From assembly GCA_001574975.1 (NCBI GenBank), contig KQ965739.1:97052-161051 (forward strand): DNA of 64,000 bases. The letters run 5' to 3'. Below are positions 1-64,000 of the stretch, in pieces. The notes below the pieces were generated by a model. That model was given only the letters and a program-made list of their open reading frames with translations, was not told the DNA's origin and did not search any database. Numbering within the stretch: the stretch's first letter is position 1; each line of letters begins with the position of its first letter. Both the position numbers and the translations under genes were made by a program. This DNA is from Gonapodya prolifera JEL478 (lineage: Eukaryota > Monoblepharomycota > Monoblepharidomycetes > Monoblepharidales > Gonapodyaceae).

Positions 1-2
1 AC

Positions 3-65
3 GGCGAGAAGGAGAACAGGCTTGATGTCACAAGCGATACTGTGGAGGCTACTGGGTTTGTGTGA
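3..65 (+). CDS. C-terminal end of a truncated unknown gene
   Basis: The third reading frame is open from the left edge to a TGA at 63-65 and gives 20 charged, gene-like residues that start GEKENRLDV. The other two plus frames give poorer peptides. There is too little sequence to name a family. It is taken as the last exon of a gene lying to the left of the window, but an open frame this short could be chance. Confidence 0.3.
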   Translation, partial: GEKENRLDVTSDTVEATGFV

Positions 66-837
66 TTACTAGAATCTTAGAATCTTGAGGATAAGGACGG
101 ATTACTGATGTATGGATGTACTTTATTTTACATTGTTCCAAAAAGTGGGCCTTGCTGTATGTAGTTCCCGAGCGTTCATACCGGCTTACCGTGGGCGAAA
201 GAAAGGTTATGGGGAGGGAGAGGGAAAGAAAGGGGAAAAGCACTGCTTTATGTAGAGTCGAGCAGTTACACACGTCTTATTGCTGATGGAGCAACAAAGG
301 GTGCTATGTGGAGGGAGAGAGAAAGAAACGGGGGAAGAAGCTAGAACTTGCAGTTTGCAGAGTCGAGCGTTTGTACGGGCTTACTGTGGGGAAAGAAAGG
401 GAATGGAGAGGGAGAAGGAAAAGAAAGGCGGGTGAAACTGACGCAAATCAACCGCCCTTCCGCAACCCAGCCCAACCAGCAACGCCCAGACTGAGCCCAC
501 GGGACCCGACTCATCTCTGCAACTTCGGAACAACGCAAGGTTGGTTTTCCTCGAAGCCCATCACATCTCCCGCGACGGAAACAACACGATTGGCGAGTTT
601 GGATGCCAAATCATGCACACAACTGGCAGCCCTGAATCATGACTCATCCTGTCGCGAAAGACCCATGGACATGCTTCTATTATCAACACGGGATGTAATC
701 TGCCTCGTTTTCGTCCGATTCTAATCGATTGTCGGCATCCCTCTTGCCAACTCAACGCCAACCACCCGATCGTCAAACTCCTTTATTCTCACACGGGGGC
801 GCACTTCCGTCGAAGAAAATCAACCTATCCACCATTG
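66..837. other. intergenic stretch with an imperfect direct repeat
   Basis: No gene is supported here. A purine-rich unit at about 169-235 (cgagcgttcata, then aaagaaagg and gggagaggg) recurs at about 364-420 with the same order of motifs, so the stretch holds an old duplication about 195 bp apart. The right part is the likely promoter of the zinc-finger gene that starts at 838. Confidence 0.5.
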
Positions 838-2951
838 ATGTTTATCCAGGAAGAGGAAGAGGAAGAAAACCTCGAAGTCGAGGAGCCAGCGACATCGGGC
901 AGCGAATTTGGCTACGAACACGCCTCCTTTACTGTCCCAGTCGAAGTTGCGAGCCCATCAGGCGCCCTCCCGAGCACAGTGCAACAAGCTTTGACGAGCA
1001 TGTTGGCGAATGCCCTTCCTTTTGCCCAGAATGCCACAGTGGAGGAACTCGCTCAGCATATTGCGAGTGCCCAAGTCGCGCAAGCTGTTCAACAGGCTGC
1101 GCAACTCGTGCAACATATTGACGGAACGGGCTCTGGTGAGAAGACTTCACGTACATCACGCCCTTCGGTATCAGGTGGAAAGAATGCGAAAGCGGACAAA
1201 ATTAAAACTGTTGGTACCAGAACTGGTTTCGTAAGAGTCCCGTCTTAATCATTTTCGTTCTTCAAACTGCAGTGCGCGGAGTGCGGGAAGACTTTTGATC
1301 GAATGTGGAACTACAAGTCACATATGCTTGTGAGTGGAAGCCGCTCTAAAATCTGATGCCGCTTTCGGTCTGATTCGACGAAACGATTGATTGCCTTAAG
1401 ACTCATACGGGAGAAAAGAAATTTCCCTGCAATGTATGTCAGCTGCGTTTCGCCCGTGCATATGATTTGAAGCGACACTCGAGGTTTCACAATGAGGACA
1501 AGTAAGGGAATACTTTGGCGTACCGTACATTGTCGTAAAACCTTCTTGTGTCAAGACCGTACAAGTGCCCATGCGGTGAATCGTTTTATCGGTCAGACGC
1601 TTTGAAACGACACGAAAAGGCATGCCGTCCAACGACCAGGAAAGTGCAAGTGCCCCCTCCCCCACAGCAGGGCATTTTCGAAGATGAACTTGAGCTAGAG
1701 GACACTGCTCTCAACCCCGCGCCTGCCGCACCTCCTCCCGAAGAAACTGCTAAAGCATCCGAAGATCCTGTTCCTACGAGACGCATTGCCTCAACCGCGA
1801 GTGCAGCTCAAAGTTCTGCGGAAGGCCCTGTCGAAACAGAATCTCCTCTAACCGTCTCCCAACCGTCGGCACTTCCCGAACCACTCACTGGGGACGTTGG
1901 TGAATCGCTCGCTTCGAATGTTCCTCCCGGCCTGGCAACAGACGCTTCCTTTGCATCAAACTCAATTCTGAACGCTTTTGAGACGTACAGTCACTTGATA
2001 CCGGATCACGCGGCAGTCATGGCGGTAGCTGTGCCTTATATCGCACAAATGGCTCGGTCAGGAGGTCAATCCACCCAGGCTGCTGCCGCCGCAGCTGCAT
2101 ACGCTACCGCCTATGCCCATTTATTGCCGGCACAAGTTCATGTGAGACAAACTCTGCAAATCTTTGTCTTGTTCCATAAACACAGCCTAACTTGTTCCCC
2201 CGGGAAGGCGGCCGTTGCACAAGCTGCGTCTATTGCGCATGACATTATCGCACGCCAGGCTTCGGCTTCGGCGACAGGGTCTGCATTGCCATCTGCCAAC
2301 GTAGAACATCTCGCAAGAGGTGGTGAAAGTTCCGGAAACGTTGACGAAAATCCGTGGACTGCGTTTTATGGAGCGCTTGGAGATTACAACTACGAGGGCT
2401 TTGAAACCGCGGACTCTGCAGATGTTGACACCAAGGTTGCTGTGACAGAACACGACCAGCTTACTGAGGAGGGGTACGAGCAGTATTCAGGATTTGGTTT
2501 ATTTGATCAGTCGGGTAGCGCCGATGAACCAGAAGTAGCACAAACGGGTTATGATCAGGGAGATGAATATCAAGGGAACACAGAGCAATACGGAGACACT
2601 TCAACCGACATCCATGGTGTGGTGGGAGACCAGCTTGGAGATAACGACCAATCACAAATCGATGACCAATCTTCAATTCTGTGGGACGGTGCAGATGACT
2701 TCGGAGTAGACCCCTCTGCTGGCGGATCGGACTACGTCGTTTTTGAAGTAGGAGATTATGTCGACCCCGAAATAATGTTTACCGGATCTGCGCGTACCCT
2801 CCCCGCTGCGGTGATATCGGCACCCAGCATCTCGGAAAGGAGTCAGGATGTGCAGGGGACTCACGAAACGCCGCGGAAAAAACGGAAGCTTGACGTATCT
2901 TATGGGGAAGGTGCTTCTCGAAGGAGATCGCGATCCGGTGGCGAGGCTTGA
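838..2951 (+). CDS. C2H2 zinc-finger protein with a long acidic tail
   Basis: Five exons, 838-1230, 1273-1329, 1401-1501, 1556-2141 and 2208-2951, join in phase to about 626 residues. The ATG at 838 is preferred because the only earlier in-frame start is a TTG. Residues about 132-205 carry three tandem C2H2-type fingers: CAECGKTF...HMLTH, a linker THTGEKKFPC, then FPCNVC...HSRFH and YKCPCGESF...H. The third finger ends in HEKAC, so its last ligand is Cys. The second linker is shortened. Before the fingers there is an acidic stretch (six Glu) and an Ala/Gln-rich helix-prone segment. After them comes a long low-complexity tail rich in Asp, Gln and Ser, and a basic patch RKKRKL near the C-terminus that could be a nuclear localisation signal. 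The likely role is DNA-binding transcription regulation; targets are unknown. The last intron (2142-2207) is a multiple of three and has no stop, so its retention would still be coding. Confidence 0.75.
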
Positions 2952-3066
2952 GTACCACAATGCAAATATTGTATATAGAAACGTCGCCCCATACCCGAAG
3001 ATTGGTTCATTCACAAGAAGATCGACTACTGGACCTGAATGTATATCAAAATTTTATAACAAATGG

Positions 3067-4746
3067 TTAACTGCTATCGTCATCTGACTCCTGAGCAACG
3101 CCAGTCGTATCCAATCTTTCTTTCCGTCGTTTCTTCTTCTGCCTTTGCTTCTCCCTCTTTTTAGCATTCTTATCGTCTTCCCCACCGGCTGTAGTCGGGT
3201 TCTGTTGAGCGGCTGGTGGTGGGGCCGTTTCTGTCTCTTCCAGTTTGTTTTTCTTCTTTCGCCGTTTTGCGGCCTTTTGGTCTGCCGTCTGCGGAATTCC
3301 AGTTTCGACTTCACCTTCGTCGTCGTCGTCCCCACGTTCCTGTTCATACCGGACTCCACCAGCGTCATACTCGCTGCGATAAGCTTCATCTGGGTCCTGC
3401 TTCGCAAGGTCATCACTTTGACTCAAGGATTTGGAACCGCGTCCCACAGGAGGACGCTTCGGCGTTGCCAGTTTATAGTCCATTTGCGTCTTGCTGGGTG
3501 ATGTGGGTAAGGCGGGGGAGGCAAGGTTTACCGACCGGGCGATTGAGGCAGGGACTAGAAACCCAGACTTCAGTGCCGGGGCATTTGCAACGTCAATTCG
3601 CGAAGACCAGGTCGGTTGAAACAGGGTGCCTCGTAGCGTGAGCATGTCGTTTGCTGTCACGATGCTGGAGCGATAAAACAGTGGAATGGTTCAACTTCGT
3701 TGACACAAGGGGCTAACAGACCTCTCACCTGGAAACCCAACATCCAATAGCACAGCCCTCATCCATTTCGTCCCTTTTCGTTCCATCAGTCCCCTTGTCA
3801 ATCCAAACGCCTTTTGAGGTATCGTATACAAAGCGGTCCGGGATATTGTCCGCGGGAACGAACAGATTGAACACGCGATGAACGAGTAAAGAGATGTGAG
3901 TTGGGGACGACAAGGTCACTGTGCCAACTGGAAGAGGTTTGAGGGGTGGTGTTTAGTCAGAATAGAGCTTCTAAACCTTTGCGTGTTCGACTCACCGACG
4001 TAGTCTCTCACTTTCGGGTTCCACACGACGGCATCAGTTCGAACGAGAACGTGCGCATGTGGAGTGTCGTACAATACTTCCGCATCCTTCATCAGTGGCT
4101 CGGGTTCCGTATAGCTCAAAAGTACACCAGGAAGTTCAGGCAAGTACCTGGCAGTCGGGAGACCTTGAGGAACGCGAATAAAAATATCGCCAACTGAATC
4201 TCACTTCATCAAGTAGCGGGAGAGATAGTCGTCGATTCCACGCTCAAAGTCACCAATGAACTTTGCCGGTAAGTAAATCCTCCAGTCGATGGTGACACGA
4301 TTAAAGGTGCGGAGCAGTGATGTGTCCGTCGAGTTGGTAACGGATCTCAAGGAAGTAGAGCTCCCGAGCGTCTTCGGCTGCTCAAGAGGAGCACTCGTCG
4401 TTGCCTCAGATTTCCCGTGAGGGGCAGCGGAAATCTCTCGCTTGGGCTTCTCCTTCTTGATGCGTTTCGATGATTGCCCTAGGTCGTCGTTCTTCCCGCC
4501 CACCCCATTCCTGCTCTCGTCCAAGCTTTCAGGTTTCGCATTCACGCCACTTTCTGAATGTCGCTTTCTTTTCTTTTCTTCTTTACGGCGTTGCTTCTCT
4601 GCCTTCCGTTCCCCTTCGGTCATCGATGTTTCCTCGTGCCTCACTGTCCTCTCCTCTTCCAGCCCTGCCTCTCCCACGTTATCTTTGAACTCGTCCTTTC
4701 GTTTCTTCTTCTTAGCATCCGTGATGAGTGTTCCAGCGTCCGCCAT
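3067..4746 (-). CDS. RPA43: RNA polymerase I subunit A43 (Rpa43)
   Basis: Minus-strand exons 4746-4205, 4147-3996, 3927-3729 and 3664-3067 join in phase to 496 residues. The core (about residues 165-300) has the Rpb7-N-like and OB-fold pattern of A43: a segment with YLPELPGVLLSY, an acidic-to-hydrophobic strand ending VVWNPKVRDYV, then ISLLVHRVFNLFVP and a strand with KGVWID. In Pol I, A43 forms the stalk with A14 and is the docking point for the initiation factor Rrn3. The protein is longer than the yeast or human subunits (roughly 330 residues) because of Lys/Glu-rich disordered arms: an N-terminal arm of about 160 residues with many KKKRK patches, and a C-terminal tail rich in Lys and Asp. 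Both are expected of nucleolar proteins. Its 3' side faces the zinc-finger gene tail to tail. Confidence 0.8.
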
Positions 4747-4830
4747 CGCACGAAATTGATGATAAAAGAAAACCTGGCCACAGCCATGGCAACCATCACC
4801 ATACATTGCTACATTGAAATGAGATAATGT

Positions 4831-7010
4831 CTACTTGTCGGAAAGAGCAACAACTCCGGGAAGAGCTTTGCCTGCAAACCATGGGAGAATTAGTTGATTT
4901 CATTTCACACCACGAAGTGCACACAACCCATAACCCACCTTCAAGCAGTTCCAAACTCGCCCCACCACCCGTGCTCACATGCGCCAGCTTCTCCTCCGCA
5001 CCCCACTTCGCAACGGCTGTGGCCGTGTCACCACCACCGACGATGACGGTCGCCCCGTGTCCCGAAACCTCCACCAAAGCGTCGAGCATGTCCTTGGAGC
5101 CGGCCTCGAACTTGGGGAACTCGAAAACACCGGGAGGGCCGTTCCAAAGGATGGTTTTGGCGGAAAGAATAGTTTCTCTGAAGATGGCGCGGGATTTAGG
5201 TCCGACATCCAATCCCTGTGTTGCGAACGAACTCGTTTATATCGATCGACGGTTGCGGAAATAGACGTTCATTCCGCTCACCATCCATCCGTCAGGAATC
5301 CCGGACTCGTCGGTCGCCTCTCCAACCTGCGCGTCCTTGTCAAATTTGTCCGCCGTCACGTAGTCAACGGGAAGGAAAATCTTGACGCCCCGAGCCGCTG
5401 CCTTGTCCACGACTTCTTTCACAATCTTTGCGCCTTCACCGTCGAACAAAGAGTTGCCAATCTAGGCAAAACAATGGTTCAGAACGAACTTCTGCAAAGG
5501 AAAGTGTCCGACTGTGTGCCCTCACCTTGACGTTTTCGAGCACCTTCTTGAAGGTGAAGGCCATTCCACCTCCGATGATGAGGAGGTTCACCTTGTCGAT
5601 AAGGTTGTTAATGAGCTGGATTTTGTCCGACACCTTGGCACTACATGAAGCATAAGCAGTGTCTCAAACTTATCGGTGGACAACAAAAATTTACAATTAC
5701 AGGACCCACCCGCCAAGAATAGCAAGGAACGGTCGTTCGGGGCTCTCGAGCGCTTTCGCAAAGTAGTCGAGTTCCTTTTTCATGAGGAAGCCCGCGGCCC
5801 TTTGGGGAACATCCAGACCCACCATAGAGCTGTGCAGTGAACAAAACAAGCGTTCTTATATGTGCCAGAAGCCAAGCCTCGAGCAACGATAGTGATTTTT
5901 ACCTGTGGGCTCTGTGGGCTGTTCCGAACGCGTCGTTGACGTAAACATCGGCCAATTTGGTGAGAGATTGGCGGAACTTGGCAACATCTTCTTTGCTGGC
6001 CGCTTTCTGGAATTAAATTTGGTCAAATGTCAACACGGAGACTCATGAATAAATCAGAATCCAATCCCGCTCGACCCGTAAAAACCTTCGTCAACGGTAG
6101 AGATTCGGGTTCCTCTGGTGATGTTCATATCATTTTCCCTTTCCGTTCCGAGCTCACCTTGGTACCGTCCTTGAGCTTCACGCTGCCCTCTTCCTCCAAA
6201 TGGAACCTGACATTCTCCAAGAGAATCACTTCGCCTCCCGAGGCTTCCGCGACGCGCGCTTCGACCTCTGGTCCAACACAGTCCGGGAGGAAGGTGACGG
6301 GTTTTCCGAGAAGCTTGGACAGTTCGTCCGCGACGGGTTTCAGTGAAGATTTGGCTTGAACTTGCCCGTCGGGGCGGCCGAGGTGAGATGCGAGGATGAC
6401 GGCTTTGGCTCCTAATATGATGGTGAAAATTGTTGAGTCAATCGCACAAAATGGACGCGGGTAAAAGACAGGAAGGTCTCCGAACGAGGTCGATATCGAT
6501 GTACACCGATTTGCTCGTCGAATGAAATTCCCAGGGTGCTGAATGAGCCTTCCATGTGAGTTCGAGGTGAAATAGACAGGAGCGGACAACGATTCGCCTC
6601 TCAAACCCAGTTTCGTCAGGGATGTGTCCCGCCTACGAGACCAATTGAAACAACACAATCCGAAGCTTCCAACCCTCGAAGTGTGGTCCATCTGAAAGAC
6701 ATTGTCAATCCGGGAGGGTAGCCAACTCACCGCTTTCAGCAGCGTATTTGATTGTAGGAAGGGCAGCAACAATGCGTTGGTTGTTTGTGATCTTCCCGTC
6801 GGCGAAGGGGACGTTGAAGTCGACTCTATAGTGCGATTTGATGACAGATCGGTCGGTTTCGGGTCAGATGCGGGTGTTTCGAGTGAGTAATGGAACAATT
6901 GATCCCAATCCGTGTTGCACCGACGACTCGAAACTTCCAACGTACCGAATGAATACCTTCTTCTCGGCGAGATTGACGTCCTTGATTCCAAGTTTGTTGG
7001 AGATGCTCAT
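4831..7010 (-). CDS. PGK1: phosphoglycerate kinase
   Basis: Nine exons (7010-6946, 6825-6731, 6411-6158, 6006-5903, 5829-5710, 5640-5526, 5461-5282, 5215-4939, 4871-4831) join with every phase consistent to 416 residues, the same length as yeast Pgk1. The enzyme moves the acyl phosphate of 1,3-bisphosphoglycerate to ADP in glycolysis, in the cytosol. Family signatures are all visible: RVDFNVP near the N-terminus, [19 protein letters not shown], the hinge segment [35 protein letters not shown] and the nucleotide loop GGGDTA followed by [11 protein letters not shown]. The last exon codes only the final 13 residues or so. Introns are short except the second (6412-6730, 319 nt). The upstream neighbour is divergent, so 7011-7376 is probably a shared promoter. 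Confidence 0.95.
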
Positions 7011-7376
7011 GGCGAGAACGAGGGTGTGACGAAGAATTGAAAATGGAATGGGAAGCCGGGAGTGCAGGGACGAAATCGAGTCACCTTCGGTCTCAGGACC
7101 CGGGCTCAGCCCATAGGTTCTTAACACATCCATTTCGTGCGTCCAATAATTTCATTTCCCCTCACGTTTCACTGTTACGAAGCAATGGTTCATCTATGGC
7201 ATGGGGCATGTCTCGTCAAGTTTTGGCTCATCCTATTATTATCTGGTGAGTTGTTCAGTTGACATCAAACGACATCTCATGCAGTGATCCATCGTGAGGT
7301 CCAGGATCGGCAAAATGTTGACCTGGCTGAATTTTCCCGTCACAGCACTCCATTCCTCGATCGGATCACTCCTGCC

Positions 7377-9026
7377 ATGACCCACGACCCTGCAGCCGAC
7401 GAAGATGCCTCGCGCTTCGAGTTTCTTTTCTCCATCGACACGCGGGGCGACGCCTCTCTTCTTCCGGACGAACCGATTCCAGAACCAATGCTCACTCGCC
7501 CAGGGCGAGGGCAGGTCCTCGCGGAACCAACAACCCCGGAAACGGGCAGACGGTTTATTACGATTTCCGAAGGCGCGGTGGGACTGGTGGATTCGGCGGA
7601 GGCTGCGTCGGCGCGGCGTGGTGGGAAGGGAGGTGGGGGAGGTAGTGGTGGGCGACAACGTTCGGGCAAGAAGAAGGCGGGGAAGCAAGTCATTGCGAGC
7701 TTTCTCTCAATGGAAGACCAGGCACACACGGCTCGAACACAGGCGCCGACGGTCTCTACTGTGGATGATTTTTATGGGACGATTCCAAAGCGGAGACGAA
7801 GGGGAAAGGGAAAGAACATTGCGCCCGTGTCGGACGACAAAACGGATCTCGCGGCGTTTGCAGACTACATCATGAACATGGATGAGGACGATGAGGACGC
7901 TGACGTGCTCCTGGAAGGAGGTACACCGCTAGACGATCAGACGCTTCTGGAGCTCTTGAACGAGATCGACGTGGAGGACAGCAGTGACTCGGACATCTTG
8001 TCCGACGAGTATCCTGACGATTTCGTTTTACAACCACACCCGAGCCGTCACCTTACCGACGCTCAAATGAACGAGGACTTTAACGATGTTGAAAGAGATT
8101 TCGGTGGGCTTATAATATCCTCCGAGAGCGATGACGACGACGCACCAACGGCAGGTACACATCCTGGCCTTTCCAAATCCGCTGCGAAGAAGCAACGAAA
8201 GATCGAAACCCGTCTGAAGCGGCAGCGGCTACGTGCAGAAGCCGACGAGCGGGCACGGGAGGGGCGACGAATCGCTGGAGAAATGGGAGGCGCCGGGTGG
8301 AATGTGAACGGTCGTGGAAGAAGCCGAGGCGGCGGCGGCGGCGGTCGAGGTGGTCGCGGCGGTCGCGGAGGAAGGAACGGTGACGACGACGGTTCAAGAC
8401 CGGGCTCAAACACATTGGCGTCGATCCTCTCCAGCTTGAATCACAAGATCCACTCCTTTGCCTCGGACTCGTCGGGCTCTGCACTTTCTACCCTTCTCCT
8501 CCCACCGCTCCCCTCGCACCTGCGACGTCACGTCCTCATTCTCGCCCGCCATTACGACGTGAAACTCATCACGCGCGGGAGTGGCAAGAAGAAACTCCCC
8601 GTCTTGATTCGAACGAGTCGAACCCGTGTGCCAGAGAAATGGAACGCGTTGGTGGGCCAGCTTGTCCAAACGGGATTGAAAGAACCCAGCCACAGTGAGA
8701 TGCGGAACGCCCGTGGTCGAAAAGACTTTTCTGGTGGCAACTCCACAAGCGGACGTGGGGGGCCTCGGGGCCGGGGCCGGGGCGGGACAACCCAAAAGGC
8801 CGGTCGTCCAGCGGCCTCTGGATTCTCGGTTGGTGACGTTATCGGGTCTGAAGCCACCCCGCTGTACGACCAGCACGACAACGTTGGGCACAAGATGATG
8901 CGCCTGATGGGGTGGAATCCGGGCGAAGGGCTGGGAAGGACAGAGGAGGACGGGGGTGGCGGTGTGGGGAGAGTGGAGCCGGTGGAAGTTGTCGTGCGTG
9001 GGTTTAGGTCGGGGTTGGGTGCTTGA
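7377..9026 (+). CDS. R3H and G-patch domain protein, Sqs1-like
   Basis: One uninterrupted frame gives 549 residues from the ATG at 7377. The frame is open further left to about 7284, so the true start may lie upstream. Residues about 350-425 match an R3H domain: L..LNHKIHSF, then LPSHLRRHVL and a run ending GSGKKKLPVLIRTS. The C-terminus (about 490-549) is a G-patch: VGHKMMRLMGWNPGEGLGR and then Gly-rich turns. The R3H plus C-terminal G-patch pairing is that of fungal Sqs1, a protein known to activate the DEAH helicase Prp43 in ribosome assembly and splicing. The middle is acidic and then Arg/Gly-rich (RGGG repeats), as in RNA-binding proteins. Unlike its neighbours the supported part has no intron. 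Confidence 0.75.
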   Translation: MTHDPAADEDASRFEFLFSIDTRGDASLLPDEPIPEPMLTRPGRGQVLAEPTTPETGRRFITISEGAVGLVDSAEAASARRGGKGGGGGSGGRQRSGKKKAGKQVIASFLSMEDQAHTARTQAPTVSTVDDFYGTIPKRRRRGKGKNIAPVSDDKTDLAAFADYIMNMDEDDEDADVLLEGGTPLDDQTLLELLNEIDVEDSSDSDILSDEYPDDFVLQPHPSRHLTDAQMNEDFNDVERDFGGLIISSESDDDDAPTAGTHPGLSKSAAKKQRKIETRLKRQRLRAEADERAREGRRIAGEMGGAGWNVNGRGRSRGGGGGGRGGRGGRGGRNGDDDGSRPGSNTLASILSSLNHKIHSFASDSSGSALSTLLLPPLPSHLRRHVLILARHYDVKLITRGSGKKKLPVLIRTSRTRVPEKWNALVGQLVQTGLKEPSHSEMRNARGRKDFSGGNSTSGRGGPRGRGRGGTTQKAGRPAASGFSVGDVIGSEATPLYDQHDNVGHKMMRLMGWNPGEGLGRTEEDGGGGVGRVEPVEVVVRGFRSGLGA

Positions 9027-9610
9027 CCCATGGGTTTCTTCGTGTCCGTCTGGCGACAGAAAACAGTTTTGGGATAGAAACTATACATATGAATTGGACC
9101 ACAACCGTTTGAAACAAACCAAAACAGTCCCTCTTGCCCACCTCTCTACCCGGAAGATTTCGAATGTCTAGAGTCGTTGTAAAATTGTTCTATTTTTACC
9201 TTTCACAGGAGACGATCAAGTGAATTGATTTTGAGTGTGTACACAGAGTGGCGATGTGGCATATTCATCGAACTACCCTTTTCCGTCTCGTTTTGTTCCC
9301 GAAGGTAAACTTTTGTGGCGGCTGTGACGCAAAACTGATGAGGAATTGTCACAAGCCGAAGGGTTTATTGGAAGCCAAACCTTGAAAATTGAAAGTTCCG
9401 CCCGAACCTGCCCCGAACGCCGGTACAGAAGGGGACCACACACCTCTCTCAAACGGCTTGAAGCACAGGCAGCTCATAAGTCGGGTTTGAAAGGCTCGCG
9501 GGCCAAAGTGCGCCGAAAAACAACTGATCGAAAGGGTGAGGAGCGAACATGCGCCTCCAACATTTTTCCACGATTTTTGATCTGCGACCATTTCAACCAT
9601 CGAAACCAAA
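9027..9610. other. intergenic, no gene seen
   Basis: No coding signal is supported. The stretch lies between the R3H/G-patch gene and the glycosidase gene, both on the plus strand, and should hold the terminator of the first and the promoter of the second. Confidence 0.5.
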
Positions 9611-12336
9611 ATGCAGAAGCGACCACCCCACTCCACACCCGCGATGGACCATTCCGTTGCAAAAACAGAACGCGGGCACGAGCGGACGCGTTCTTACTCA
9701 CGCACCAATCGCGATGGGGGGCTTGAGCCATCTCGCGCGGTGCCGCAAGCTGCTCCTCCAGTTCCTCCAAAAACCCCATCACGCGCCGTCGTTGGGCGAG
9801 CTATCCCCATCAGCCCGGCGTCGCCTCGAGGTGCATCTGGAGATGAGGATGGCGGCTACCGCACATCTGAGTCGGATTCAACGGGACTCGTGAAAACTGG
9901 ATTACCGCCACCCGTCCCCAGAAAAGACCGCTCACATTTTTCTGCTGGTGCCATCAAGGCTCCTGATGCCGCAGCGCATTCTTCCGCACGAAGTTTGGCG
10001 AAACATGTCCCATTGGATCCTGGTTTCAATCGCATGCAGAGCGATTTTGGAGACCCAAGACCCCCAACACCTTTGTATAGGCGGCGTCCATTTCAGATTG
10101 GGGCTGTTTTGGGACTTGTTGCACTTGTGTTGATCATCGGTTTGGGTGTCGGTCTGAGCCGGAAGTCGACGACCGCTCCAACCTCCCAGGTGAGCAGTCT
10201 ATGCAACCACCGTATCATTAGCTAGTCTTCACTTTCTGCATGCACGTTGTCAGCAATTGACATCAGGGTCGTCAACCGTCCTGCTTAACACCGCGCCATT
10301 CACAACATCTGCTCGAACCGCGTCCTCCAGCACCTCTTCACCCACCCCACTCGCCACCCCAAACCTCCCCGCGCTCAGCATTCAAGGCTCGCGAATCATA
10401 GAATTCAACTCGGGTCGAACCGTCCTCCTCCACGGAGTGAACATAGTCTCCAAGTTCTCACCGTTCCAACTCGTCGACCTGTCCAGCCCATCCACAATCT
10501 CTGCCGCGTTGGACCCACTCGCCAAACAGGGCTACAACTTTGTTCGTTTGGGCTTCACGTGGGAAGCCTACGAATCTCAGCGTGGCATCTACACGCTTTC
10601 CTATCTTACTGACTACGTTAACATCGTTCGGGAGCTCGGTCTTCGCGGTATATACACCCTCGTGGATTTCCATCAAGACACCTTCTCGCGATGGTCCATT
10701 GGCGGCTGTGGGGAAGGCTTCCCGCAATGGACAGTTCCTGAAGCCAACCAAAGCACACCCGCCAACTTTTCGTCGCCTGACGATATGCGCGCAAAAGGGT
10801 GCCCCCTGTGGGGTGTGACGCAGAACCGCCAAGTTTCGAGAGGAGGGGACCTCGACGTTGCGTTTGGCAACCTTGTGGCCGCCGGAAGTGTTAGGGATGC
10901 GTATATGCAGATGGTAGGCAATGTCGCCAGTGCCCTTCTGGGGCTGAGAGACTGTGTGCTTGGATTCGACGTCAGTGAGTTACCCCCAGCTCACCGCTAA
11001 CATGTCGGGAGGATTCCTTTAACATTGTCTTTCGTCACAGTCAACGAACCATTCCTTATCAACAACGCTTTTTACGAAGCCGCTTACGCTGCCATTAACG
11101 CCACGGGTTGGGATTATCCAAACATGATCATTGAGCCACCATTCAAGAACAAGCAAACCCTCACACGCCCAAACATTCCGAATATGATTTACGGAGTAGG
11201 TACCGCTCTTATGCTTTGTGTTTGGTGGTGGCGTTGCTGATTGTTTCGCTTCGAATTTATTGAAAAGCCGCATTATTATGATTGGCGCTTCATTATGGAC
11301 GAAGTGTACATCCAACTCCAGTACGCTTTCCAGAACGGAGGATTAACGTCAGCGCTCAATGCATTCGTGACGACGCCAACTACCGCAACTCGCGACAATC
11401 TCGTCGCCCAACTGCAGTTCATTTTGGTGAGTGAACAGGATTTACGTGTCCGCGACTTTTTCACTCAACCCATTTTACTCAACCCAATTCGTTTCTGTTC
11501 AGGTTGCCACCGACAAACTCACCGAATGGATGGGAAACGGTGTTTCGGGAAGTTCTGTGACTTCTTACCTTTCCGAAGCCTCTGCGATCCAGTCGAGCCT
11601 CACTTCGTACCAAACAATGGCGGCAACGCTTTTGAGTAACCCTGATCGCACTGCCCTCTCCTCGTTCAGTTCCTCCGTTACAAACTTCGCAAACACGCTC
11701 AATGTGCAACTCTTCACTCCATCGACTGGTCTCTTCCCCGTTCTCGCCCCCACGCTGTCAGCAGGTGCACCCAACACCGATGCTCCCATGACCAGCATGG
11801 TGACAGATTCCGCCGCGCTTGGATCCGTACCGGTGATTCTGGGAGAGTTTGGATGCGACGGCGCGGCCATGTTCATTGATTGTCCCGGCTGGGTCTGGTC
11901 TATGACGTCTTCGGCGGAGACACAACTTGCTGCGGGTTACGCACAGTGGCTGTACGCTCCCCAATGGACGCCGCAACTCGGTGACATCTTCAACTTGGAG
12001 AGTTTGAGCATCACTACCGGAGTGCAAGGTGGCTTCCAACCGAGAGCAACCATGATGGTGGGACGGCCCCACGTGCGGAAAGTTGCGGGCATCCCAACGG
12101 CGGTACAAGTGGGGAGGAGCCCCATTTCGTTATCTGTGACGTACACAACGTCGGCGACCACAAATTCAACGACAGAACTCTTCTTCGATGTTAGCGCAGC
12201 CTGCGGAACAACGGCTTCCAATATCGTTGTGACCCCAGCAGCGGCTGTTTGCTCCACTGCACAAAACCCGTTGATCTCGTGTGATTCGTCAGCTTTACCA
12301 GCTAACACTGCAGTCACCGTGACCATCTCCTGCTAA
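9611..12336 (+). CDS. membrane-anchored GH5 glycosidase, endoglycoceramidase-like
   Basis: Exons 9611-10189, 10254-10974, 11041-11195, 11268-11426 and 11503-12336 join in phase to 815 residues. The N-terminal 160 residues are Pro/Ser/Arg-rich and cytosol-like. One strong membrane segment follows (about 161-184, IGAVLGLVALVLIIGLGVGL), then a Ser/Thr linker and the catalytic domain, which gives type II topology. GH5 hallmarks: VLLHGVNIVSKF, a strand ending DFHQDTFSRW, the acid/base Glu in FDVINEPF (about residue 436), PHYYDW, and the nucleophile Glu in VILGEFGCDG (about 653). The HGVN, HQD and CPGW features resemble endoglycoceramidases and glucosylceramide or steryl-glucoside hydrolases, so a sphingoglycolipid or sterol glycoside substrate is inferred. 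The C-terminal 120 residues form a beta-rich tail with several Cys. Cell-surface or vesicle-lumen location is inferred from the anchor. Confidence 0.8.
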
Positions 12337-14299
12337 ATGCGGGAAATCGGTTAGAACTTCCTAGGCAATGGGGCGCCGACTCCAGAAACGTTTTTCTCGG
12401 TCAAGTGCGTCAGTCACTTCTAAGTCAGTTTACGTGCACGCGGACTTCTTTTGCATTAGGAGTCGATGCACGAGTTTAGGCATATTTCGATCTTTTGTAG
12501 ATAAATAGTACAAGACATTACATATAATGTTGTACACAGCAAAAGCACCAAAGCTTGCTTTGCAGTTACGGTGGCGGCCATTTCTTCCCACTCTCCAGCG
12601 TACTTGTACGCACCATTGGGTGATTTTCGGTTGATACCGAAACGTGCGATCAATTTGCAAATTGTATATTCGTCAAGAATATGTGACATACAATGTAAAA
12701 ATGTACGATTCCCCTGACACCTTACATCCACATTTGAAGATGCTCGGCTCTATAAAAGAATCGTTTACTTTCCGGCTCGGGAATCCTGCGTTAGTAACCC
12801 AGGGTAGAGTGGGGTTACGGCAGACTAGTATGAGCCGTTACATGGTCATCAGAGCGAAACGACCGAAAAGCAACACATTCACAAAGATGGCTTCGGAGAC
12901 GAAGAAGCACCTCTGTGAACTGATTGCTTGTCAGTGTCACGAGTAAGCGACCGAAAAGACATCCCAGATCGAAATGCTAAACGCCAGAGTGTCTTAAAGA
13001 AACCGACCTCAAATTACCTACAAGGGGTGGAAGAATTCATTAGTTTCCTGGTGTGAACTATCTCTCGCAAGAAAGAAACATCCAGAAAGACTGTCTCTTT
13101 CAGATTCGGGAAAATTGTGTCTAATCAAACCCCGTTAGGGTCATGTGAAACACGGATATAACAATTTAAATCATCACGTGCGGTTTCCAGTGTTGAACAT
13201 CAAGCTCTTCGATTCGATGCAAAAAAAACTTACCATTTCTATTTCAAGTGCATAGAAATGAGCGAATGTCGAAGGAAATGAGCTGAACAGCTGTCGGGGA
13301 GACGGAAAGAAAGAAATTGGATCAATGTATGTTTTTCGGACCAGCGAAAGAGGCACTACAGTCCCTTATTCCTTTTGTGGTGGCTCAGACATGCGAATCT
13401 ACGACTTCTCAACAACGCCGTAAAGGCTCAGAAGCAGAACTGGCATTTGCGTAGATGGTAATCATCATCGATCTCCACGTTTGCGTGAAGATCATGCAAT
13501 TCAGCATCCGATACTCACCTAGTTGAAGGGATGGCACAGTTCATCAAACCAGTAAGATTTTGTTCACCGGGAAACCCTGCAGAAAGACCGGGTGGTTTTA
13601 GTTAATTGGGAATCGTAAACGAGATTTCACAGGCAAACGAGAAATAACCCTCGAATCAGTTGGTAGTGCATGTCATTTAAAATCACTTTGGATCATTTCC
13701 GTCTTGAAAACTTAGCATCATCTCGAGTTCCGTTCGAAAAGGGGATCATCGGTTTGAGGCTACTCACGTTTTTTGTTATCTCTTCCACTTCCGGTTGGGT
13801 CAGATGGAAACCACGAACTGTCTTGATGGCCTGAGTGACGAACAGCATAGGTCAGAAACTGATACCTAGCTCGCAATCTCGATGGTACACCGATTGCAAT
13901 CCCCTCAGAATCGAGGAATTCCATTGTTCTGCGACGAGCAACCGTCGGCTCCACAGTTAGAGTTCGGAGGGAGATTCGCGTCCGCGGGGTTGGTATGCGC
14001 ACGTCGCATCCAAAGTCAACTCATCGCAGCAATCTGTGCTGAACTCACATTGGAAGGATGTATGTTCAAGGGATAAAACGGCCTTTTATATGTAAGAGGG
14101 AGAAAAAGCGGGACCGGGCACATGACCAAAGGTCCTTCCGTTCATGAAAAGTGGAAAATCGGAGGAGATTTCGTGACTAAAACATTTCTCGGGATGGCTT
14201 CTCGCCACGGGTGGAAATGGTGTCGGTTCGATTGAACTCTATGTATTGAACCACGGAGAAAATTTTGACGAAACAATATGAGACGCTGCAGATATTCTT
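12337..14299. other. long intergenic stretch, no gene seen
   Basis: About 2 kb separates the tail-to-tail ends of the glycosidase and GAPDH genes. I looked for conserved coding exons and RNA genes on both strands and saw none. Short open frames here give no family-like peptides. Confidence 0.45.
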
Positions 14300-15981
<1,682 letters not shown>

Positions 15982-17069
15982 GGTAGAGAAATCTTTCGCG
16001 ACGGTGGTATGAATTCGGTTGGGATGTGAGTTTCACGGGGGATGATTCAGAGTTTGTGACTCGACAGGTTTGAAAACTGTGGCACAGAATTTGCCCTCCT
16101 GATGTGGCAAATCTCCCCCATCTCCTCCTTCTCGTTGCAGCGTTTGCGCGGTTATTATTAATCTATTCGAGATCTTTCTTTCCAAGTCTCACGCGAGATG
16201 GGGGGAAAGATCTTCATCGCACACTTATGTACATATGTACATCTGATAAACGTAACTCTACATCTTACCTTTCATCGAGGGATTTCATTACCATACCGGA
16301 TTTTAAAAACGGGCTGTTTGATCTTCAGAAAGCGAAGCAACATACTGACTAACCTCGGGAATCCAGATCGAAATATACTTATGTGAAAATGACTGAGGGC
16401 GAGGAATCAGTATAGTTCGGAGTGAGTGGTGGGCCCAAGCGGTTAGTAATGTTAAACCGGGCTACTGCACTTCATCTCCATAACCGGAATATGACCAGGC
16501 CAAGAACACGGAAGCACTTTTTACATGAGCGGTGGAGCAATTCTTGCTTGAAGAGTTCTACTTGGTCCATACCATCCTCCAAAGCGAGGGATATAGCCGG
16601 TGACGTCTTTCGACAGTAGGAGGTGAGCTTGGGCAGGTACTTTATGCCGGAGAGCTATTTACATCGCGGGGGCATTAGATCAGAGATCCCGAATTAGAGT
16701 TCTTCATTGCGGGTGAAACTCTCCCCAGAGACAATAATCGGCGGCAGCCGGAAGGCCTTACACCAATATCAAACACGGATCAGTGATTCGTGCTACCAGT
16801 TGCAGTTGAACTGTGGAGCTGTTTGCTTTCGTTCCGCTGCAGTTCCACAGTGTTGATTTGGGACCGTTTCCTTCATGCTCCTATCTTCCCCAAGAGCATT
16901 CCTTTTTACGCTGAAGAGCGCGATTCATTGAGGAAAGGAAAGGAAAGAGAGAAGAAGAGAGGAGGAAACCTGGTGTCCGTGTAATTTGCCCGGGGGGTTG
17001 ATTTTGTTGGAGGGGATGACCGCAGTCTACCAGGAAAAGCAAAATTGAAATATTCTTGGGAATCGGACA
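15982..17069. promoter_or_regulatory. divergent promoter region of GAPDH and PRMT1
   Basis: About 1.1 kb lies between two genes transcribed away from each other, and no coding exon is supported in it. It contains a perfect 16-bp palindrome at 16227-16242 (atgtacatatgtacat), which could bind a dimeric factor, and a purine run at about 16935-16960 just before the PRMT1 side. Function is inferred from position only. Confidence 0.4.
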
Positions 17070-18577
<1,508 letters not shown>

Positions 18578-18908
18578 GGGTAATTCGTGTTTACTACTGT
18601 CTAGATTTGAATATTATGGAGCAAACATGTTGCAATCATAACCGAAACATTACGAGACCATCTTTCGACTTGTCTTGGCTGCTTTGACATGTTTGGGAGA
18701 ACAATAGCACGTGAGGTCTAATATTAAATGAGATCTATAAACATTAAAGACTCTTTGGCGATACCGTCAGACTCTAGATGAACAGCGCAAGACACATTAT
18801 ATAACACCCTCCCAGTCCACCCGTTTTCCCACAACGCAGACCACGCGTCCAGCGCGTCGAATCCGCACACACCACCATCCCATTTACGCACACCACACCT
18901 TGTGGCAC
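18578..18908. other. short intergenic stretch between converging genes
   Basis: PRMT1 and the double-CBM1 gene converge here. No coding exon is supported. It should hold both 3' ends. Confidence 0.5.
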
Positions 18909-20168
18909 TTAGCACCCTTCCACGCACCGCCCCGTCGCCGGGTCGTAGCATGGCCACACGCCAGGAAGCCTGCACAGGTGCCCGCAGTCAGACAGGATCA
19001 TGCTGTACCCGTCCCCCGCGCAGTACGTGCCCCCGCCCGCCGCGACGACGCCGCCTAGGAACCAGGGGCACTGGATGTGGCCGGTTCCGTCGAAGAGGGA
19101 GCATGAGGGAGCTATCGCTCCGCCACAGTGTCCCCCAGACCCGAAGGGGGGCTGGTGGCAACGGCCTGTGTCGATTCCGGTAGGTGGTGGAGGAGGCGGG
19201 CTGTTGAAATGGGAAGAGATGCTGACGTTAAGGTGATTGTTGAGGTATTTCTCTGTGAAGCAACACTTACGGTGGTGGTGGAGGCGGCGGGGGAGGGGNN
19301 NNNNNNNNNNNNNNNNNNNNNNNNNNNNNNNNNNNNNNNNNNNNNNNNNNNNGGGGGGGGAGGAGGCCTATGAAAGTGAGACAAGAATGTCAGTTTTCAC
19401 ATCTCCGCAGAATGCAACGCCCCTCCCTGCTCACTGTTGTTTTGGCGGTGCGGGCTGAACCGGAGGAGGAGGAGGCGGTGCCTTTGCTGCTGCATTTGCA
19501 GTGGGAATAGGAATGATGGCACCTTGTCCAACCACGTCGGCCGAGAATGTGGGATCTGCCGGCGCGTCAGGTGTTGGCACCGCTTGTGTTGTGTCGGGCG
19601 CGACGGTGGGTGAGTATTCGGCGGCTGGAGGGCTCACTGGGGGTGGGACCTGCGTGGGGTGGTTTGTGTGCGTGTTTGCCTGGGTGCTTTACGGCCGGTG
19701 CTCAATCCGGCGCACTCACCACAATGTTTGCTCCTGGAGCGAAAACGCATTGAGAATACATCGGGCTGTGCTCAACACAAGCCCAACCGCGTGAGCAACA
19801 CCCGGTTGGCCCACTGTAGCCCTCGCCGCCGCATTGGGCGTATTTCTGCGCACACGTTGTCTAGAGGAGGATTCACGAACAATTTTCAGCGTTGGTTGCT
19901 AGAATCTTGGTGCTAGATTCTGTCGGCGTTCGCGACGTACCTCTGCAGGATTGGACGGGACGCACTGGGAGTACCATTCGTTCTGCACGATGCACGCCGC
20001 TCCCCTCTGGCAGCACGTTTCTCCCACCCAGGAGATTCCGCCGCACTGGTCCCACCACGACTGGCACTCGGCGGCGGAAGCGCTGGGGAAGAGCGCGATA
20101 AGGAACAGGGACAGCAACGCGATGAGCGGCCACGCCGGCGCTCGGGATCGTATGTCTTGCGGATCCAT
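18909..20168 (-). CDS. secreted double-CBM1 protein with Pro-rich linker and Cys-rich tail
   Basis: Exons 20168-19941, 19860-19720, 19649-19435, 19367-19271 (containing the assembly gap) and 19200-18909. The start gives a signal peptide with core LIALLSLFLIALFP, cut near ASA-AECQ. Two fungal CBM1 cellulose-binding modules follow, one per exon: QSWWDQCGGISWVGE...WYSQC and KYAQCGGEGYSGPTGCC...MYSQC. They hold the usual Cys set and aromatic face. A Pro/Ala-rich linker (PPPVSPPAAEYSP and a run of Pro) leads to a C-terminal domain of about 80 residues with ten or so Cys (GGHCGGAIAPSCSLF, CPWFLGG, TYCAGDGYSMILSDCGHLC, CYDPATGRCVEGC). I do not recognise that last domain. No glycosidase domain is present, so a cellulose-binding accessory, adhesion or scaffold role is inferred. 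The gap falls inside the Pro codon run, so total length is unknown. Confidence 0.75.
19299..19352. other. assembly gap of 54 N
   Basis: Undetermined bases lie within the Pro-rich linker exon of the CBM1 gene, flanked by G/C homopolymer-like sequence. True length is unknown; the reading frame on both sides is consistent with a Pro repeat. Confidence 0.99.
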
Positions 20169-20476
20169 GTGGAGCGAACGCGCAAGCAAGAGGAGAGAGA
20201 AAAGAGAAGAGTGAGGTATGGAACGAGCGCCGGCGACGGATTATAAAGGCCTGCGGTTGAAGCAAGCACCATACACCTGAACGGGAGGAGCCAGGGCACC
20301 CTTCTTCCGGCAAGTGTTTACCCTTGCGGCGTGCCAAGCAAGGGCAGAATGATTCCCGATTAAGAAACGGTGTCGAATGCGCGCGCAATCACACAGATGC
20401 ATTTTGAGAATTCAGACGGGTGAACCTTTCCGACGGCGGCGTTCTTGAAGTGTTGTGTCGTTGAACAGCGTCCCCG

Positions 20477-21000
20477 GTTGCATCGCAGCTCGCATTACTA
20501 CGTTTTACATCCATAACTCATCGGTGGTCGGGTTGAATCACAAGTTTGAGTATATGAAATTCACCCTGACATTGGCGCCGTTCATGGCGGGTTCGTACAT
20601 AATGCCGCCGAGGCATTCAAATCACAATTCTTTTGCCAAAAAGGATATTAACGAGCCTGTCTAGACTTTCTGGCAGTCGCCTGTCCTCGCAAGTGTATGA
20701 ACCAGATGTGAAGGTAGGCGACGGAATGCATGACGGGAGTTTTGTCAAAAAGAGCCGTGGCAAAACCTCGCGCAACACCTGACAAGCTTATTTCCGGTAG
20801 TTACTGATTTGCGGAGCGACAGAGTCGCGCTTATTGCATGACACAAAAGGCGGCCAGCCGGCGGCATAACAACAGCTTGTTGCCACCAGCGAGAATTGAA
20901 AGAACCCCATAATCCCCAACCGAAGTCCCCGTCATTTCAACATTACATATGCGCAAATTCCCCACACAATATGTTCGTTCCCCTTCAATCCGTCGTCCTA
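20477..21000. repeat. left copy of a diverged segmental duplication
   Basis: Two blocks recur in the same order about 1.2 kb to the right. The block at 20485-20640 (cagctcgcattac, acgttttacatcca, gttgaatcacaagtttgagta) matches about 21708-21840. The block at about 20890-20980 (aaccccata, gtcatttcaacatta, gcaaattccccac) matches about 22090-22155. The copies are diverged and contain no gene that I can support. The pair brackets a possible small secreted protein gene. Confidence 0.6.
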
Positions 21001-21229
21001 TTCACAGTTTTCCACGCCTTACTGCTACGGTCTGCCGGCCAAAGGCGTTGCCACAGCTGGGAAACAACCTGCACCTGACTGGCACCGCTTCACCTTGAAA
21101 CAGGTCGGCCCACCATTCACCCAAAGCGCGTTGATAGGCGCGCCACCGACCACCAAGTGCCATTCCTGCTCGGACGCACTCCGATCTTTCCATCCGGAAG
21201 AAACAAACAGCTGCCAGCTGCCCTGCACC

Positions 21230-21648
21230 ATGCCTCGCCCGCGATCCACGCCTCTCCTAATCGCGCTCCTCTGCACCACCGCGCTCATTTCCATCCTCGC
21301 TCGCGTTCTCAATTGGACCACGCCAGGACCTCTGGCAGTCCACCATCCCCAAGACAATGGTGCGGCGAGGGGGAACGTACTGCCCGCCAGGATACTATTG
21401 TGAGTCCGTCCTGCCCTGTCCTGTCCTGTGACTGGTTGGGTCGTGAAATCGACAACTTGCCGCCCTGGGTTTCATGCTTCGTCTGTGTTCGAACCCCAGG
21501 CAATATTTTGACCCTTCAATGTACATTCGACGTTATTGATCCCTTCCCACCCCCGCCTGGTGGCGGGGGCGGTGGATGTGGAGGAGGTGGTGGTAAAAAG
21601 TTCATTGGGGATCCCATCCCAACAGAAGAAGATCCATGGTGGTGCTAG
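21230..21648 (+). CDS. possible small secreted Gly/Cys-rich protein
   Basis: An ATG at 21230 opens a signal-like peptide (STPLLIALLCTTALISILA). A downstream exon ending at 21648 codes a tail with VIDPFPPPPGGGGGGC and a second Gly run, ending in PWWC. A splice from a GTGAGT donor near 21400 to a CAG near 21500 is plausible, and the donor side can read TYCPPGYYC, Cys-rich like the tail of the neighbouring CBM1 protein. The N-terminal and C-terminal pieces do not share one clean frame without a further splice, so the model is incomplete or the gene is broken. Confidence 0.3.
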
Positions 21649-21704
21649 GGCCCTAGGTAGAGATCCAATGGCAAATCTCGCTATGGTGCATGGTTGCAAT
21701 CTAC

Positions 21705-22170
21705 CTGTCACAGCTCGCATTACGATACTACGTTTTACATCCACAATTCATGACAGTTGTGAGGTTGAATCAAAAGTTTGAGTAAGTCAATTAATTCCAC
21801 GTTGACAATGGCAAGGTTCATCGTACATTATTTCAATTCATCAAGGAGGGGACTTTCAAAACGAACGAACGAGATGGAAAGAAGACCTTGATACGCGAGG
21901 GACCTTTGTGCTAGCCGTTCAGGCTTTGCAGCGTAGGGATGTCAATGCGTTTACCGTTTGGTGAACGGGTTGGTCTGTACATGAAACCAAGACCACCAGT
22001 AACCGTCTGGCGAAGGTGTGTCACGGTCGCGTTAATAGCATCCCACCAAAAGGTGGCGTCATAAACCTGGTTTTCGCACGAGCGAGAAGTGATGAAACCC
22101 CATGAACCGACCAAGGCCTGCGTCATTTCAACATTATGTGCAAATTCCCCACTCTCCCATACACATGTGC
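21705..22170. repeat. right copy of the segmental duplication
   Basis: Diverged second copy of the 20477-21000 block, in the same orientation. It ends just before the 3' end of the uS3 gene. Nothing else is seen here. Confidence 0.6.
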
Positions 22171-22238
22171 TCAACCCTTTCCTACTCAACCCCTACACGA
22201 ACCTCCACCCCACACCTTGGGCCCCCCTTGCCCTGCAT

Positions 22239-24069
22239 TCACGCAACGACCTCAGCCTCGTCGACGACGGGCGCGGCGGCGGCGGGCGCAGGCTCGGGAA
22301 CGGGAACGGGGATCTCCTCCTCGGGTTTGGGTTCCTAGAATCGAACCAACACGGATAAGCAGTGTGTACTCCAACCGCCCAGGTCACCCAAAAAGCTTGC
22401 ACTCACGATAATGGTGACGTTGTCAGGAAGGGGCTTCTTCGGTCCTTGCTTTCCGGTAGGGTCCTGAGCGAGCATGATCTTGACCTTGACGCCGAGCACA
22501 CCCTGCCTGAGGAGGACGTGGCGCACCGCCGTGTCGATGTACTCCTGCGCCGGCTGGCCAGAGTGGATCATAAACCCGTCGGCGAACTTCATCGATTTGG
22601 CACGAGCCCCGCGGAGCTTGCCAGAGACCACGACTTCGACACCCTTGGCGCCGGATTCGGTGGCGAAGCGGAGGACACCGTAGCAGGCGCTGGGGGTTGG
22701 GGGAAAGAGGGAAGGGAAGGTGGAGAGAGGTAAGAGGTGGTCTACAGTGGCAGGTGGAAACCATCATCCAGTCCACAGAATGCGCAGAACCAGTCATGCG
22801 ATGAGCATGAAACGGCGCGCGGATTCGCGTCGTGAAAAGCGTCCCACTCCCGTGCCTTCGTTTACCCATCTCACGCTTCTGTTCAACGGATGCACGCAAC
22901 CGCCCCAACTCCAATCGCTGCCCAACCCCTCACAACGCCGAACGAACAAGGGCCCACCTACTCACCGACGCACCGCCAACCCACCCAGCAACTTAAACTT
23001 CAAGCTCTCGGCCTGTGCAATCGCGCTCAGCCCCCTGTTCTGGATCCTCTCCGCGTAGAGCTCGACGGTACCCTCGGGGAACCCGAACCGTTTCTGCACG
23101 ACGGCCGTGAGCTCCCTGATCCTGCGCCCGCGCTCGCCGAGCACGTTCTGCGTGCGCGTTGCGCGGATGATCACTTCGGTCCGCGCGGGGGTCACACGGA
23201 CTTCGACACCAGAGTACCCGTCTTCGGCCAGTTCGCGGGTCAGGAGTTCGTTGAGTTCGGCGTAGAAGACTCCGTCGGCGACGAACTGGAGGTGTAAGGG
23301 GGGCGGTGGAGTAATGGGGAGCGGCCGGAGAATGTGGTTAGTCATGAAGTGAAACCAGACGACGACCCAAACTCTCAACGTGAACCGAATCTTCGTTAGG
23401 TGGCAAGCACGCCGAATCCATCACGGGTCGGACTCCTCGGTCAATACGTTAACGATCCTTCCATTGCACATCCGACTCCAATCCACTTCGGCCAAACGAT
23501 CCAAAAGCCTCCACGCTGATTGGTGTCACCAATCGAAAATGGTGTCGCAGTCTCCCCCAAAGAAAGCAGAGCGATACACGAATCTACGGTGTGTCGATGG
23601 CCCGCAAGTGAATTCCTCACGAGGAGAGTGCCAATTCGGCCAAAACGTCCTCCTGGCCCTTTGAATCGATTCCATGGCATAGGGCATACGCTTCACCCTC
23701 GGCCTCTCTCCGCTGTGCCAGTCCAATCTTCCCACACAACATTACCAATCCCGCCGCCGCATCCCGAATCAGAGTCTATATGCAGCCATCACCTCGCTGG
23801 CCTTGACCAGGTCGGTTACGCTTAGAGGTGTCAGAATATAGAAGTGCCGAGCACGTTCGGACTCATCAGAAGGGGATCATGCGACGGCAGGCGGTGTGTA
23901 GGTGGATGTATGTTTCTGCCGTGGGTATCGTCCAGGTGTCCTCTTCAGTACCATCCCGTCCCGTCCAGTTTGTGCAGTTTCTCCCCACCCAACATCGCCC
24001 CACCCCCTGCCCCGCTCCCCGTCTGCGTCCGCTGACCTTTCTCTTCTTGGACATCTGCGTGGCTGCCAT
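22239..24069 (-). CDS. RPS3: 40S ribosomal protein uS3 (Rps3)
   Basis: Exons 24069-24037, 23285-22966, 22689-22407 and 22334-22239 join in phase to 243 residues, the same length as the human protein. uS3 sits at the mRNA entry channel of the 40S subunit. Family sequence is clear throughout: KKRK then [19 protein letters not shown], the KH-domain stretch with [19 protein letters not shown] and [53 protein letters not shown], and [19 protein letters not shown]. The C-terminal tail is Ala/Pro/Glu-rich. The first exon is only 11 codons and the first intron is 751 nt, by far the longest in the window, as often seen in ribosomal protein genes. I checked that intron for C/D-type snoRNA boxes on the sense strand and found none convincing. 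Confidence 0.95.
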
Positions 24070-24529
24070 GGCTGCGGTGCTGTCCTCGTGGAGTCGATGG
24101 ATGGATGCGTCTCCGGCTAAATTATCGGACGCTGTGGTCAACGGCTCTCCTCGTTCACCCACGAAGTCGCTACACTCTCCACCTCGCTCTTACCACTCGC
24201 TTTCTCTGCGACGGTCGGCTCTGCGGCACATCGCGCTGATTTTTTTGCGCACTCTTCCGCTCCGTGGTGCTCTGGCGAAAGCGGTCACCCCATTTCGCAC
24301 AGCCAATCCAGCAATTTTGAGCATCATTGTCCAGATAAATGCATCTGCGTTACAATACTGGGGTGCCATTTGCGATGGTCTGTCGTCTCCGCGTGGTGTG
24401 TGCCCGCTCGAATGACATCACTTCTCCCGTCAGCTTTGGACGTTAGAACTGCCGACACATCCATCTCTGCCCAAGTTCTCTGTCGGGAAACGGAGTCAAG
24501 AGTCGACGCTGTGAGGGGTCTCTAGAGTG
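24070..24529. promoter_or_regulatory. upstream region of RPS3
   Basis: About 460 bp upstream of the uS3 start and before the repeat field. No coding exon is supported. Assigned as promoter from position only. Confidence 0.3.
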
Positions 24530-26440
24530 TTGATGGGCCCACACCTTTTTGCTGGCTCAAAGCTGCGATACTGTCATGTTGCAGTTTGGACTAGATGCGA
24601 AGCCGAAGACATGAAAAGACCCAAAACGACTTTCGCAGATACAGTGGTGCTGCGACGGCGCACGCTACCACGTTGACATGTTTTTATCCAGAGAGCAGGG
24701 ACAAAGCACACTGTGCAACGTCAATGGCCGCTGGGAAAGTTGTTGTACTTTGCAACCACGCACTGTCCTACTTCAAGACCTCACGTTCTGTATGGGAGAA
24801 CGCAGACGCGGATGCGTAGTCACAATTGCATGGACGAGCCTATTTCTTTTGCTGGTTCAAGAACTATCATCAAACCGTGTTGAAGGTTTTCAATGCCTGA
24901 TCACACTGCTCCGATCTTCCACAGAGTCATTTCCGCCCAAACATAGCTGTACTTTTAAAAACGGAGTCGCCAACGTCGGTAGTCCCAGGAGCGTTGACGG
25001 GCACACTCGTTTTTGCTGACTCAAAGCTGCGATGCTTTCGTCACTCGTGTACCTGCTTGTGCCAGTTTGCATTTGACCAGATAGCTCGCGTTTCGCATTC
25101 CTGTCGCTCCGACAGACTCATCTCTGCCCAAGCTTAGTTCTGCATTTGGAAACGACGTCAAAGTTTTCGGAGCGTTGAAGCGCACATTCGTTTTTGCTGG
25201 CACAAAGCTGCGATGCTTTTGCCTTATGGATAGCTGCTTACGCCAGATCTTGTCTCATTCAGGACAAACGACACAACACGACTCTCACAAGTATAGCGGT
25301 CCAGCAATAGCGTGCGCTATCACGCCGACAGTTATTTTTTGTCCAGAGAGCAGTGACCAAGCGCACTGTCGACATCGTTTGCAATTGGAAACATCGATGA
25401 GACACGGGAGTGTGATGGCAGTTGCATCGACGGGGCCATTACTTTCGCTAGTTCGACCAAACTTAGTTCTGCATTGGGAAACAAAGTCGCCAACTTCGAT
25501 CGTCCCTAGAGCGTTGACCAGGCCACTCGTTTTTGCTGGCTCAAAGCTGAGATACCATTGTGAAGTGTGCTGCTGCTTGTGCCAGATCTTGGCTCATTCA
25601 TGTCGAACGACACAACACGAATTCCATACTTGCAGCGGTGCGGCGATGGCCAAGTCTACCATGTCGAAACAGTTTGTCCAGACAACAGTGACAAAACAGT
25701 TAGTGCTATATCATCTGTAGCTTACCTGGAAAGAGATCCATGGTTGTGCGATCACAATTGCATCGACTGGTCAAGGTTTTTGTTGGTTAAGAAACCGACG
25801 TCATCTTTGATGCAGTCTGTTTTCCTGTGCCCAAGTGGGAGTTAAGGAGGACGACACAACACCATTGTCAAAAGGTACTGCGAACGGCAAAAGCTACGAT
25901 GTCGACATGTCTTTTGGTCCAGACAACAGTGACAAAGCAGAAGTCGCACCGTGCGACGTCATTAGCCAAGTGGAATCCTTCTCTTCGCATGGCTCACGCG
26001 CCGGCCCCCGCCACCGAGGACACATGTTCCACGATACGGTATTCCACGCATGTCTGTTTATCAAACTACCGGAGTGATGTCGTCAACAACTGTTGAATGT
26101 TGTTCGCTGGTCGGCAAGATCTGTACACTACGGTATTTATGCTGTTTGGACATCCTCCGCCACGCCAATATTGCGGAGCACCAAACAGAAGCAACACCCT
26201 ATGTCAGCGGCAGTGATCTTGCTTGAGTTCGTTCTTTCTTTTGCAGAAATGGTACCGGTATCGTTGGGGACTAGTCGCGCTTGTTTTTGCAGCAACTCCT
26301 GATGTGAGGAAAAATTAAAAACCACTGCCACGCGCCATGAGGTGCTGTGATGGTGAACCCAACCACGTCGACACATCTTTGTCCAGAGAGCAGTGACAAA
26401 CAGCCTGTGCGACGTCATCTGTCATGTGGAACGCTTGTTC
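24530..26440. repeat. degenerate long-period tandem repeat field
   Basis: Two signature motifs alternate along about 1.9 kb. Motif 1 (tttttgctggctcaaagctg) is seen near 24547, 25008, 25190 and 25530. Motif 2 (gtccagagagcagtgacaa) is seen near 24687, 25338, 25677, 25918 and 26383. A third shared piece (cacaacacgac...gcggtgc..cgatggc) lies between them. Spacing is irregular, roughly 180-460 bp, and the copies are diverged and rearranged. No copy has a lasting reading frame, so this looks like an old noncoding repeat array and not a gene family. Confidence 0.7.
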
Positions 26441-27008
26441 GTCCCTAGCCCCGGCCTTCGAGTGCACTTTGTTCTACGATAGAAATCTGCATTCATTTAT
26501 GTGCATCAAACAAGCGGAGTGAAGGCCTCCGCAATGCTCATTCGGGTGTTGCCGTGAACTCCAACCCGTACAGACTACATATTTAGGTTTGTGTCCTCCC
26601 CTTTCCGTCCCAACGAGGGCTCTGGAGGGACGTGGATGAATCTACTGTAGCGGAGTTGTACTCTTAGACGTGACCATGATTAATTTTCTGGCAATGTGTT
26701 TTGCGTTCCCATTGCGTTCCCCCAATGTCGCGATTTGGGGACGTCCACGCACTTCATATTACAAAGAAGTTCAAGTCAATGTCGGGATCAATACGTAGAA
26801 TGTGAACCAAGTGAGTAATGGGCCAAGTTTAATGATGTCCACCGGTCTGCTAGCTTCGGGAGAGTTGTATACATGTAATTGTACCCAAAGGCTCACGCTC
26901 TGCCCAAGTCTTGCGCTACGAGCATTACATTTTCTCAACAGCCACAACTAGGAGAAGTTCGAAGCCATCTTTCGCCACCGCTCTACTCCTAACCAGAGTA
27001 TGATACCC
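26441..27008. other. intergenic, no gene seen
   Basis: Between the repeat field and the 3' end of the mitochondrial-type gene. No coding exon or RNA gene is supported. Confidence 0.4.
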
Positions 27009-28590
27009 CTAGTGCGACTTGGCGGTCAAAAGCTGCGCGTCCTCCGCAGACACAGTCATCTTGGGCACCTGTCCGTGGAAGTGATGCGTCTCGGGAGGGC
27101 TGGGCAAGTTCCACTCGACACTGGGGGTGGCGACCACCTCGGGCTCGCGGGCGTTGCCAAACTTGAATTTGGTGAAGAAGTTGGGAGTTAGCTTGTCGGC
27201 CCAGTAGTCGGGTTTGAGCCCGTGGGTACGGTCCCATTCGGCTTTCGGAGCGGGCTCAAGGGAGACGAGTCTGCTGGGGACATCGAGGGAGCTAGACCAC
27301 GCAGCACGGACGTCGATCGAGTTCAGCTTGAGTCCGTAGGTAGAAGCGGTGGAGGACAGAGACGCAAGAAGCTTGGACGCAATCTGGGTGAAACAAAGTT
27401 GCAGGGATAAGGCGTGATCACTGCATCCAGCTGCGACAAACGTACCGCAGCCTTGTCAGCCTCCTTGATTCCATCTGCTGTCTTGACAGTCTTCACAGCC
27501 TCCGCAAGCGCAGTCGAAGCAGCGTTCGCCAGCAGGATTTCACCGTCCTTGCCTCCATCGCCCGCCACAGTCTTGGCAACGTCTGTGTACTCGGTGTACA
27601 GAACGGCGTAAGCGTCAACAACACCGTCTGCATGGAAGGATAACGAGCAAAAGACATCGGAAAGCGCCCCGTGAGCTTTACTTTGAACTTTCGAACACTT
27701 CAGTCCATTAGCACAAAACGCACCAGCGGACTTTGTTTGCCTCGCGAGGACTCCGATTGTGGCACCGTCAATAGCGCGGACAGCTTTGATGGATCCCGCG
27801 TAGAGCTTGAGACCGGGAGTCAAGACAGAGCCGGACGACGTGATCCACTGTTGGCCTTCGGGGACAACTTCAAAGAGCTGTGGGACGGCGGATTCGATTA
27901 GCTTGAGCCAAGATGAATGAAAGAGCTGCGGTCCTCTTTTGGGATGGCTGTAGGAAGCCTTCTCGCGAGTCCAGTCGGGGTTCGATTCCTTCCCCAGCAA
28001 CACTCGGGACTCCTCTTCCCTCCCAACTCTCCCGTTATGCTTCCCTACTTAACAATCCCCCTGCGGCTCATCTCAAAACACTCACCCCTCCAACATCCTG
28101 CTTTCCAAAGTCGCTCGTGCTCCAGAAGGTCCACTTCCTTTCCTCCTCCGTTATTTCGCGGGCGAGCTCGGTGGGAATACCGTCGACAAAGGGCACGATG
28201 GGGGAGGAGGAGACGGTCACAGCGGTCGAGTTGGCGCGGGTGAGAGGCCGGAGGACCTGGTGGTAAGTGGAAGGTGAATGATGGTCCCAAAAGAAAACCA
28301 GCTGAGAAGGTCCACGCCATGCATATCCAGCAGGCCCCCGTCCGTATCCAAAGACATTTTCATTTTCTGTGGTGTTTTTTTTAGCCGAGAATCTTCACTT
28401 GCGTCCGTTCCCTAACGCCATCTCGCTTGGTTTCCCATCCGCCAGGTGTCAAGTGAAAGTTGCATTCCCATCCACCCCGAATCCACCCCATTTTCTCCGC
28501 CGAAATTCCATCTTGCAAAACTGTCCTTCCGATGTCCCGCGTGAATCTCACCTGCGCCCTAGACGCTCGGAGAAGAGCCCGGGATGCCAT
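27009..28590 (-). CDS. unrecognised, probably mitochondrial protein
   Basis: Exons 28590-28552, 28256-28086, 27925-27724, 27627-27446 and 27383-27009 join in phase to about 322 residues. The first exon (MASRALLRASRAQ) and the start of the second (VLRPLTRANSTA) form an Arg/Ser/Ala-rich, acid-free leader typical of mitochondrial import. The body has no clear membrane span. It includes VPFVDGIPTELAREITEEER, an Ala-rich helical part (ILLANAASTALAEAVKTV) and KPDYWADKLTPNFFTKFKFG. The tail holds a stretch (PSVEWNLPSPPETHHF) that looks like the C-terminal tail of cytochrome oxidase subunit 1, which usually reads as LEW...PP..H.F. I do not recognise the family. The acceptor of exon 3 is the least certain join; an acceptor 21 bases earlier breaks the frame. 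Confidence 0.6.
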
Positions 28591-29058
28591 TCTGAAGTTA
28601 AGAGGTGGGCAGGGCGATTAGCGACCGTCATGCTCGAATAAAGACGTGTGCGACGGGCGCTGGAGCCTCACTCTTGGTCGATGAAGGGACGATGGCTGAG
28701 AACAAGATTTTGCAAGTTGGTGGTGGCCCGAAAATCAAATCCCGCGCTCAGCCAAGACGTGAGTCAACCCATCCTAACCTTCGAGAAAATTTCTGCAGAA
28801 AATTCTGTACTGGCAAGGTACAGCAGGTGAGAAATATGTGCCACCTGGAGTGCCATCCAAGAAGCCGTTGTTTGTGGGTTCCAGGTCCGTGTTAGTTATC
28901 CAGCTCTCCGGCAACTGCACACTCTTTCGCGATTTTGCGACAGCGTAAAATAAAATTACTAGACAAACATTGTAAATACAAGCGTGGGGAGCTTTGCGAC
29001 TCTAACCGCCCTTCACAACGGTTTGTGCTCTAGTCTGCGACTAACGCTAACCACCTCT
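28591..29058. other. intergenic, no gene seen
   Basis: About 470 bp upstream of the mitochondrial-type gene and downstream of the reductase gene, both on the minus strand. No exon is supported. Confidence 0.45.
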
Positions 29059-30337
29059 TCACAACTTGGTGTCCTTCTTCCGAGCATCTGGCAAATCATT
29101 CGATGTGACCTTTGACCTGTCGTAGCCGCCACCGGAAGTGAACCAGGCTCCACCTTACGGAGAAACAAAAACCCGTTAGTGAAGGAAGTCGGAACGTAGA
29201 ATAATTCACGACCGAAAACACACCATCCACAACCAGAGTAGCTCCCGTCACGTACCGCGACGCAGAAGTCGCCAAATAGACGCAAGCGTGCTCAATGTCG
29301 ACGACCTCGCCCCAGGAGCGGAGTGGAATCCGCGCAATCGATGCCTCCTTCATTGCGGGGATGGAAAGACGTTCCATGCCCTCGGTGCCGGCGATCGGGC
29401 CGGGCGAGACAATGTTGCACCGGATGTTGTAGGGACCCCACTCGTTGGCGAGGGTTTTGAACATGGCGTCGATGCCGGCTTTGGCGGCGACGGGGTGGAC
29501 CTGTAGACAACGAATGATATAATGTTGACCGGTTGTGTCACTCATAAGACGTGCACGTTCTTACCTGTAAAGCGGTTCCGTTGTAGTGCAGAGTGGCCGA
29601 AATGCCGATGATGGAGGCAGCGCCCGAGCGCTTCAAGTAAGGGAAGCACGCCTGTAGGAATTAAAACCGAATATCACCGTGAGAGCAATAAATCGAAGCC
29701 AACAGTCTTCATAGCATACCTTGATGGTGTTGAAAGCACCAATCAGGTCGATTTCGATGACTGTGCGGAAAGCACGGTAGGAGAGGCTTTCTGCGGGAGC
29801 GAGGAAGTTTCCGGCCGCTCCACAGATCTTAGAAACAGAGAGCAGGCAATGTTTATTTGACATGTTGTTGTTCTTTGCGGAATAGGCCTCACCAATATGT
29901 CAATGCGCCCAAACTTGTCGGCGGTTGCCTTTGCCGCGGCCTCGAGCTGCTGGGGCTCCCGAACGTCAGCCGCAATCGCCAAAACTTCGGCTCCTGGAAT
30001 CGTCTTGCGCATTTCAGCGGCGGCGACGTCCAAGCGGTCTTGTCTTTTGTTGCGACGGGGAGCAAAGTTTGGAACCGGAAACATATCTCGGCATTTTCCA
30101 AACGCCGTACTTACGATCGAGACACGATGGAGACTTTAGCGCCATGACGGAGGTATGCCTCGGCAATTCCTTTGCAGATTCCGGAACCACCGCCTAGCGA
30201 ACGGAACGTTCCGAGGTTTGCTATTGTCGATTGACCTGGGAAGCAGCAAGAAGCGCACCTGTGACAAAGGCGACCTTGCCCTTGAGCACGTCGCTCCTAA
30301 AAATGGATTCCGTCTTGATGGCGGGCGAGATGGTCAT
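29059..30337 (-). CDS. peroxisomal-type 2,4-dienoyl-CoA reductase (SDR family)
   Basis: Exons 30337-30259, 30193-30115, 30043-29893, 29827-29720, 29651-29565, 29500-29224 and 29153-29059 join in phase to 291 residues, close to human DECR2 (292). The enzyme reduces 2,4-dienoyl-CoA with NADPH so that polyunsaturated fatty acids can enter beta-oxidation. Motifs: [18 protein letters not shown] (Rossmann glycine motif), [13 protein letters not shown], a [10 protein letters not shown] segment in place of the usual NNAG, as in this subfamily, [12 protein letters not shown], and [13 protein letters not shown], with the SDR Lys, then [17 protein letters not shown] and [12 protein letters not shown]. 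The last three residues are TKL, a variant of the peroxisomal signal SKL, which supports peroxisomal location. It starts back to back with the large redox gene. Confidence 0.88.
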
Positions 30338-31234
30338 GGTGAATCTGGCACTTTCGGGATCGTCACTTTGGTCACGCTTAAATATGATTTATTTGAAGTT
30401 CTGCCGATTTGGTTTGTCGGGGAATTGTTCTTCACCCGGCCATTCCGATCCGTATTATTGTTATCGGGGTTGTCGGAGGTCCAGGATTACCTCAAATTTT
30501 AATCTTTGATTGAAATGGAGTTCCGGTCGAAGCGATGGCGATGGGCGCTCCCGTCTCACCACGATATATCATCATAAGCAACATAATGCTTCTTGGGGAC
30601 TTTCTTGAATGTAAGAGACCGAGCACTACATATGAGGCCAGTTCTCGTTTCAGTCGCAATAGAAGGCAGACCGAAACCAATCCACCTTCAGTATAAGTTC
30701 TCAGGATGAATAGCCCCTAAAGCTCTGGATCGTAGCTCCGCAAGGCGGGCATCATATAGCCCGCTTGGAATTGCGCCTTTGCAAAGCTGATTTTTCATCT
30801 TACATCAATCAGCTGATGCAAAGTTGGGTCGAGTCAGTTCTGGCACGAACCCTCGCACATCCCCCGAACAAATACGATCACGGTGCGACCAGCTCAGGCT
30901 CTCGATTGATGAGGCGCAGAATGGCGATAAAGGTGGTGCGGGCCTTCTCCCTCGCTTCTCTTCGCCGATCGGGTGCTGCAAGGATGGCTTTCCCGCTGCT
31001 TCCGCTTCGATACCGTTGAACCGAGCACTCGCTCAGAGAGACGACAGGGCAGGTGAATGAATGGGAAGCGGGAAGCCTGGTGGATCAGCGGAATCCTCGG
31101 AATGCGATGGTGTGATCGCATCAAGACGTCACTCCACACCGACTGGCACACATTTCTCGCCACAATCTCTTGACAAAAATCATCCCATCCAAAAGGCTTA
31201 TCAACGCGCCAACACCAGATCATCTTGTCCATCG
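30338..31234. promoter_or_regulatory. divergent promoter region, dienoyl-CoA reductase and peroxidase fusion
   Basis: About 900 bp between two genes transcribed away from each other. No exon is supported on either strand. A regulatory role is inferred from position only. Confidence 0.35.
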
Positions 31235-34200
31235 ATGCCCCACAAACCTACAACGTCGCCCGTGCTCCTACTCTTCCTGATCCTCTCCAACACTCTCTTC
31301 CTATCCGTCCTTGCCGCATCCAACTCAGCGCTCTACTGCGGCACAACGGTCGCAGGCTGGCTTGATATCCGCAGGACGATTTACGACCTCGTTCAAGCCG
31401 GGCATGGTGCGCGACTTTGTATGGGTGCACCCGTTCTCCCACCCTCCCATGAAACTCCCGCACTCTAACTCACAGGTCCACTCCTCGTCCGGCTCGCATG
31501 GCACGATGCAGGAACCTTCNCCTTCTTCCTGCCCGAACCATCTCAACCCCCCCCCCCCCGCCCAAACACCACCCGAACACTCTGGGGTACAACCACCGTA
31601 GACGGAAAAGGCGGGATGCACGCCATGATGAGGTTTTCGCCCGTGTCAGACTGGGGTGAGTGACACAGTCCCCTCATTTCAGAGAAACGGTTTTCCAACC
31701 ACTCCTCAGGTGCAAACAAGGGTCTCGACCTCGCCCGCGGTATGCTTTCGGACCTCTCCCGCACGTACCCCAACGTCAGCGGTAAGCTTTCAAACCAACT
31801 TTCACCAACCCATCCCCCACCTTCATCCAACACGCCCTCCCCCCGTTTAGTCTCCGACATCTGGGCACTCGCCGGCTCCGTCGCTGTCACGGGCACCGGC
31901 GGTCCCCTCCTTCCCTTCCGCTGCGGTCGTGTCGATTACGGTCCGGGTCAAGGCGTTCCTCCGCCCAGGCTGCCCGACGCGACGAGAGGGGAAGATCACC
32001 TCCGCGACGTTTTCATAACGAACATGGGATTCGACGAGTGGGAGCTTGTGGCGCTGAGCGGGGCGCATTCGTTGGGGAGAGGTGAGATAAAGCGAAAGTA
32101 GGGAGAGTCTGTCTGAGGGCAGAGGGCGTGGGCTGTGCTGGCGTTTGTGTCACCTTGACGTGCATGAACTCGTGAGATGTAACGGCGTTCGTCCATTTCG
32201 GCAGCTCATTCTGACCGCTCCGGCTTTGACGGACCATGGACGCGCCGCCCCAACACCTTTTCCAACTCCTACTTTGGCATCCTCACCGACACGCGGTGAG
32301 TTCTTTTCCTTCAGAACCGCATTCGATTCGACTGACAACGAACCTCGTGACTTAAAGCCCCTTTCGTCCTATTACGGCCCCAAACAACAACACTCAGTTT
32401 GTGTACAGCGACAGTCAACTCATGATGCTTCCGTCAGACATGGCATTGGTGGAGAGCAATGCGTTGAGGTACTATGTGTACAAGTGAGAATCTGCCCCGC
32501 AAATTCATCTTGCCTTAGTGGAACTTACTATGCGCCGTCAGATACGCCGCCAACTCGACGCTGTTTTTTGACGTGTTTGCGCGAGCGTGGGTCAAGCTCG
32601 TGGAACTTGGTGGGTCTCACCATTCTCACTCTCACGAGGAACCTCGCCACATCATGATCCATCCCCACCCGGTCCGTCAGGTTACCCACCAACATCCCTC
32701 ACTCTCTTACCCATCTCAACTGACCCGCTCGACACCTCTACGACCCCAGCTCTCTCCACCCTCTCCGATTTGTGGACGGTGGTGCCCCTGGGTCCCTCCA
32801 TGGCCCTCGGCTGGAAAGTCCGTGCAGAAGACGGCTGGGTGGACTTGAAGCTTGCCTGCAGGTGTGCTGGATGGTTTGCGTTGGGCTTTGGCGAGAGCAT
32901 GGCCGATTTGGATGTGATGGCGTATCCGGGTGGGGGTGGACCGAGCGGTCTAATGCTTGATATGTGAGCGCGTGCAGTAAGCAACACTGGATTTGGATTG
33001 TGCTTTACACGTGTCGGGTATCCAGGTACACAAGGGGGTACGCAGCGCCGATGGTCGATTCCGTACAAAGTCTATCGGACATTCATGACGCCAGTGTTGA
33101 ATTTCCGGGGTTCACAAGGGCCGTGGGATTCTCGAGACAGCTGGACACGGGGGACGTGAGGCATGATCACGTGTTGAGCGTTGTGGGGCCTTTACGGGTC
33201 CATTATGTTTGGTCTGAGTCGGATACGATTGTTTACCAGTGGGTGGCAAAGCGATTCCTTTTCTTCACTGCGCTTGTTCCATTATTGACCATGAAAAACG
33301 CCTTACCCTCCATGCCATGTACCCGTGCTTCTCGGCCCCACTTAGCGGGGAAAATGTCGACTCGACGACCCTCGACCTTACTTCTGGCACTGCTGCAGAG
33401 GACAATTCAAAGGTCCCGTCCCGGCTTGTTGCTGTTCTAAAGGGCTTCCATGGGATCGTGCTATTTGGGTCATTCTCCATTGTGGGGCCAGCAGCCATAG
33501 TGATCGTAAGGTACTCAAGCCGGTACCCAGACTACCTTATCTGGCACAGAGAGGTCATGTGAGTGAGATTGATCAATGATCAGGTGAAGGCGCTTCCAAC
33601 CTCCATGCTGACGATGTTGACGCGTTGCACCGTACAATCTCCAGGAGCATCCTTGTCACGGAATCATTCGTGGACATTATGCTTACAATGGTCATCAAGA
33701 TTGGGAAGGATGACTCAAACCCGCACGTTATTTTGGGCAAAGTTCTTCTCGCCGTCATGTTGCTCCAGGTTGTCTTGGGTTTTGTGGCATCCCCCTCCGC
33801 ACCAGAATACCTGTCCAAAATGGGTATTGTGGGTTCACTCATCAGACAGAACCTCATGCAGATGAGAGCCATGCACAGACTTGTGGGCTATGTGATGACT
33901 TTATTCATGATGGCAAACGCGTTTCTGTGAGTCGTTGGTGTCACCTTCCGTGCGCACTGGCATTGAATTCCACCAATCATGCAGGGGCATGTCCATTTAC
34001 ATGCGAGAATCCCCCAATTTGCTCGCCTTCCAGATCTCGTTCGTTGTCCTCGTTTTCTCTTGGGTCTTCATCCTAGTTGGTGTTCACGAGTGGCGCAATC
34101 TTCTCTCCAAAATCACCGGACGAGATTGGACCACCGTCAACCGCATTGGGGACGAGTTGGAAACAGGAAAGGATGATAATGCTGGTCTGATGTCCATCAG

Positions 34201-35904
34201 TTGGAAAGAATGTACGTTTCCTCCCTGTCGAGCGTAAGTATTTGACATTTTCTGATAAAATTTTTTTGGGTAGTCAACGACCGTACGGCGAAAGGAGCCA
34301 AACTTGTCATTATAGAAGGCATCGTGTACGATATCGGCGAATATGCAGTGTCACATCCCGGAGGAGCGGCGCCTCTCATGCAAACTGTTGGACTGGTACG
34401 TTTGTTTACGATAGCTTCCTTTATTTTCGATTCAAACGCTGTTCTATGCATGATTTAAAAAGGACATAACAAGTTTCTTCAACGGTGATAGTGTGGTGAC
34501 CGTAACAACGGCGAAGGGGAAGTCCAAGCCCGTTTCTCACGAACATTCAAGGGTCGCACATTTCCAACTGGTGAGGACTTTCAAAGGATGTTGACGTCTC
34601 TTTATTTCTCAGTGCAATTCGCGATCCTAAGCGCAAAATGAAAGTTGCAAAAATCGAACAAGGGACATATGGCCAGATTCTCAAGTCGGCTCTCATTGCT
34701 CTTGTACCCAACCGGTCGAGTTTAGAGTCACCTACTGGTGCAGCCCAGCTCCAAGAAACGGAGTTCGCTGCAGACTCGGTGCTGAGCTCCCATGTCTTTC
34801 GGTACTTCAAACTCGCCAAGAAAATGCCAGTTTCCGAAACGAAGGCGAGGAAGAAGGTCATTCTCTTCTCGTTCGAACTCAAGGATGCGAATGGAAACTT
34901 CCCGCAAAACCCAATAATTTTCAAACCGGGCGAACATTGTTCGATACAACTCGTCTCTGGGGTCGAGCTCATCACGCGGGCATACACACCCATTTCGATC
35001 CAATGCCAGAATAGCATTGAGTTTATGATCAAGTTACATCCGGAAGGGAAAATGTCGAAGCTCCTGCAGGCACTTGAAGTTGGCGACCAAGCTCGAATAA
35101 TGTCAAACCGCCAAGAAACTTGTCAAAGTGAGCATTACATTGAGGGACGGGGGGGGGTCCGTTCTCCGATTAACCAATCATTCATTTTATCTAGACCCCA
35201 TTGAACGAATGAGGAACCTTAATCATGAATCTCTTTGCTTCAGATCTGTTGGGATGATTTGCCAAGGGACTGGTCTTGTCCCGTTCATCAAAATCATAGA
35301 ATGGTATTCTCGATGTGGTTTGAGATTGCCGAAATCAAAGACCGGAGAAGGCGGAATGCCGCTTTTTACCTTGCGACTCCTTGATGTTGTGGAGACGGAC
35401 CACGACATGTACGATGATCCGGCTTGGAATCCATTGCGCGAATACGTGGTCTCACGACATCATTTTTACAGATTCGCCCGCAATCACATCGACGCTTTAC
35501 AAGCTGACCTAAAAGGTGCTTTAAGAGTTACCACGCTCGCCATTGCGCCGTCTCCAGAGGTTCGTATTTGCACCCCTGTTGCCAAAATGACCAACCCTGA
35601 TGTTTTGTCACTGAAAAACCAGTGGACCGGTCTACGTGGTAATCTGACGGAGGAAGTTCTCGCCGGGGCAATCGAACCGCCGGAACAAGCTGCACCTAAG
35701 CCTCTTTCCCGGCGAAACTCTTACATGCACCACAATTCCCAGGTCTCGCTTCCCGGTGTTTCCGGAAACTCGATAAAAATGCAACAACCACAACTTGAAG
35801 GATCCAGAATATTTGTATGTGGCACCAAGCGATTCAAGAGCATGGTCACCGAAATGCTGCTTACTCTTGGTTATATGGAGTCGGTTATTGTTGAACTCGC
35901 ATGA
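31235..35904 (+). CDS. peroxidase-DOMON-cytochrome b561-cytochrome b5-FAD/NAD reductase fusion
   Basis: Sixteen exons (31235-31406, 31476-31655, 31710-31781, 31851-32081, 32205-32295, 32358-32483, 32542-32609, 32750-32963, 33026-33238, 33346-33558, 33645-33926, 33985-34211, 34274-34395, 34463-34570, 34632-35127, 35195-35904) join with every phase consistent to 1174 residues. Order: signal peptide; class I-like heme peroxidase (58-313) with distal [26 protein letters not shown] and proximal [17 protein letters not shown] (about 314-455) with a Met and a HDH as possible heme ligands; b561 (about 480-665) with four His in GFHG, IWHRE, AMHR and GVHEW and five or six hydrophobic spans; cytochrome b5 (about 697-772) with HPGG and HEHS; FNR-type reductase (about 790-1174) with FAD and NAD motifs ([18 protein letters not shown]). 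Inferred role: electrons from cytosolic NAD(P)H cross the membrane through hemes to an outward peroxidase. Weakest points: the acceptor at 34632, and a C run holding one N at 31520. Confidence 0.8.
31520..31520. other. single undetermined base in a coding exon
   Basis: One N lies in exon 2 of the peroxidase fusion, about 27 bases before a run of 13 C. The frame is intact as given, but an indel in the C run would shift it, so this is the place to doubt in that gene. Confidence 0.95.
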
Positions 35905-36414
35905 AAAAAACAAGACTTCCGTTGTTAGTTGTAGATAGCAAAATGAAAATAACCTGTATGTATGTTGAATCACCTCCTATCAACTGAAGAAAAGCGTGCT
36001 GCATCTTCCCACGATTCGATTGCTGTCTCGCGAAATCATTTGGTTGAGCCCCCGAACTTTTGCACCGCTAGCAGCGAGCCTGCATCACGTTAATGACAAT
36101 TGCCAGGAAGGCATCACCTGAGTGAGTTCGTTGGATCACAGAATCATATGAAGCACCTTGGTCCAAAACAGTACACCGCCATATATTTCTCAATATTCCA
36201 AAATTGTACAAATCGTTTTTCTTGAGGAACGCGCCCCGTTCTCCGCCAATCCCATATACATCCTCACATCAACGCCCCGTTTTCTAATCGAAATGCAAAC
36301 TCAAGATTCCACGAAAAAGCTCATAGATGCTGAGCCAAATTATTGCCAGGGAAGTCCATACCGTTACTCACTGCAAAACTACTTCCACAAATGCGATTCT
36401 TGCGAATTTCCCCC
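35905..36414. terminator. shared 3' region of the two converging redox genes
   Basis: About 510 bp between the stop codons of the peroxidase fusion (plus) and nitric oxide synthase (minus). No exon is supported. It must carry both transcript ends. Confidence 0.4.
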
Positions 36415-39400
36415 CTAATAAGTGTCCTCGATGAAAGCTCCCGCTTTCTTTGCCGTCTTTGTCCAGCTTTTGACACCAAGCTCCGCTTTCGCCAAAGCAT
36501 CGCATGCTTCCGACACTGCTACACCCATCGTGCGCGCCCCACACACGAAAACGGCTCCACCCAGAAGAACTCCTTTCATGCCATCGACGTCCTCCTTGAC
36601 AACGTCCTGCACGCGGCAATTGCTGCGGTAAATTATTGTACGAGCCTTAACTCCACTTGGTGGTGGCGCAGTTTCGCGCGACAATGCGACAACGCATTTG
36701 GATAGGATTCCATCACGTAAGGCTTGCTCGATTTCGTGACGGTAAAGGAACTCTTTGATGGACCGACATCCAAAGTACAAAATCAGTGGTGCATCCAACG
36801 CCTCACTGATTCCATCAGTCTTTCGCGAATCCCGAATCTGCTCAATGAAAGCGCGGAAGGGCGCGATACCGGTGCCGTTCGCGACCATTGCTGTGGGTTT
36901 GGCCAGAGGCGTCTGAAGGTGAAACCGTGGACACTGACGCACCATGAATCGCAGCGTCGACGAGACTGGCATCTGTATAAGATATTCGGAGCAGAGCCCG
37001 AATGCTGCGGTGCCGTCGGGTCGCGAGAAATGGTGCCGAGACACCGTCAGTGCAGCACCCCCGGTAGAAGCGCTCGCGATGGAGTAGTACCGAGGTTGCA
37101 ACGTAGGTGCGTAGGAGAGAAAATCTGTGAGGGCTGGACGCTTCGAATTCTTGGATCCAATCACGGACTTGAACAGGCGGAAAACGTCGAGGGTTGACAA
37201 CGCGCTGGTACCAGTCTTGGTGTCAGATTGGCTTAGAAGTCTATCGAGTTTTGCGGCATCAGATTTGCTTCCGCTCGATTCAGCAACGTCCCGCATAAAG
37301 AAAAGTAAGTTCGTGGGACACGGTCCCATCAGGTCCACGGTACTGTGAAGCAATTTATGGTGCGAGGGATCCGCTGTCCCGAACAACGTCATCGCCTCAT
37401 CAACGATAAAAGCGGGATTCAAGGGCGTGATCGCCAAATGATCTCCTGGGTTGTAGCGGAGGTCATCAGCGGCAAGCTCAATGTGCCATGTGCCTCGGAC
37501 CCCGTCTTTGAAGAGGGTGGTGGATTTCGTGATGGTGGCGTCGATCCAATCGTTCGATGGCGATGCCAACGTATTAGGTGCCGATTTGGAATCGATAATT
37601 GTGGTGAGGCGTTTGTTGGATAATCCAATGGAATCAAAGACGTTCTGCTGCCATTGCTGGAAGGCGCCTTCTCTGTCTTCAAGCTCATCGCCAGCCCCAA
37701 TCGGACCGAGTCGAGTTGCTCCAAGCACCATTAATGTTGATGATAAAGTGTTCGCTGCTCCGTTAAACGTCCTAGGATAAGCTGTGTGCGGAAATGTAAG
37801 CGGGGAGCTGGCAGACAGGCATCATATTCAATACAGGTATCCTCACCTGAGCTGCACAATCCGAACACCGCGAACGACAAATGACTCAAGGAACCATTTG
37901 CGCTGGTCGCCAGTTGCTGAATCGACTTCGCAGCTTCAGTAGGGAGCTCCCCGTCTCCAAAAGTGCTGAGGAACACAAAAATAATGCGCTTTTGCTTCAG
38001 ATGTGACAACAACGGTTGCTGCAGGCTTTCGATGAGGCAAGGTGTGATGTTCACTCCCTGCTTCCTCAAGTTGACGGAAAACCTATTCGCCAGTTGCTCG
38101 GCGGTGCCGGTTTCTGTGCCGACCAGAATCGAAGCGTTTTCGAGGAGCGCCGAGTCTACCACACTGCTTTCAGATTGGTGTGATGACGTAAGGGTTGATT
38201 GGGTGGAGCCTCGAGTCGATTTGTCGTCGATTGCGGTGGTGCTGCTATCCGTCGTGATGTTTCCGGAAATGTTGACTATCGACCTGGCAGATGCCAGCAG
38301 GTGGTCGTCGTCGGTTTCCCGAGACAGTGACGGGTCTGCTGCGCGTGTTGCACCACCTTTGGATTTCTCCCGACGAGCGCCCTTTGCATTCCCCGACTTC
38401 CAACTCGGTTCTCTAAAGCCCATAAACGCCGGTTTCAATGCCATTTTCACCATCTCTTGGTGAAACACACTTGTTGCCGACCCCGAAATGGGTGGCGTCA
38501 GCCACACCCAGTCACCAGTGAAATACCCTCGGCTGCTCATTTCGCGATTTGCAAAGTTGATGAACGAGTCCGATGCCGTATGGTGGTCCACGACCGAAAC
38601 GCCGAGTTTATCAAACGACGATAGCACCGCGGCGTTTAGTTCCACAAACGCGCGGTCCTTCCACAGCGAGCGCTTGTTGCTCTGCGCGTGACTGTCGTAG
38701 CCCATGAGATGCCCGATGAGCGGGAGGAGGTTGTACCGTTGCACGTCCCCGAGATTGCGCGACCCGATCTCGGCGCTCATGTACCATCCGTTGAAGGGGC
38801 ACGCAGAGTACGTCACCCCGCCGATGGAGAGGGCGAACGAGCTGATGGCGGGGACGGCGTGCCATTTGATTTTGTAGGATTCGAGTTCCGGGTAGTCGGG
38901 GTGGGTAATTGGCACTTCGAGAATGGAGTCCGGAGAAAACTCGGACCAGGCAACGTGGCCGCTCGCGTCCTTTTTTGCGGGGAGGAAGGAATGGGAATGT
39001 GAAAAGAAGCACAATGCAGAGCACCGCAACGTTTTACGTACCTCTGCAACAATCGGTAGCATGTCAAACCACCCAGCAACACCGCCCTGAGGCCGCCATC
39101 CCATCTCTAAGCAGACGCGGGTGAATTCGACATGTGCCGGGTCGCCGAGAATGTCGCTGAACGCGTCGCCTTCGGGTCGGACCAATTCGCGAGCAGCTTC
39201 GAGCCCCTCCTCCCGGTCGACGTGCAGCCCGTACTTTGCCAGGTCGCTTCGAGCGTATCCGGCGTAGCGAAGGAGCTGAGGGTTCCAGATTCGAGGACCG
39301 CGTTTCCCGTTCTTGCGTTGCGGGAAGATGGTGATGGTGGATTTAATGGTGCCACCGTTCGTGGCTGAAGCGAAAGGAGAAGCAGAAGCAGAATGGTGTG

Positions 39401-40171
39401 AATTTGAATCGAGCGACAGCAGAACGAAAAGAACGTATTTACCTTCGTTGAGATGACGCTGGCAGGCTTCAACCATTCCCTCAGCGGTGTCGCACAGACG
39501 CTCATCGATAACCTTTGGTTGGTTCGGAAGCATAAATGTAAATTGACGCAACAATGAGCAAGCTGAACCGATATTCTCACCGTTATGTTTTTCCATTGTA
39601 TCCGGAAAATGCATCGAGACGAGTTGCGCCATCCAAGCTTTACGCCATATGCGAGCTCCTCGTAGGTGTGGCGATATGTACCCGTGCGCCCAACTTCACG
39701 CTTTACTTGAGCAATACGTTCACGTAGCGATATCTCCTTCTTAATTCCCTCTGTTTCCGAATAGAACGTTTCCAAAAACTCTACGGCCTCGTGGAGCAAC
39801 TTGGCGCTGTCGACATCGTCATCGCCATAAATGGTTCCCGCGTCCATTAACGCGGCGACACAGACATCTTTGGAGCATCCTGTATCGTCAAGGGTGATCC
39901 CCGAGTGCGAGGCGCCCGAAATGGGACATGTGGTTGTCTTTCCGGTCGCGTAATTGGTCAAGGTCGTCGACTGGTGGGCGACGGGACATTCGGCCTTTCC
40001 GAACAGCGATGGGTCCACGACGCTCTTTGGGCGCTCGTAGTCGGAGGAGAAGCTTCTTGAGACCCGTCTCCCGGAACTACTCAGGGAGATGGTTCGAGGA
40101 AGTAGAGGCCGCCACCATTTGTCCTCTTTCGATTTCTTGGTGCTCGGCTGGGCGAAGTCCGCGGATGGCAT
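36415..40171 (-). CDS. NOS: nitric oxide synthase, oxygenase plus reductase
   Basis: Exons 40171-39581, 39512-39443, 39364-39042, 38969-37847 and 37781-36415 join in phase to 1157 residues. NOS turns L-arginine, O2 and NADPH into citrulline and NO. Oxygenase: WRNSSRCIFRIQW with the heme thiolate Cys (about 187), ITIFPQR, IWNPQLLRYAGY, DPAHVEFTRVCLEMGW, WHAVPA, PFNGWYMSAEIGSRNL with the Arg-binding Glu (about 395), VVDHHTASDSF and WLTPPISGSATSVFHQEM. Reductase: flavodoxin (ILVGTETGTAEQLA, STFGDGELP), FAD (PRYYSIASAS) and NADPH (GTGIAPFRAF, LILYFGCRS) segments. It ends in EDTY, an aromatic tail like other diflavin reductases. Odd points: the Gly after RCI is Phe, and the oxygenase-flavodoxin linker is a Ser/Thr-rich stretch of about 85 residues without a clear basic amphipathic calmodulin helix, so Ca/calmodulin control is doubtful. 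The N-terminal 110 residues are extra and hold a Cys-Pro pair that could replace the dimer zinc site. Confidence 0.92.
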
Positions 40172-41619
40172 TGCGAAGGCGACGGCCCGACGAGGGCACG
40201 TTGATGGCTCAGATGAGAAGCGGTGTTTCGATATACATGCGAGGTCGCGAGAATCCTTTGTGACGCCTTAGGGTTGAGGAGTCTGCGGCTTCTCGGCGGG
40301 GGAACGCCACCGAACGCCACGCCCTCCAGATCTGTAATTACCCATCCGCGAACTGCGCACCGCACGCGCAGCGGGGCGCTAGTTAGAGGGGATGGAGTTC
40401 GCAGCATCTGCTTTGGCTGGTCAGAATGTTGCATTTGCTCTCTCAACACAAAAAGAACTTCAAGAGTCAATCATCGAGGTACCACACACACTACGTATCT
40501 CTGCCATTTATACACAACTTTTTTCGAACCTCGGGACGACAGGTTTTGGTGAGCTGTATTTTCGTGGCGGCGGTCAGGGGTCGACGACCCAGGTACCACA
40601 GCAACAACTTTATGCCCCACACACATCCAGGATTATGTATTGAAAGCACGCGTGTGTAAAAACTGTGCCTATCAGGACAATTCAAGCCCAAGCGGTCTGG
40701 TGGTCGTTGGTGGATGTTTAGGACGACCTGAACTCGTCACCGTATGAAGGGGGGACGAAAGCCTAATTGTTACCCACAGCCGCCACATTTCGCCACATCA
40801 ACCCTAAGACTGCCTTCGATTATACGACGCATGAGTTCCGTGGTTTGGCGCTCTCAGTGCGCGCGGGAACGAAATGCGAGCAGCAACTTTCGGGGTCAAC
40901 ACAACACACTATTCCAAAAGTATTGTTGCACCATTTATGTGCCATAATCCACAAAAACACAACTCAAAGCGTCGCGTGGTGGAGCTTTGAAACACTCAAA
41001 CTCAGCTCACGATTACCCTTATGTCCTGTTGCGGCGTGCACCCATACGGGCGGGTCACCCGGCGGAGCACCAACCTTGAAATGGAGAATATATCCGAGCA
41101 AAAAGCGTTCAAGTCATTCAGGTCGGTATGAGTCAGAACCAATCTCAGTCAATTATGGTTCCGGTCCAATCAGGTCCAATCCGATACCACCGTTGGTCAC
41201 GGCGAAACCTCTGTTAGATTCAAGACGCTACATATGTGCCCCTGCTATGTGACACACAACTCCGCTCTGCACGCACGATTAGTTGCATTTGTTTCAGACC
41301 CCACATAAGACCAACCAGGAGAGACTGGTTCCAAACCAGGTGCTGTGCCACACCTGAAACTCGAAAATCGCTCCCCTCGTCTGATTTCGACAATAAACCA
41401 CGTCATTTCAGTCACATTAGCTCCACGAACACCAGATTAATAAACTGCGGTCCAGGTGCAAGGCCGCAACGGCTTAGATTTTTTATCAATGTTCAAGTGT
41501 AATGGGTACATTGCAGGGTTTCAACAATACCGGTGCCCACCCAGATGCGTGCGACACTCGTACTAATTGCTAACTTCAAATTTACAGCTGGCAAAGCCCC
41601 GGAAGATAGGCATGTCACG
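40172..41619. other. long upstream region of NOS, no gene seen
   Basis: About 1.4 kb between the NOS start and the copia relic. No conserved exon or RNA gene is supported on either strand. The part next to 40172 is the likely NOS promoter. Confidence 0.4.
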
Positions 41620-41952
41620 TGAAAAGTAGAGGCAACGAGTAATGAGGGAGCATTTTAAATCGGCATTTTAAAATGAGTTCACAATGTCTCTTGTACGTAT
41701 TCGCTACGCTCTCGAGAGTGTTTCGGCTGTTTTTGTGTGCGAAGTGGTTGGCACCAGCCTCCCCTACGGTTTTAACGTGGTTGACCACAGTGTCGTGGCC
41801 ATAGGAGAGGCTGTTTAAGTCATAGCCGGTAGCGCACTTCCCCGTATGATTGTAGAAGTTGAAGACAAATATAAAAGGATAAACTATGAGCTTATCAAAC
41901 CAGTCCTTCCAACGTGGTCTAATGTGATTGGATGTCCGGCAGAATTTCAACA
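41620..41952 (-). repeat. 3' LTR of the copia relic
   Basis: Minus-strand TGTTGAAATTC...TACTTTTCA, directly next to the polypurine tract. It contains a TATA-like stretch in the shared 100-bp block. The outer 5-bp target duplication cannot be checked because the other end is incomplete. Confidence 0.6.
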
Positions 41953-43272
41953 CTCCCCCTGCTGACGACATCCGTCACGCGAAGGTTCCTCTTTGCAAGA
42001 GTCATATGCGGGGTTGTCCGTTCCAGGTTGCGTTGTGTGTACTGCATTTCCTTGTGCACTTCAGCCGAGCTCCACACATCAACACGCTGGGTCTACTCTG
42101 GAACTTCCGTTCCAGTCTTCAATCGCGCATCAATCCCTGGATCCTCCGTGTTTTGACGATGAAGGATTCTAGTGAGTGCGCCTTCCTGTGTCTCAATGAT
42201 TCCATTCGCAGCTGATGACTTCTCAAGAATGTCCGTTCCACCGGTCCTCTTGCTCCCAGAAGTCGAAAACATCGTCCTTCCATCTCCTTAAATGAAATCA
42301 CATCGGTGATTTCCCGATTCATGTTCGCGACCTCCTGACGGTCCATCAACATCGTCTGTCCGTTCTCCCCCTCAAGCCTTGATCCATCCGACGACTCGCG
42401 CAGCTCGTTCCGACTGAGAGAGACGCTGGCAGCTCCCTGAGGCGTGTCGCTTGCCCCAGGCTCCCACCGAAGGGATGGAGGTCCAAGACACGAGTGGCAG
42501 ACTCCCCCTCAAGCGATGCGGCGAATATCGTGGGGTGAGAAAGATGATCTGAGTGAGTAGAGCTCACATTTCCATCCAAAATTTGGGACTTAGGCCCTGC
42601 GTCGGGCAGGGGGTTCAGGCACTGATGGGTTTAGTGCCCAGTTAGGGGACCCGCCTTGGTTCCCCCCCGACGAGCTTTTCCCCATGCTTGCCGAGTATCC
42701 ATGTGTGCGTTCGTGCACTGGCCTGACGAGCATTCGATAGAGGTGAGTCTCTTGCCCGTCAAGTTGAGCTTTAGCCACGACCAGACTCGTCCGATCCAAA
42801 ATGGCCATCCTCCCGTTCCGGATAACAGTTCTACATCCGCCCTTGTCGAAAGGCGTATGCGCGACGATCTTGGCCCCGAAAGGCGGTGAGTAAAGCGCGT
42901 TCTTCAAGGTTAGGAAGTTTTTATTTGGCTGATTGGTCTTCGGGTCAAGTACAACGAGCTTGAAGTCTCCTTGCCCTTCAACTGGTGTGACAGTTTCAGG
43001 AATGCCGGTGCCAACATTGATCGCCAAAATCTCCACCATCTGACAGTAAGTGGGGAATTGGCTTTTGGCGGTAGAGGGATCCAACTTATCTATCTGCCAA
43101 CAGGTGGCAGGGCCTTCCATTCCATCGTTCCAGGCATAGTGTGGTTGGTGAAGACGAGACTCTCAATCTGTTTAAATCATAGCCGGTAGCGCACTTCCCC
43201 GTATGATTGTAGAAGTTGAAGACAAAGTAAAAGGATAAACTATGAGCTTATCAAACCAGTCCTTCTAACGTA
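41620..43272 (-). mobile_element. shrunken Ty1/copia-type LTR retrotransposon relic
   Basis: On the minus strand a polypurine tract (AGGGGGAG, 41960-41953) is followed at once by TGTTGAAAT, the classic copia 3' junction. The 3' LTR then runs from 41952 to about 41620, starting TG and ending CA (333 bp). A block of about 100 bp inside it (41814-41915) recurs in direct orientation at 43171-43272, which I take as a piece of the other LTR. Between them the minus frame at 43120-42590 looks like the copia protease/pre-integrase stretch (LKNALYSPPFGAKIVAHTPF, then NGRMAILDRTSLVVA and THLYRM). Only about 1.2 kb of interior is left, so reverse transcriptase is missing and the element is dead. Confidence 0.65.
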
Positions 43273-43322
43273 GAAAGAACTAGTTTGATAATCTAGTAGT
43301 TTATCCTTTTCTTTTGTCTTCG
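43220..43322. repeat. 43-bp inverted repeat (hairpin)
   Basis: The segment gaagacaaagtaaaaggata... at about 43218-43260 is followed, after a loop of some 16 bases, by its near-perfect reverse complement ending ggataaaccat-like at 43279-43322 (tttatccttttcttttgtcttc). It joins the internal LTR piece of the copia relic to an inverted copy of itself, as fold-back events do. Confidence 0.65.
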
Positions 43323-44829
43323 TTCTTGGACAGAATCATAGTGACGGGTGTGGACCGGCTACAATTCCGGCCTATTCAATTCCTACTCCTGGCGGAGGAC
43401 ACAGCGCTCAGGTGCTGGAAACGGCGAACAGACTGGAACGATAGTGGTCGAGGAAAAAGGGACGCACCGCATTGGCTTCCTACAGAGCAACGCTGTAGTT
43501 TGCTCCCTCCCAAAATCACAACGGGTCACTTCAGAAGATACGTACGAAAGCACGACTTGGTGGATGACGAGGTGGAGTTGTCCCGACTCGATCGGAGGCT
43601 GCTGAAAAATGGTGTGGATTCTTTTCGAAACATTCTCCTCGTTCCTTGCCAACTGGCGCCCAACGCCGGGCAGCATTGGCTCCTCGAGTTAGTTAAGTGA
43701 ATTTCTACTTGGACTGGTGCTGTCGAACTCGCGAATATGGTGGCAAAGGAGCGTTTCGTTCCGGTGAGTTGCGGAACCCATATGTCGCTCCGTATATCGA
43801 CGCATGTATAGCGACGCCGAGTGCAGCAAGGCTGATGCTGGAGGCAGTTGCTTCATTTGAACTCGTCGGCGTTCAATCTCTAAGAGTCTTCGTGGAAGCT
43901 GTGACCAGACGTTCGGTGGACATGAGCACATGAACGACGCGGGGGAAAGAGTTTGCTCAAGCTTAAAGGTGAGCATTCGTCGTGTGAGGATGTATTGTTG
44001 TCGTGGCATTGTTGTTCGCAAGTCGCAATTGCTAGCTGCCTGGAGCCGATTAATGACTCGTGATCTGAATCGCAAATGAATACCGCCTGACAACGCAACT
44101 CGATGAAATCAAACGTAGCCCAATTCGATGGAATCCCGGGTTGAAAGCTTTCATACTCTGGCTAATGACCAGGAAATGAAAAATGAAAAGACTTCTTCGG
44201 ACCCGTCAAGCTCCTGCAGGCGTGGCAACCACTGGTACTCGAACGTTTCCTTTTCGTACCTTTGCTGTTCTACTTTTTTTCTTGCTAGGCTGATGCTCAA
44301 GCCCACTGAAGCCCCAATCAAGCGAAGAGAAGGTCGCCTGCATCAACCTCACATTCTTTTTCACCCATCATAGTCTCACACCTACCAATCTTTCTACTTT
44401 TAGCTCGCGCCCATTTATTAGTATTTCTTCTTTACTTCACAAAATCGATTATATCACCTTGTGTCACCCTCAAAAAATGTTAAGACTATCCTCTTTTTGA
44501 CTCTTTCGGGCGAATAAAAGATGGTCTTCATGCGACCAAAGCGCCCGTAAGGCCCGGTGCGAATGAGCGAATCGCTCACCGATTGGATAAACCACGCACG
44601 AATTTAGCCGTCTGTGGTCAGTCATTCCAGGACCGAATTGTGTCACAAATTCTCTGCTGTGTCCGCCGACGTTTCACCGTTCCCGCCTAAGCGCAAAGCA
44701 GGACAGCGTGCGATACTGAGATACATCAACCGCCGGGGGAAGATGGAGTGAGTGGCCGGGGCTGCAGTTCGCTTTGCTTTGAAAACGTTGTATCAAGAAA
44801 CATCCGGGTCGTTTCGGCGGGATAGAACC
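43323..44829. other. relic-rich intergenic stretch, no intact gene
   Basis: No gene is supported. At 43658-43676 the plus strand reads ctggcgcccaacgccgggc, which resembles a retroelement tRNA primer binding site, so part of this stretch may be the start of another decayed LTR element. The last few hundred bases (about 44400-44829) are the likely promoter and leader of the bZIP gene. Confidence 0.35.
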
Positions 44830-46128
44830 ATGACGGCAGTCGCACAGGCTCACTCGTCAACGTCCGCCTCGCCCTTACCGTCACTATCGTCGCTCCTCGA
44901 TTTCGGCACAAAGACCGGTTCCTCCAGGCCGCGCACCGCACCAATCGAGAGCTCCTTCTCGCTGGAAGGGGAGCTGAACCCGTTCGATGTGTCGTTCAGC
45001 GTGGAGTTTGCCCCGGTGGATTTGTCGGGCGCCGAGGGTGACGATTACGATTGGAGCACCTGGGAGGAACCACACACAATGACGAATGGTACCCGCCCAA
45101 ATTCGATTAGATACTGGAGCCCCAACCCCGAGAGGAGTCCGATACATGACCTTGTTGCCGCAGACTCGGAAGACGAGGATCATTCCATGCAGGGGTCGCA
45201 TGGGGCACAACAAGGAGTGGAATCACCGTTTCATGACGTGGGAAAGTTACCGGGCAAAACAATTTACGGTAATGACCAACATGAACAGAAGTCACCAAAT
45301 ACCTCTCTATCCGAACTACCACATGCCATGATTCCAAAAGATGGTTTCACGCGCTCTGGAAGAGATGCGTCGCCCAAAATTGAGAAATCAAGCCCACGAT
45401 CTTCCGGCTTCCCCGCCCCCCCTCTCGCTGCGTTTGAAGACGGAGACTGGGAGAAAATTTTGGCGAATCCCGACTATGCGAAATCGGAACCCCCCGGAGC
45501 CGTGCAGTTTTCCGCACTTGGGCAACTCGTACCCGACGTTACCCTCCCCGTTCCATCACCACGCAAAAGGAAACACCAGTCCGCCTCTGGAAGTCTATCT
45601 GGCAGTCGAAGTGCTCGAGTTTTATCCAGCACGGCCTCTGATACATCTGACTACGCGTCGCTTGTACCTCCACCGGGCATTTTTTCTGACGAGGAGTCGT
45701 CAGTGCATTCGGAGGTGCCCCCACTTTCAGCAAAGCGAACCGAAGTAATGGTTACCGAAGACGCGCCTCCCCAGAAAGGCGGAGCAAAGACTGGCAGCGG
45801 CAGGGGCCGCCGACCCACAAACAGGGGCGCCAGAAGCGGTCTCAGTGCCGATGAGCAAAAACGCCGGGCTCGTGAACTGAATAGGCTGGGTAAGTTTTGA
45901 TGTTTTTTCAATCTTGAAGGCTCCCCTATGTGCGCTCAACACTGTTTCCGTCCAGCTGCGTCCAAGTGCCGCCAAAAGCGCAAGGAGCGGATGAACGCGA
46001 TGCAGGACAATTACGAAACACTTGTCCAATTGAACGAGTCCTTGGACCTCGAAGTTGCAGACCTGGAGATGGAGGTGAAGCTGCTGAAGACGCTCATCAA
46101 GTCGACGAAATGCAAGGCCCATGATTGA
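44830..46128 (+). CDS. bZIP transcription factor, ATF/CREB type
   Basis: Exons 44830-45889 and 45956-46128 join in phase to 410 residues. The ATG at 44830 is chosen because the longer open frame upstream begins only with GTG. The C-terminus is a bZIP: a basic region ending ELNRLAASKCRQKRKERM, with the invariant Asn and Arg, and a leucine zipper (LVQLNESLDLEVADLEMEV, then LLKTLIK) of about five heptads. The AASKCRQKRK core is that of ATF2/Atf1-type factors, which bind CRE sites and in fungi serve stress and osmotic signalling. The rest is Ser/Pro-rich with acidic patches (EGDDYDW), SP/TP sites that kinases could use, a KRKH patch and an RGRRPTNRG stretch before the basic region. The intron splits the basic region itself. 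Confidence 0.85.
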
Positions 46129-46398
46129 GGCCCAACGCCGACGCACGGGGATTGATTGCATATACGGACAGTCTTGATTTCATTCAACCGATTCATGTTG
46201 CGAAAGCACGGTTATATCATTCAAATCATTACTTTTATGTTATAATAACGGTAACGCGAATTCTCAAATCCAATCGTCTTTTCAAATACATTCCCGTGCT
46301 TCCGTCCGAAGTGCAACGATAATCGTGTCAACTCTATCATCATAGTTAGAAAGACTTGTAGTCTGACGCCTCGAATAGAAACCATTCACTTCTTCCCA

Positions 46399-47582
46399 AT
46401 GGAGAAGGAGGAGGCAACGATCGTTAAAATGTTGTGGACTCCGATTATCGGCGTCTTCGCATCCGGTGTTCCACCGACTTTGCACTTTGCCGATCGAGGG
46501 ATGGATTCATTGAAGGTTGCCTTCTCCCACCAAGCAGACATGTCGGCTTCCGCACCTCGTCCCCTTGGAGCCATTGCAGCGAGCGAGCTGGTTGAGAGCG
46601 GCTCACTTTACCTCAAAGCTCTTGTGAGCATCTCGCCCGATCAACGATTGCTGATCGATTATTTCGATGCCTCTTTTGAAATTTTAGGCTACGGAAGTAA
46701 AGCGGCTCGGGACGAGCAATTTGGGGATGCGATTGAAAGCGGCGGCGGAGATTGGACAAATAGCTTTTCAGTTGAGTTCGACGTTTGAAATCGGTTATCA
46801 GAAAATGAATTCTGCTCATACGATTGAAATGTTTATTAGTGGGGGCGATGCGGTTCAGACTGTGAGACTCTGCGATCAATGGAAGGAACATCACAGCAGA
46901 ATGACCGCTTTCCTGACAGTACCTCGCTCAAGATGCTCGGATTTCAGAAAACCTCCTCAGTGTTGTACGCAACACTAAAGAGCATCCAGCCATGCGAAAG
47001 GTGTCCACGAAATGTTCTTTCAGTGCATACTACGACAACTCACTATGCTTGATTCGTTGTCAGCAAGCACTTCAAACTCTCAGCATTCTATGTCGCAGTC
47101 CAAAAAGTGTATTGGAGTCGTTGTGTGATGCCGGCATCGTTGAGGTGCTAACTGGTAAGGACTGGTCGTCGAATGTTTGAGACTTTCACACAAAGCTCAA
47201 CGAGTTACTTCAACAGTGGTGATGGGAAACGAAGAAGAAGCCCCACTACTGGTGAGTCGTGTGATTGTCCTTACACTGATCCTGTGAGCTCGAACGTACC
47301 CGTAGCGCCAAATTGCTGTGCATTCGATTTTCTTCCTCATGGTTAAACTTCATGCCACACAAGGAGAAGCACTCCACAACCCGGAGCTCATAAGTGCCGC
47401 GCGACAAGTCGCAGATCTTGACTGGAGCGGATGGTAGGTTTTTGAGGACAGCAGTGATGACTGTTCTCACACGTTCGGCCTCATGCAATAGGTCTGAAAA
47501 CGATGCCAAGGAACTTCTCGAGCTGGCAGTGCTTACAATGGCTACCCGGGAACGATCGCGATCGAGATCGCGGACGAGATGA
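46399..47582 (+). CDS. ARM-like helical-repeat protein with RS tail
   Basis: Exons 46399-46623, 46688-46861, 46920-47000, 47064-47154, 47217-47251, 47306-47433 and 47492-47582 join in phase to 274 residues. After about 70 residues the chain is a series of amphipathic helices with ARM/HEAT-like spacing: MRLKAAAEIGQIAFQLSS, HTIEMFISGG, ENLLSVVRNTKEHPAMRKQA, LQTLSILCRSPKSVLESL, AGIVEVLTVVMGNEEEAPLL and RQIAVHSIFFLMVKL. It ends in an Arg-Ser run (RERSRSRSRTR). I do not recognise the family, so no function is assigned; such folds bind proteins. The seven short exons with good splice sites, and normal CpG content, mark it as a host gene just before the CpG-poor tract. Confidence 0.6.
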
Positions 47583-48989
47583 AGTCTTTTCCCATGTAGT
47601 TACCAAAGCTTTCGTAGCAACCTTTGCTCCTCGCACCAAACTCCAGTGGTAACAAGAAACTAATCTAGGTAGTTTACACTTTTGAGCATACATCAGAAAT
47701 AATCATACACACATAGATCATGCTGGATTCTGTGGTCGGTTTCCCTCTCTTTGTTTGTTGTTCGCCACAAGAATCCCAAACGGTTTCTCAACTGGTACTT
47801 TTTGCCGCCAGATCTCAAAGTTCACAGCAAGGATCATGATCAGCGCCATGCTTGCAAACCAGGTTTGTTTGGAAAGAATCCCAAATGGAGGCCTCTTGCA
47901 ATAGCCAGAGACAACAGGCCACCCGCATCACTAAATTGTTCAGGGTTGTACTTACGATAAGCCCGCCTCTGCCACTCCTATCATAAAACGTATCTTAGAA
48001 CAGTTCCAAAACCGTATTAAATAATAGAGCCACCTCATAGTCTCATACGCACCAAGAAGACTCTGGTCACCATGAGCGTGGCAAAGTTGGTGACAAAAGC
48101 TTGGGCAATCATGACAATGCCCCACTATATGGGAGAGGTAGAGAAGGGGATTAACGTAGCAGTGGGAGCGGCTGACGCATGACATCCAAGGACAACTTGC
48201 ATCCACTCACCCCATCCTTCCATGCTTCAACAGCCCAAATAGCATCACCATTCTGTCCTTTGACCTCCTGTCAAGTGGCCCACGCTACCGCTGGTATCAT
48301 CTTCAACCTTCACGGCAGTTCCAACTTGAGTACTTACATTACCATTATTCTCAAAAGCCAGACCCAAGGAGTGAACTTCTTGACCTGATAATGTTTGGGC
48401 ACACCTGACTTGTGGACAAAAGCTCAACCCATTTCACCATTGTACTCACCCTGTTGTGTCAGGTAACAGATGAGCATACAGTAAAACATCTGACGTTGAA
48501 AAGAAACACTACGTTGTGGATACTCCCACCCTTCAAGTGGTTTGACTTACTGTTTCCGAACTCAATGCATTGTTTGACACTCAGTTGGAATGCGAAACCA
48601 TGACAGATGACGTGTTGCTGGGGCAGATAGTGGTGACAATGTGCAATGACAAACCCAAACAGCCAAAATTTGTTGTCCTGGATTTGCATGACTACAAGCT
48701 TTTGCTTTTACAGGACATCAGATGGCGAAGTGAGCACAACAAATTTGGTTACAGATGCTGGATACGGCAGGCCAGCATTGTTGCTCCAGGAGAACAACAA
48801 AGACAAGCTGGACGGAAACCCAGACCATGGCAGTGTTCGAACTCAAAATTTCAGAAACAAAAGACTCATCATTGCATGACACATATTGAGGCTGACCAGC
48901 TCCTGCCCCAACTTTTGCAACTTGACCCAATACAATAGATTTGCTCAACCCCTGGCATTTATCTGATTCCCCTGGTATTGAAGAATTGA
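47583..48989. other. AT-richer, CpG-poor stretch, no gene seen
   Basis: Base composition changes here: CpG becomes rare and TG/CA frequent. No conserved coding stretch is seen on either strand. It joins the host gene end to the RPB1-like relic. Confidence 0.45.
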
Positions 48990-51965
48990 TCAAGATATCA
49001 ACAGCTTCTTCAAAAGTAGCTCATGAAAGGACACCAGTGTTACCTCTGTTGATACCAAAACAGGTGATTGGTTTGATACAACCTTTGTAGCACATATAAT
49101 CACCAAGAGCATAATATGCCTTACATTTATGTAGGAACCATCAAACTCAATAATGTTTTTCAGTGCATTCATGATTGTTTTGTATGCAGCTTTGATACCC
49201 AAGATACATTCCATCTGTAGAGGATTGTTGCATATGACTTCTCAATAGACTATATCATTTACTGACATGGATTCCATTGAGTCAATACCTTCAGTTTCAA
49301 TCACATGGCTTGTCTTGTTTTTAAAGTCACTCAAATTAGGGTCAAATATGAACTGATTGTCCTCAACAATATGAGTTTTGGTGATAGATGGGATCCCCTG
49401 TAATCTAAAAGAGTTTGACAGTGTTGCAATAATTTTCCTTCATAAGTTTGAGTTCTCCCATTGTTGTATTATCAGTGGATGTATCCCTTGACAAGATGCA
49501 TATTTGTATACTCAGGTTATTTATTTCCATTTTGCTTACAGTGATGTGCAAGAGGCCATTGTAAGCTTTTGAAAGAATGTCTGCAATCTGCTGCAGATCA
49601 GAATAACCTTTCAATGCCAGTTTTTGAGCATTCATAGACAACTCAATCATCCAAGATGACAATTTTTGCTTGAACACTGGTGTATTCATGGCTACATAAA
49701 CCCTTTCCCATAGTGGAATAGAACTGTTCAATGTGTAAGGAGAGTACACAATATCACTGTGCAGCACAAAGTCTTGTAATGAAGTGTATTCTAGCTTTTG
49801 AGCAACTTTGAAGGCTTTTGTATAAGCATCCTCTTCTGGTTGTACAATGACTTTGATTTTCACTGAAGGTGTTCTTGGAGTATTTGTGGCATTATATATT
49901 TCCTTCAACCTTGGCACACCAAGAGTGACTACACAGGAACCAACCCCAGCCAAATGGAATGTATTGAGCATCATCTGAGTTGCAGGTTTGCCTAAGATTG
50001 AGCAGTCAAAACACCAACCATATCCATGTGAATGACTGACGATTTGCAGATTTTATTACCCAAAATTCCAAATAACTTTTGGAAATTGAACATAGTTTTG
50101 GAGTGTAGTAGTAAATTTACAAGTTTGTGTCAAATGATAGATTCAATCAAACTCAATAGGTGTATTGCATCAATTTCTGATTTGATAGCAGACGTGGCAA
50201 GATTAAGATCAAAATTTGTTTCATAGTCTCTATTCATGTTGAATATATTATTAATATTGAATGGTAAAGTTGTATTCATCTTGTAAACAGATTTCAAAGC
50301 CATTGCATCATTTTTCAAGATAGAAGCATATTTGGGTTCATTAGTGTCATACAGAATTTTTTTGATTTCATATTCTGATTTCTTCCTGATACCACTTGGT
50401 TCAAACAAACATTGCTGAACCTTGCTTATGTCAAAACCATTGTCTCTGTATTTGAATTGTAAAATATTCATTTGAGCATCTTGGACAGTTCCATCTGTAG
50501 AGACTTGGATATCTTCCAAAGCCTTCACTAGTCTTGTTTGCAGGTAGCCAGATTCAGCTGTTTTGATTGCTGTATCAGTCAACCCCTCCTTACCTCCAGC
50601 AGTATGAAAGAAAAATTCTACAGGAGATAGTCCCTGAAGGTATAGTTCATAACAAAGCCTCTTGATGTTGTGGCAAAATCAAATTAGTTGAAATGAGGAA
50701 GGGGTCTGTTTCTGAGCCCATATTGTATTCTTTTGTCCTTGGCAAACTGTTGTCCAACTGTTGCAGCGATTTGAGCCAAATCAATAGGATTTCCCTTTGC
50801 TCCAGACAGCATCATATGAACAAAATTAGTGCAAGGATTTCAAACTTCCTTTGTGACTTTGATACCAGCACTATCTCTCAGTTTCCTGAGTTTGTCAATA
50901 ATTTTAGATTCCATTGTTCCATGTAAAGATAGACCTGGTTGTGATTGCAGGGCTGCAGTTTTCACTGTGCAAACATCTTATCAACCACTTTATCTGCACC
51001 AAGGACCATTTTTGCAACCTTGAGTCGTGATCTGCCACCATCTGTGGTCATAGCATCACCAATTCCAACCAAAATCCTCTTAGTAAAAGATACTGGTTTG
51101 TCAATCTCTGGATTTTGTTCAATATGTCAACAGTGCCAGTGCTGTCCAATTCTGTCACAATGAATTAGATCAAACCTCCCAAAACAGCACCTATGGTTCA
51201 CTTACATAAAGAGCATGAGACGTGATAACTGTCTTGAAAGTATACTTTAGTATCAAACTTTGTCTTAAACCCAGACTTATTGTTGAAGTCATACTTGCTG
51301 TTGTATACAGCCAATTCACCTGTCTTTGGTAATAACAGGCTAAACAACTGTTTCCCCAACCACAAATGGACGGGTTTTATAATGCAAGGTTTTGGGATGT
51401 CAAATGTATCCATATGCATCATTAAATCAGTTACCTGATCATAAGTGAGAAATGTGTCTCAACGTCAGTAATCTTGAGCCCAACAGAGAGTCCTGAACAA
51501 TTCCCATCAGGGGTTTAGAATCCTTGGAGCCAATAATTTGCGTTGGTACAGACAAGAGTGTGTCAAGTTCAGTCACTGATTGTAAAGACTGTGGAACATG
51601 AATGTTCATCTTGTCACCATCAAAGTCTGCATTATAAGGCAAAGTTGCACTCAGATTCAGTCTGAAAGTTGATTTTGGCACTACTCTAGCTTTCTGGGCC
51701 ATCATACTTTGTTTATGCAAAGATGGTTGCCTGTTGAAAACAGCCAAATCTCTGTCTTGAAGGTGGCAATGAACCATATCACCAATCTCGACATTCAGTA
51801 ATATAACTGGTTTTCCAAATGTACTTTGTCCATTAACGTGTGAGAGTTTTATAACATCACAATTAGATTTTGTGAGACTATATGCTCCTGGATATTGGTA
51901 TATCCTGTTTGTAACCAGTAATCTCATTTTGGATATATTGTGCATTGTGACCTTTTCAGGGGAAG
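48990..51965 (-). pseudogene. RNA polymerase II/giant-virus-type largest subunit (RPB1-like) relic
   Basis: Read on the minus strand from 51965 down, conserved blocks of the largest RNA polymerase subunit appear in their normal order and without introns: the VT..NI..LV..YPGA block, FNRQPSLHKQSMM, the catalytic aspartate loop YNADFDGDKMN, KPLMGIVQDSLLG, the IKPVHLWLGKQLFSLLLP block, a GIGDAM block, SGAKGNPIDLAQIAATVGQQ, SRGF...SPVEFFFHTAGG, TDTAIKTAESGYLQTRLVKALED, MLNTFHLAGV...VTLGVPRLKEI and finally IEFDGSYINVRHIMLL. The N-terminal clamp third is missing and the C-terminal heptad repeat is absent. Frames change several times and stops interrupt (for example near 51150 and 50690), so it is dead. 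It is AT-rich and intronless in an intron-rich genome. That suggests a captured giant DNA virus gene; an old host paralogue or retrocopy is the alternative. Confidence 0.8.
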
Positions 51966-52947
51966 GGCAAGGCACCGCAACTGCAGCAAACACAGATCCA
52001 ACAGAATGCATAGCCTTTTTGGGTAAAGCCAATATCATGCCTCTTGAGGAGAAAAAGACCACTCTTATGACACTGGTATCTGATTGGTTTCTAACTTGGG
52101 CACAATTGGATGATAAAGGTGTCACTATTGCTACATTGTTTAGGGATCTGGCAAGTGTTGCTAACTGGTATCAGAACTTGGGGACTGGAGTGGGCTGGAG
52201 CAGCACATTCTTGCCACAAGGCAGTGACCTGTACCTATCATGCCTCTGTGTCTCCTCATTTGGGAGGTAGGAACTTATTCAACGTGGCCTGTCTCACACA
52301 GGTGAGCTCATTAATTTCTCTTGTGTAGGGAGGGGCAATTGAAGACGGGAACACTCACATGAAACCTCATTCCCATTTCTACCTTGCCAACAAAAGTTAC
52401 TCTTCATTATTACCTGTACCAAATATTGCTCTCTTATTTTGTAGGAGCTTCATGGATCCATCCCCGCAACCTTCTTAACAAGGGAAGAAACAAGGAGAGT
52501 TCTCAATGAAGAACAATCCACCTTGGAAAATTGCTTGGCAAAGGAAGCTGCCAAGGAACTTGAGCAAGAGTGCATACAGAGCCTGCCAAGCTATGCAGAA
52601 CAGAAGGAGCAACATCATAAGAAAAATGCTGAAGAAAAGCAGGTCTGAGAAGAAACCTTGGCAGTGAGGGCATCCAAGAGGTCCAACTTCTGTGCTTCAA
52701 TGGTGGATGGATCAATTGATATTGATTTTGTGCACAAGTGGGTTGGTCAAGGCCAGGAGGTGAGTTTCACCCCCATTGTCCTATGTCTTTCTTTTGCTCA
52801 TCTGAACTCTATTCTGTTTTCCCTTATTTGTTTGTTGTAAAAAATGTTTAAACAGCAAACTCAGCCAGATGAAGACGGCAATGTGGACATGGGTGGTGGT
52901 GGTGGCAACAATGGTGATGACAATGGTGGCAACAATGAAGCTGATGA

Positions 52948-53180
52948 TGCTACACAACCTAGGTGAGCTGCACGAGCCTGTAATCTGCAGGAACGTGTAT
53001 ATATGATCAGATGTACATAGTAAGACATGATGTGCATAGAACTCACCTGCAGGAACGTGATGCCAAACTTAGGGCACGTCCTGCAGGTGTGCACATCTAA
53101 GCCCGCGGCCACAGTAGTGGCACAGCAGCTAATACCCATACCACACTATATACTCCACGTTAGTGGATGTCAGTGTGACA
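52948..53180 (-). mobile_element. solo LTR A of a Ty3/gypsy element
   Basis: 233 bp, about 80-90 % like copies B and C by eye. On the minus strand it starts TGTCACACTGACATCC and ends TTGTGTAGCA. It is flanked on both sides by the 5-bp target duplication GATGA (52943-52947 and 53181-53185), so a whole element inserted here and then recombined out to a solo LTR. Deleting the LTR and one GATGA copy rejoins an acidic-to-basic coding stretch. Confidence 0.85.
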
Positions 53181-56100
53181 GATGATGGAAAGGGTAAAGG
53201 CAAGGGGTCCTCCAGCACTTCAGCACCCCCATCCAGAAAACGGTGCATGTGGACTACTACAGAAAGTGCCAAAGGAGACAGTGGTGAGAAGAAGATAACT
53301 TGAACAGGTGAGTCATTGCACTACTACAAGTCATGCATTTGAACAAGCTCACCTTCTCTTGTTAAACCTTTTTTCAGGTGCATCCAAGCCTACTATCCCA
53401 CCAAAAGTTGAGACAGGAAAGAAAAGAAAGGAGCTTGGGATAGCTCCACTGGAAAGGACAAGCCACCAACATCAGGTGGCAACAAGGCAGCAGGCAGATG
53501 TGTTGAAGTGGGACCTGTACCAAAGAGGGCAAAAGGCAAGGGAAAGCTTGTTGCTGGCAAAGATGAGCAGTTTTGCAGGGTTGCTTTTGGAGCAAGCAGT
53601 TCTCCTGTTCTGACACATGGCTTTCTTCTCTTTTTCACCAAACAGGGCTTTTGGCAACCTGCACCATCACCAAAAGGCAATGAACCAACACCAGATGAAC
53701 TTCCAAAGAAGTCAATGGCTCATCAACAAACTGCTGGTTTGTGGAGTTTGTGTTCATGAATCTAGCCATGACAGCAGATGAGTTCCTCAACTTGGGAAAT
53801 GTCAGAATGCAGTACAACATTATCCAGGAGCATGAATCCAACACACACCAGGAGAAAAAGCACAAGAGAAACCAGGAGATGAAGGAGGTTCAGTCACAGA
53901 AGGGGAAGGCTGTACAGGACACTCAATCTTACAACTTGCCTATTGCTTCAAAGGCTACCAAATCCAACAACTGGTCTATTGCTGCACAGGCTACCAATTC
54001 CAATGCCCCATCTCTTGAGCATGACGACCCCTTTTGCACTTCTTGACCCTGATGGTAACAATGGTGGAGGGAAAGCAGGAGAAGCACCAACTCTGAAATG
54101 CAAGAAGAAGGCTATTACATCAATTACAAGGAAGCCTGGGAGCCAAGCTGGCCAAAGTGTTGACAGGCACTGTACTGACATGCTCATGGTGCACCATGGA
54201 TTGGTTGCAATCAACCCTGGAATCCCTGCCTCCCTTTTCTGCAAAAACTCCATCCCTCCTTCCACTTCCTTGCTGCAACCTGCTGCTTCTCCACATGCTG
54301 CTGCCATCTCACCTCTGCCTACAGCTGGTCTCAATGTAGCTACTGTGTCTGCCTTCTCACCTCCACCTGCAGCTGGACTTGACGCAGCAACTCCATCAGT
54401 CACAGTGCAATCAGGAACTATGACCATCAACCAACCATTCCCTGGTGGTCACAGTGCCCCTACCCTCAGTGTCCCAGTTGCAGGCACCAAATACAGCAGC
54501 ATTGATTGTTTACACAACTGTTTCATTGACATATTCTGCCATTGGAAAGCACTCTATCACCTTGAGATGGAAGTCTACCAAGAAAACAAAAATCATTTCC
54601 ACAAAATACTCACCAAGATTGTGCTGGATGGCATAGAGACAGAAACAGTTCCAGATGTAATCTACTTTAAGAACGTCTGTTACTGGGCATCAATAGATTA
54701 TAGGTGGCCTGAGATGGGGGCAGATAAGATTTTGTATTGGTGGAAGAAACATCCAAACTGGACTCTTAAAAATGCACCTCTTTGTCACTGTCAAGATGAT
54801 GGCATTCAAGGCCCACAACTGGACAACATATTTGTTGGTGAGTTTTCCTGGTAGGCCATATGGTGCCTTGTGAAAATGAGAGGAATGTGTGACCATGCAT
54901 TCAACAAATGGCTTTTCCCTTTGCAGAAGGGGTACACAACAGCAACTCTGATGATGGTGAAGATGAGACAGATGATGAGGATGATGATGGTGAGTTTGCA
55001 GACATGTGACAGCCTGGAATTGCCTTCCTGGCATCCTAGGACAAGTTAACATGACCCAATTTACTTTCATCAAAACACAGGTCCCTGAAAGAAAAAAGCA
55101 AAGGCACAGGAACAATTTGGTCAGCTGTCAACCTGTTCCCTATGTAATTGCCATTTCTTTCTTTCTAACACAAAATGACTTGTTTGTCCTCTGATGGAAC
55201 CATGGAAAACTCAAAGTATGGCCAGCAGGGCACAGCTTCTCAAGCACTGGCAAAACCTGCTTCTGAACACAGATTGTGGGAAAAGGGGGTCATTAAGAAG
55301 TTCTTTGACAGTCATGCATGACCCCTCATACCCACCATCAAGATTTGAAAGGGACCTCACACATGTGTCCAAGAAAGATCCCAACTTCAAACTTGATAAA
55401 TTGAGCCTTGAGATGTGCCTTACCTATCTGGAAGAGGTTAAGGAGGACCCAGCCAAGTCTTACCCTGCGCAAAGTCCTGCCCCTCAAAGGTGGACTGTCT
55501 TAGTTTGGGAGTTGTTACAGTGCCTGGAAGAAGCAGTCTTGCAAGAGTTGCAAACAAGCTCAGTGCATGGCCCATCAGGCTTGGCACCATTTGGTCAGTC
55601 TGTGTCTACTTCTCCTGCATTGGCTCCACCAACACCAACATCTGGAGCATGTGCTGGATCATCTTTGTCAGCTTTGGGAGCTGCATCTACATCTGCTACA
55701 CCAGTGACCAGTTTGCACCCACCACCAACTTTAGCCCCAACAGAATTGCACAAGACATGCTCAACTGAGTACAAGCTGATGTGAATCAACAGATGCAACA
55801 ACCTTGGACTTTATGACCAAGTACACTGCAGCCATTCCTAAACCAAGTCCTTACAATGACCTCATTTTGTGGGGTGTCAGAGAGGTCAGCTGTAGAGTGC
55901 ACACTCTGCCCAAAGAAGCAGATGCCATTGCCCTACATGCCACAGCCAGAGTGTTTCATGGACTTGGAAGTGAGGGTGTTGCAGGTGGCAGCATTTGCAA
56001 CTCCACCTGCTCCATCCACCACTACCACTACTGCTCCAACAGCTCCATCCACCCATCCACCTTTGACTACTCTGCCTGCTTGTTTGACTCCTACTGCCCT

Positions 56101-56766
56101 TCTCACCCATTGTGCTCCTTCACAATCCTTTGGCAAGTGCAACTCCCACTCCAGTGGATGCAAATGTCCCTCCTGCTCCAACAGCCTCCCCAGTTGCTTC
56201 TCCTTCCACTTTGAATGGAAGAACTACCTTACCCTGCTCTATTGCCCAGATTGACCTCCACCCCATGTGCCCCAGTCTCTCAAAACTCATGTACTGTCAA
56301 TTGCAAACACCCCAACTGCAGACATTGTCTGCACCATCACCACCACTGCCAACACCATTGCAACCACTGCCAGCGCCTTCCACTTCTCCTGTTAGACCTA
56401 GCCCATCCAATGTTAACAGTGGAGACCATGTCAATGAAAACAGTGATGACAGGGAAAATGATGGCTACTACCAATTTGCTTTGAAGAATCTGCAATCTGG
56501 AGACAGTAATGTACGCAGAGACCCCAAGACCATCAGGGCCAATGTGTGCATTGTGCTGGCTGCTGTGTCAGCTCAGTCAGTGTTTGCCATTTACCACAAG
56601 ATCACTTGCAACCCATTCTATATCTTTGCCATGCAACAGAGCTTGGATATGCTGGAATATGTCTGATTGAAATCAGAGCTCAAGGGGATCAAGGGGTTCT
56701 GGTGGGTTTGTCTCAACCACTATAACTCAATTGGAATTCTTCCACTAAAGTTATTTGAGATCAATG

Positions 56767-57005
56767 TGTCACACTGACATCCACTAATGTGGAGTATAAA
56801 GTGTAGTATGAGTGTTGGGTATTAGCTGCTGTGCCACTACTGTGGCCGCGGGTTAGAGGTGCACACCTGCAGGACGTGCCCTAAGTTTGGCATCATGTTC
56901 CTGCAGGTGAGTTCTATGCACATTACGTCTTGCTATGTACATCTGATCATATGTACATGTTCCTGCAGTTTACAGGCTTGTGCAGCTCGCCTAGGTTGTG
57001 TAGCA
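56767..57005 (+). mobile_element. solo LTR B of the same family, inverted to A
   Basis: 239 bp from TGTCACACTGACATCC to TTGTGTAGCA on the plus strand. The flanks are CAATG and CTATG, a 5-bp target duplication with one mismatch. The coding text on the left (PLKLFEIN) continues on the right (GFVVYVATNHARAA) when it is removed. Confidence 0.8.
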
Positions 57006-57660
57006 CTATGGGTTTGTTGTGTATGTTGCCACCAATCATGCTAGAGCTGCTCACAAGGCTGGGTGGGCTCCGCTTCCAATCTACCTCATGGCAAAAGAGC
57101 TCCTTTGCAAGATTACTGACTAATTTGCCCATCAGTGACAAGACAGGCACACCTGTGGGGCAATTCTAATGCAAGGATTGAACAATGTCTGCCAAGCTGT
57201 CGTAAACAGGATTGCTCAACAGCCTAAGGCAGACTGGCAACGTTCCCTGTGCACCACCTTCTTCCAGACACTGTACGTTGATATGCCCTGGACTTCATTG
57301 AAAAAGAGTGAAGAAGACATAAACTGACTTGGTTGGTATGGCTCCTTCAAACTTTTGTCTTGGAGAAAGAAATACTTGTTGAAACGTTCAAGTTGAGCAA
57401 TCAGGAAGCAGTTTACAAGGAGTACCAGGAGAAACAGACTAAACCAGCACCTGCAGACATGGATAATCAAGGAGTACTGCACACACGAGGTCACTCCGAC
57501 TGTCAAATGAACTCCTTTTCTATTTCCCTCAACAGTTGGGCAGCACAGCTTCATTCTTCCTCCTCTCCATCATGCACCTGCAAGAAAAGAGTTATTCTGT
57601 CTTTGCTAAAGCCAAGGTGAACAACAACCCAGAGGACCCAGATGTCAGCCCAGATGCTAG

Positions 57661-58360
57661 AGCAACTGTAGACGCAGTGCTGGGATAATTAGAAAATTGG
57701 GACAATGACAGCAATTATGATTATGAGAGTGAAGGAGGTGATGCCAAGGCATGGGGAAGAGGCAGATGGCGCCAACAGTTCATCTTTCATTGGCAAACTT
57801 GACCACGTGTGGTCAAGGAACTGAATGACGGCAAACTAGCGGAAACTTCGTGATTGATGGACCAAGAATTACATGGTTTGGGTGAAATTGACTTGCTGTC
57901 CATGCTGCATGACGACGCGTTGCATCCTTTGATCAAGGAAAAGGGGCTATTTGGCACTCCTCAGAGATCTTCTGACAAATGCCTTGAACAAGGCTCCCTT
58001 GGGAAAGCGCTTCAAGTTTATTGCTGCCATGGTTCACAAGGAAGCGGTGAAACAGCTCCTGATACCACACTTCTCCCCCTTCGCCCTTTACATTGCTCAG
58101 TCCCGTTCATCAGTATAGTCTGCCAAAGCGTGATTCCAGTCACCAGTCTGCTCTGTCGTACCGTAAATTCATTTGTTAGCAAACGGATTACCGCGACCGT
58201 CTATAAGCGCAACCCATCTGTCCGGCAAAAAAGATACCTAAGTTTTATTTGCTTCGAAGAGTCAACCATGACTCAGTAGTTTTAAATTATGACGCAATAA
58301 TTGCTTTGTCGTCACATCCACACACTGACAGGCTGCTACCACACACCAAACTGTCCATCC
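57661..58360. other. junction between CpG-poor tract and dioxygenase gene
   Basis: No exon is supported. Composition returns to host type around 57800-58000 (many CpG). The right part is the likely promoter of the dioxygenase gene. Confidence 0.4.
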
Positions 58361-59614
58361 ATGTCCCCTGTTGCCGAGAGCTCCAGTGTCACAGGTGCAA
58401 CAAAGCAATCACCTCATGTCAATCATTCCTTCGATGAGCTGTCGATACCTGTCCAGCGATCACTTCTTGGTCCCGATGGATCGCCGGTCCCGTTTCCGCT
58501 TGTTCTCGCTTCGCGGGGACCTGCCACCTTGGAGAGCACTCTGAGATACATCGAAGATAACGGGGTTGAACTAAAGGAGAAGCTCGTGAAGCACGGCACG
58601 ATTCTCTTTCGAAATGTCGGCGTGGAAACTGCCGTACACTTTGACGCCTTTGCGCAAGCATGGGGGTGGACTCCGTACGTGTACATTGGCGGAGCAGGTG
58701 AGAGTCTTGTTCATATCTCGGCATCCTACATCGAAACTCAATGGCAACCTTGAAGCACCACGGAGGCAAATCTTCGGCTCTGTTTTCACCACGAACGAAG
58801 GCCCCGCTGACCGTCCCATCAGCTTCCACAACGAAGTGTCCCAGTCCATAGACCCACCGGGACATATTCTGTTCTACTGCGACAGTGTTGCGGAGACGGG
58901 CGGGGAGACGGGAATCGTCCACGGCGCTGAAGCGTTCGAGGCCGTTGGACGGAAACTTCCAGGATTCCTCGAAAATCTGCGCACAAAGGGCGTGACCTAC
59001 TCTCGAGTACTCCAAGAGGAGACCGACCCAACGCAAAATAACGGACGTGGTTGGTTGGACACATATAATGTCAAGTCTCGAGTGGAGGCAGAGGTACGTC
59101 CCTCGGATATTTGTTTTTGCTCCCCTTTACATCCACCACTCATCGAGTGCCTTCTAGGCGCAAATTGCTGCCTTGAAACAAATAGCTCACTGGCTCACCC
59201 CCGACGCGGACTCTCCTGTCCGTGTAACTTCGTCTGTGCTCCCTGGGTGGAAGCAGGACCCGCGCACAAACCAAACCGTCTTCTTCAACTCGATTTCCGG
59301 CGCGTACAGCGATGGAAAGGCCAATAGTGTCGCAACAGGCCGACCCCACACGGACGGACTGAAGTGGGGCGATGGGACGGAGATGAACGCGGAAGAGCTT
59401 GCTGCGCTCGTTGAAGTAATGGAGAGCGTCTGCGTGCCGATTCCGTGGGAAAAGGGGGACGTTGCTGTTATTGATAACCGCTTGGTGCAAGTGAGTTTCG
59501 TGTTTGTGGATACTCCAGTGGTGCGTGTTGCAAACGTTGCGTCACTTGCAGCACTCTCGACGACCGTACACGGGTCCACGGAGAGTGTACGCTTCCTTGT
59601 GGCGTGGTGAATGA
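58361..59614 (+). CDS. TauD/SyrP-type Fe(II)/2-oxoglutarate dioxygenase-like protein
   Basis: Exons 58361-58697, 58756-59093, 59158-59490 and 59552-59614 join in phase to 356 residues. The fold pattern is that of the TauD/TfdA superfamily: GTILFRNVGV near residue 85, GGAAPRRQIFGSVFTTNEGP, then the metal motif in SFHNEVSQS (His and, two residues on, Glu in place of the usual Asp), PGHILFYCDSVAETGGET with the conserved GGET, and the distal stretch GDVAVIDNRLVQHSRRPYTGPRRVYASLW with the third metal His and the 2-oxoglutarate Arg. The H-x-E variant and GGAAPR text resemble SyrP-like hydroxylases of secondary metabolism. The substrate is unknown. It is an island of normal CpG content between element-rich tracts. 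The last exon is only 21 codons but carries the final metal ligand. Confidence 0.85.
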
Positions 59615-60066
59615 GAATGAATGAAGCACTATGACCTCACAACCTGCATTTTGACATAGTGGGATAATTCCCAGGACATTATAATTTATTATTGCGAGAC
59701 CCGTAACTAGCGGTAGCGAGCGAGGACGAAGCTCAAACATTGGTGCAAAGGTCATTGCGAAGCCCGTAGCGAGCGGTAGCGAGCGAGGGTGAGCTCAAAC
59801 CTTGTCCACAGGAATTGTGGCACGGTTCGAGGGGGAACTTCCGTGTGTCTGTCCCCAAAAAACTTCTCCAAAACACCGCCGACCCCCGATGTTTTATCAA
59901 TTCATTCTCCTCAGTGGTATCATACGTGGTGCCGTTTGTGCAATCTAGGTTGGATTTGATCAGTGGGAGTGCCATAGGGCAGTGTGAGTGATTCTGCGAG
60001 AACGTCTCGAAGGCCTCCACGGAACCCATTCCACAAACCAGATTCGTGCTCGAATTTCTGTTCGAG
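59615..60066. repeat. intergenic with two imperfect direct repeats
   Basis: A unit of about 55 bp (attgcga.acccgta...agcggtagcgagcgagg...gctcaaac.ttg) occurs at about 59691-59742 and again at 59752-59804. The inner motif tagcgagcgagg is itself partly self-repeating. No gene is supported. Confidence 0.6.
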
Positions 60067-62124
60067 ATGCCTCCCAAACGGTTACGTCCGGATCCTACCG
60101 CAATGGAGACTAGCGGTCGCGACAATGGTGCGGACAACCCAATCGAAGAAAACGTCTCTTTTGCACAACGGGATTCCGAACTTGACAGGTCGGAGGGACA
60201 TTCCAAGCGCCCTAGGAGAGCCACTGGTGAGCGCTTGCTATTCCTTCAAGGTGGAAGAGAACCCAGCTCAGAAATGTCCCTCAGCTGAATATCTGATTCC
60301 GATGGTCCTGTTTCGGCCCGCGCACGCAAGGAAGAGGCACGAAAGCGCGATAAACGTTCGTTAAAGAAGTCACAGGCTCGTGCGGAAGGAACGAGGTCAG
60401 CGACCTCACGACGGAGAGAGGCAGACGCGAAGCGTCACCAGGCAGCACGGGCGAGGGACTCGGATTCTGCCGCTGCTCGTCGTGCGACGCATACACAGAG
60501 GCAGCGAGAAGCAAGGGGGTGGGAGGGTTCTCAAGCCCTGGCGAGTTCGTGTCATATCCCAAGTACCTCAGCAAGTTCAATGCCTCCACCCACGGACCCC
60601 TCCACCAGCAGCCCTTCGTGGTCAGTCAAATCAAAAAATACCGCAATGCCGTGCAGAAGCTGAACGTGCAGACATGCAGTATCTGCCGGGAGGAGTGGCC
60701 AACTGAACGCCCTCCGCCGTCACTAGGGACGCGCTGCATTTGCCAGAGGTGCAAGACAAGTGAGTTCCTGCTCTATCACGCGGAGGCACTACATGGCATC
60801 TCTCTCATGGCATCTATGTCACTGGAACAGAGCCACTTACCTTCTCACGTGCTACTGATATGTAAGGCCCTGGACGAGTGAGTATAAACTTGCCTACTTG
60901 CCGAGTATAAACTCGCGAGTACGAGTTGATGCTAATAAAATTTGGTGAGTTGCGAGTACAAATTTTCAAACTTGCAAGTGTACTCGCGAGTCCGCTTAAA
61001 ATGATTTAGCCGCGTATACTTGCCCTCTCCCACCGTCCAACTCAGGAATTTTGATGTTTTGAAAGCGATGAAGGTGCGAAATTACAACAATTACATGTAA
61101 AGAATACATAATAAAAATGTTTGGTGCTCTTCTTTTGGTACCTGCTCTGTGGGCAAGGTTTGAATGAAGTTTTTTTTGAACATATATTGGCAAGTATACT
61201 CGCGAGTTTGCATTGAACGTTTTAGGCAAGTGACGAGTACAGTATCACATTACACTAGGCGAGTACAAGTTGACAATAAAGTGATGAGTTACCCACTCGT
61301 CCAGGGCCTTACTGATATGGACCACTGCTTTGAGGACCTGCTGCCAAGGATACAGCTTATCTGCCGCATTATTGAGCCCGTGGAGGAGCTATTTGTGGCC
61401 GAAATTTGTACAGTGGTGTCTGTCCATCAGGTCACTGGAGGAGGTACAGTGTGGAAGGGGTACTCGGCAGCTTTTTGGCAGGATGCGGTGAAAGCCATCT
61501 GACAAATTCCTCACCTTGCATTGGAGGTGGACTATAGTGAGCTTGTGGAGAAGGGAGTGGACGGGTTGGTCCAAAGGAGGAGGGTGCGTCAGTGGCTTGT
61601 TGGCGAATTTGGACAGTTTCTTGTGCAGCAAAACCTGCACTATATCAAGCTGGGCATTACGTTGACACTGCAAGACTTGCCCTCCTGCCAGAGGATGGGG
61701 TGCCAGATGGACTTTCAGTCTTGGAAGATCAAGACGTGGATGCCAGTGCTGACCTGGGACCAGTGCCAATGGATGCAGAGCTCTGCCCCAAGCGCCACAT
61801 CACAAAGGGGCAGATGCAGGGGCAGGGTGATGGTGATGGTGAGGTGGATGAAGATTGGGAGGAAGAGGAGATTACCATGGATGTGTTTGTTGATGCGCCA
61901 ATGGCAGCAAAAATCCAGCAGGCCAACAAGGTCAAGGAGGCAATGGACTGGCCAGAGCCTCTTGGCAATAGTTTGCTCAGCAAGTATAGTGGGGAGATGC
62001 TGCTGTCTGTGCAATTCCCCTTGCTCTCACCACTTGGGCTCACTGATCCCCTGTTTGTGGGTAGGTGGGAGAGCGTACGGCTCCAGCCTGCTGTTGCACA
62101 TCTCCTCTGTATTAGTGTTGTGGA
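60067..62124 (+). pseudogene. Helitron-like replicase N-terminal part, interrupted
   Basis: From an ATG at 60067 the chain starts PPKRLRPDP. After a splice it becomes the very basic Arg/Lys/Ala-rich segment (KEEARKRDKRSLKKSQARAE and similar) usual at the N-terminus of Helitron replicase-helicase proteins. Next comes a zinc-finger-like stretch (VQTCSICREEWPTERP, TRCICQRCK) as in the domain preceding Helitron helicases. A likely intron (donor at 60760, acceptor at 60810) rejoins it to KPLTFSRATDMD. The pattern then continues after the hAT insertion as IIEPVEELFVAEICTVVSVH, a stop at 61500, then VQRRRVRQWLVGEFG and ARLALLPEDG. The Rep and helicase parts are absent, because the retrotransposon LTR starts at 62125. 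The insertion, the stop and the truncation make it dead. Confidence 0.55.
60863..61311. mobile_element. 449-bp non-autonomous hAT-type element
   Basis: Terminal inverted repeats TAAGGCCCTGGACGAGT (left) and ACTCGTCCAGGGCCTTA (right) are perfect over 17 bp. The flanking 8-bp target duplication CTGATATG (60855-60862 and 61312-61319) is exact. An 8-bp duplication and a short CAGGG-like inverted end are hallmarks of the hAT superfamily. The interior is AT-rich with subterminal copies of gagtataaact and actcgcgagt, and it codes for nothing. The host sequence rejoins in frame once the element and one duplication are removed. Confidence 0.9.
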
Positions 62125-62365
62125 TGCTACACAACCTAGGTGAGCTGCACGGGCCTGTAAACCGCAGGAACGTGTATATATATGATCAAACATACATAAT
62201 ATGTTGTAGTGCACACAGAACTCACCTGCAGGAACATGACACCAAACTTGGGGCACGCTCTGCAGGTGCACTCATCTAAATACATGACCACAGTAGTGGC
62301 ACAGCACTTAACACCTCACACTATATATACCATGTCAATGGATGTCACCTGAGGCTATGGTGACA
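62125..62365 (-). repeat. 3' LTR (copy C) of the Ty3/gypsy element
   Basis: About 241 bp, related to solo LTRs A and B. On the minus strand it begins TGTCACC right after a purine-rich tract (AGAGAAAAGGAGGGAAG, 62386-62370) and ends TTGTGTAGCA. The polyprotein frame runs some 30 bp into it before its stop. Confidence 0.75.
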
Positions 62366-64000
62366 GTGTGCTTCCCTCCTTTTCTCTCCCTGTCCTGGTT
62401 ATCCATATCTACTAATTTTTTCCGGATATATATGGGCTGTCCTTTTTGTGGATGATCCTTATGAAACTGCAACACGGCATCCAGTGCATTTTGTAGGTTT
62501 TGCCATGGTTCCCATGTTCGTTGTTCAACCCCATAGCCCTTCCAGTGTACTAGCCATACCCATCCACGACCTCTACGTTTCACATCCAAGATCCTTTCCA
62601 CTTCCCATTCAGCAATGCCTTCTGAAACTTCTACTGGAGGGGGTGGAGGTATATGTCTTCCAGGAATTTTATTCTCATAGTGAGGTGATAATAAAGAAGC
62701 ATGAAACACTGGATGGATTCTTGACATTGATGTAGGAAGTTGTAATGTAAATGCCACTGCATTGATTTGTTCTGTAATCACAAATGGTCCAACTTTCTTG
62801 TAGTCAAGTTTCTTACTAGGCCTTGTTGTTGCCAAGTTCCTTGTCTTAAGCCAAACCATGTCTCCTACTTTAAAATTTGCTGGTCTCCTGTGAGGATCTT
62901 CACACTTCTTCCAAATATCCTGTGCTGCATTGATATGCTCCCGAATTCTGGAATTAACCTCTGTCATCTCCTTCACTCTTGCCTCTGCATCAGCAGACAG
63001 TGATTTTAGGGGTAACTGCTGCATAGGGTGCACTATTGGGTGATGTAAGGTTGTTGCAAAGAATGGGGAGTAGCCAGTAGTTTCATTTGGGGTATTGTTG
63101 TGTGCAAACTCCATGAGCGGAAGGTATTTCACCCAGTTATTTTGTTCATAGTTGACATAATGTCTCAGCATAATTTCCGACTGTTGGTTTTTGTTTTCTG
63201 TTTGACCATCAGATTGCGGGTGGAATGCAGTTGATTTTGATGGATGAGCTCCAAGTTATCTCCAAAAGGTATTCCAGAACTCTGCAATAAATTGTGGTCC
63301 ACGATCAGAAACTATATCAAGAGGTAGTCCATGATATCTGTAAACTGTGTCAATGTAAAGTTATGCTAATTCAGCAGCTGTAATATTTTCATTGCATTCA
63401 ACAAAGTGGACACCCTTTTTTAATCTATCTGTCACAACCCAGATGGAGTCATAGGTATGACCCTTATGTTCTGAAGGAGGTAACTTGACTATAAAATCCA
63501 TAGCAACATGTGTCCAAGGATGTTCTGGAATTGATAGTGGGGTAAGTTCCCCAAAAGGCTTCCCTCTGTCAGGTTTATTTCTCTGGCATGATTCACAAGA
63601 TTTACAGTATTGTTCCACATACTTTCTGCTTCCTTCCCAATCATATCCTGCCTTAGTAATTGCAGCATCAGTGCGTTCCCAACTTGGGTGAGCTGCACTA
63701 GGATGGTCATGAAATGCTTTGCAGATTTCTAGTTTTTCCTGCTCATCTGTGACTTGTTGCAAAGCGTCAGCAGTTGACCCTGCCCCTTTGGCAACAGCTA
63801 TTCTTTCAACTGCATATGGTGGTCTTGGTAGAAAATGTTCAACTGGGAGAAGCACCTGTGTTCTATCCCCCTGTTTCTCTTCTGCAGTTGGTATATAGCT
63901 GGGGTTTCTAGAGAGAGCATCTGATATTTTATTCTTTGTTTTGGGGACATGCTGGATAACATAATCAAATTCTCCCAGGTCAACTGCCCAATGAGCATGT
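62335..64000 (-). pseudogene. Ty3/gypsy chromovirus polyprotein, 3' part, decayed
   Basis: The minus frame enters at the right edge with the end of the RNase H domain (YVIQHVPKTKNKISDALSR) and is followed by the integrase zinc finger (HDHPSAAHPSWERT, CKSCESCQ), the integrase core (WTHVAMDFIVKLPP with the first Asp; IVSDRGPQF with the second) and HPQSDGQTENKNQQSE with the Glu. A C-terminal chromodomain follows (SRIHPVFHASLLSP, then EWEVERILDVKRRG, WLVHWKGYG-like text and TWEPWQNL). Two in-frame stops, near 63358 and 63255, break the integrase, so the copy is inactive. The chromodomain puts it with chromoviruses, which target heterochromatin. The 5' part lies outside the window. Confidence 0.88.

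Follow-up and report, generated by a model that had tools for sequence, protein, structure and literature searches.

The window analysed here, a 64,000-nt stretch of Gonapodya prolifera JEL478 (GCA_001574975.1, contig KQ965739.1, 97,052-161,051 of the forward strand), harbors a gene at 31235-35904 (+; all coordinates are window positions) that is read here from genomic DNA. The host fungus has a flagellum-type gene set. Spliced and translated, the gene yields a single chain of 1155 residues consisting of a signal peptide, a class I-type heme peroxidase, a DOMON domain, a five-helix b561-like core, a cytochrome b5, an FAD-binding domain and an NAD-binding domain. An earlier note on this DNA had claimed the same order, and it is present in one spliced frame (Pfam scan, hydropathy); the RLAWH, SGAH, HPGG and HEHS motifs also lie in the spliced translation where they had been placed. 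That note described sixteen exons with consistent phase. The continuous open frame and all domains hold, but the 16-exon model is rejected in favor of 18 exons: alignments guided by three paralog proteins (L050, L051, and L052) each split its last exon. All 17 introns are GT-AG. The two introns that had been kept as coding are 35409-35471 (+) and 35560-35622 (+), the latter with an L051 intron at the same place; the last exon (35623-35904, +) carries a C-terminal CG motif (Cys1128) and the stop. The 16-exon protein has no NAD_binding_1 match at E 0.001, and the match appears once both introns are removed. The peroxidase and DOMON exons are indeed joined across one ordinary intron starting at 32610, but it ends at 32680 (+, 71 bases) and not, as had been proposed, at 32749. 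The latter acceptor is in frame, yet it is ruled out by the L051 alignment, in which the residues lost with it align with an uninterrupted exon (YQSTDLTPLPVITDP). One stretch (31520-31601, +) contains a single N and then a 24-residue insert with a run of C, and is a possible unrecognised intron ending in GTAG. The insert, which follows the N at 31520, is missing from all four paralogs with the five-part order, and an L051 intron sits at its place in the same phase. Because no canonical donor was seen at this insert in the window gene, the 24 residues represent either an intron missed where the read is poor or a genuine insert.

The predicted signal peptide (31235-31318, +) spans residues 1 to about 28, with a hydrophobic stretch at 10-28 (mean hydropathy 2.46); a hydrophobic N-terminal signal is also seen by eye in the paralogs. 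The class I-type peroxidase domain (residues 55-295, exons 1-7, 31397-32554, +) scores 122.6 bits against PF00141 (cut-off 27), and among solved structures it is closest in sequence to ascorbate peroxidases. Paralog alignment and translation place the codons of distal Arg63, Trp66, and His67 at 31490-31504 (+), proximal His214 at 32066-32068 (+) and its partner Asp276, invariant in all five fused peroxidases, at 32437-32439 (+). By sequence comparison, Arg223 and proximal Trp230 are encoded within 32216-32239 (+); Arg223 occupies the position of the Arg that binds ascorbate in APX. The full catalytic set (distal Arg-Trp-His, proximal His-Asp-Trp) occurs in the window gene and L051 and is altered in the other three fused peroxidases. 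The distal Arg is present in 5/5, the Trp and the His in 3/5 each: the distal His is gone from L050, the distal Trp-His pair and the proximal His are gone from L053, and in L052 a Tyr replaces the distal Trp. Proximal His, Asp, and Trp are present in the window gene, L051, L050 and, as modelled, L052, but not in L053. The proximal Trp is thus found in four of five and the APX-site Arg in three of five, L052 being unsure because its Trp falls in three very short modelled exons. In a tree of 25 peroxidase rows (no Hybrid B row among them), the five fused domains lie on one side of a branch that separates them from the 20 others (support 74/96), and the deeper branching order is poorly supported. 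This topology is consistent with one fusion event followed by duplication.

Exons 8-9 (32681-33238, +) encode the DOMON domain (Pfam residues 355-467, 32803-33203; PF03351, 34.6 bits, cut-off 32.7). Its predicted heme ligands are Met387 (32899-32901, +) and His479 (33237-33346, +, codon split by intron 33239-33345), both invariant in 6/6 proteins of the family. The b561-like core (33413-34078, +) was assigned from hydropathy and His positions, with five helices and His514, His546, His577, and His627. The four His are located at the outer, inner, outer and inner ends of helices 1-4, and in every protein of the six the first two are spaced by 32 or 33. The DOMON-b561 alignment spans 432 columns across six sequences. 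Of these columns 29 are invariant; they include five His and a single Met, every one a predicted heme ligand. DOMON exceeds the Pfam cut-off in 4/6 proteins (L051 and L053 fall below), and a DOMON search of the genome listed three of the six (L050, L052, L054). With an E limit of 10, the Pfam b561 model picks up five of the six proteins (best E 0.0012), with 16.9 bits for L050 and 9.5 for the window protein, below the cut-off of 23; the places listed by the own-genome b561 search were three, all outside these six genes. A search of solved structures with the alignment profile gave 20 sequences at E 1, namely nitrite oxidoreductase subunit C (weak, E 0.0092), 18 bestrophins and one calcium channel, and returned no b561. 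Of the claimed b561 with four His, then, the His and the helices stand and Pfam support is weak, and the predicted assignment draws less on profile score than on the helices and the pattern of His.

Every other domain of the window protein lies above its Pfam cut-off. The cytochrome b5 (34187-34570, +; PF00173, 38.8 bits, cut-off 23.7) contains His747 (HPGG) and His788 (HS), both invariant in 5/5. It is followed by an FAD-binding domain with RAYTPIS (34848-35099, +; PF00970, FAD_binding_6, 41.2 bits, cut-off 21.1) and an NAD-binding domain that spans two introns (35254-35676, +; PF00175, NAD_binding_1, 25.3 bits after intron removal, cut-off 22). Traits of the cytochrome b5 reductase type recur throughout the family, with FAD_binding_6 above cut-off and RxYTP in 6/6; NAD_binding_1 exceeds its cut-off in the window protein only, the C-termini of L053 and L054 being incompletely modelled. 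A partial duplicate of the window b5-FAD piece (92 percent) occurs on contig C145; over one exon, 12 of its changed codons are synonymous and 11 are non-synonymous, which is not informative about the window gene.

Searching the genome with the window protein revealed four other genes with the same five-part order (L050, L051, L052, and L053) and a sixth, L054, with the same chain without a peroxidase, no peroxidase match being listed on its contig (C1). The window protein and L051 are 46 percent identical over their full length, and the predicted DOMON, b561, and b5 heme ligands are conserved across the family (DOMON and b561 in 6/6). The peroxidase-DOMON join of all four five-part paralogs falls within a single exon, which is free of in-frame stops while the other frames each contain one or more; therefore, an artefact of gene modelling does not account for the fusion. 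Single stop-free exons also cover the DOMON-b561 join (L054, L050, L052, L053), b561-b5 (L050) and b5-FAD (L051). The earlier claim that peroxidase and DOMON form one gene would have fallen had relatives always kept them separate; they are joined, and the five-part layout is confirmed as real.

The same architecture was not met elsewhere, in searches of limited sensitivity. At E 0.001, a full-length single query of the protein database matched none of the 7989 candidates, and a query with region 340-800 none of 7999 at E 10; both negatives are weak, because not even a distant relative matched. A five-sequence alignment query gave 37 matches of 8000 scored (E 0.01), all carrying PF00141. PF03351, PF00173, and PF00970 are in none of their precomputed Pfam lists, and the five-part order was absent from the eight of the 37 that were domain-scanned. 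P0003 (Phlyctochytrium) is a tandem peroxidase, and in P0037 (Nicotiana), probably the product of a merged gene model, DUF568 is combined with a class III-like peroxidase in reversed order. No description of the five-part architecture was found in the literature as far as it was accessible in part, most subscription-journal papers lying outside its scope.

Several known systems share parts of this arrangement. According to the available parts of two sources (PMC10784552, PMC10691727), CYBDOM proteins (DOMON plus b561; CRR of Arabidopsis, FRRS1/SDR2, insect CG8399) resemble it in the signal peptide, the outer DOMON with Met and His, and the five helices with four His in helices 1-4; in CRR, the five-helix core pairs its His 1-3 and 2-4 (PMC10784552, in part), with which the placing of the four His found here agrees. 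Unlike in CYBDOM, a b5 and an FAD/NAD module are fused at the C-terminus here, and five of the six genes have an N-terminal peroxidase. The electron donor of characterised b561 proteins is given as ascorbate (PMC10784552, in part), and the fused FAD/NAD module suggests a cytosolic donor other than ascorbate. Class I peroxidases (ascorbate peroxidase, cytochrome c peroxidase, hybrid A) have the same distal Arg-Trp-His and proximal His-Asp-Trp, but the signal peptide and membrane tether set the present proteins apart, and the donor would be the fused heme chain rather than ascorbate or cytochrome c. Non-secretion is a usual, not a defining, class I trait, since secreted exceptions are reported in the accessible text of PMC4232752. 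Fungal Hybrid B peroxidases are likewise secreted with a C-terminal fusion, and their Arg-x-x-Tyr-His distal variant (PMC4232752, in part) is common to L052. However, their partner is a sugar-binding WSC or CBM domain (PMC5571214, in part), and no WSC or sugar-binding domain was found in the six proteins (Pfam scan, E 0.05); Hybrid B also has class III-type proximal residues and has lost the ascorbate-site base, whereas the window gene has the proximal Trp and Arg. DUOX resembles the present chain in its outer peroxidase-like domain, membrane reductase core and inner FAD/NADPH module (PMC3591440, in part), but all three modules come from other families, and DUOX makes reactive oxygen species instead of using up reductant on H2O2. 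In Naegleria and oomycetes, DOMON-bearing FRE proteins combine an outer DOMON, a membrane ferric reductase and FAD/NAD; their core is a ferric reductase domain, and neither b5 nor peroxidase is mentioned in the available part of the source (PMC3591440).

Computation shows in which order the domains stand, that they are covalently joined, that the ligand residues are conserved and that the topology fits the odd number of helices, and this layout has good support. The flow of electrons through it is a prediction. The peroxidase and DOMON would lie outside the plasma membrane, or in the lumen of the secretory pathway, the b5 and FAD/NAD reductase on the cytosolic side, and the five helices would carry two b hemes. 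Electrons would pass from NAD(P)H via FAD and the b5 heme to the inner b561 heme (His546, His627), then to the outer b561 heme (His514, His577), the DOMON heme (Met387, His479) and finally the peroxidase heme, where, once H2O2 has been reduced, they would bring compounds I and II back to the ferric state. The tethered DOMON would thereby take the role that cytochrome c or ascorbate plays for soluble class I peroxidases. We infer heme loading, each electron step, their direction and the removal of external peroxide; a single-chain transmembrane NAD(P)H-driven heme peroxidase, fully wired to external H2O2 turnover, has in our judgment an even chance of being correct. Fusion, topology and carrier ligands thus fit the transmembrane electron line proposed in the earlier note, but not a simple reading of it, as the peroxidase residues of L050, L052, and L053 are altered. 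L050 and L053 lack the distal His and keep the DOMON, b561, and b5 ligands, from which it follows that the line is kept there without ordinary peroxidase chemistry. Together with the peroxidase-free L054, the changes in these three paralogs indicate that it may also serve another acceptor.

Such an acceptor is central to a different, rather doubtful reading, in which the protein is a transmembrane NAD(P)H reductase for ferric iron, a quinone or a monodehydroascorbate-like radical, and the peroxidase is accessory or sensing, with substrates of its own or non-catalytic. The existence of L054 and the loss of catalytic residues in L050 and L053 while the line is kept agree with it, as does the reduction of ferric chelates by the CYBDOM protein CRR (PMC10784552, in part); against it, the window gene and L051 retain all catalytic residues checked, and the fusion is retained in five genes. 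The general plan, with an outside peroxidase-like domain, membrane core and FAD/NADPH module as in DUOX (PMC3591440, in part), would also suit a line that reduces oxygen outside to superoxide and H2O2, the latter then serving the attached peroxidase to oxidise cell-wall or host substrates. That the membrane and DOMON hemes are predicted to be six-coordinate makes this DUOX-like machine from unrelated parts improbable. Six-coordinate hemes disfavor oxygen binding; NOX hemes nonetheless reduce O2 in the outer sphere. Moreover, the Pfam scan (E 0.05) found no EF hands, NOX-type ferric reductase core or animal peroxidase domain in the six proteins.

The gene itself might be misread in two ways. 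A false merge of adjacent genes gains some color from the two introns that the 16-exon model had kept as coding, but the stop-free peroxidase-DOMON exons of four paralogs already contradict it and the 71-base intron leaves little space for a terminator and a promoter, so that this is extremely unlikely. Nor is the window copy likely to be a decaying gene whose peroxidase is broken by the N-containing insert: that insert is unique among the five genes and sits beside the distal helix, and the b5-FAD piece has its partial duplicate on C145, but against this the frame is open throughout the 17 GT-AG introns, all ligands are intact and the similarity to L051 extends over the full length, leaving the idea only a slim chance.

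Heme peroxidases normally depend on a diffusible donor. The preferred reading, a self-supplied peroxidase, would make this family an undescribed enzyme type, a proposal to which we give slightly less than even odds: a peroxidase with a covalent membrane-crossing supply (NAD(P)H, FAD, four b hemes and the peroxidase heme) would spend cytosolic reductant on outside H2O2 without a diffusible donor, and would have been duplicated, in a flagellated fungus, to a five-gene family in which some members have shed peroxidase chemistry and may be peroxide-independent reductases or sensors. The peroxidase-free and catalytically altered paralogs form a built-in comparison set for the role of each module. 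If the proposal is true, the gene would provide a natural five-heme wire for study and a counterpart of DUOX that arose convergently from unrelated parts. It would also be a single-gene means of exporting reducing power to counter peroxide outside the cell, which bears on how early fungi cope with oxidative defence.

The gene at 31235-35904 on the plus strand yields one spliced frame that begins with a signal peptide and continues with peroxidase, DOMON, a five-helix segment, cytochrome b5, a FAD domain and a NAD domain, so that all modules stand in one chain in the order claimed by the earlier note. Its 16-exon model (1197 aa) was replaced once the window DNA had been aligned to three paralog proteins, which gives 18 exons and 1155 aa. 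These exons are identical with each guide protein across the shared part, except for one acceptor with L052, the paralog on contig C6. The two added introns take out 42 residues, and NAD_binding_1 then reaches 25.3 bits against a Pfam cut-off of 22; it was not found by Pfam in the 16-exon protein at E 0.001. The peroxidase-DOMON intron is 71 bases long (32610-32680). The whole window contains two N stretches, a run of 54 at 19299-19352 and a single N at 31520 inside a peroxidase exon of this gene, where an insert of 24 residues follows that may be either real or an unrecognized intron. About 0.5 kb downstream, a convergent 468-residue open frame on the minus strand (36418-37821) carries FAD_binding_1 and NAD_binding_1, as in diflavin reductases.

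The window lies on contig C9 of a 47.6 Mb genome. In this genome, 9 exon-level matches to chitin synthase and 8 radial-spoke matches, of which 6 sit together at a single place on C3, point to a zoosporic fungus that bears a flagellum. Searching this genome with the window protein reveals four further loci with matches in the same five-part order: L050 (contig C2), L051 (C4), L052 (C6) and L053 (C120). A relative on C1, L054, matches from DOMON onward only, and none of the 18 matches of a genome-wide peroxidase-family search falls on C1. All five paralogs were modelled with a spliced aligner that, as a control, regained the window exons from their own protein; the L053 model ends at the start of the NAD domain, the L054 model within it, and L052 requires, on the proximal side of the peroxidase, three exons of just 17, 12 and 24 bases, which makes that stretch unsure. 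When the genome was searched with the L050 segment from DOMON to NAD, the candidates scored included no additional member at E 0.01. Full-length identity to the window protein is 46 percent for L051, 32 for L050, 31 for L052 and 28 for L053. As modelled, exons number 23 in L051, the closest paralog, 18 in the window gene and 11 in L050, a large intron gain or loss inside one family. Separately, 4516-5220 of L055 (contig C145) matches window 34527-35235 at 92.3 percent, introns included, with no match to the rest of the window; this piece is an incomplete DNA-level duplicate covering the b5-FAD part.

The fusion is real. In all four five-part paralogs a single exon runs from the last part of the peroxidase into the first part of DOMON (L050 2566-3315, L051 2350-2629 and L052 2614-3050, in reverse-complement coordinates, and L053 2677-2981), and each of these exons is free of in-frame stops, against 1 to 11 stops in the other two frames. 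Every other join lies within a single exon in at least one family member: DOMON-b561 in L054 (2150-2826) and likewise in L050, L052 and L053, b561-b5 in L050 (4093-4599), and b5-FAD in L051 (4414-5081, beginning at the second half of b5). The earlier note had named relatives that always keep peroxidase and DOMON as separate genes as a refutation; the single stop-free exons across the joins show the opposite.

Among the best 60 of 184 matching solved sequences, ascorbate peroxidases (APX) score highest (E 2.3e-47), followed by cytochrome c peroxidase. The window gene and L051 have the full distal Arg, Trp and His and proximal His, Asp and Trp, together with an Arg at the place of the ascorbate-binding Arg in APX. 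In L050 the distal His is replaced by Val, and L053 has lost the distal Trp-His and the proximal His; the distal Arg and the proximal Asp are retained in all five fused domains. In L052 Tyr replaces the distal Trp, a variant also reported in Hybrid B enzymes, a group of fungal heme peroxidases (PMC4232752). Catalytic-residue change is graded across L050, L052 and L053, and the DOMON, b561 and b5 ligands are all retained. A 25-row tree combines the five fused domains with 3 further peroxidases from the genome (its remaining peroxidase matches being left out) and 17 of 37 database matches. In it all five fused domains fall on one side of a single branch (support 74/96), apart from two single-domain peroxidases and a KatG-like protein of this genome. 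One fusion followed by duplication would be the simplest reading, at moderate branch support.

The six-gene DOMON-b561 alignment has 29 invariant columns out of 432; five of these hold His and just one holds Met, and all six coincide with residues predicted to bind three hemes. Along helices 1 to 4 the four b561 His alternate between outer and inner helix ends, starting at the outer end of helix 1, and the His1-His2 spacing is 32 or 33 residues in 6/6. The 1-3 and 2-4 His pairing, five helices and DOMON Met and His agree with what is reported for CRR, a CYBDOM (DOMON plus cytochrome b561) protein (PMC10784552), and the core in helices 1-4 fits the description of insect CG8399 proteins (PMC10691727). 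Lys plus Arg are more numerous in the loops that follow helices 1, 3 and 5 than in those following 2 and 4, at 8 against 2 in the window protein and 10 against 1 in L051, the two of six proteins covered, with rough helix ends; this surplus puts b5 and the reductase on the cytosolic side. All five of the five-part proteins keep the b5 His pair, L054 has it as well, and RxYTP occurs in 6/6. A weak point is the b561 assignment, predicted from pattern: Pfam b561 gives a best E of 0.0012 with the bit scores given under its cut-off, the matches listed by the own-genome b561 search comprise three other places and none of the six genes, and the search of solved structures gave no b561 match. DOMON exceeds its Pfam cut-off in 4/6 proteins; the own-genome DOMON search lists L050, L052 and L054, and the window gene, L051 and L053 are absent from it. 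Further DOMON matches occur on C11, C88, C5, C72 and C121, none of them next to a listed peroxidase match.

Each of the modules is already known; what appears to be new is how they are combined. In the accounts available, the known neighbors, CYBDOM proteins, class I peroxidases, Hybrid B peroxidases, DUOX and DOMON-bearing ferric reductases (PMC3591440), are all without this domain order. The same architecture was found neither in protein-database searches, which have limited reach, nor in the literature, whose coverage is incomplete and mostly at title and abstract level.

Most likely, the predicted protein passes NAD(P)H-side reductant to the peroxidase heme through FAD, b5, b561 and DOMON. 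Electrons would enter at the cytosolic NAD/FAD module, pass to b5, cross the membrane from the inner to the outer b561 heme, and reach the DOMON heme and then a peroxidase heme that has already reacted with H2O2, the fused DOMON standing in for ascorbate or cytochrome c. On general cofactor chemistry, the overall run of the line should be downhill, since it ends at peroxidase compounds I and II, which oxidize very strongly. The main rival is that it also serves a different acceptor, ferric iron for example; this is favored by the paralogs that lack peroxidase chemistry, which suggest that the line can serve more than the peroxidase. Delivery to the peroxidase heme would likely provide the fungus with external peroxide removal, or with peroxidase cycling without a soluble donor.
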